From the NCBI RefSeq assembly GCF_900496995.4, contig NC_044006.1, forward strand, positions 21,660,214-21,724,213: a stretch of 64,000 nt of DNA. The letters are read 5' to 3'. The notes beneath the pieces were generated by a model. The model did no database searches, was not told the origin of the DNA, and saw nothing but the letters and a program-made list of their open reading frames with translations. The DNA comes from Aquila chrysaetos chrysaetos. Its lineage: Eukaryota; Chordata; Aves; Accipitriformes; Accipitridae. A program made the position numbers and the translations under genes. This document shows, one piece after another, positions 1 through 64,000 of this stretch (the stretch's first letter is position 1; every line of letters starts with the position of its first letter).

Positions 1-3000
1 TAAGAGAAAGACAAAAGCTTTCTTAAGAGATGGCCGGTTCAGTTTCAAAAGTTACACTCAAATTCAAAGGCCCTTCACTTTGAGCCCTTCACTTGTACCA
101 AGCATTTGTTTAAACCTGAAAGTTCATCAAGGAGCCTCCACATCCCAGCAGGGCTGTGTGAATGAATTAAAGCCCAGGGAGAAAAAACATTGATACTTTG
201 AAAACTTAAATAGCTCAATGGGGCCTACAAGACAATGGGTGCTACCATACCCTGCTGATGTAACTCCTGACAGGAACAGCAACCTTGCAAAACTAATAGC
301 AACAGGCACATTTTGAAAAACTCCAGAAGAGAGTTGTGACCTTAATAATTTGCTGTCAGGCCATATTTGTTCTTGTGAGCAGTGTTCCAGTGATCATTCT
401 GGGGGGTTGCCTAAAGCTGGAGAAGAGAAGAGGCTCTGCTGCAGAATTCAACTTTAGACTTTGAGCTTTAACGAGCATGACTTTCTCCCCAAATCTGCCA
501 TCCTTGGCAGCTCTCGGGCTCCTTTCCACATAACCCACATCAAACAGTTTCCCCCTGCAACCCTGTCTCAGGAAGAAAATAGGATTTGCAGTGGTCACAG
601 ACAATACAAAAGGTGCTGGAAGAAAGATTAGGGACAAAGAAAAGAAAGCAATGGTTGAGATAGAAGTGTTCCTTCATGGGTTCTCTCATTTTCTTCTGGA
701 TGAAAAACTTACCTTTCTTCTGAACTCCAACATGCACAGGCCATAAACTTGTGATTGCTTATGAATTTTCACATATATAACTCAGATTTCTCGGCATTAC
801 TAAATCTTCTAAGTGAGAAAGCCTAGCGCATACCAAAAGACTATTTATTCCCATTAAGAATTCACTGATTTTTTGCCTCCAGATGTGTTTTAAGCTGCTG
901 GGAAGCCTCAGAATTCAGCAGATTAATGTGCTCTAAATGTCATTTGATAAAGGGCACTGCTGCCAATGGTTCATTCACACTGAACAGATTTAATTATCTA
1001 AATGAAGTACCTTCCAAGAAATGCATGTTGGGTTTGGTTGGTGGTTTTTTGGTTTGGTTTTCTTTTTCATTTTTTTGCGATTGTGGTTTTAGGTGTTTGG
1101 GGTTTTTTTAATAAAACTCCACTTCAGTTTGTATTTTTTCCTTTCTAATTGAAATTAATTTCCCTAGTTGTTTTATTTTAGAAAACACCTGGAATGGGGC
1201 TATTATTTCAAAGAGGTAATTATGAAATCAGAAAGATAACTATGATACTTATTTCTTTAATTACAGATATAAATAGGGACTATAATGCAGAAATTGCTTA
1301 CAGACGTCTTCCTGGATTGTGCTGAAGAAAACTGCAGAATCTGCTGCTCATCTAATTCCAAGGAGACACAAACCAAGATAAAATGAAGAGGTTGCTAAAT
1401 CTACTACTGAGTTCTGTGTGAAACTTTGACGAGGCCATTCCCTATCATAGCCCTGTTTGTGCAACCAAAGCAAAAACTGTGAGGTGTTTTTTCGGTTTTG
1501 TTTTATTTTTTTTAAAAGCTTCCTCAGGTTTTAGTACATCATTGAAATCAAACAACAATATCTGCAGGTCTTACGCAGAGAGCAGGACTTCTCTGATTCT
1601 AGAAGCAGCATAGCAGGATAAAAGCACAATAGCAGCCCAATATTTTTTGCCAAAAGTCTTAGCCACTTGCCTTTTCAAGCTGGAAAAGTTAATCCTATGT
1701 TGAAATGTCTACAGATAAAACAGTGGCAGCACCAGTTGATACAGAGAACCGAACACATTAAAGGAAGCTGACACTGGAGGTTTTTAGAAGCTGGCAGGAT
1801 AAGACCATCTCGGGAATAAAATGCCCATAGTCAATCTCTATGTGGGACTAGAGAGTCTCTCAGGGCCTCTCCAAACACTATGGCACTAGGAAAAGACAAA
1901 GCCTGCACTTCAGGGGACCCAGACCAGCACAGCCCAGTGCAAGACAGAGAGACAGCAGCAACACTAACAAGAACAAAATGCAGTTATTCACCATCCCTGT
2001 TCAAAGCCCTCTGTTATCTTAGCTGGCCACAGCAACAGCTATAATTAGGCACTCTTAACGCAGCACGATGCTTTTCAGAAATCAAGGCACTCCCCCATGC
2101 CCCCACCTGACAGTCCTGTCAAGGGGCAACTTCCACAACTGCTGCCTGCCGACCCCTCTCTGACATGACTTGATCATCCTCCGTTATTGATCTCAGCCCT
2201 TTTTTCCATCCATGACTCCCAAGCCACCTGCCAGGTAATAAAAATCTGCATCAAAATGCACAGCACACAGGGTGCTGCGAGCCAGAAGCGACGTTTGTCT
2301 TACAGACCTGGAAATCTGACAGTGTCGATAGGGGCCAGTTATCACAGCATTGTTTGATCTTTCTGCTGAGGTTGTAAATAACTTCCACGGGCAGCTGAAT
2401 GGGGATAGAAAGAGAGAATCTGCCGCATTAACTATAAAAGCGAGGTGCTGCTGTGTCAGTGGCAGAAGACATAGTTAAGAAACATAAGCAGCCCCTGCTG
2501 TCTACAAATCTCTAAAGATTCCCTGAGTTTCAAAGGGAAGGTTTAGGATGCTGCGTTTTTCTTGCATTAATTACGTCTTTTTCTTGTAGTGCATTGCTGT
2601 CCATCAAGATCTGTGTTCAGATGCATGCCCAACACAAGCACCTCACAATAGGTTAACAGAGCCCTGTAAGGATATGTGACATTTCAAGCCCAGTCTCACT
2701 CAGATGGGAAAATTCTGCATCACTGTACTCTCCAGAGCACCTCCGAGCCCAATATGCCAGCGGAAACAAATGCACCCACTGACTGTGGTTAACAGTATTG
2801 TGGGACGATGGAGATATGCCTCTTGTCTCACTCCCTCCTTCCCCCACAAGGTGAAGCTCCAGAATATGCCTTGTGTGGCTACATAACCTATATCTGAATT
2901 ACACACTGCTTTCTAGAAGCCCATTGTGCCAGGTTTACACTGAAAAGTCAGTGTAGTAACTCAACATACTACTGAAGTAGTGCTTTCACTCAAGTTTTTG

Positions 3001-6000
3001 CATGATAGTTGTCCTTTTCCAATACCACCCAGCTGGGGGGGGGGGGGGGGGGGATGGGACACGATGACTCTTATTTCATTTCAATGGGGGCCAATACCTC
3101 AAGAATTACCATTAAAGTACCAGTGTGCTGCAGCCAGAGAAGTAGCCCAAGCTATAGGCTTTTTCCTTATTTAATAACTCAAACCTACAGTATTTTTTCC
3201 TGCTGTCACAATCCAGATCCTTTCATAAACACTAAAAACATCTGCTGAAAAATAATCTTTGTTACCATCCCGTTGTTCAAGGCTTTCTACCCAGTGACTT
3301 TTTATTCATCCTCTTCTCTCAGATATGTATATGGTGAATATGTAAATAGATAGCAATATATTTAAGGAAGATTTATATGCATTTTTCTCTTTTTAATAGG
3401 CAGGACAAAATGGATAGCTTTTTATCTTTGGAAAAAATGGAAGTAGACACACAGGAAAATCTAGCCTGCTGTTTTACTAGATCACAGAATAATTTGACAT
3501 AGGGTAAGAAATTTTTCTAACTGCTCATCTATGCCATCCTTCAATCTTAATGCAGTACAAAGATTACCTTCCAAACTTGTCCCCACACTATTTGAGCTTT
3601 TCTAACTAAATTTTTCCCTTTCTCTCTAAATTATTACTGTACAGGTATAAACAGATTTGCAGCACTAGAGCCAAGGACCTCGTTCTCCTTTATACAAAAG
3701 TAAAACGAGGAATAACTCCAATGAGAACACCTCTAAAATTGACTAAGTTGTACCAAACACATTCCTAGTCTCGAGGCAACATTTTTCTCTTGAAAAACAA
3801 TAAAAAACCCAAACTTATCTAACAATTTCAAATGGGTAGTTTATGAGATCTGGCACTTTTGGGGCCAGAGGAAATATTATTTTAATGAATTGAATTTATG
3901 GAAGCACTTCGGTTGGATCATTACTCTCAGAGCTACAATGCTTAACTTGAAATAGTGACTTAAAGCTAGGTTTGCTCCTAAAAGCAGGATTTTCTGCTGA
4001 ATGTAGGTGCCTCCCTGCAAAGTTACAACCCAAAAGATTTCACTCAATTGCAACCTTTCCCTGAAAGCATTTAAAGTCCTTAAGCACTTTCCTTTTTAAC
4101 TGAAAGCTGTCACGTGCCTTAAGTTGTTCTTCCAAGGCCACCCAGGACACCAGTGGTGGCACTCAGTTCTGGTCTGATGCAAAGCCAGGCTGGAGCAAGC
4201 CCAGCTACAAGAGGCTGTACCCATGACTCTCCTTTCTGGAGTCCCTCTTTAGGGTGAAGGGATTCAAAACTGCTTTTCAAAAATGAGCACTACAGCCAGC
4301 CCTTTTGGGAGAGAGCATGCACTGCTTTGACTGTCAAAGCTGTGATACCATGCAGGAAGGAGTTCAAGGGGGAGGAAGAAGAGAGGCAGTCACAGCACAG
4401 CTCTGAAACCTAGCAGTGAGAACATTCTTCTGGTCAAGAGACCTAGGACTCAAGTCTCTGCCCTGTCCTACCACAGAAGCAGCTACGAGAGGTATCTTTT
4501 CCACATTCTGCGATAGCTACATCCAAATCTCTGCTTGTGCCCATGAAGTGTCCTCCCTCCATCTGATAGCAGATACAGTACAGGCGGAAGCCTCTCCATC
4601 CAGTACCAAGGTTCAACAGAGGTGAAGAACCACCTCATCTTCTCATCTAGATTTGTTGCTTCCATGTAGCAAAGGAGTTTTCTCTAGCCTATAGTCTAGT
4701 GCAGCACTCAGCAATGCAACAAGCTTCTACATGAATAAAATCCTGGGGGTAAGTAAGGATTTCAGTACATGGGCTAAAATACCATGGAAATGAACTAAAG
4801 CAATTTGTGATTTTAATTCCGGGGTTTTTTTCCCCTCACAATCTGCCCAATACAGAAGATTACCATGATCTTCTTACGTAAGTTAAATGAAGTAGCATAG
4901 GGCATTCCAGTGTCATCCAAGAACTAACTTGTCTATTGTATAGGGTCTACAAATTCTTCAAACTTAGACGGATTTCAGTAACTGCATCTTCAAAAGCCAA
5001 GACAACACACATACTACATCCCATCACATTACTGTTTTACCAGAAGTACTTTAGTTGAATAGCCTCTGCTATCCACTGTGCTTGAAACCGTTTCCTGTCA
5101 TTACTAATGCCAAAGAAAACAATTTTCAAGTTTTCATCAACTTTTCCTATTGAGCTGTTTTAAGGGCTCATATTATGAACATTTATTATCAACACAGAAA
5201 TATAATGCTACATTGACATGTGCATTCAAACTGGACCCCTAAAGAATTCAAAGTTATTGCTTCACATACAGCTACAGAAAAAACTCCCGTAATGCAGTCA
5301 CTCCACTAATATTGTATCACATCCAGCTGAGACTCCCAGCCAAGAAAATATTAGCAGAAGATTCACTCACTTAGTCACTTACTTGTGCATGGACACACAC
5401 ACAGAGCTCTTCCAACTTTTTTTAAAAACAACTTTTCAGTTTCAGGCATTTTACAAAACCAGTAAGCCCTTTTCTTTAAAGTGATATTTCTGACACCACC
5501 TGACAAGAAGGAAGAAAAATTAAAGTTAAAGCTGTTGTTCTATCCTTAATCTGCTGTGTTGTGATTAGGATGATGCCCTGCTTGGACAACTGCATCTGTA
5601 GGTTTGCCATGTGTCTTGCAGGTTTAGACAAAAAGCAATGAACTCTAGGCACAAGAGCTTGCGAAACAGCAGTTTGGGAATACATAAGTTACTATCCTTC
5701 TGTCATGTATTTCAGAGAATTAATTTTTGTTATCTTGATATAGTCAGAAGAAGGTCCAAAAGGTATAGCTATGCATTACCAGCAGTGCTGTGCGTCACTG
5801 TCAGACTCCCAGACTGATGGCACTAGTGCAGCTTATGGAATTTCTTAGTTTGTGACAAAGCCACCAAGTTAATTACACAAGTATGGGTTTTTTTGTCTTT
5901 GTTCATTTTTCAAAGCAGTGTTTCATAATGAAAACCAAGGGTACAAAGTTTTCTGTCTTATATAATTTGGTTCCCTTAGATTTGCTAATTCCTCTGAATT

Positions 6001-6119
6001 CTTTCACTAACTGCCTCACTATTTACCACGCAGTGGAGGTCTGATACCTTCCCTACAGAGACAAGTAGCTTTGCCTTCTCCTTTGGGCTCTTCGTACTCC
6101 TCCAAATTATTCTGATTGA
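1..6119. other. Intergenic DNA, no gene seen
   Basis: AT-rich non-coding sequence with no exon-like reading frame flanked by splice sites. Every open frame is short, lacks conserved-looking composition and has no recognisable domain. A stretch at about 2,280-2,470 retains several CpGs in an otherwise CpG-poor background, which could mean a conserved non-coding element, but this cannot be tested here. In mammals the neighbour on this side of CRTAP is GLB1; no GLB1 exon was recognised. Confidence 0.6.
3035..3053 (+). repeat. Poly-G tract (19 G)
   Basis: Nineteen uninterrupted G residues followed by ATGGG. Such a run can form quadruplex DNA and is prone to length errors, so the exact count may be a sequencing or assembly artefact. 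Confidence 0.85.
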
Positions 6120-6480
6120 TATAGACCTCGATCCATGCTAATTATGCAGAGCTTCTTTTATAAAGTGCGGTTCCCATGGCAACAGCATTGGGCGAGCAGG
6201 TGCGTGGAAAGCTGTGATATATTAAACAACAGCTACCCTCTGCCTCTGCGATGCAGATTGCCATTCACCGGGTTTATTTATAGCAGGTAGTAATTAATCC
6301 ATGTGAATCTCATTTCATTGAGAATGAAAAAAATAAAAACGCGTAGAATGATTAGCAAGAGTCCTAATTATCCCCATACCTTTGATTCTGAAAATTTTGT
6401 CGCCATCAGACAACTTGAACACAGAGTTGTTGAATTATCATTTGTGCCGAGATGTCATTATGAGAAATGCTAAGCTGTCG
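6120..6480. promoter_or_regulatory. Candidate conserved regulatory element with RFX X-box
   Basis: This stretch carries a perfect 14-bp RFX X-box palindrome of the form GTTNCCATGGNAAC at 6,170-6,183, plus clustered homeodomain-type TAATTA/TTAAT cores and retained CpGs. X-boxes of this form are bound by RFX factors and are typical of ciliary and neural enhancers. The assignment is from motif content only; cross-species conservation was not checked. Confidence 0.4.
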
Positions 6481-6589
6481 CCTGACAAACACCTTGTACT
6501 CCCACCACTGCAGCGCTGAAACTTGCTGCAACAACAGTACTGTTGCTGCAATGGAGGTGGAGCAACAACATATAGACATTGCTATGTTT

Positions 6590-6608
6590 AAAAAAAAAAA
6601 AAAAAAAA
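6590..6608 (+). repeat. Poly-A tract (19 A)
   Basis: Nineteen uninterrupted A residues. It could be the tail of a very old retroposon, but no body or target duplication was recognised upstream. Confidence 0.8.
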
Positions 6609-6842
6609 GTAGATACAGGCTTTAGTTGGCTTTTCTTGGGGGCCCATAATGCCAAGTCAAGTTAGAATCAAGTGTATGGCACAGGTCTTCAAAACCTGTG
6701 ACAGGAATGACAGAAACAAGATTTTAGCCCTGATACAGGGGTTTCTTTTATTCTTGTGTATTTTATTAAGTATAATGTTGCTTTTACTGTGTTTTAATTA
6801 ATTGTATTCATAGGTCTTTGCAAAGGGCTGAGTTCACAGGCC

Positions 6843-7296
6843 CACGATGGACTCCCGCTCGATTTGTACGACCATCATCATCTGGAACACCCTAGATGGT
6901 GCGACAATGTGAATACCACCTCAGCCAAAAACTAACGTGTAGCTCACCTTGACCAACATAACAGGTCAAGATTCTCTGTGCACCGCAACCGCATCACAAA
7001 GCCCATGAACCAGTAGACAGGATGGCTACGACTCGTGCAGCGCGCCTGGCCAGCGACCGCATGCGCCATAGCCTCCCTATGTTTCAACTGAGGCGAATTT
7101 TGGCACCCGCTGGCCACGTGTGCTGAAATCCATTCCTCTACAAATGTATAAATACCGAGATTTTCCGAAGAGCATCGGGTTAATATACGGCAAGGCCATC
7201 GTTGCCTCTGTGGGGACGCCCACGTAAAGTTGACACCTACCAATTGCTGGGCTGAGTTTGCGGAGAGTAGCGTCTAGATCTGTTAATGCTCTTTTT
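6843..7296 (+). mobile_element. Probable 3' internal end of a + strand ERV
   Basis: About 450 bp that becomes CpG-rich compared with the AT-rich DNA to its left and runs directly into a polypurine tract and LTR. By position it should be the last internal part of the same retroelement. No gag, pol or env motif was recognised, and no matching 5' LTR was found further left, so the element is truncated and its left boundary is approximate. Confidence 0.4.
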
Positions 7297-7314
7297 AAAG
7301 AAAAAAGGGGGAGA
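7297..7314 (+). other. Polypurine tract of the + strand LTR element
   Basis: An all-purine run (A-rich, then five G, then AGA) sits immediately before a TG dinucleotide that begins the LTR. This is the layout expected for the plus-strand primer site of a retrovirus-like element and fixes the element's orientation as +. Confidence 0.7.
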
Positions 7315-7755
7315 TGTTGTGGAACATTTTTAGCTAATGATCACAAGAGCATTCCAGACGCCTTTAGAAGGCCTTGAACAGAATAAACAGAAGACAAAAA
7401 TAAGAAAGATACCAATTAGAAATACACAGGTGCGCATTCCACGATAAAGAGAACTTGGCACAAACAACCTCACTTTGGCAGTTTATCTTGACCAATTAGA
7501 CTGAGACAAGTCTTGTATGTTTTAGTTAGTATAACCAATTATGTTTTATGTTTATGCGCGTGTACAGTGTTGATATAACCAATCATTAAGTGTAACTGGG
7601 CACGTGGACAGTGCATGAATAATGTGTGCAACCAATAGTAAAATAGCTAAACGCATGTACAGATGTAACTAATGTATAAAATGATGTCTGATGCTCTAGT
7701 AAAGTGGACTTCACCTGATCATATTGGTCTGTGTGTGCTGTCCTGTGCCTCCGCA
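7315..7755 (+). mobile_element. LTR of a + strand ERV (3' LTR, 441 bp)
   Basis: The segment begins TG right after the polypurine tract and ends CA. Its promoter layout is clear: five CCAAT boxes at about 7,412, 7,492, 7,535, 7,579 and 7,632, then TATAAAA at 7,675-7,681, then an AGTAAA poly(A)-signal variant about 20 bp on, and a short pyrimidine/GT-rich U5. The right boundary is supported by the intronic relative of the downstream A sequence, whose homology starts exactly after this point. No partner LTR lies in the window. Family not identified. Confidence 0.65.
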
Positions 7756-8084
7756 GTACACCTGTGCACCAAAAGACGTGGTTTGTGCCAAGAAGCCGTG
7801 GTGGCCAGGCTGTCAGGCCCACAGGGCTGTTAAGCATCGGAATGTGTATAGCTCTACCAAGGCGAGTTTTCTAGAAGGGAAACGGTGGTCAAAAAACTCA
7901 GGCCAGCACTCGCGCCAAAGCGAAGACGAGGCACGCGTGGAATTCCGGGCTCTAGCTAGTAGGGAACAAACCCAAAGAGCATCCCGTGCCATTCAGAACA
8001 ATAGGGACAGTATTAGCGCAAAGGTCAAGATAAGGCCCGGAGCCCTCAAAACAAGAAAATCCCCTTTGCACGCCGTAACCCCGG
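7756..8084 (+). repeat. A+B sequence, left part (copy with relatives in CRTAP introns)
   Basis: Part A (7,756-7,861, 106 bp) aligns without gaps to 25,822-25,927 in CRTAP intron 4, with 14 mismatches by eye (about 87% identity). Part B (7,862-8,084, continuing after the provirus at 17,229 to about 17,250) aligns in the same orientation to 29,458-29,755, the first bases of CRTAP intron 6. The copy here is rich in CpG where the intronic relatives have TG or CA, so the intronic ones look more decayed. One + strand frame is free of stops from 7,703 to the provirus, but it has no ATG in that stretch. It may be a dispersed repeat or a local duplication. Confidence 0.6.
8081..8084. repeat. Left target-site duplication CCGG
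   Basis: Four bases CCGG flank the provirus here and again at 17,229-17,232. A 4-bp duplication is the usual size for gammaretroviral integration. Confidence 0.85.
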
Positions 8085-8690
8085 TGTTATAAACGCTCGT
8101 GACAAATTTGAGGAGCCAATTTGTATTGAATAAAAAAATCGAATTTATTAGCAAGCGATAAGAGAGCAAAACAGCGCTGGGCGGCCGGGGAGGCAACGCT
8201 CCGCCATAGGCCCGCAACTTTATGTTACCGTTACATTCCTTATACACATTTCTTGTACCCCTTTCTTGTAAGTCTCCGCCTTGTCCTGCTTCTTCTTTCT
8301 TCACTCGTGCAGGTCTGTTGCTATGCAGATTCGGTAATTTTCTCAAGGATGAGTATCCTTTGATGTAGAATGTCTTTTGACGTGGAGAAATATAGTCTTG
8401 GTAAATTGCAGCTCTTGTCCTTCCTCTCCTTATCTAGTAAGTTATAGCTGTTGTTCTTTTCTCTCCTTATCTAGTAAGTTATAGCTGTTGTTCTTTTCTC
8501 TCCTTATCTAGTAAGTTATAGCTGTTGTTCTTTCCCCCCCCTTATCTAGTAAGTTATAGCCATTGCCCTCTTCCCGTGACCTTTACGCATCACTTAAGCA
8601 AGCTTTGTTATTTACACCAGGCATATGTTAACTCTCAATGTGTCTCTTCCCCCTCTTGATTTCATGAACAAAGTTAACCCGTTCATTACA
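8085..8690 (-). mobile_element. 3' LTR of the provirus
   Basis: Begins TG and ends CA on the + strand, 606 bp. On the - strand it has a TATAAGG box (complement of 8,238-8,244) and an AATAAA poly(A) signal (complement of 8,144-8,149), which places U3 at the right, then R and U5. U3 contains four tandem copies of a ~37-bp unit (8,430 to about 8,575). It is 99.3% identical to the other LTR by substitution count. Confidence 0.93.
8430..8575 (-). repeat. U3 tandem repeat, 4 x ~37 bp (3' LTR)
   Basis: Copies start at 8,430, 8,467, 8,504 and 8,542. The first three are nearly identical and the fourth has diverged after a C-rich insertion. Direct repeats in U3 of gammaretroviruses usually act as the enhancer; that role is inferred here. 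Confidence 0.85.
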
Positions 8691-8704
8691 ATCCCCCCTT
8701 TTCT
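8691..8704 (-). other. Polypurine tract of the provirus
   Basis: Read on the - strand this is AG, four A, six G, AT, directly before the TGTAATG that starts the 3' LTR. It is the expected site where plus-strand DNA synthesis begins and confirms the - orientation. Confidence 0.85.
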
Positions 8705-9335
8705 ATTTATCCTGATTTTGTTCATTAAATCGATCTAATGCTTCTTTTGCTCGCCCAAGGATAGGAGTAATTCCTCCATCTCCAATCTGTGCATATTGCT
8801 TTCATAGCAGCATTAAATGTGCAGCTTCTAAGCGCTCTTTAACAACAGCGATCAACTTATTAAAAATGCATGGCCCAAAGTCAAAAATAAGATCAACAAA
8901 ATAAGAGGTCCTGCAATGGTTGACAACAGGGTGGTTAACCAGGGTGAATAATTAAACATGGATTCATACCAGTTCTGTTGTACTTCCCAGTCTTTTTTCC
9001 GTTTTTCTAACCCCTCCCGTAGCTTGGCCATTGTATCTCTAACTATCCCAGTATGGTCAACATATACACAACACTCCTCTCATAGGGCTGCACATAACCC
9101 CCCCTGCTGCATGAACATTAAGTCCAAGCCCCGTCTGTTTTGTAATACTACTTCTGATAAAGACCTAACAGACTGTTCTAGGGCTGTCATGGCCTCTTCT
9201 ATCCTAGTCAAATCCTCGTCGACCGCTACCCTTAGGGATTGAAATTTTTGATTTTGTTGTACGAGGGAGGTTATTCCTGTACCAGCTCCAGCAGCTCCGA
9301 TTCATGAGAGTTGCCACCGTGAGGGCTGTAAAGGG
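8705..9335 (-). pseudogene. env transmembrane subunit (TM), broken
   Basis: Downstream of the surface-subunit frame, the - strand still reads as a gamma-type TM across more than one frame: a heptad-like helix, an LQNRRG-type start of the immunosuppressive-domain region near 9,130, the CX6CC disulphide motif near 9,080-9,105, and a hydrophobic membrane anchor near 8,890-8,945. A frameshift near 9,296 separates the fusion-peptide region from the SU frame, and an in-frame stop falls inside the CX6CC motif. The protein is therefore not made in full. Gamma-type env would mediate fusion; this copy is a relic. Confidence 0.8.
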
Positions 9336-9977
9336 CTCACGTTTCTGTATGTGATGGGCCTGAGTAGTTTGATAGTCATAAAAACTTTCGGGATGGTAAA
9401 TAAGCCTAGGTATCACAGCTACTTGTATACAATATTCAGCTGTCCAATTAAAGACCTTTAGGGATATACAAGGTGTAACCCCAGTTTGGGAGCAAATCCA
9501 CTTAGTATTATCTGCAGGAATTAACCACTCAGCTGTTATTTCTCCTGATTTGCGAGTTGTGTTACACAGGTGTCGTTTGTCCTTTGGGACATTTCCGATA
9601 CACTTTCCTTTTCCCGATACTTGAGACATTGTTATCCCTTGTTTACGTCCGGATTCTTTATTCCACATGCACTGAGCTGGATTTGTTCCATTGGACTTTT
9701 TAAATCTACTGTCCACCCCAATAGCTTCATAAAAGGGCGGTCGAATGTCGTAACACAACCAACAATGCTCAGTTATATTAGGGTGGGTGGCATTCAGTAC
9801 CTGATAACTGGCTTGGAGCATATCCCACAATGGGTTGATTTTTGTTGATACGCCCGAGATATTGTTTTCAGCGATGTCTATGTTAGGGAGGATAGTAGCA
9901 GTCTGTACAATACTGTTACTATCATCTTCTTCTGCTACGACCGAATTTGGTCCTACACCAGAGGGTTCATTTGGCAC
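9204..9977 (-). pseudogene. env surface subunit (SU), C-terminal part
   Basis: A 257-codon frame covering most of SU. It holds CWLC (residues 72-75), the CXXC isomerase motif of gamma-type envelopes that links SU to TM, several N-glycosylation sequons (for example NAT, NIT, NRS) and a basic stretch QKRE (211-214) at the expected SU/TM cleavage position, which is weaker than a full furin site. The frame continues only a short way into the fusion-peptide region before a frameshift. The N-terminal SU and signal region lie in another frame upstream. Confidence 0.85.
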
Positions 9978-10228
9978 CAGCTCTTTCCTTATCGTAATTA
10001 TTCCTCCTGAATCTGTGCCTGGTTTCCAAAGTCTGACTCCCCATGTTCTCCCGGTTAACCAAGCAGGATCTTTCGGGTTGGTTACATTAATATAAATATA
10101 TGGGCAATTTCCACTCCATAGTCCTGTTTGGCTTCCATCCCAACCATGTGAGGCAGGTGTACATCCATGAGGCCCCCACCCTACAGATAGGAATTTATCT
10201 GGACCTCCCCCAGGAGTCCAATCAGAAG

Positions 10229-10870
10229 CTATAGTTTCGCAACCCCAATAAGCACAATAGTAAGAGTCGGGATGGTTGCAAAACCCTTTCCAGGGTTAGA
10301 ACTGGGACAAAAGTAAAAGCCTAAGTTATGTAGACATGGGTTCCTGGGTACGATTTGACATAAGGATTGATTAAAGCTTGGGGCCCCGGCAGCAATTACT
10401 TGCTGTAGTATCTTTTGATCCTCCCACCTATAGAGCGTCCATTTGTAGGGTTGGTGGGGGTTCCCTTTGCCTTGGGTTGTCCCTATTAGCATTAGTAACA
10501 GTCCTATCATCCAAGTGCTTAATCTCAAGTTTGAGAAAAGTGGTGTCCCTTTACCCTTGCGATAGGTATTCCGAGGGTGCTGATAATCATTTTGATTTTT
10601 GTCTTCATCCCTGGTGAGAGATGGGAGACTTTGGGGAAGCTCTGAGGACATTTTGTTTGGGAGTAATAAGTCAAGAGGCTCCGTGAGCCTTCTCTGGAGG
10701 TAGTTCATCAACCTTAATCCCCACAGCAGTACATCTCTGCCCTCTTCTCTGCCTACTCTGTTGCTTAGAGCAGCGAGGTGTATTTCTCGGCAGCAGTCGT
10801 ATTCTTCAGGGGAACCTCCTTTATATTTACTTTGCTTTGACTTATATGCGTCCCAGTTTGTATCCTTCAC
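10229..10870 (-). pseudogene. env N-terminal part with long leader
   Basis: A 213-codon frame. Residues 118-131 form a hydrophobic segment ending at TTQG that looks like the env signal sequence, followed by the start of mature SU (Trp/Tyr- and Cys-containing). About 117 hydrophilic residues lie ahead of the signal, far longer than the ~30-residue leader usual for gammaretroviral env. A second Met at residue 74 would give a shorter leader. It ends at a stop in the SU region, and the rest of SU is reached only through a frameshift in 9,978-10,228. Expression would need a spliced subgenomic RNA; no splice site was proven. Confidence 0.7.
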
Positions 10871-11088
10871 TTCCCCAGCTCCCCCCCCACTCTGACCACT
10901 GTTCGTCTGCGGGATACTTGCACTATTTCAGCTTTCGTTGGGCATAACTCATTTACATAAAGACAACACCTCTCAGGGTTTATGCCTTTAGCAAAAATAT
11001 CCCACCATTCTTTGGAGTTTGTTTGTTTGTTTTGGTTTTTTGTTTTTCTTTTTTTTTTTTTTATAATTTTCCGAGTTGATACTCCCAC
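10867..11088 (-). other. Unassigned frame between pol and env
   Basis: A 73-codon frame just upstream of the env leader frame and overlapping its start by a few bases. It begins with a Lys/Asn/Gln-rich stretch created by an A-rich tract (T-rich on the + strand, about 11,020-11,065) and continues with a Trp-, Cys- and Arg-containing segment. No known domain was recognised. It may be a former upstream part of env, an accessory frame, or chance. Confidence 0.3.
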
Positions 11089-11256
11089 ACGTAATGCTTA
11101 CTCAATTAATTCCTGTTTGTAATTATAACATTCGTGGCAAATGTCACTAGGGGGATACCCATAGGAGCAATGTGTCCACCACTTTTCTCTACAAAGTTTA
11201 CACCTGCAACATACAAAGATAACATATACAGTGAGGATTTTTTACAAAAGACAGTC

Positions 11257-12384
11257 TCACTCCTCCACTTTTCTTCGGAACTTGATTTTCAAGCTGTCAG
11301 GGTCTCTGGTCGCCTCCCAAAGAGAACTCTGAATTGGTCCTTTGATCCTGCTTGCATGAGTCCATCCTCGTTCTGCAGTTCGGACAGCAGTTTCTGTGGT
11401 AAGTAAAACAAGAAAGGGCCCCTCCCACCTAGGAGTGAGAGAGGATTCTTTCCAGGCTCTGATTAATACCATATCACCTGGCTTCACTGAATGTATGGAT
11501 ATATCTAAGGGTGGCCTCTGTACCACCATTCCCTTCTTTCGCAATCGCTCCCTCCTTTTCATTATCTGAACAATATAAGGGTTAATACTATCTTCATCTA
11601 AAGTAGGATAATCGGCTGGGCATTCCATATCATAGGGCATGCCATATAACATTTCAAATGGAGAAATTCCAGTATCTGCTCGGGGCTGAGTCCGAATATT
11701 TAATAAAGCAATTGGCAAACATTTTACCCAGGACATTTTGGTTTCTATCATTAACTTAGTTAGTTGCTTCTTTATTTCTCCATTCATTCGTTCTACTTTC
11801 CCGGAGCTTTGGGGATGCCACGGGGTATGGAACTCCCACTTAGTTCCAAAGGGGGCTAGAGCTTCTTTTACTACTTTGGAAACGAAATGTGGGCCTCTAT
11901 CTGAATCAATAGTTTCAATATTTCCATATCGCGGTATGATATGCTCTAAAAGTATTTTTACCACTGTATTGGCAGTTGCCCTAGCAGTAGGGAACGCCTC
12001 GACATAATGAGTGAGGTGGTCTACCAATACAAGTAAGTGTTTATATCGCCCTACTTTAGGGAGATCAGTAAAATCAATCTGTATTTTGGCGACTGGTCGG
12101 TGTGCCAATTCCCGTCCCCCTTGTACTTTTTCTCTAAGATGCTGCTTATTGATCCTCTGGTACGTTAGGCACCCTTGTACGATTCCCTTGGCTACATTAT
12201 AAACCCCAATACACATGTACTTTATTGCGAAATGATCAACCAGTGCTTGGACACCCCAATGAGTCTTTGAGTGCATACCTCTCATTATTTTCCATGTTAG
12301 TGCTTTTGGTAACACCTGTCTCCCATCGGGTAGTTCCCAATTACCCTCCTTTTCCACTACTCCCATTTCCTTCAATTTATCCAT
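11257..12384 (-). pseudogene. Integrase region of pol
   Basis: A 375-codon frame covering nearly the whole integrase. The N-terminal zinc-binding domain shows H38 and H42, and C72, but the fourth ligand is Tyr75 where Cys is expected. The catalytic core has the D104, D162, E198 triad with exactly 35 residues between the last two, and the C-terminal domain follows. In the family, integrase joins viral DNA ends to host DNA. The frame is open but detached from reverse transcriptase by upstream frameshifts, so it would not be made from a normal Gag-Pol precursor. The missing zinc ligand should damage the N-terminal domain. Confidence 0.9.
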
Positions 12385-12407
12385 TTCTGGTTTACTAAAC
12401 TGTGGGC

Positions 12408-13039
12408 TTAGGATTCTTGCCGGCGTTTCACCTGCCAGGGGGCGGTGGTCACAGTAAGTAGTGCTGCCGCCTCGGCCTCTTGATCAGCAAGATTATTCCC
12501 TCGAATTTCAGGGGTTGTTCCTCTTTGGTGTCCCTTAACATGTACCACAGCTATTCGCTTGGGCCCTCTTATTGCTTGTAGAATTTTTACAATCAGTTCC
12601 TCATGAATCAAACCCTTTCCTTGAGAATTAATAAGTCCTCGTTCCTCCCAAATTTTCCCAAAGTATGTACCACTCCATACGCGTATTTTGAATCCGTGTA
12701 CACGGTTCCTTCTTTATCCTTTAAAAGTTCCAGTGCCCTAAGTACTGCGTATAACTCACATGCCTGCGCCGACCAACTAGGACTGAGGGGTCCGGATTCC
12801 TTTACTTCTAGGCTCCCCCCGTCCACAATTGCATATCCTGACTTCCTTTTCCCTGCTATTACTCGAGATGACCCATCAGCGAATAACTTTTCTCCCTCTC
12901 CCAATTCTACTTCTTCCAGATCTAGCCTAATTTTTGTTTGTTCTTCAATGGTCTGAAGGCAATTATGTGTTAAGTCTTCTTCAGGACCCCCATACAAAAA
13001 TTGCGCCGGATTTTGCAAGTTCGTTGTTCCGATCTCCAA
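12408..13039 (-). pseudogene. RNase H region of pol
   Basis: Two adjoining frames (12,608-13,039 and 12,408-12,611) hold an RNase H domain: FADGSSR with the first Asp, a Glu in the ELYAVLRALE helix, TDSKYA with the second Asp, then in the other frame HVKGHQ and NNLADQEAE with the His and last Asp. The four acidic residues typical of the active site are thus all present, but a frameshift near 12,610 splits them. The stretch 13,040-13,266, between connection domain and RNase H, also contains breaks. Confidence 0.88.
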
Positions 13040-13266
13040 TTTAGGGGAATGGATTAGGATCCCCTCATATTTTAAAAGCCTAGCATCGGTGATCCGTTTT
13101 TCAGCTTTTGTTGGAGAACCCCTCGAATATTATGAGGGGAGAACCCTTAATTCACTTCCAAACGTTACCTTATTCGCTTCTTCCACTATCAGAGCTACAG
13201 CAACAACTGCCTGTAAACAGGTGGGCCACCCTCTACTGACGGGGTCTAATAATTTGGAAATGTACC

Positions 13267-14366
13267 CTACAGGTTTCTTTTTCCTGCCCACTCCTGGGTC
13301 AAAACCCCGTATGCTGTCCCCTCCTCAGTGGCCACAAATAAATAAAAGGGTCTCTTCATATCAGGCAGACTCAAGACAGGGGCGTTAACTAGATCGGCCT
13401 TTAGACCCTCTAATCTTTCTTCATCCTCTTGAGTCCACTTAAGCAATCTATCCATAGTTAACTTTTGATACAAAAATCGCACTTTCGCACTAAAGTTCTC
13501 AATCCACTGCCTGCAATACCCAAATAGCCCCAACAATTGTCTAATCTGTCGTTTACTTTCGGGGCTTTCAGTGATAAAATCCCATTTCCTCGTTCAGGGT
13601 CTAACCTCTTAGTCCCCTTGCTTATCCAGTGTCCTAAATATTTTACCTCCTCTTCCACAAACTGTAGTTTTGACCGTGATATCTTGAGGCCTTGAAGGCT
13701 CAAAAAATTTAACAACCCTATGCTTTCTTTTCTGACTGTCTCTTGATCCTCTCCTGCCAACAATAAGTCATCCACATACTGTATTAGCACGACCCCATCT
13801 TGCAACCGGTATTCCCGTAGAATCCGTTCTAGGGCTTGTCCAAATAAGTTTGGGGATTCCGTGAACCCTTGGGGAAGTACAGTCCACCTTAACTGCTGTT
13901 TTCTATGAGTGTCTGGGTCTTCCCACTCAAAGGCAAAATAATCTCTACATTCCTCCTTAAGAGGGCATGACCAGAATGCATCCTTAAGATCTATTACACT
14001 ATACCATTGGTTTTCAGGCCCCAGTTGACTCAACAGGGTGTGTGGGTTTGCCACTACCGGGAACCGGCTGACAGTCCGTTTATTGATTTCTCTTAGGTCA
14101 TGCACCAGCCGATAGCTACCATCAGATTTTTTTACTGGTAAAATCGGGGTATTAAAAGGGGACATGCAGGGTTCGAGTACCCCCTTTCCCAATAGTCTTT
14201 CAATCTCAGGTTTTAGTCCCCTTCTCCCTTCATTAGATAAGGGATATTGTTTAACTCTCACTGGAATCTCTGGGTTCTTAATAACCACTTCAAACGGTTC
14301 AATATCCAGTTTTCCAACTGTTTCGGGAGTATACCACACTTCGGGGTTAATTTGCTTCTCGTCCAC
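13267..14366 (-). pseudogene. Reverse transcriptase region of pol
   Basis: A 302-codon frame (13,458-14,366) encodes fingers and palm: motif A VIDLKDAF (residues 124-131), motif B LPQGF (164-168) and the catalytic YVDD (197-200). The connection domain continues in another frame (13,267-13,536), so a frameshift lies between about 13,540 and 13,600. The motif spellings are those of gammaretroviral and related polymerases. In the family the enzyme copies viral RNA to DNA. The catalytic motifs of this copy look intact while the reading frame as a whole is broken. Confidence 0.93.
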
Positions 14367-14583
14367 CTCTGTAAGGGGACAAAGCTTGATTTTTCAACTC
14401 TTCCTTTTCCACATCCACCAGAATCCCCCATTTCTACAAATTAAATCCCTAACCTAATAAGTTATATTCCGCTCAGGTACCAACAGCAGCGTTCCAATTC
14501 CATATCTGCAACTTGAATTCCATTCCACCGCCACATCTTTTATAACGGGGACACTAAAAGGTTCCCCTTTTGCTCCAATTACA

Positions 14584-14778
14584 TTACTTTATCCTCAATA
14601 TTTTACATCCCGGAGGTAATGATCGTACCGTAGACCTTTCGGCCCCGTTATCTACAAGAAAGATCACCTCCTGACGCTGAGGACCCACTTTTAAAGTTAT
14701 CAAGGGCTCCTTCTTACCGGGGGTCCTCAGCACATAGAGCCCCCTGACCCCGCTAATCCTCCCGGAACGCTTTTTCAT
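14584..14778 (-). pseudogene. Retroviral aspartic protease, active-site variant
   Basis: A 64-codon frame with a protease core: a beta strand leading into LVDNGAERS, where the family has D-T/S-G. Thr to Asn in the catalytic triplet would be expected to harm activity, although the Asp and Gly remain. The frame stops soon after at residue 64, and protease sequence appears to continue in another frame towards 14,400. The protease normally cuts Gag and Gag-Pol. Confidence 0.8.
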
Positions 14779-14784
14779 CCTGAA

Positions 14785-15583
14785 TTCTTTTTCTACATTC
14801 TCTCTTCATGTGTCCTTTTTCCCCGAATAAAACATTCCACGGCTTTATCTCCTCTACCCCCCGATTCTTTCTTTATCCCCCCCACCAGGCCGACCGGGTC
14901 TCCTTATCACACCTTTCTGTCCCTCTCTTACCCGCTGCAACCAGCAGCCTAGTCTGTCGCTTTTCCGTTTCCTTTCCTCTTCTCGCCTCACATACACCTT
15001 CTGAGCGTTCTCTAAGTAATTCATCCAACCCCCGCTCCTGCCAGTCCTCATTTTCTCCAACTTCTTCCTAATATCTCCCCACAACTTGGCCACGAACTGG
15101 GTTTTCAGCAACGCTTGGTCCTACAGGAGTGGGCAGGGTTCACTCCAGAATATAGCTGGAAACTTTTCCTTAACCTTTCAAGCCATTCCGTTGGGGTCTC
15201 ATCTTTCTTTTGCTGTTCACGAAGGCTTTATTAATATTCTGTCCTCGGGGAACAGATTCCCGTATCCCCTGAATTATAATTGTGCTCAAGTCTGACATAT
15301 TATTCCTATGAGCCGGATCCTGATTATTCCAGTTTGGCCGATTTAAGGGCCATTTTTGATCCGCCGCCGGACACAGCCTGATGTTGCTGGTCCCACACTC
15401 TCATCCCAGCCCCTCTAATCATGTCTCTTCCTCTACGGGTAAATAATATGCCCAGGATAGACTTGTAATTCATCCCACGTGTACAAATTCGGTCCCAAGA
15501 ATTGATCCAACCTTTCGGCTACCCCCAGGGGGATCATCTAACAGATTCCCCATTTCCTTCTTAAATCCCTTACATCCCCTGTA
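14785..15583 (-). pseudogene. gag capsid and nucleocapsid, decayed
   Basis: The - strand reads as gammaretroviral capsid in several frames separated by stops: a conserved stretch near 15,470-15,540 and a charged C-terminal helix (frame 14,854-15,111 with KLWGDIRKKLEKM). It ends in a zinc-knuckle remnant (GEKGHMKREC, about 14,790-14,830) in which the first two Cys of the CCHC motif are no longer in frame or are replaced. No continuous gag product is possible. Confidence 0.75.
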
Positions 15584-16225
15584 TTAAGGAGGACTGCACA
15601 TACCCCGGTTCCCGGTCCCCCTGTCCATCCCCCACAGCACCAACATTTCCCGAAGAGAAACAATCTTTTCCTTTCCTCGCATTATTCTATTACGTGCAGA
15701 CCTTCTGGGAGGGGGTGCCGGGGTCGGGGAATCAGGTTCCGAATCTGACCCCCCCTGGGCCTGGGCTATTTCCTGGCCTTGGGGTGGGTCCTGAGGTGGA
15801 GGGGCTTGAGGGGCATAGGGAGGGGGCCAAAGGGGGTCCTCATCATTTTTTCGAGGTTTATCTGATCTGTTTTCCCTTAAGGTAAAGAGGAATGACGGCT
15901 CCCAAGATTGGGGAATCCATAAGGCAGCATATTCACTCTCCTCTTGGCTGGCTGGTGGTCTTTTATTGTTTACCCATATATTTAATTGCTGACACACCCA
16001 ATCCTCAGAGGACCCGAACACAACATGAGGATTGTTGAGAGGTTTCCCACCCCAAATCTCAATACAATAAGTGATCATTTTTTCCTTAGACTTATCCTTT
16101 CTCTTTGGTGAACTGTCCCAAGATCTTATCATCAGGCCTAAGGGACTATCAGGGGGTATGTCTGGTAACTTATTTCCTTTCCCCATCCCCATGGGTCCAG
16201 AGGACTTGCTTTTCCTCTGTCCCAT
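15584..16225 (-). pseudogene. gag matrix and p12-like region
   Basis: The frame from the MGQ start at 16,225 gives about 213 residues; the open frame extends 12 codons further upstream, but MGQ fits the N-myristoylation signal of gammaretroviral Gag. Matrix occupies the first ~110 residues, followed by a Pro-rich, p12-like segment with a PPPY late-budding motif at about 15,815-15,826. An Arg-rich stretch and a stop follow near where capsid should begin. Gag normally assembles the particle at the membrane; this copy is cut off before capsid. Confidence 0.85.
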
Positions 16226-16596
16226 CTTCCGAGGTGCCTTTATCCACACACACACACTCACTGCCCCTCGGTCGTGACTCGCTCGCTCGCGGGCTACGAG
16301 AACTGCACTACTGGAGGGTCCGCACTCGCGTGATCTCAGAGAGACCTCTCACACACTCGCACCTCGGGATAACCACCCCAACCAAACGGCTCACGCTTTA
16401 TATACTCACCCGCTCCTGGGTCTTTGCTTGGTCTTCGTGCACAAAATTTAAGGGGTCCTGCAGGTTCTTTTGCTCAGTTATCGTAATTTAAAGGGGTTCG
16501 CGGGTCCAGGGGTGTGGTGACGACACCTCCTCAAGACGGGGCTATCCAAGGATAGGGCGCCTCCCCGCTTGCGAGGGTCCGCACCAAAGAACCTGG
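16226..16596 (-). other. Provirus 5' leader
   Basis: About 370 bp between the primer-binding site and the gag start, the region that in gammaretroviruses holds the splice donor and packaging signal. It includes a CA-rich run (about 16,244-16,258). No specific packaging structure was assigned. Confidence 0.6.
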
Positions 16597-16614
16597 ATCC
16601 GAGTCACGGCACCA
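16597..16614 (-). other. Primer-binding site for tRNA-His
   Basis: The + strand reads as the last 18 nt of vertebrate tRNA-His (ATCCGAGTCACGGCACCA), so the - strand viral genome carries its complement starting TGGTGCC. It lies four bases inside the 5' LTR. This identifies the element as tRNA-His primed, as in the HERV-H group, rather than the Pro-primed type common in gammaretroviruses. Confidence 0.93.
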
Positions 16615-16618
16615 AATT

Positions 16619-17228
16619 TGTTATAAACGCTCGTGACAAATTTGAGGAGCCAATTTGTATTGAATAAAAAAATCGAATTTATTAGCAAGTGATAAGAGAG
16701 CAAAACAGCGCTGGGCAGCCGGGGAGGCAACGCTCCGCCATAGGCCCGCAACTTTATGTTACCGTTACATTCCTTATACACATTTCTTGTACCCCTTTCT
16801 TGTAAGTCTCCGCCTTGTCCTGCTTCTTCTTTCTTCACTCGTGCAGGTCTGTTGCTATGCAGATTCGGTAATTTTCTCAAGGATGAGTATCCTTTGATGT
16901 AGAATGTCTTTTGACGTGGAGAAATATAGTCTTGGTAAATTGCAGCTCTTGTCCTTCCTCTCCTTATCTAGTAAGTTATAGCTGTTGTTCTTTTCTCTCC
17001 TTATCTAGTAAGTTATAGCTGTTGTTCTTTTCTCTCCTTATCTAGTAAGTTATAGCTGTTGTTCTTTCCCCCCCCTCCTCATCTAGTAAGTTATAGCCAT
17101 TGCCCTCTTCCCGAGACCTTTACGCATCACTTAAGCAAGCTTTGTTATTTACACCAGGCATATGTTAACTCTCAATGTGTCTCTTCCCCCTCCTTGATTT
17201 CATGAACAAAGTTAACCCGTTCATTACA
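16619..17228 (-). mobile_element. 5' LTR of the provirus
   Basis: 610 bp, TG to CA, nearly identical to 8,085-8,690. On the - strand: U3 with the ~37-bp repeats, TATAAGG (complement of 16,772-16,778), AATAAA (complement of 16,678-16,683), then a short U5 and the tRNA-His site. Transcription from it would run away from CRTAP. Its U3 end abuts the CRTAP CpG island, so its enhancer repeats are less than 1.1 kb from the CRTAP start codon. Confidence 0.93.
16964..17112 (-). repeat. U3 tandem repeat, 4 x ~37 bp (5' LTR)
   Basis: Copies begin at 16,964, 17,001, 17,038 and about 17,079. They match the array in the other LTR copy for copy, with a 3-bp difference in the C-rich spacer before the last unit. 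Confidence 0.85.
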
Positions 17229-17232
17229 CCGG
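17229..17232. repeat. Right target-site duplication CCGG
   Basis: Matches the CCGG at 8,081-8,084. Homology of the interrupted B sequence to CRTAP intron 6 resumes here, which independently confirms the provirus boundary. Confidence 0.85.
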
Positions 17233-17780
17233 GAGGCAGAGCAGCGGTGCCTCTCTCTGCCTATCTTCCCACCCAAGGTTTACACCGCACGCTCCAGCCG
17301 GCCCCGGCCCGGCGACTCGCCCCAGCTCCTCCGAGGGGACGAAGGGAGCCCCCCCAGCCCCTGCCCCCCGCCACCGTGGCTGGGCACAAAGGCCTCGCAC
17401 ACCTCCACCCGCCCCAAGCAGGTGCAAGACCCATCTCCCAGGCTGCAGGCCGGGACAGGACCCAAAGGCGGGGGCAGAGGAGGTGGCCCTCCGCCCATTT
17501 CCAGCCCCGCGGCCCATTTCCCCATTTCCCCGTTTCCCCGTCGTGCGCCAGGAGGCTGGCGAAGGAGGACGAGGAAATCCCGGGCAAGAGAGGAGGGGGG
17601 AAGCCGCCCCCACCCCTCCCCGGGGAGGGGCAGAGGGAAAAGAAAAAGGGGTGTCCGAGGCCGTCTCCCTTCCCAGCGCTAACCGGGGCCGCCCCTGCTT
17701 AGCTCTGACGGTGGACCCCCCAGGGGTAGTGTGGCGCCACACCGGCCCCCGCCAGCACCGGCCTCGGCGCCGCTCTTGGT

Positions 17781-17819
17781 CCCCCCGCCCCGCCCCGCCC
17801 CGCCCCGCCCCCGCCCCGC
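17781..17819 (+). promoter_or_regulatory. GC-box array (Sp/KLF sites)
   Basis: Five closely spaced CCCCGCC units. Sp1-family factors bind such sites; their position just upstream of the CRTAP start fits a core-promoter role. Confidence 0.7.
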
Positions 17820-17999
17820 TTTCCCCACCACCCGCTTTCCTTCACGCCGCCGCACACCCTCCCCGGCCCGGGGACGGACCGCCTTCCCCCGCCCACCCAC
17901 CCACCCGCCCCCGAGACTGCTCCTGCTCCCGCTCCCGCCGCTCCCCTCGCCCCGCGCCGGCGCGGACCTGGTGGCCGGACGGCGGCCGGAGGCGGAGGG

Positions 18000-18449
18000 A
18001 TGTGGCTGGCGCTGGCGGCGCTGCTGGCGGCGGCGGGAGCGCAGTACGAGCGCTACAGCTTCCGCAGCTTCCCGCGGGACGAGCTCATGCCGCTCGAGTC
18101 CGCCTACCGCTACGGCCTGGACCAGTACAGCACCGAAAACTGGCCCGAGAGTGTCAACTACCTGGAGGTCAGCATGCGGCTCTACCGCCTGCTGCGCGAC
18201 AGCGAGGCCTTCTGCCACCGCAACTGCAGCTCCGCCGGCCACCCCCCCGCAGCCGCCGCCGCCGTCCCCGCCGCCGGGGGAGCGCTGGCCGAGCTGCGCC
18301 TCCTGGCCGGGGTGCTGCGGCGGGCCCAGTGCCTGCGGCGCTGCAAGCAGGGACTGCCCGCCTTCCGCCAGGCCCAGCCCGGCCGCGACCTGCTCGAGGA
18401 TTTCCAGCGCCGCGAGCCCTACAAGTACCTGCAGTTCGCCTACTTCAAG
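18000..18449 (+). CDS. CRTAP coding exon 1
   Basis: 150 codons, ending in phase 0 at AAG|GTGAGG. The ATG is the first in this frame followed by a hydrophobic Leu/Ala leader, with predicted cleavage before QYERYSF, a stretch that starts the mature protein in other vertebrates. Contains CxxxC motifs 72-76 and 111-115 and an Ala/Pro-rich insert (about residues 80-96) that looks like low-complexity expansion within the CpG island. Confidence 0.96.
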
Positions 18450-21400
18450 GTGAGGCCCAGCCCTTTGTCCCTCTTCCTTTCCATCCTGTCCCATCTCTCG
18501 GCCCTGCCTCTGCTCCCCCCCGGCCTCGCCAGGCCTCCTCGGGCTGCGCCGAGCCAAGCCATGCCAAGCCACGCTAAGCTGAGCGTGCCTGTCGGGTATC
18601 ACGGTGGAGGGGGACAGCGTGGCGTGTCCCTGCGCAGCCTCGATGGAGGCGGGTACCTCGTGCGCCCGATGCCCCGCGCTGGAAAAGCCTCTCGTCGTGC
18701 CGACCTCTTGCCTGGCCCTCGGAGCAGGTCACTCTGGGCCATAGCCTCATTCCCCATCGCCTCCTCCACACCAGTTGAGCTGCCAATTGTCATCAGCCTC
18801 CCCTCCGTGTCTCGTGGTCGGGCCTCCCAGTCCCTGCCCTCCTGGGCTGCCCTGCCTGCACTTCATCCTCTTCTCCCCTGCAAGTGTTTCCGCCCCTTCC
18901 TTCCACCCACCTCATGTAACCCACAGTGGGACCAGTGTGCCTTGTCTTGCCCCCTGCTTGCCCACCTGGCACCGGCCAGCTCGCTCTTCACCAGTTTTGC
19001 CACAACTCATCCAGCACGTCCTCTATATTGGCCCCTCCAAGTTCTTCCCAGACCCCCAGCCGCTGGACCCTGCCTCCTTGTCCTGTGGTTGCGTCATTCC
19101 TACCCCTGTCCCTCTCATCTTTCCGTCTGCCTTGCTTGCTTCTGACCTTCTCTAAAACCTTTTCCAGACCCTTCATGTCACTGCTCTGCTACTGCAAGCG
19201 CTCTTCGCTGCTTCCCCTCCCTCAGCCTGTCCATCTTCCTCGCTTGCTCTCTCCTGGTGCAGGTCTTTCAAGCACAGCAGCCCCCATGCTGTGACTCGCA
19301 GCTAGCCTGATGCCTGCGAAACTCCAGTTTTGTTAGAGCTAGCGGGAAGGAATAAAGTTAAAATCGGCTGCTGAAGTGTGATGCTGATGCTGGCCCTGGA
19401 ATGGGATTTCCTTTTTGCTCTTGGGTCAGTCAAGGCTGGGGACACGCACCTCTTGTAACAGATTTCATCCTGTTTTTCCAGCTTCTTGTCATCCTTCTGT
19501 CCAGGATCTAATGGACGATTTTCTCTCTCCTTCTCATCTTCATCTTCTGTTCTCTAAATCAAGGCCCGTCCCTCACGCCAGTCCCTCAGACACTGCGATT
19601 ACTTGCATTTCAAATAAATGGGACGTCGGGGGAGAAAACAAGCTGAAGTCTTTAGTTAGGTTGTTTTCTCTTTTTGGGATTCACTCCCAACATACCCCAG
19701 TGTCCATTATGTAGGGTTGTATGCCTGTGCATTGCTTTTGAGATTGCTGCTTGAAAACGCGCATCTTCTTAACTGCTGCTGTGCCTTATTTGCAGGAGTG
19801 CTGTTTTCTCATGAAAATATGCAGTGCTTTTCCCAAATTACACAAACAGAGGCAGGGAAATGTGTTCTCATAAAACAGGAAGGGTATCCACATGCACAGC
19901 ATCACACCGGCATAATTCTGTGCATTTAAAGCCATCCCTAAGACCGTACAGAAGAACTTAACTTTATAGATTAAAGCCTCTGCACGCACAGAACAGAAGG
20001 TTTTCTCCTTGTATTCTCCAAGCCACATAGGGATACCAAAATGACATCACCAGAAATGTTTCCATTCCTTGTCTTTCTTACTTTAACTATTCATTCCCCC
20101 CTTGGGGTACGTACAAAGTTTGCCATGTATGGATCACAGCAAAAATCATTCCTGCTTACTGTTTCTGATACCGTTAAGTAACTGGCAGGGAGGAATGTGA
20201 GAGGGAAATTGGAGGAACTTCTCCCTCTCCCGTTAAACTTTTTCAATCACATCTGCAGGAGGTTTGTGCGGTGCAGTTTTGCGGGTTTGCCTTTAGTGTC
20301 TAGAGCAACAAACGAGTACTACGTACAAAGGACTTTTTCCTGGCTGGGGGTTTTCTGAAGAAAGGAATGTCACTTTGCCCACTGCCCCACCCTGCCAACA
20401 GCATTTATAGCGTAGGACGAAGGCAGAGGGAAAGGCTTTATGTCATTTTTTAGAGTGACCAGGTGTTTATTCAGGTGGGTTCCACAGTGAAATTTTGCCA
20501 CGTGTTAGATCCTGGGAGTAGATGTTTCTGTGCTGCTGCTTACTCCTCTGGAGGGAGCTTTCTCGTAGCCACTGAGTTTGCTCAGAAACACATTTCTACA
20601 AAAACTTTTTTTTTTTTTTCTTTTTAAGTGGTGAAAATTGAAACCCAGCGTGAATTCTGAACTAAGCAAAGATGAGAGACCTGTCAGCCTACTGACAAAC
20701 AGCGTTTAAGCATAAAGCAGAAAAGAAACCAGGCATTTGACGAAAGTGCAGCTGAGATCTCCCTTTGTGTTTAGCACCATCTGGGCTGACTGGAAGCGCA
20801 TAGTTTTGGGACAGCCAGGAAGGGCAGCTGGCGGAGTTCCAGTGCTGGGACACTTAGAGCAGCACTGCAGCAAGAGCTCGTGTTAGGACTGAAGTCCTCC
20901 TTTGGTGTAGTCAACTCTCAGGTTTCTTTCTGAAATGAAAGGGTACATTCTATGGATGCAAACAGAAGAGGGCATGTGCATACGTGCTTGTGATTCTTGC
21001 TGATAGTTTCATATGTACACTTCCATAAGCTATTTCAGATGTGAGGTGGAGCTCTATCGCCTGCACACCGGTATGCTGAATGGGTTGCTGTGGATCTTGG
21101 CTTACAAGGGGAAAGGTTTTATCATTTCAGAAATACTTAAAAGACTTTTACTTTCTCTCTCACTCTTCCTAAATATGTAAATCTATACACTATCGCTTAT
21201 AAAAAAAAATATATATATACATAAAAATTAAAAAGTATAAATGCATGCACCCAGAAGTACGTATGTGTTTGGCACATGCAGTTGTAAATGAGGAATATGT
21301 ACTTCACAGAGTATCTCTAATGGGGTTTGAAGTTAGTTTAAAAAAGGGTACAGAAAATCACATAGTACATTAGGACACAATTATGAAGCAAGTCCCTGCT

Positions 21401-24400
21401 GTTTGCTCTAACTTTGTAACACTATCAGGATGATATATTACTGTAATATTGTCTGCTGTGCTGCTAGGCAAATAAACAACATAAACACCACATAAACATG
21501 GTAAGTGACCAGTAGCCATAGATGAGCATCAGTAATTTCTGTGAGGTTAATCCTACACAGAAGCAACAGGATAATCTGGTGCCTTGTCAGCTTTATGAAC
21601 AGGGGAGAGGGAAAGGAAAAAGTCATCTTTTTGACTCACGGTCATCATCTATGCTATCTGCAACAATAATAGACTTTTAAAATAAAAAAAAAATGTTCAC
21701 AGTGATGCAGCTAGGAGTAAAGAATTCTATTGGTTTTGCTGTACCCATGTATCTGCTGAGACTGTGGTTTCAGTAGAAGTTAAGTTTGGGAATACAGAGG
21801 CTGCGGGAACGTTCATTGACAAAAACTGGGTAACTTTGAACTCTTTTTTTCCAATTAACCTTTCTTCCCACCTTCTTCCTCTCCCCATCCCTGTTTAGGC
21901 TAATAATCTTCCAAAAGCTATTGCAGCAGCTCACACATTTCTTCTGAAGCATCCAGAGGATGAAATGATGCAAAGAAATATGGCCTACTATAAGAGCATA
22001 CCTGATGCTGAGGAGCACATTAAAGACTTGGAGACAAAGCCTTATGAGGTATGCTCTTTATTCAGAGTCTGGTCTTGTGGAACTGTTCTATTGCTCCTCT
22101 TGATGTGTGGGATTCAAGGATCTCATTTGCTTACGTGTTCTCAGTTCTTACTCTCCTTTCCCTCTTGCTGTCTTCCTCAATCATCTCTTCTTGAAGCATT
22201 CAGTAATTCTCACCTCTCGTGCTTTTTTTCACTGGTCCATCAGTGAGTCACAGTAAATCATAGACAGCGGCATACCTGAAAGCTACTACGTGCAGATAAC
22301 TAATGGAGCTAAGCAGGTGCATCAAGTTACTCAAATGTGCGAGTGCTGTAGCAGCACAATGTAAAATAACTCGGATGGTTGCTGTTAAGGTTCCATTGAA
22401 AATCACTATCAAAACCTGTGCTTTAGACTCACAGTATTATTTCTGTCCAGCAGGTTTTTCTGTTGATCTGAAATGGAATAATCTACTCTGCTCTCTACAA
22501 AATATCTGGTAAAATCCATTAGCCATCTGTATTTGTTGCCCTCACATTAATTGGACAACAGCTTATATAGTAACCCCGAAATGCAGAGATGTCATTTACT
22601 GTATTTGAGTTCACATGCAAGCTTTCCACAGGGCAGTCACTGTTGGTTTTCATTCTTGCCAATTTTTCAGAATCTCTTTGTCAGGGCTGTGAGAGCATAC
22701 AACGGTGACAATTGGGGAACATCCATCTCGGACATGGAACTGGCTCTTCCTGATTTCTTCAAAGCCTATGATGACTGTACAGCAGCCTGTGAAGGCTCCC
22801 GAGAGATCAAAGATTTTAAAGACTTCTATCTTTCCATTGCAGGTGAGCATAGGAAAGATGTCCCAAAAGCGCATTTTGGTCTCTTGACCATCATTTCTGT
22901 ATTAGTTTGGACACCTTTGAGGCTCAGCGGTTAGCCTGTCTTCAAAATGTGCTTTGTGGTTTATCTATGTCTGGTGATCTGTACCTCCTCTCTTATAAAT
23001 ATGACAAGTTTCTCTTGCCTATTTTTCATCTTTCCTACAGTAGAGTTTGACTAGCAGATAAGATTTCTTTTTCTTTAGTGTTTAGCTTACAAAAAATCCT
23101 TTGCTTTGCAAAGGAAGAGGGATGCCACCTCTTTTGATGCTTGTCAAAATGGCGCATACGCATTTCCTATGCTTTTTGGTAGCGAAGCAAACAAGTAATT
23201 TCTGCAGTGCTCTGGGCTCAGCGTTGTTGATGATACTTGTGTGGGGAATGCCTGCGCGTTTTCTCAACCAACTTAAAACCATGAAAAAAGCAACAGAATT
23301 TCCAAGTTCCCAGAAGGAAAACCAGCCCAACTTCTTGTCCTAAAGCCATACGATGCGTTGACGAGGGGAAACTGGTGAAAAACATTGATACATAAATGTA
23401 AAGTACAAGAGCAGCTCCACAGTTTCTCCCAGTGGGGAACTGGTATCCACCAGTACAGCTGCCATGGAATAGCCATTGCAGGCTACTCCTGAAGCCTTGC
23501 TTTACTCTTGGGCAAAGCAGGTAGGTGTCTAGGAGACCAGGTGAGGAGGGAAGGTCACATCACAGGCGGTAAAGGAAGAAACACAGGCTTTCTTCCCCAG
23601 CGGGTCAGAGCCCTGACATCAGGACGACCCCCAAGCCACTGTAAAGAGCTCAGTGTCCACGCTTAGCTGTGACTGGCACTTGCTGTCATCCTTCCTCTTC
23701 CTCCTTGGAAGGAAAGGACAATTTCAAGCAGCAGTGGTGAGAAGGAAAGGTAGGAGATATTGCCTGGCGGCATCATGGCCACGTGCCTGCATTTCAAATA
23801 TTTTGTTCCTGAGGTCAGAAAATGGAAACTTGCACTGCCTGGGGTGAACTTTGCTCTTGCTCCAGGGAGATATAGTCTGCCTCCAAGGTTTTTACTGCAG
23901 AAAGTAGATGTAGCAAGAAATGTTGACCAGAAGCATTTGATGATTGCATTGGGTATGTATTTATCCTTGAGCTACGAGTTATGTTTGGAAGCCAGCTGTC
24001 CTCATTGCGTGGGATTGCTTCAGAGGAACTTGCGTCTCTGGCTTTAAGTGCTGGCTGGAATTGAACGCTGCTTTGTCTGGAGACTCCACTGCTCTTGTAA
24101 AAGATGGGTCTGGTAATTCCGTTTGGCCAATCATTTTTGGTTAGCTTCGGCATTCTTCATGTTGGGAGCTGTCAGAGGTGAAAACAGGAGAAGGGGCCTT
24201 TGCCATTCTTTTGCCTTGGTCAGAGACTTTCTGCACAAGCTTCGATAACTTGCTTTCACCTGCCAAATGTGGCTAACAGGGAGACTAGGGCTTTAAAATG
24301 TTTCTGTTTGGTGGTGGTGTCGAATGTACTATATCCTGAAAACACTTGTAATTCATTGACAGAAGGTTTTCTTGGAATGTATTTTCTTGAAGATAAGATC

Positions 24401-27400
24401 ACCTCTCATCCTATCCCATTGCAGCAAGCTTTTGTAGGCTGGGTAAGCTTGTGAACTTAAACGTTTCTGGCTGACAGTTGTTCTGCAGCAAGTGATGTAT
24501 TCGTGTCTGCCTTCTCTTTTAGAACGTCCAAACTGCAGGCACAAAATGCAGCCATCTCTGGAGGTTTATTTTGCAATCACCTGCTGTATTTCTCTGTGAC
24601 AAAGTTGTACTCAGCAGCATGTGGACCTTATTCATGCAATAATTTAATGAAATTACAAAAGCTCTCAAAATTTAAAAAAAAACCAAACCAGCACTATTAA
24701 GTTCACAGATAAAAATAATGTGATACTCCCTAACACTATATAAAACCTACGACCACAGACTGCCTGTAGGTGTCAGTGAAACCTAACTGCTTAGTTCTCT
24801 GGAATTGCAGCTTTGATGCATTTAAGTCCAGACCGCATTGATTTTTACAGAAAGGCTGGAGACCAGCACTTGGTATGTACTTCAGATGGAGTTGTAGATG
24901 CTCAGTGCTTCCAAGCAGCAAGATGCAGATGCACAGGACCCAGGAGAGCATTATAAGGCCAAACTTTAATGGGTAGCTAACGGGAGGGCTTATAACAATT
25001 CACTGTATGCTGTCAATATCCTGTGGTTTTTTTTTTCTTCCATTGTAGATCATTATATTGAAGTCCTTGCATGCAAAGTGCAGTGTGAGAGTAATCTGAC
25101 ACCCATTATAGGAGGCTTTGTTGTTGAGAAATTTGTGGCCACCATGTACCATTACTTGCAGTTTGCATATTATAAATGTAAGTAGTAATTTAATGTGCTT
25201 CAGTAGCATTGGGATCATGTGGGACAGTTTCCATTCATAACCTTCTCCCTCTAGTTATAATGCTTTAGAATGTAAATAGTGGCCTCCAGAATCTGCATTT
25301 TAACCTGTTCTGGGGCAGAACGTGTGAGCTGCCTGGTGTCTTTCTCTCTGTATAACTGTAGTTAACAGGCATGGAAGGTAAACGTTACATATAGAGCCCG
25401 TGCTCATAAAATTATCCATGACAAAATAAATTGCTGAACATAAGTCCTATAAGGGATGGATTTTGTCCAGGGCAGACCCCACTGGTTTAAGTTATGCATG
25501 CTTGTGACTGGCCTCCACTTGGGTGTTGGGAAAATGAGGCAGTTACAGCCTCAGTGTGAACTGATCCATTGCTGCCCTTCATTCTTTTTATGATACCTGC
25601 TGCCAGCACAAGTTGCTTACACCCTTCAGAGTGTCATATAAATGATAAATGTTTATATAAATGATAAATGTTCATATAAATGATCAATGTTCATCGTATG
25701 TATTTCGGATGTTTAAATGATACACCAATTCTTCTGCCTTTCTGAAGTAACTCGTGTTAGGGTAAACACTGTCAGCCACTTCCTATCCATTGAAACACAT
25801 GCAATGACACAGATCCATTTCGTACATCTGTGCACCAGAAAACATGGTGTGTGCCAAGAAGCCATGGTGGTCAGGCTGTCAGGCCCACATGGTTGTTAGG
25901 GATCTGAATGTGCATAGCTCTAACAAGAAATTTTTTCTTAGACTTCTAACTCATTCAGTTAGAGAGAAGAAAGCTTGTGACTTTAAGGCAACACATTTAA
26001 TATAACACCACTTATTCTATTGAATAAATACTCAATTTTCAATTTATTATTCAGAATTTCTTCCACAGATAAACCTACAGAGTATTTCATACCATTTGCT
26101 TTTTCCTAGTGGATTCCTATAATCCTGTTAGAATGGGGTCCATGGGGCTAAATGGGTTTTGAAGAAAGAGGGGACTGCTTAACAGAAGTTGTAGTGTTCT
26201 GGTGCTCAGTGATTACATATTTGATGGGTAAATCATTCAGTGAATTTTGTGGTTTCTTGAGGAGCTGCTTGCACTGTAAAGAACAGATGTAGCCCTTATA
26301 GCTACTCCTGCAGGCTCCAACATAAAGGGAAGACACATCCAGCCATGTAGTATCAAGCCATTAATGACTTTTGCTTATGTTACTTGACTACACGTTTTAC
26401 ACATTGACTCTTCCCTCTTTGTCAATTCTAGTACAAAGAAATGGGTTTTTTTTAATTTGTTTGTTTGGTTTTTTAATAAGTGCCCCAATGGGGATCACCA
26501 AGCTGTGGGCTGATACCTCGCTGATACTGGGATACCTGGGAGGGATGTTTGGCTAGAATTTTCATAGAAAACCATCAGAGGTGAGTCCCCATTTTTTAAT
26601 CATGGCCTTACCTGTTTCAGAACACAAAAATAGCATATTCTTTCTGGGAAGCAATTTTTTTCTAGCAATGTAGCTGGTGGAGAGGTAGAAAAGTTCTGTT
26701 TCTATCTGAGTTTTTCAGAGCTTAGATAATAGTGGGAATTTGTTCCTTTGCCTTATCTGGATTTTTTTTTTTTGTTTGTGTTTATTAATTAGTGAATGAC
26801 ATGAAGAATGCAGCTTCTTGTGCTGCTAGTTACCTTCTGTTTGACCAGAAAGATGAAGTAATGAAACAGAACATGGTCTATTACCAGTACCACAAAGACA
26901 AATGGGGACTTAAAGAAGAGGATTTTCAGCCCAGATCGGTAGGTGAATTACTTAAAATGCCTTCTAGACACATTCAGGTATTTCCCTGAAACCCGGTGGG
27001 TCAGAGGCTGGGAAAATGGGAGTTATCTATTGGTTCTGGAGTTAAACACATACTGTTTTATTAAAACCGTCTAGAAAGTTGTACACAGAGATGTACAGGT
27101 ACTCTGTAATGTTGATAGTGAATGTCACTATATATGCTACAGTAGAATATAATATGATATGATGACAAGTAAATTCATGCTGGTACTTGTCTGCCACTTA
27201 TGCATATTTATATCTTTATCTACCTCAATAAATAAAGCAGCTGGCCCCTGAAATCTCTTCATGAAAGGATCACCCCAGTAACATTTGAGCTTTTGTCAAT
27301 CACTTATTATTTGCCAACATGTAGTTGCCTACCTGCTTGTTATTTCAGGTTCTGTGGGCATTGGAATGTGTCCGGATATGATAACCCCAGCTAAACTCAC

Positions 27401-30400
27401 TTTGCACTTACTCCATTTAGAACATAGTTGGGTAGATGAGGATGCAAAAAGGCTCAGGACTATATTGTTTCTAATTATCTCAGTTAGAATACTTGCTGCA
27501 AAGAACCCACAGTAAACATCAGTCCATCCAGCAACAATGTGTGTGGCTTTGAAAAATTATTTTAAAAATGGGCTTCTATGCTGTTCTTAAATTTCCACAT
27601 CCAAGGAAATTTGACATATAAAAGCATCTTTGCTGTGTTTCTGGACTCCTGCAGCCTGGACTCTGACAATCAAACTTGTCATTTCTTGTTACCAGGATTT
27701 ATGCCATGCAGCTGAATTAACTTCTTTGTGACACCTGAGTGTCGCCTTAGGCATCAGTGGTATGTGCTGTACAAGTAGCTGGTCATTAGCAATACATGTT
27801 CCGCAAATGAAATTTAGTGCCTTCTCTTTCTCGTAGGGCATGACTTCCCTGTGGAAGAGTAATTTAAGTTAACCTAGCTGAAGCAACAGCGGGCATCCCG
27901 CAGGGTAACATTCCGGTTGCCCTTTCCATGTTGCTTCTTCAGACACCTCAGTCACTGAGAGCTGTACTGGCCCAAAAGCCCTTGATTCTTAATGCTGTGT
28001 TAAACTCGGTACATCGGTGTGGTGCTTAGGTGACTGGCTTATCTGTAGCAGCACTGCAGAGGAGTTCATGTATGCACCTTATAGGTTGCACTGATTTGAT
28101 AATTACACTTTCCTTCCTCTTAGGCCAGCCAGTTCAAGTCAAAAATACCACTCCATTTGAGTTAAGTGGTTTTTTTATTTGTGGACAGCTGTTGAGTTAA
28201 GTGCAACACACCTTACCCGCGCACTGGAACACTGGAAACCCAGGCATGCCCTGCAGGGCCAACTGGGACAGAAGACAGCAAAAATTTGGTTCTCTCAGGC
28301 AGCAGCAGCAGCAGCGAGTCTGAGCTCATGGGGAAAAGGGACCACTCCTTTGTCACTGCTTTTGGGAACAGAACTGTGCTTTATCGGAGACAATGTTTGA
28401 TGGTGGGGAGGGTGAGGGGTAGCAACAGTATAAAACTGCAAACCGCAGACAGATTTGGCATACATGTGCAGAGAGGACAGAGCAAGGGCCCTGCACATTA
28501 ACTCTGAATGTTTCATTGGTAACTTCTTAGGAGCTGGGGACTACAGATAATTTAATTTTTGCATATGTAATACCAAATGCACACAGCTGTATTTTCGTGT
28601 ACTTTGATCCATGTAACTATGAATAGAAGTTGCTGGCTGTCCTAATCACTTGCCATGAAAACCATAGCGCCTCTGGTTTATTTTCACAAAGTGGTAATGG
28701 GGTGACAGCAGCATTTGGCACTGGCACTAAGCTTTAGATGCTCTTGTGAAAGAGGAACTCTCCTGTGTTCCTCCCCAAAGAGAGTTAAATGGGATAATCA
28801 AAGTAGATTACTGTTGGTATTCACAAATAGGAGAGTAGGTGACTGAGCTAAGCTGTGCTGTCCAGGCAAACAGCCGGGGAAGCAAGGAGGGACAGGTGGG
28901 TGACCGTACAGAATTTCCCTAGCCCAGACGCAGGCTGGGATGGTGAGTCATTTTCATGCAAAATAGCTTAGTGTCTGTTTTTCCCAGAACTGCCTGCCGC
29001 CATACGCCAGCGCACAGGGAGACAGAGGCTCTCTGGTGTCCAAAGCCTTCTGGAATGCAGGCACCGGCTGCTGCTTAGCTCTGGCAGTCTCATTCCTTAC
29101 TCTCAGACTCGCCAGTGCTTTGAAACATGAGAATGAGGAGAGTGCTTTGTTCTTCTCACACTGATGGACCCTGCGCTTAGAAAGATCCACAGAAGACATT
29201 GGATATGCTGCTTGCTGTTCTGCTGTTTACTTTTTCAAACATTATAACCCCCCCCACGATCTACCTTCTACTAAGTCTGGGTCTGACTTCACTGGAATAG
29301 TTTCAGGTGATATGGGATGATGCTCCCCTGTCTTGCCACCCTAAAGTAACATAGAAATTTTGGTTTTTGATAGGAGGCAGTTCGATACCACAACATAACC
29401 ACACTCCAGTTGGAAATGTATGAATTCGCAAAGGAACATCTGATGGATGATGATGAGGTGAGTTTTCTAGAAAGGAAATTGTGGTCAAAAAATCAGCAAT
29501 CACATTAAAGTAAAGGTGAGGCATAGATGGAATTCCAGGATTTAGGTAGTATGGAAAAATCTTCTTGTAACCATGACCAATTTATCGTAAATTTTTCTTT
29601 ACTAAATGGAATATAAGAAACAAACCCAAAGAACATCACGTACCTTTTAGAAAAATATGGACAGTATTAACACAAAGGTAAATAGAATGCACTGAGCCCA
29701 CAAAAAAAGAAAATCCACTTTGCAAGCTGTAACACCAGGGGGCAGAGAAGTAGTATATGTATATTTAAGCCCAACGTTTTTCTGTGCTTTTTTTTCTGAA
29801 ATGTTGTTTAAATTAGATTTAAAGCTCCTTATAATTTTGTCCAGAAGTAACCACCTAAATTGTAATTTTTGTCAAAAGGAAGTCTTGTTATCTATTATTT
29901 TCTTCTGCACAGTAACATTTTGGTCACCCAGTCTTGCTTCTTAAATGGTTGGAATTCATGGCCAAATGACATATAATGACTACTATTAGACTGGAAATAT
30001 GTAAAGTGGATTTTTTGTGCAAGAAAAGCAGTTGAATTTTTGAAAGGGCTTTTCTTTGTCTCCCACAGCTGAAATTAAAGTATAAATCATGGAGGCTTTG
30101 GATTGCCTTTTGTTTTGCTTTGTTTTTGGAACCTTTCATTTAAATGTTTAAAAAATCTTAAAATGATGGAATAGTTCATTGCTGGCATTGGCAAAGAGCT
30201 GTGTTCAGTTATGGCATGGGGCAGTGACTTATGAGCACTGCTGAGGTCTTTTTTAGTAGAGAAAAGAGAAGGTGGTTTATGTTAAAAGATGAAATCACCT
30301 TTGCAATTTTTATGTTAGCTAGCACATAGGGAGAGAGAATATTTTATAGTGGAGAAGTAATAACATGTCTGTGCTGCCTTCAGTATGCTAGTGACCTGAA

Positions 30401-33400
30401 AACAACTCTATACGTAAAATTCCATTGCAAGGTTACCAGACTTTAGGAAGAGTTTCCATTGTGATAAAACTCTGTGAAAGACACTTGAATAAGCTTGTTG
30501 TAAGGTTAAGCTTAGATGAGGACTGGTCTGTATGCGTTTTCATCAGGGTGTGAAATACTTGAGCACTTTTTTATATTCCCTTGTTGGTTTATGCTTTGCC
30601 CATAATGTTTTCTCATGTTAGGCATAAACTTAATTTGTCATTTTTTCTTTCTTTCATACCTGCTGCTTCAAAACACAGGGATGAGTAATTAAGGAAGGGG
30701 AGAAGCAGTTCATTGTGAGGGCTTTCCCCATGTGTTGTTACAAGAAGGGATTATAGAAACCATCTTCACCCTCAAGCACTGTGTGTGGAATAAACAAGCA
30801 TTCATTTGCTGGCATTTATTTCTGTAGCCTGTTTCACCAGTGCAATTATAAATGACCTTGCCATCTGCAGGAGGGAAGTACAGTGGGAAACATCAATTAA
30901 ACTTTTGGGGAAGTGACAAGGAAGTCGTGTTACACTGGATTATATGTTTGGGTTAAACAACCAAAATTACTGGGCCTGGTCATGCCACAGATATTCCTAC
31001 CCCACACTCTGATCATATTAGGAAAGTTACCATTCTCCTCTCCTGGGGAAAAGCTGAAGGGCTTCTGTGCCCTCCCTTCCTAGGGCTGAAGAACCTGGGA
31101 GGGATGGAGGCTGTCCATGCCTCTGGCTTGGCTCAAGCTTTTGGTAGTGAACTCATAAATCCCTGGCTACCAGAACTTGTCTTTGGCTGTAGGAGCCTTC
31201 CAGGGAGTCCAGACAGAGCAGGAATAGCACAAAGGTAAAATCACTACCTTGCAGTTTCTGCTGTATGGGCAGGGCCTCATAGTGCAAGTGGAATTTTTTT
31301 TTTTAATATTTCTCCTGGCACACATAGAAAAGTTTATTCCACAGGAATGCTGAAAACTGATGAAAAACCCAGATAAGGTGTGATAGTAAAAGGTTTATTA
31401 AAAATTGTTAAGGATGGAGGCAAGCTGTCTTTTTAGTGCACTTTATTTAAACCATGTGCTTCTCAGGCCATAGGCCATACCTTTTGTGAGTTTCTGTGGC
31501 CCATGTTTGCTGTCTGTGAAGTTGCTTGTGGGCCAACAAACCCATAAAATAATCTGCAGAAAAAAATAATTCTCTTTCCTTGAATGAAGCAAAAGGATTG
31601 ATGTGGCAAAAGGATCTCTTCCTATGCGAATATGTCATTATTCCCAAGTGGAGAATCTCACTTTATTCAGACTTCTCAGTGCTCCCGTATCCCAGATCAT
31701 CCATGTGTCTTTTTAAATCCCATTAGCAAAGCAAGTGAGAACATGTGGCTTCTTCCAATAATACATTGCAGTAATTGCAGAGGCTGGAACATGCAGTAAT
31801 GATTTTTGCATATGTCACTACAAGAAATACTGTCCTGTTCGTGTTACTTTATTAATGTTTTTCCACAAGGAAATTAAAAACTCTAGTTCAAACATTTAAC
31901 ACAGTAGAGGTGACAGAGAATATTAGCGCCAACTAGCTACAAGTTACTTTTTCTTAAAAGTAATTATTATTAAATATCCTTACCGTTTTCCACAGTGAAG
32001 TTAAAAGAACATTACAGTGTTGTCATCTTAGTTAGCCACCACGCATAGTCAAGCTTTGTGATTTCTGTTCAGATATGTAATGCACAGAGTCTATAATAGG
32101 TACAACTAGTATTGCACAGATTTAAATAGCAAACTGAAATGCCATTAAGAGCCAGATGCTCAGCTAGTGTAGATATAACTTCAGCTCTACACTAATTGTA
32201 TGAGACATGTTTCTGGCCCATAAAATCAGTGTTCTTGAGGAATTATTTTTCAGGGATAGCTACTTAGCTGTTCTAAATTACATAGGAACCAGAAGTATTT
32301 GGCTGGGATGATCCTGTAATGTGATTTTTCTTTTGGCACTTAATCAGTAGGTGGAAAACTGTTGGCAGCTTTGTCCCACTTTTTGGCATCTTGTTCTTTT
32401 TGTTTGTATATAATGTGTGTGTCCATTTGTATAGTAGCTGAAATTCAAATGCTCCATTCCTAAGAGTGATGCAAAGGAGAATAAGTGTTGAACTCATGTG
32501 ACCGGTGGAAAGAGAACATACGGAATAGCATCAAAGCACGAGGGCCCAGTGGACTACTGATAGCAAATAATAATCTGAATTCAGCCTATTTTTTTGTTCA
32601 GGAATTGCTAAGAACATATTTTCAGCTTTATTAACTTTTTGCATATGTTCAAGTGATTTATACAAGTACACTTGTAACGGCAAGTTGTAACTGCAGACCT
32701 GTAAACCCTGCCCTGCCTGCAACCTCGGACCAGCATGGCTACAACAGCACCGCTACACTGAGAAGAGCTGGTGACAGCTGTTTCAGAGAGAGTTGGCAGC
32801 TAATTGGTATTGTTTTGGTCCCTGTTCAACATACGCTTCTTTAAAGAAAAAAGAAAAGGAGATTTTTTTCATCCTCATTTCCTAGTGGAGATGCTGCCCA
32901 TGTGGCTGGCTCTCCAGCAGCTTCCTGCTTTCCCCTCTTGCTTCTTTACTGTTGGATGTGTATCTTGGTCAAAAGTGTTCCTCCTGCCATTTAAACCACC
33001 TACCATGGGAAGCTGCAAGCATGCTTGGGCTTAAATGGCAGGATGTCTTCAAGTTGCGGGTACTGCCATTAGGAGGAATTTTTACCTGCCGAGGTTTTCT
33101 TCAGGTTCTGTGTGCAGCATAAAGCAGGCAAGAGGGCGTAAATAGAGCTCAGGAACAAAGCCACTAGAAGCAATGTTGAAGTTGCTCTGAACCTGGGTTG
33201 ACTCGTGTTTTATAGGCATTATAAAAATGTTAAGAGGAAAGCATATTTACTGGATTGCTGTAAAATACTGTTGTAATAACTGCAGTATACTGCAATCTCC
33301 CATAGTATATGGGAAGAGAACAGTTACATGTTCAGAATATATCATTAAAAATGAAATGAAAAAATATTTGAGAAAGTAGTTAACATACATGTAAAGAACA

Positions 33401-36400
33401 ACTAAGCTCTTTTAATACTGGGGGAAAAAAAAACCTAAAAGCATGTGACAGTGGGTCACACTGTGGACTAAGTATCTGAAAAATAAACAAGTTAAGGGCC
33501 AAGTAATTTTTCTGCACAAAGAATTGAGGGATTTTTTTTCCCCTGCTAGAATGTGAGGAATGTCCAGCCTGGTCTGTACTGTTCGTGGAGGATCTGGGAG
33601 GGCTTTGAGGTGGTTACAGTGAACTCTCGTGTTTTAACTGAAGGTTAGATCAAGGAGCTTTTTCTTGGTCGAAGGCTGAATAAACCTTTCAGGCTGAGCC
33701 CCCCATTGACACATGTCTTACTGTTATCCTGAAATAATGTGTCATCCCCCCCCCAAAATATCACTGGCCAGCGAGCTGTGGTGTGCGCTTGCAGGCTCTG
33801 TCAGGCCCAGGGAGCATGTATCCTCCACAGTCATCCATATCCAACCTTTGTCTTCACTCTTGCAAGATGGTTATTCGTCCCTGAACAAAATCTGCTGTTT
33901 TTCATAACCTTACTCTTTGTCACTACTCCCATTAGTTACTCAAATTAGTTACCGGGGCAGTTACAGGACAATTATTCATTAGTTACAGAGCAGCCTTGAC
34001 GTCTTCTCACAGAGGCCATCCCTGCAACCCTTCCCACTACCACAACCTTGCCACCTACACCCAACACGTAAGGGAATCAGATCTGTTACTCTCACTGTTG
34101 AACTCAAGTTTCTAGTCATTAAGATCTTTGAACTTTAGCAAAATCTGAATTTTTGCTGTGAAGGACAGCCGGGGGACATTTTGTGGGATAAATATTTTCC
34201 TTCTAGGTCATAGATTATAAGGAAACAAAGATCCAGCCAATTCTTCTCGCTCTGTGTATTGTCTCTTTGTTGGATTAGTTAGGATAACGACTGTTTCTTA
34301 TTCATTCACTGATTATCATGCATGAAAGCATGTCTATAATAATATTTTTCTGTAGATCTTAATTCATTCTAGAAGACTATTATTTTAATATTTTCTGTTA
34401 CTTCCCTGAAGAATAGGCTATCCCACTGCAGTGCATGTGGAATCCCTATAGAAAAGGCCATCAGCAGATCTGCATGGAAAGTATGGGTTACTGCAAGAAA
34501 GTTTATTTTTTCCGAGAACTTTTCCAGTCCACAGTAAGAAAGGACAGAACAGATTGTAGGTGGAGGCAAGGCCCCATGAATGATTAATATTTGCTACACA
34601 GAAGGCAATGCTTAGTCTTTGCAACCAACGGCAAAGCGTTGGGGTCTGTCAGTGAGCAGTACAACTGTCACTGCTTGCTACTATTTTTAAATGCTGCTGT
34701 TGAAAGAAAAGTTGGTGCTGGACCATCAGACTCCAGTGGGCCATAACTGAGCCATGTATTGGTAACTTTTCCTCTTTGTTGTTTAATTTAATAGCTGGCT
34801 AGGAGTCTGCAAAGTACAGATGTTTCTTCTAAAAGGTTGTGATTTGAAAGTGTGAATGCAGCACTTAATATTGCATAAGGAAGGGCCAGCAACAATCCCT
34901 GGCCCAATGTGTACCTTGGTCTTGGACACTCGGCTTGTGGTATAAGAAGTGAGGAGTTCTGCATTTTTCTCCTTTTTAGGACTTATTTTTTCAAATGGTC
35001 TGGCTTCGCTTATAATAGTGCACCAATCTGACTAGCCTGGGTTAGCTTATTCAGAATTGATCAAGAACTCTGTTTTAAAATCATTTTTTATTATAATTCA
35101 CCTACAAATGTACGCTCTGTAAAGCCTTCTTGAATGACTTATTGTGGTATAAAACTTGTTCTTTCTGTTTGTGCCTCTGTTCAGTTGTTAACCTAAGCCA
35201 AGGGTGCTCAATTTGCATATCTGGCAGATAATGAGAGGCTCCAGTTGATCAGCTCAGCTCCTCTGATTCTTCCTACCACTCGCACCAGCCCAGTCCAACC
35301 CTTCTGCTGTTTGATATTGTGCCTCCTGTATTTCAGTCTATACCTGTCCCATCTTTTCCCATACATCCTTGCTCCATCACTCCCACTTTCCACTGACTGT
35401 CCCTGCACTGGGAGATGGAATAGGTTGGTAGCACAGGGAGGGAGGTCATACCTGCCGCGCATACCTGCCCTCCAGTGCAAACCCGCAGGCAATGACTGTG
35501 GACTGAGGGCAAGCTTGCTAATGAGGACGTGCTTCACTGCAACTGACCAAGCAGTCCACATGTGCGTACTTTCCAGTTGTTGGCTGCCTAACTATCAGGC
35601 ATGTACCAGTCTGGCAGCAAACCCTTCTCTTCCCAGAGCTTAGTCAGACTTCACATACTGATTTGCTAGCTACCAGCCAGACAGCTACGTCAGGCTTTGG
35701 ACCATATGTTGCTCAACTCTGATTTACATCAGCACTGTGGCTGAGCAGCATGTTTATGTCACCTGCATTAGAGCTGGGTGGCTGTTGTCCCCTCAAGTAG
35801 CTGGCAGCACAAAGAATTACGGGTTTGCAGCTGACTTTGCATGTAAAATTTTATGTCCTTCCTATTAAGGTAGGTAGGAGCCAAAGAGCATACCAGATAA
35901 CAGGAGGAACTCTGTCACACTGAATGCTTAAATCATATGAGAGAATCATTTCAGAATCCAGATCTGCAGGCCAGCATGAAGTTATTAGATATCAGTGGGC
36001 AGGCGGCTTTTTCCCTGGAATGAACACCTGTGAAATATTTGCTGACTTCAGTCATGCAAAATGCCTGATGCTGTGTCAAGTGAGTGCTAATGGGGCAAGG
36101 ACAGTGATCAATCTGGTCATAGCTGCTAGTGTGACAATGTGATCAGCTCTTCTGACGTAGGGTTATAACCTTTTCATTTGGCTGCCAACCACGCTATGGA
36201 CAACTTGCAAATGTTTTACACTCTGACTGTGAATGCACAAGCAATAATATTTTAACTACGGGTTTTGTTTGTCTTTAACTGTAATCTGGAGTTTTTGCCT
36301 TTTCAAAAATAACCAACATCCAGGCAATTATTCAGTTGCATTACAGCATTATTTTCTGCATATATATTGTTTCAGCAACTATTTTTATATTTTGCCATAT

Positions 36401-39284
36401 TTCAACCTCTCTTGATCCCCAGTACTTCTCATTAGACCACAACAGCTTCTGTCATACTTTCCTTTAGAGGTCAATTTTAGGCACTGGAGATTTCAGATTT
36501 CAGTCAAATTTGTTTCAAATACTGTTGCTTTTAATATCCTTTTCCATTTAAAACTTGGGCTTCTTATGTATTTCTGGATTTGAAAACATAACCAGAATTA
36601 AAAATCCTGAATTCTGTCTGGATCTTCTGTGTCTTCTGAAATATCCTATCTTGGTGATGAGCATGACAATAATATGAATTAAGTTCCCGTGTGGTAGAGG
36701 TACAATATTGAAATCCCCATCTCTTCCTTATACTTAATTCTGGGTCATCCAGTCAGATGTTTATGCCTTTCACCCTACCTCTCAGACTCTTACCTTTTGA
36801 GGGTTGTCTTTGCAGGTAGACCGAGGAAGGAAATCCTTTTTGATATCTGTTATTCTTTCATTAAACTATGATCTTGAGGTGTAAAAAGAATCAGTCTGAA
36901 TTAGATCTGGGACCCCTGTAGTGGACACCTGTAATCCCAGTCTCCTAACTTTGTTCAGAGTTAATGGGACCTGCCTGTCTGTAGTCCTTCAAGAGGCACC
37001 CAAATGCTTGTGCCCACAGTTTTAGAATTGTGCTATAAAACTTGACCTGAAGCCCTCTGTGCCTCCATTTCTGTATCTTTCAGCTGCTTGCAGAGTGACT
37101 GTTGGACCTAGTGGCTATTTTCTTCATGTGCATTTATGAAGTGGTATTGAGTTCCTCCCACGACTGGGCTCCTTAGGCAATCAAAATACTTCTAACAAAG
37201 AAAAACATGCAGAAATGCCAAATTCCTGTTTTCCAGTTGCCAGATTTCCTGCAACCAGGAAGAGAAGTAGGGAATATGAAAATGCTGGCATTTTTTCTTG
37301 TGTTTTTATTGAATTGGATACTTAGATGTTTTGAGCAAATTCAAAGCAAAATAAATTGCCATCCTTCAGGACTTGCTAAAACCACTTCATAGTTGCAAAA
37401 ACTCAGCAGTCTTTTGAGATGGAACTGTGAAGCAGGGAACAAGAGCAGCAGTTATTTCAGCCAGCTTTCCTCTCGCTTTTATTTTTGTTTGCTTGGTTCT
37501 CGTTATTTCTCTCCTTGCTAATCACACTTCTGAAAAATGTGATGTTAATATTTTTAATCACCATATCCATAATACAGTTGTTGTATTCAAAATAGACAAA
37601 AATTCCCTATTTCCTTTTATTATTTTCACTGACAGAGGTTTTAATGCCCTTTCCTCTCCAGAATAGAAAACTGTAAAGTTTTGAGTCTCAAACTGCATGT
37701 GTCTGGAAGGTGCTGTCTTCCTAAGGAAAACCTTTCTAGACAAAAATGTGCTTAAAATTTAATTAGGATTGTAAAATACTGTTTGCAGTCTTCATTGAGC
37801 AGACTCAGAAGCCTAATACAGTTCACAAAGACTTGGAATGGGGGGTGAAGGGAAGAGGGAGAATGAGCATCCAAGCAAGGATGACTTGCTTTCAAGATAA
37901 CTGTTATAAATTCTCATTATTTTAAATGTGAGAGTGAGTAAGACTGATCAGATTTTCCAACAGAGTATCTTCCTATCAGAAAGTGATGATTTGTTTTGGA
38001 AAAAACTAAATGACATCTTAAGACCTTTTTAGAACAGAGGTTTATGTCAAGAAAGGAAGGACAGGAAAGTTTAAAAAAAACCAGTTAAAACAGTTCAACA
38101 GAACATTGTAGTTATTAGAATAAAAGGTTGGAAATGTAACATTGAGCATCCACATCTCTCTTCCAGCTCAGTATTTTGAGTTGTATCAAACAGTGAAAAT
38201 ATGCACAGGCATTCCCACGGGGCCTCCCATCTCAGGCAGTGTTGTTTCTGAACTGTGCATGGAAGGCAAACTGGAAAATACTAGTATTTCTGAGGGTGCC
38301 AGCAGATGGGCTGCTACAGTCAGTTTTCAATAGTCTGAGATGCTGCTGCACGTTCACTGTTAGCTCCTTGCTTTTCACTACTGAAGGTGTTACCTTGGGC
38401 TGAAAGTGATTACCACAGGTTTTAGCTCAGTTACTGTAGCTTGGTTGACAAGGCAGTAAATTCCAGCCAGTGGGGCTTTATCATCCCAAAGTACTCAGGC
38501 TTGACTGCAGGAAAACATTTGACTATGGTGTATGACTTATAACTCTGTTAGGAGTAGTTTAAATAAAGTTAGATTGTAATGTTGTGTTGGTACCCTGTAT
38601 TAGCAGAGTGGAGCTTGTAAATACAGTATTTTCTGGTCTGAATCTAAACCCAACGTATTAGTTTCCAGTATGGAGAACATTCTGGTATCTCTGGTTCTTT
38701 ACATTTTTGCACATTGAAGCATGGCATGTGAAGATCTGTGGTTGAAAATGGAGGTGTGTGTTGAAGGGTGTCACAGGGGACATAAACGGTTAGAGCAGAC
38801 AGATGCAAAGTCGAAGTTATGGTTCTACAAAACACTGACTTTTGAAGCTTTCTAAAATTCTTTAATGTTTTATGGTATTTTAACAATTTGCTAATTAAAT
38901 GCTTTAAATGTTTTTGCCTCTACTTTCTAAGTTTGAGGATTTCATTGTCTATTTAAATACCTGAAAAAGTGCAAGAGGTTTACTGTGAAGTGTAACATTT
39001 CCTTCATGTAAGGTCAGTATGTCACTGCAAGTACTTGTGCTACCCCTGTATGGGCCATATACTTGCATTTTATAGGCTCGTTGTGCTAGCTTCTGTATGA
39101 AGGGTGTTACAAAATATTTAGGGACCTATTATGACAGTTTATGTTTTGATTAAAATAGTTAAAATTTTCTACTGATTTTGCAGTACAGGGTTAACTTGTT
39201 TCTGTTAAATTTAATCCTTTCTAGGGTGAAGTTGTGGAATTCCTTGATGAGCTGTTAGAAGTGGAGGAAAAGAAGGAATCCTGA
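18000..39284 (+). CDS. CRTAP, cartilage-associated protein (7 coding exons)
   Basis: Exons at 18000-18449, 21899-22048, 22671-22842, 25049-25177, 26793-26938, 29374-29457 and 39225-39284 join into 1,191 bp, 396 codons plus stop, with GT-AG borders and matching phases. CRTAP is the non-enzymatic helper that, with P3H1 and cyclophilin B, forms the ER complex that 3-hydroxylates specific prolines of fibrillar collagens. The product has a signal peptide (1-14), a helical leprecan-type body with four CxxxC motifs (72-76, 111-115, 236-240, 266-270), sequons at N75, N273 and N356, and an acidic C terminus without KDEL. Length is close to the mammalian protein (about 401). No break is seen, so the gene looks functional. 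Confidence 0.97.
18450..21898 (+). other. CRTAP intron 1
   Basis: Begins GTGAGG and ends with a pyrimidine-rich tract and TTTAG. GC-rich for the first ~1 kb, then AT-rich with a TA-rich patch near 21,202-21,224. No other gene seen. Confidence 0.85.
21899..22048 (+). CDS. CRTAP coding exon 2
   Basis: 50 codons, phase 0 at both ends (TTTAG| start, GAG|GTATGC end), residues 151-200. Encodes a TPR-like helical repeat beginning [16 protein letters not shown]. Exon 5 encodes a related segment, pointing to an internal duplication. Confidence 0.96.
22049..22670 (+). other. CRTAP intron 2
   Basis: About 620 bp, GTATGC to TTTTTCAG. Nothing else seen. Confidence 0.85.
22671..22842 (+). CDS. CRTAP coding exon 3
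   Basis: 172 bp, residues 201-257 plus one base of codon 258; borders TTTCAG| and GCAG|GTGAGC. Contains the third CxxxC (CTAAC, 236-240) and the [13 protein letters not shown] helix shared with prolyl 3-hydroxylases. Confidence 0.96.
22843..25048 (+). other. CRTAP intron 3
   Basis: About 2.2 kb, GTGAGC to a T-rich tract and TTGTAG. No gene or clear mobile element recognised. Confidence 0.85.
25049..25177 (+). CDS. CRTAP coding exon 4
   Basis: 129 bp, finishing codon 258 and running to the first base of codon 301; borders TTGTAG| and AAAT|GTAAGT. Contains the fourth CxxxC (CKVQC, 266-270) with a sequon (NLT) beside it, and [10 protein letters not shown], which mirrors the end of exon 1. Confidence 0.96.
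25636..25692 (+). repeat. Tandem repeat, 3 x 19 bp
   Basis: Three head-to-tail copies of ATATAAATGATAAATGTTT-like units with one or two changes between copies, in CRTAP intron 4. Confidence 0.85.
25822..25927 (+). repeat. A-like segment in CRTAP intron 4
   Basis: Ungapped match to 7,756-7,861 upstream of CRTAP, 92 of 106 bases identical by eye. Several differences are CpG to TG or CA changes, as expected if this is the older, methylation-decayed copy. Homology stops abruptly at both ends; the left end coincides with the LTR boundary in the upstream copy. Confidence 0.8.
26793..26938 (+). CDS. CRTAP coding exon 5
   Basis: 146 bp, residues 301-349; borders TTAG|TG and TCG|GTAGGT, returning to phase 0. 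Encodes the second TPR-like segment ([17 protein letters not shown]), parallel to exon 2. Confidence 0.96.
26939..29373 (+). other. CRTAP intron 5
   Basis: About 2.4 kb, GTAGGT to TTGATAG. Includes a short GCA repeat at about 28,299-28,315. No other gene seen. Confidence 0.85.
29374..29457 (+). CDS. CRTAP coding exon 6
   Basis: 84 bp, 28 codons in phase 0, residues 350-377 ([12 protein letters not shown] to the acidic DDDE). Borders GATAG| and GAG|GTGAGT. The donor site is the first base of the B-like segment shared with the DNA upstream of the gene. Confidence 0.95.
29458..29755 (+). repeat. B-like segment at the start of CRTAP intron 6
   Basis: Aligns in the same orientation to 7,862-8,084 plus 17,229-17,250. 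It carries an extra ~60 bp (about 29,565-29,627) not present upstream and is CpG-poor where the upstream copy is CpG-rich. Homology begins at the first intron base, so the CRTAP splice donor is part of the shared sequence. Confidence 0.75.
29458..39224 (+). other. CRTAP intron 6
   Basis: The longest intron, 9.8 kb, GTGAGT to TTTCTAG. Starts with the B-like segment; the rest is AT-rich unique-looking sequence with no second gene recognised. Confidence 0.85.
39225..39284 (+). CDS. CRTAP coding exon 7 (last)
   Basis: 60 bp, residues 378-396 and TGA stop, after TTTCTAG. Encodes the acidic tail [19 protein letters not shown]; the GEVVE start and Glu-rich end match the family. No ER-retention tetrapeptide, as in other CRTAPs, which are held by partners. 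Confidence 0.95.
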   Translation, partial: GEVVEFLDELLEVEEKKES

Positions 39285-39760
39285 TGAGTGAAATCACCAC
39301 TAAGTATTTTACAAAAGTGAAGACTCACCATTGCTCCTTACTATTGTTTTTGGTCACCTGTAGTTCCAGTTAGATATACCTCAAAGCTGCTCCTTTAAGC
39401 TCCACCTTATGTTACAAGATCCACTCCTGAAATATCACTTCCATGCTGCACTGACTCTTCCGTGAGCATGGCTTTTCACTGTGCATTTACAAAATTGGTG
39501 CATATGGATTTCCCTCTTGAGCTTTTTTTCCTTTACACAAACATAACAAAACAATTTGTATTTTCTGGGCTAACACTAAGGTTCCTCATTTCAGTGCTGT
39601 TCTACTAAGTTATAACAGTACAGCTACATTCCGAAGAACTTTCGTGAGATTAGGAACCACAGAAGACATAATAGTTGCTCTAGACTTTCTGAGCTATGTA
39701 TTGTACTATTTATATATGTCTTTTTCTGTGATGATGAATAAAGTGATACTGAATCCCAGT
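39285..39760 (+). other. CRTAP 3' UTR (short form)
   Basis: Runs from the stop to an AATAAA at 39,737-39,742, the first consensus poly(A) signal downstream. A second AATAAA at 40,642-40,647 could give a longer form. Usage is inferred from signals only. Confidence 0.6.
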
Positions 39761-41908
39761 GTACCTGAAAGATGTTAAGATACATTTAAGTAAGATAATT
39801 AGCAAAGCACAACTAGTGATCTTGTAAAAATTACTTCAAGAATTCTGTAAGCAGCATTGATCTTTCTTAAAAAACTAAATTAAATTCCATGATGTGAAAC
39901 TGAGGTCACTTAGAACTGAATAGTAAATAATTCCTTCTTCCTACCAATTCTTACTCTTGTAACAACGTGTGGTTCCTGTGTGACATGGGGCCAATCTTGT
40001 ATAAAATAATGATGATTGATGTATTTAGTGTTCTCTTCTGTAGAAAACAGTTTGCTTGGGTTTTTTTTTCAGTCTGGTGGGACTATCTGCATAGTTTTCA
40101 TCCAAAAGCAAGTGCTGGTGGACACTGAGGTGATTTTAAGTGGAATCATGAAAAATATTTGCATGTGAATTCCTGGCATTTTTATTAACTATATGGCAGA
40201 ATCCAATACAGAAGTACTTTGAAGGCCCAAAAAATACTGCGTTAGAGAGGAGTAGTGAATTAGCACACAAGACTACTGAAGAGCAGAAATCCCATTGACC
40301 TCGCAGGAGGATCAAGGATTTCATCCTTTGCTTTCCTCTTTTGTTTTTAAGGATCAAGTCCTGCAAGTGGTTTCATCCCGCTTACATCAAGGGGATGTAA
40401 GAGCATTCAGTGCTTTTAGGACTGAAGCCTAATTCAGCTGAATGGAAGTGAATTGCAAAAACAAAATCTGCTGTAGGTATTTGAATAGGCAAAACACGAT
40501 CTACACTACCTTGCTGAGTTGGTTGCTGCTTTGGCTTGTGTATGCTATTAGAAGTATGGCGTCTACACTATTGAGCGTCTACAGAGAATAAGAAGGGGAA
40601 TCCACAGGATCAGGTTCAAGTGTCCTCCGGCCTGTGACAGCAATAAAACATTTTTAAATGTTAAAGTTGTGTGTGAAAGATGTTTGGAAGATCAGATTGA
40701 GTTTTTTAGCTGCTTTAATATAAATCACAACTAATCCGCTGAAGCCGATGGGCAGACCATTTTATTCTCAAAATGCAAATCTATCAAGAGCCTTTTAACT
40801 TTAGGAGGTTTACCCAGCTCCACTTGTGGTAACAAGACCAGAATCTGGCTTGCTGTATGTCTTGGACATATAGAGGGTGTATCAGATTTCCTTGCGCTTT
40901 TTGTTCCACACAGTATTAGGACTCCATGTATTGTAATTTTATGTAAGAATTTAACTTTGCTTTTAAAACTTAGAAGCACTTGATTGTAAACAATCACTTA
41001 CTTCCCCATGAAATACATGTAATATAATACGCAGCTGGGGTAGCCTCTCCAGTTAGTTGTCTCTTGCCGGAGGTGTGTGTGTGCTCAAGGGAGAGGTTAC
41101 TGCTCTGGAGGCCTCTTTTCTCCTTCTGCTTTCCAACCTGCATAGGACAACTCCAGATTTCCTTCTCAGGAACTCAGCCATTGATGTTAAGATCATGCCC
41201 AAATAACATCATCTTTGATCCTCTAGCTTGCAAATCCAGAAATCCTGCCGTTAAAGAAAGGGCATGGAGCTGGTTGGAGGTTGGTGTATCCACCTACCTT
41301 GCCTTTGTTTTACAACATTTTTAGTTTACTTTTTTCTTGTCACCATTTACCAAACTGACTTAGGAGCTCTGCCAAGCACCAACGATTGTCCGGCTATTTG
41401 TTTCTGTGGTGCCCTAGCTCTTGTGTGCTGTCTGTAGGTACTGCAATGCAAAACCTTAAAGACTTCCAAGAGAGGTGCCTATAATTCAAGTTTCTGGGCC
41501 TGAGGATTTCCATAACTATGCATCTTGTGTGGAAATAACGTGTGCATAAAGCTTCTAACTGAATTTTGCCTGTTGGTGAAGCAAGTAGCATAGACTACAG
41601 TAGGTATGAGACAACAGAAAATCTGTTCCAGGATCTTTTTGGTTTGCCACCCAGATTTATTTCTTTCTAGTTAAAGAAATCCCTTCCTCTCTCCAGCACT
41701 AGTTGTCGGAGATTGCTATAATCTTTTTTAAAGAACAAAGTATGTGGTAAAATATTGGAATATTTTCATTCCACCAGTAAAACAGTGAGCACCAGAGTTA
41801 ACCTGTTTTGTGATTTGACTTCAACGGCTTACACTGGGGATATATTTAGCACTTGTGAACCCTAATTTTTCCTCTTCGTCAAACAGTTATTCAACTACTG
41901 CAAGTCTC
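39761..41908. other. CRTAP-SUSD5 intergenic DNA, left part
   Basis: No gene or clear repeat seen; may include a longer CRTAP 3' UTR to about 40,665. Confidence 0.5.
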
Positions 41909-43100
41909 TCAGGTGTTACCAATTTTCTCATAAGCTTGTGATTCTGCCTTTAGGGCTTCCATAGCTGATCTCTTTTCATGTTCAGTCATTTCATCAGCTG
42001 TCGACCTTACAGCTAAAATCCATTGTGCCTTCTCGGGGATTTCATGATTTACCAAGATGTCCATTAGCCAATGATTTATTTTTCTTAAGCCTACATTAAG
42101 TAAGTCTGATGTCCTTTACCATTCCGTTTAACTTGAGGAGGCAACTGATACTCTTGCGGCCTCCTGAAGTGGCACTGTGATCCCTTTTTTCTTTTGTTCA
42201 AGTGTCTGTGGATTTTTTCTGGCTTTCTTAATTTCCACTACATATGGTCCCAAGCCAGTTCAATCTTAATAAGTACAAGTAGTTCTCAAACCCTTGTTCT
42301 TTTCTAATGAGAAATAGCTCCTCTTCCAGTTCAGTATTTATTGTGGCTTTTTTCAGCATTCTCAGGTTCTTTCAACTGATTTTTCTTTTGCTGCTGCTAT
42401 TGTTAAATGCCAACATTTACATGTGACTGCAATAAATTAGTGTCTTTTCTTCCACTTCTCTGATCCTGCCAGCTCTTCTTGGGAGGCTGCAGGAATATGG
42501 TTCTTGCCTCCCCAAATTCTTGCAGTTATGAGTTGTCTGCCTCAGATGTTAGCAGCTTCTGCCTAACCTGAAGTGATATTTAGATTTTGTCTCCGTTTCT
42601 TTTTTTTTTTGACAAGGCTTACAATATGGTGCTGTTGCTCAGGGAAGCATCATTTTGTTGAAGCCACTGTGTTCATGTGACTGCCTTGACAGCAGCATCG
42701 GTACCATGTGTCTGCTGACCTTGGAGATGAAATTCATGTTGACCTTGGTAGTATTGCTTGCTGCAGAGCTGTACAATTATGCTTTTTAATAATTGCTCAC
42801 GTCTCTAGTAACAAAGCTGGCTATTTGGGTAGCTGCTGTTGGCCTCTGATCCTCCACTGCTGCCCACAAGCAGGTCTGCAATAATTCTGAGCATGTCGTT
42901 CCATCACCACTTAGAGGTGAACAGTGGGTGAAGTCCGTCTTCTGGCAGATGGCTAGCGCAACATGAGTCCTGTGCTTGATCTCTTGTTGGATGGAGTTCT
43001 GCGTGAGGGGGAACTGCTTGAAAGCTGAAGATTAAACTGAGTCACAAACGCTGGTGCACTGAAGTGGATATTTGGTTACGTGAAGAACACTACAGCTGGC
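41909..43100 (-). pseudogene. Probable retropseudogene, parent not identified
   Basis: Read on the - strand, several stretches look like decayed protein-coding sequence in shifting frames. The best is 41,909-42,115, about 68 codons to a TGA, including EKRSAMEALKAESQAYEKIG and, before it, EIPEKAQWILAVRSTADE. Further 5', segments near 42,250 (YVVEIKKARKNPQ) and near 43,000 (SSSPSRRTPSNKR) also read as protein but are separated by stops and frameshifts. No introns are visible. The charged helical composition suggests a coiled-coil protein, but no parent gene is named. No clear poly-A tail or target duplication was found. The 5' limit is approximate. Confidence 0.5.
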
Positions 43101-46100
43101 TGTTGGGACAATCTTTCTTACATAAGAACCAAAGCTTGGGCAAGGGAAGAGATTCACAGGTTGGAAATCACTGTATCTGACAGACTATGCTAAGTATGTG
43201 ACCTTTTTCAAATTAATGCCTGCTCTTACTGATAGTAATTCTTCATGTATTACTGGCTTCTTGCTAATTCATCCTCATAAATAGCAATATTCATTAAAAA
43301 AGGAGGAAGGGTAGTAGTGATTTTTCTGCTCGAAGTTTAATTCTGTTCTCATAAAACATCATCGCAGGCTCCATACTTTTGTGTCTCAGCGATTCTGATA
43401 GCCAATAAAGTCAGCTATGAAAAACAAATACTTCTAGAATGATCAGTTCTGGCAAATTCAACGGGAATTCAAATGTCCTGTTGGGCCCTTTCGTTCACCG
43501 TGGTGATTCTGCAAGCAGACCTTCATTACTTCTGTTGACAAGGCATGAGCCAAAAGCACATTCAAATTGCTCTATTTTCCAGAGCTTTACTGCTTTGGAA
43601 TGCTGAAATATAAACCCGAAAGTTAGTCAGATGCTGTTCTCAATTCACCTGGAAAGCCTGTCCGACCGAGGAGGTGCCATTTCTTCATACATGCCAAAGT
43701 TTAAGGTAGAAATAAAGGTGGGTCTCCTCAAGACGAGCTATTCCCCTGAAAATCCTAGAGCATGTCCTGCTTTACAAAGCTCTTTCTCAATAGACTGTCG
43801 CTGTTAATACCCACCATGTATCTTCACATCTTTTACAGTGAATTATTGGTTTCTATTGATAATGAAGGCAGACTTAGAAAAGCTTTCAATTTCTAGAGTC
43901 TTCATGAAAACTGGTTTAAATAGCATGCAAATTTTACAGCTCTGAAACGGAGTTGTGATTAGACAAAGATTTGTTGGATTATAAAAGTACAAGTGTTTAT
44001 TATGGCTGGTACTGAGAATAAACAGTTGTCTGCATATGCCAGCTACCATGGAAATATGTTTTTAAGTTCTAATGTGAGCTGTAAACCAAAGCTACTTCAG
44101 TTAAAAAAATTCAATACTTAAACTGTGGGGAGAAGTAGTCAGTGCCAGAGAAAACATTCCCATTTAATAATGTTTGAACATAGAGCTGTGATGCAGTTTG
44201 TAGCAAGGCAGTGAGAAAAACCCACAACTAATCCTTCATTGCAGCTGTCTGAACTTTTGGTTGTCTGCCATACTTTAAACAGCAACTTCTTTTTCCTAGT
44301 GACTCAAGACTTGAATGACCTAGTGTGGAGAGTTTAAGCTATATACAAAAAAGAAGTTAAGTAAGAAATAGCCAAAGTAAGTTGGGTTGCACACCCCAGC
44401 AAATCAGGGGTTTGTATCTTAAGTCCTCTTCAGTGCCTAGGAAAAAATATTAAAATAAATAGACACCTTTTTTATTTATTTATTTTTGGCAAGGAAATAT
44501 TCAGCGGTTTAGACACCCATCTCTCTTCCCTTCCCTCTTCTCTCTCCTTAGAGTACCGATGATATATGGAAACTAAATTCTGTAGAGAGTTCTGAATTTT
44601 TAAGTTCATAAATGCTAACCTTTTCTGTAGAAAAACTTTCTAAGGTTTCTTTGATTATTTTTAACTTTTTCTTCCCTTTGATGTGTCTCATGGGTAGGCC
44701 TTTTAAGTGGCATGAAGTAACAAATGTGCTTTTTCCCTGATTAATTATTTTGCAAAGTAATGGAATGGGCTTACTTTCAAGTGGGAATATGGGGGTCAGA
44801 GATGTAATTTTATGTGACTACTAACTTTAAAGAAAAAAAATTTAGTCTTTCCGCCTTTGCCCTATTCTCACTATCACTTATCTGAAAAGGGATTAAACAT
44901 TCAGGTGTTATCCTGAGCTGGTGGTAACCCTGTAGTTTGCGAAGTCTTACAACTATCTAATAACTTCTAATTTTTACAATGGTCATTCATAGCTACGTAT
45001 TCTGATCTTTCACAGCTATGCATTATGTTGTGTCTTTGCATTGGATTATTGGATATATTTATATCCAGTAGAAATTATTGGATATAAAAAAACCTGTAAA
45101 TTCTTTTCATTGAAGAAAAAAAAAATCAATCTATGTTGGCTTCAATGTCTGTGGCAACAAATCCCCAACATAATAGCTTTTAAGGTACAGTATGCAATAA
45201 GGCAGTATGGCACAATAAACCATATATTGTCATCTAGCTGGCAAATGCAAGGACAAGCCCAGAAATTGAGGGGATTTCAGCCTGAGAACTTCCCAAATAC
45301 CTAAAATCCGTGATCCCAGTGTTTCCATACAAAGGGGAGCAAACACCTTTTGGTTGCAAGGGCCTGAACCCCCAAACGCTGCCAGCAGCTTCACTGTCAC
45401 ACCCCACAGTGTCACTTCTCAGCCTGCCTGACAGCAAATTTATGCAGGGCTCTGCCCAGACGCAGCAGCACACGAACTATATGAGATGGGGGCCCAGTTA
45501 ATAGATAGTTGTTAATAAAGGAAAGGAGAGGAACGGGAGATCGTATCTCAGTCTTAACACCAGCAAGCTGGTTCTGGCCAGCCTGTTGTAACACGTGGCT
45601 TCCCTAGAAGAGGACAATACATGACTTTCATCACAGAGCAACAGATCAATCTCTTAATGACTGGATGTCACCATCACAAAATTGCTCCCCATATTTCCCC
45701 CTTTCCTTTTTTCTTTCCTAATTTCAACCCACAGCTGGCACTTTCAGCTCCTAATTGCTGTAATAAGTAACTCATGCCTGACTGTATTTTGACCTTATCA
45801 TCTTCAGATTTTGTATTCACTGTACTATACTTTTTGTTTGCCATGCCTATTGTCTTTGATTAGCTAAGTTTCGCACACAAAAGGAGGTCTAAGTTAAATG
45901 TATCATTCATGGGCTGTTTATCCCCATCTGTTTATTAGTTTTCCCAAACTCCCTGAATCATTCTGGTAAACTGAAAACCATGAGTACAAACAGATGCTGC
46001 TGCAAAGGGGGTAGATGGTCTTCTGAAGCAGAACTGGGCTGGCAGCCTAAGCTAAACAAATTGCAGCTAATCTTTTTAGTATCAAAAGTGTCTTCTACAA

Positions 46101-48094
46101 GGATTATCCAAGTGACAGTCCTACCTTTTCTCCATAAACATGTGGGCAAACTGGATGGTTTGCACAAGAACACACACAAGCACTTCCTTTCCCTTTTTTT
46201 GTGATTTGATTTTTATTTAAATACCTCCAAAACATTATGTTAATGTACATTTTCTTCTGGTTCATGAATAACAAGTATTTCTAAGTATCAAATAAGATCC
46301 CTGTACAATTTGTTTGTAATAAGATTTTGAGTCTCATTTTCAGATGTTCAGAGCCAAGTAGTATTGACTTTTCATTTTGAAGGATGCTACACGGAACTGT
46401 AACACGTACTTGTACCTTTCAGTTAAACAAAATTTTTAATGGATGTTCCTGTGTTTATTTTTCAGCATATTTCCATGAGATTACAGACGGTATGTTTTAG
46501 TTGAGTTAACAGTCTCCATAAAGTTGCTTAGTGCGAAATCCATCGTGGTTTTTTTTTAAAAGATTACTGCGTAAAAAATAGTTTACAACAGAAATTCTAG
46601 GTTATTTCATAGTCTAGAATGCATTAAAAGCATAAAGTCATGCATATGTCAGAGAACACAATATTTACAAATCTGTACAGTTTCTGTCCTTTATTTACTG
46701 TGGCTTTTGCCAGGCAATTAGATTCAACTCTTACCACTCTGAGGTCAAATTCGCCAAGATAACATATAGCCATCATCTAACAATGCTTTGTTTTCCTTAC
46801 CAGCACCGAGATTGATGGCTGTGCCTATGATGGGCCCAATTCTGCACTCCATTTCATAAAGTCTACCTTCCATGGAGTTAGAGATGGTTACTGCTGTCAC
46901 TCAAGGCAGAACATAAAAACGGATGAACTCCACCCAGTCACCTTTTCTTACTCCAATATTTCGATGTGTTGAACTACTGGCGTATTTTGGCTAAGGCTGT
47001 ACAATAGAGTGGCAAATGAATTTATTTCTGACCTGCAGATTATTCACAGTTGCCAGTCTTTCTCCTGTTCATTCAGAAAGGCAAGGAAGAGTATTTCGTA
47101 CTAAACTCATCAGAACTATGCTAAGGGATTCTAGAAAACATCCTCCCCTCTCTCCCTGTTTATGTTCAGAACTGTTGGAAATGGAACATGCTGTTGGAAA
47201 AGCCTCTGTGTTTTTACACCAACACTCAGTCTAAGAGCCAAGTGTTTGCATTTTATCAACTGGATGCAATTTCTCTCTTTCCCAGGTATTCTTTATCTTT
47301 AAAACCACAATAAGCAGCATTCAAAATGGATACCCATCTCTCATAGCCAATGTCCACCCCAGACACCCCTCCAGCTGACGAGACACCAGAATGGTGAAAA
47401 TCAGTCCTTCCACAGAGTTCATATGGCAGAAGTATTATACATGGCTTCAGTTGCCAGAGGTACTACTGGCTGTGAATTGAAATTCAGTATCTTGGTCAGT
47501 TGGTATCATGTTCAGAAAAGCAGCTGACTTTATATACGGTTCCCCTGGAAAGTGCTTCATCGCTCTTTGGCTCTGTAATAAGAGGCTACTCATCATAACA
47601 CCTGGAATCAAAGGTGCTCTGACTCCTCTCCTGCAGATAGTCAAGGAAGAATGGCACTTACAGTATTCTCTGAATTCCAGGGAGACATTATTTCTATAAA
47701 AAGATTAGTATAAGAATGGCATTTCTTCACTAAGGCTAAAAGAACACCTTCCAGAAAAATAACATAATGATCCAACATTTGTGGCTTGTTAAATTCACAA
47801 CATTGAAGAAAAGTACCTTAGTAATTAATCATTGCAATACTATCCATTAAAGTATGGTAGCAAATAGTTTTTCTTTTTAAGACACGTCAGGTAATAATTT
47901 GTTACAGTGGCTTATCCTGACCAGCCTGGGCAGGTTCTAAAAAAGGAACAAACACCAAATGTGTGGTTGCTCCAAAAACATTCTTCTCCCTTCCTTCCCT
48001 CCTTCTTTCCCTCTTCCACTGAGAATAGACCAAGAAGTCCTGACCAGCCCTGCCATTACATTATAACCAGGTAACACAGAAATTAATCAGTTAA
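43101..48094. other. CRTAP-SUSD5 intergenic DNA, right part
   Basis: AT-rich sequence without a recognisable gene. One CpG-bearing patch at 45,240-45,720 is listed separately as a possible LTR remnant. Confidence 0.5.
45240..45720 (-). mobile_element. Possible degraded LTR
   Basis: On the - strand a long purine tract (complement of 45,694-45,719) is followed by TGGGGAGC and several hundred bases richer in CpG than the surroundings. This resembles a polypurine tract plus LTR start. No partner LTR, clean terminus or target duplication was found. Confidence 0.25.
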
Positions 48095-48407
48095 TTTATT
48101 ATTAATAGGAGCAAAATGTAAAAGCGGAACAAATTGTAGATGTACTACCACGCACGCTGTGTCGTGCTGATGTCTCCGAAAGACCCTTGTGATAAAAACA
48201 TATATATTCTTTAGCTCTGAAAGGTCAAATATGCTAAACTGTGATTTTGAAAGGATGAAATATTTTCTGTCTTCTATGTTCTTTTAGCATTCTTTTTTTC
48301 TTCTGCTTTCTGCACTGCTGGATTTTAGCATCCATGAATCATGTCATCCTTCTAGCATCAATATGTTTTTCTTCTGATTCCTAGCATCTTTGCCAAAAGA
48401 CCCCTGG
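48095..48407 (-). other. SUSD5 3' UTR (minimum)
   Basis: From the SUSD5 stop to the first - strand AATAAA (complement of 48,095-48,100). A longer UTR using later signals is possible. Confidence 0.35.

Positions 48408-64000
<15,593 letters not shown>

What the first reader, a model, noticed from the sequence alone, without database searches (positions are those of the whole stretch)
8085..17228. Recent tRNA-His-primed provirus in the CRTAP promoter flank
The LTRs differ by only four substitutions and two short indels over about 606 bp, the CCGG duplication is intact and the primer site matches tRNA-His over 18 nt. The 5' LTR, with four U3 repeats, lies about 770 bp from the CRTAP start, divergent to it and at the CpG-island edge. 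A young insertion here could be polymorphic in the species and could alter CRTAP expression. That effect is inference.
Basis: partly seen in the sequence, partly recalled or inferred. Interest (0 to 1): 0.75.

Follow-up and report, generated by a model that had tools for sequence, protein, structure and literature searches.

The report
Young broken retrovirus beside CRTAP gene
A chromosome, most likely of a bird, carries a fairly young but gene-broken retrovirus of the mouse-leukaemia-virus kind just upstream of the collagen-chaperone gene CRTAP; it is a well-formed, mostly ordinary insertion, and any effect on CRTAP is untested.

Summary
A minus-strand provirus lies at 17228-8085: LTRs of 610 and 606 bp with 4 substitutions and 2 indels, a CCGG duplication, an 18/18 tRNA-His primer site, and the CRTAP start codon 772 bp away, divergent. 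It is a class I, gammaretrovirus-like ERV: MLV-type RT and integrase, and Env with CWLC and CX6CC. Its nearest named integrase relatives come from hawk, roadrunner, flycatcher and owl. 'Recent' needs a caveat: the LTR clock gives 1.3-1.7 My (0.35-4.5), but relatives show at least 15 frame changes and 2-3 in-frame stops in gag, pol and env. At an assumed ordinary indel rate that is several-fold too many; at the LTR pair's own indel ratio it is not. LTR homogenisation, an already defective parent, or assembly error remain open. The site lies in the only CpG island my scan found in the window's host DNA, and integrase keeps a W(x7)SLKIK tail like the one that binds BET proteins in MLV, so the location needs no CRTAP function. 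Polymorphism and CRTAP effect could not be tested; all 15 requests to the host assembly did not complete. New member of a known kind.

The parts
16619..17228 (-). 5' LTR (610 bp), TG...CA, nearest to CRTAP and divergent from it
8085..8690 (-). 3' LTR (606 bp)
17229..17232 (.). target site duplication CCGG (CRTAP side)
8081..8084 (.). target site duplication CCGG (distal side)
16597..16614 (-). primer binding site, 18/18 to a published tRNA-His PBS; 4 nt lie between LTR end and PBS
8693..8702 (-). polypurine tract
   Evidence: by eye
16944..17097 (.). 37-bp tandem repeat, 4.1 copies, in U3 of the 5' LTR; three WGATAR motifs
8410..8560 (.). 37-bp tandem repeat, 4.1 copies, in U3 of the 3' LTR; four WGATAR motifs
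15069..16348 (-). gag region, broken: one 254-codon open piece 16348-15587, then p30 region with several frame changes
13461..14393 (-). reverse transcriptase open piece (RVT_1; YVDD), nearest solved relatives are MLV-type RTs
11260..13455 (-). rest of pol: RT connection, RNase H, integrase; 5 frame changes; integrase piece 12483-11260 open
11272..11319 (-). 16 residues of the integrase tail, W(x7)SLKIK and on, aligned with the tail that binds BET proteins in MLV
8696..10927 (-). env, gamma type (TLV_coat; CWLC in SU, CX6CC in TM), 3 frame changes and 2-3 in-frame stops; the limit 10927 is that of an open piece and relatives match only from about 10549
18000..18449 (+). CRTAP exon 1 (start codon 18000-18002; exon end approximate); further exon matches at about 21.9, 22.7, 25.0, 26.8 and 29.4 kb

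Best explanation
This is a class I, gammaretrovirus-like endogenous provirus of a kind found in birds. Shown from sequence: complete LTR-internal-LTR anatomy with a 4-bp duplication, an MLV-type pol and a gamma-type env. Inferred: an infectious or complemented virus reached the germ line; its integrase, tethered by BET proteins through the C-terminal tail, inserted it into the CRTAP promoter/CpG island a few hundred thousand to a few million years ago. Since then, or partly before, gag, pol and env have been broken by frame changes and stops. Its LTRs keep promoter-like and tandem enhancer-like sequence (TATA-like box, polyadenylation signal, 37-bp repeats), so they could act on CRTAP, but nothing here shows that they do. 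The location is adequately explained by integration preference.
For: Anatomy. Gamma pol: RVT_1 E 1.5e-31, rve 1.2e-15, MLVIN_C 5.4e-10. The ten best PDB rows of the RT piece score 225-235.5 bits (one is named MMLV RT; that the others are MLV-type is recalled), and the next row scores 97.9 (60 of 209 rows shown). Env: TLV_coat E 8.7e-37, CWLC and CX6CC. Relatives: integrase 95% over 73% (P0008), 92% over 50% Accipiter gentilis; env 97% over 62% (P0122), 75% over 91% Buteo japonicus. Tail: aligned to integrase p46, PDB 2m9u; published gammaretroviral motif W(X7)PLK(I/L)R (PMC6974304 passage); of 53 relatives reaching the C-terminal domain, 40 have W within two residues of the aligned column and 10 the strict motif. 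Site: one CpG island found, 2050 of 54852 host bases, spanning the insertion point. Youth: CpG o/e 0.42-0.72 in the provirus against 0.21-0.32 in three large host bins.
Against: The lesion load is higher than the LTR clock predicts at ordinary assumed indel rates. One insertion in an island covering 3.7% of the host DNA, noticed after the fact, is weak evidence for targeting. The tail departs from the published motif at two positions (S for P, K for R), the 50-residue match to 2m9u has only E 0.11, and BET binding is untested. The CpG argument is softened by the 1.2 kb of host DNA left of the insertion, which is also CpG-rich (o/e 0.43-0.96). Protease and nucleocapsid were not clearly recognised (RVP E 0.1, 13.3 bits against a cut-off of 20.7; no CCHC or protease motif by the patterns). 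Gag p30 in the window's own piece is below the cut-off (18.4 against 27.4 bits).
Confidence: 0.85

Rival explanations
1. The insertion is older than its LTRs say: the two LTRs were homogenised by gene conversion, so the LTR clock was partly reset, while the coding region shows more of its true age.
For: At least 15 frame changes and 2-3 in-frame stops, against 3.4 lesions expected from 4 LTR substitutions if indels are 0.12 per substitution (P 0.0011 for 17 lesions; rates assumed).
Against: With indels at 0.3-0.5 per substitution, and the LTR pair itself shows 2 to 4, the excess fades (P 0.07-0.30). The integrase branch of the window copy is no longer than that of the open relative P0008 (0.025 against 0.028). 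CpG o/e is still fairly high.
Confidence: 0.25
2. The copy was already defective when it integrated (copied with proteins of an intact relative), so many lesions predate the insertion.
For: Young LTRs with broken genes; relatives whose predicted proteins run open over the broken stretches exist (P0008, 631 aa; P0122, 432 aa).
Against: Those relatives do not share the lesions, though a protein database shows open frames by its nature. No sibling copy could be examined.
Confidence: 0.15
3. Part of the frame changes are assembly errors confined to a multi-copy provirus.
For: Some frame changes come as neighbouring compensating pairs, with 86-96% amino-acid identity on both sides in pol.
Against: No clear enrichment at homopolymers: runs of 5 or more within 9 bases at 4 of 14 junctions against a random mean of 2.16 (fraction 0.152; 0.110-0.216 over the four paddings tried), and none of 6 or more. 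Host coding sequence nearby looks clean: six CRTAP matches without a frame change, one of them with a stop at its start that I read as intron, and a 463-codon open frame at 49799-48408.
Confidence: 0.15
4. The 5' LTR changes CRTAP expression, by its enhancer-like repeats or by displacing an upstream element.
For: 772 bp from the start codon, in the CpG island, with tandem repeats holding GATA-like motifs. Precedent: an EAV-HP insertion in the 5' flank of SLCO1B3 causes blue eggshell in chickens (PMC3554524, title and abstract start in the listing).
Against: No expression data; the LTR transcribes away from CRTAP; about one WGATAR motif per LTR is expected by chance (own estimate); the location is explained by integration bias.
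Confidence: 0.12

Closest known systems
Gammaretrovirus-like (class I) ERVs of birds, with MLV as the type virus
   Same: 4-bp duplication, MLV-type RT, integrase with MLVIN_C and a tail like the published motif, gamma-type Env with CWLC and CX6CC, tandem repeats in U3 (the last as an MLV trait is recalled)
   Different: tRNA-His primer (MLV uses tRNA-Pro, recalled); genes broken; 4 nt between LTR end and PBS, where MLV processing removes a TT dinucleotide (passage)
HERV-H (primate ERV, tRNA-His)
   Same: identical 18-nt PBS
   Different: no sequence comparison beyond the PBS was made; membership not claimed
Accipiter 'NYNRIN-like' and Geococcyx, Mionectes, Glaucidium 'TF29/TF211' proteins
   Same: 77-92% integrase identity over 50-74% of the query, in one supported set of seven rows with the window copy, P0008 and Catharus
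   Different: only protein fragments were seen; their LTRs and sites were not
EAV-HP at chicken SLCO1B3
   Same: provirus in the 5' flank of a bird gene
   Different: a different retrovirus group (recalled); there a phenotype is reported, here none is known

Membership tests
Gammaretrovirus-like class I ERV | TG...CA LTRs with 4-bp target duplication | tested here: met
Gammaretrovirus-like class I ERV | RT closest to MLV-type RT | tested here: met
   ten best rows 225-235.5 bits, next row 97.9; one row named MMLV, the rest MLV-type by recall
Gammaretrovirus-like class I ERV | integrase with MLV-type C-terminal domain | tested here: met
   MLVIN_C 39.3 bits, cut-off 29.2
Gammaretrovirus-like class I ERV | integrase tail W(X7)PLK(I/L)R | tested here: inconclusive
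   W(x7)SLKIK: spacing and core kept, two positions differ; alignment to 2m9u weak as a whole, E 0.11
Gammaretrovirus-like class I ERV | gamma-type Env (CWLC in SU, CX6CC in TM) | tested here: met
   TLV_coat 127.5 bits; motifs, the CX6CC stretch holding an in-frame stop
Gammaretrovirus-like class I ERV | gag p30 and one CCHC zinc finger | tested here: inconclusive
   p30 below cut-off in the window piece, though relatives P0192 and P0194 carry PF02093; no CCHC pattern found
Gammaretrovirus-like class I ERV | gag and pro-pol in one frame with stop read-through | tested here: inconclusive
   too many frame changes to judge
HERV-H family | tRNA-His PBS | tested here: met
HERV-H family | HERV-H pol/LTR sequence relationship | not tested
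   no HERV-H sequence was compared
Polymorphic insertion | empty allele in some individuals | not testable with these tools
   The genome search unanswered in all 15 attempts

The most novel reading that the evidence does not exclude
The provirus belongs to an avian, non-REV gammaretrovirus lineage that has moved between bird orders in fairly recent times and may still have infectious members: relatives open over the broken stretches and 95-97% alike in part of pol and env exist in sequence collections, and the nearest named hosts are a hawk, a roadrunner, a flycatcher and an owl. Its BET-type integrase tail would steer it to promoters and make it a recurrent source of promoter-side insertions in birds.
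Probability: 0.25. Interest if true: 0.6.

Novelty: new member of a known kind. Interest (0 to 1): 0.35.

Why it matters
It is a clean example of a promoter-side gammaretroviral insertion, next to a gene for a collagen chaperone. If polymorphic, it would give a natural test of whether such LTRs alter a nearby promoter. The mismatch between LTR age and coding decay is a caution against dating by LTRs alone. [quoted passage not shown] The same survey also says that beta- and gammaretrovirus-related ERVs are the most abundant kinds in avian genomes, which makes this provirus ordinary as a kind (PMC4272516, passages seen).

Tried and rejected
Rejected: alpharetrovirus or betaretrovirus membership (4-bp duplication, MLV-type RT; the 6-bp duplication of those groups is recalled). 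Not found: an upstream divergent gene.

Led nowhere: relatives in IMG/VR by integrase (none) and by RT (8 pattern matches, none a relative); the gag piece against the PDB (no match); Rfam over the window at gathering scores (no match); homopolymer enrichment at frame changes (none clear). Paper searches for CRTAP with retroviral insertion listed 20 of 106 and 10 of 1,304 papers, each with zero occurrences of CRTAP; the unlisted ones were not seen. A search for this lineage in print listed 10 of 22, none holding Accipiter or tRNA-His. Searches were seen as listings only; two searches gave passages not used.

Rows dropped or limits: the tree used 48 chosen relatives plus the window piece, of 120 listed and 250 found. 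Inside its seven-row set some forks are weak (window with P0008 88/69; Geococcyx with Mionectes 83/52). Lesion tracing used 11 relatives; some of these are gene models, which may skip over damage. 14 of at least 15 junctions went into the homopolymer test, the vaguest gag one being left out. Gag segments have 47-100% identity and several are only 10-17 residues long, so gag counts are less sure than pol (86-96%). The third possible env stop lies next to the 3' LTR and may be the natural end. The lesion test assumes 7000 coding bases, 0.045 stops per substitution and given indel rates. An apparent stop near 13150 was resolved as a pair of frame changes. In 'W' was counted within two residues of the aligned column.
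Full report
What was checked. The window holds a complete provirus on the minus strand between 17228 and 8085. Its LTRs are 610 and 606 bp and differ by 4 substitutions over 606 aligned columns, one 1-nt gap and one 3-nt gap. CCGG stands directly outside both TG...CA ends. The primer binding site at 16614-16597 equals, 18 of 18, the HERV-H tRNA-His PBS primer printed in PMC3253121 (passages seen). A polypurine tract adjoins the 3' LTR. Each U3 holds 4.1 copies of a 37-bp unit. CRTAP begins with an ATG at 18000 on the plus strand: the first exon matches 'Cartilage-associated protein' of PDB 8k0e (E 2.9e-53), and later exon matches follow between 21.9 and 29.5 kb (with a recalled human sequence as query). 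The LTR is 772 bp from the ATG and transcribes away from it. The transcription start of CRTAP is not mapped here.

What it is. The internal region has the order gag, pol, env of a simple retrovirus. Of the 8 open pieces scanned, 5 gave Pfam matches: TLV_coat (env), integrase core with MLVIN_C, RNase H, the RNase H-like domain of RT, and RVT_1; the other 3 gave none. The ten best PDB rows of the RT piece score 225-235.5 bits and the next 97.9 (60 of 209 rows shown; one of the ten is named MMLV RT, the rest are MLV-type by recall). Env has CWLC and CX6CC. This is a class I, gammaretrovirus-like ERV. Protease, nucleocapsid and p30 are not clearly recognised in the broken copy.

Relatives. The integrase piece found 250 proteins, of which 120 were listed. 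The closest by identity are 95% over 73% (P0008, unnamed read contig), 92% over 50% (Accipiter gentilis), 84% (Geococcyx) and 81% (Mionectes); full-length matches reach 75%. The env piece found 64 proteins, with 97% over 62% (P0122, unnamed) and 75% over 91% (Buteo japonicus). The gag piece found 13. A tree of 49 integrase rows places the window copy with P0008, Accipiter, Geococcyx and Mionectes (98/95), then Glaucidium and Catharus (98/96). Hawk, cuckoo, suboscine, owl and thrush do not form a group in bird phylogeny (recalled), so the lineage has probably moved between host orders; this is inference from protein fragments. The host of the window itself was not identified; that it is a bird is inferred from the named relatives, nearly all of them birds.

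How old. At 0.19-0.26% per My (rates in PMC5260121, passages seen) the LTR difference gives 1.74 or 1.27 My, with Poisson ranges of 0.47-4.45 and 0.35-3.25 My. CpG o/e is 0.42-0.72 in the provirus against 0.21-0.32 in three large host bins, in line with a young insertion, though the 1.2 kb of host DNA left of the site is also CpG-rich (0.43-0.96). Against this, tracing the frames with 11 relatives shows at least 15 frame changes (gag 7, pol 5, env 3) and 2-3 in-frame stops, one inside the CX6CC stretch of TM. If indels occur at 0.12 per substitution, 4 LTR substitutions predict 3.4 lesions and 17 are unlikely (P 0.0011); if at 0.5, 10.9 are predicted and 17 are unremarkable (P 0.30) (all rates assumed). 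The LTR pair itself shows 2 indels to 4 substitutions. So whether there is an excess depends on the indel rate. Frame changes show no clear link to homopolymers. Host coding sequence nearby looks clean, which speaks against general assembly noise but not against noise confined to a multi-copy element. Relatives' predicted proteins run open across these stretches, as a protein database would favour.

Why here. Gammaretroviruses integrate near transcription starts and CpG islands, in MLV through binding of the integrase tail to BET proteins (PMC9861059 and PMC6974304, passages seen). With the two host flanks joined, one CpG island was found (500-bp windows, GC at least 0.55, o/e at least 0.65), 2050 of 54852 bases, spanning the insertion point from -404 to +1646. 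A random insertion would fall there with a probability of about 0.04, but the test was made after the fact. The integrase of the window ends in W(x7)SLKIK, against the published W(X7)PLK(I/L)R. It aligns with the tail in PDB 2m9u, integrase p46 (MLV by recall), although that 50-residue match as a whole has only E 0.11. Of 53 relatives that reach the C-terminal domain, 40 have a tryptophan within two residues of the aligned column and 10 the strict motif; in the other 13 it is missing, cut off or out of register. The location therefore needs no CRTAP function to explain it.

Effect on CRTAP. Possible but not shown. The U3 repeats carry GATA-like motifs (three in the 5' LTR, four in the 3' LTR), and about one such motif per LTR is expected by chance (own estimate). 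Bird precedents for ERV insertions that change expression exist (SLCO1B3 blue eggshell, PMC3554524; CYP19A1 henny feathering, PMC6712707; titles and abstract starts seen in the listings).

Verdict. The thing is a new member of a known kind. Its more interesting sides are the host-incongruent avian gammaretrovirus lineage and the possible mismatch between LTR age and coding decay. All 15 requests to the host assembly did not complete, so copy number, solo LTRs and the empty site remain unknown.

Noticed in passing
window 16618-16615 and 8692-8691: Four nucleotides lie between the 5' LTR end and the primer site, but about two between the polypurine tract and the 3' LTR; if the linear DNA ended at the PBS, integrase would have removed 4 nt at one end and 2 at the other, against the TT dinucleotide described for MLV (passage).
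   Followed up: no
window 11272-11319: Sixteen residues of the integrase tail are letter-identical to those of P0001, although the whole integrase is only 75% identical; strong constraint or recombination.
   Followed up: partly
window 48408-59749, minus strand: A 463-codon open frame with a membrane-like segment (48408-49799) and a Sushi domain (E 7.8e-07, in 59219-59749) suggest SUSD5, in the order recalled for vertebrates after CRTAP (gene name recalled).
   Followed up: partly
window 17783-17819: A CCCCG tandem run in the CRTAP CpG island.
   Followed up: no
window 25634-25694: A 19-bp tandem repeat, 3.2 copies, between two CRTAP exon matches.
   Followed up: no
P0100 and P0116 (ray and shark): Integrase of a ray and a shark matches parts of the window piece at 52-56% identity, as well as many bird fragments do, and falls in the outer group of the tree.
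   Followed up: no
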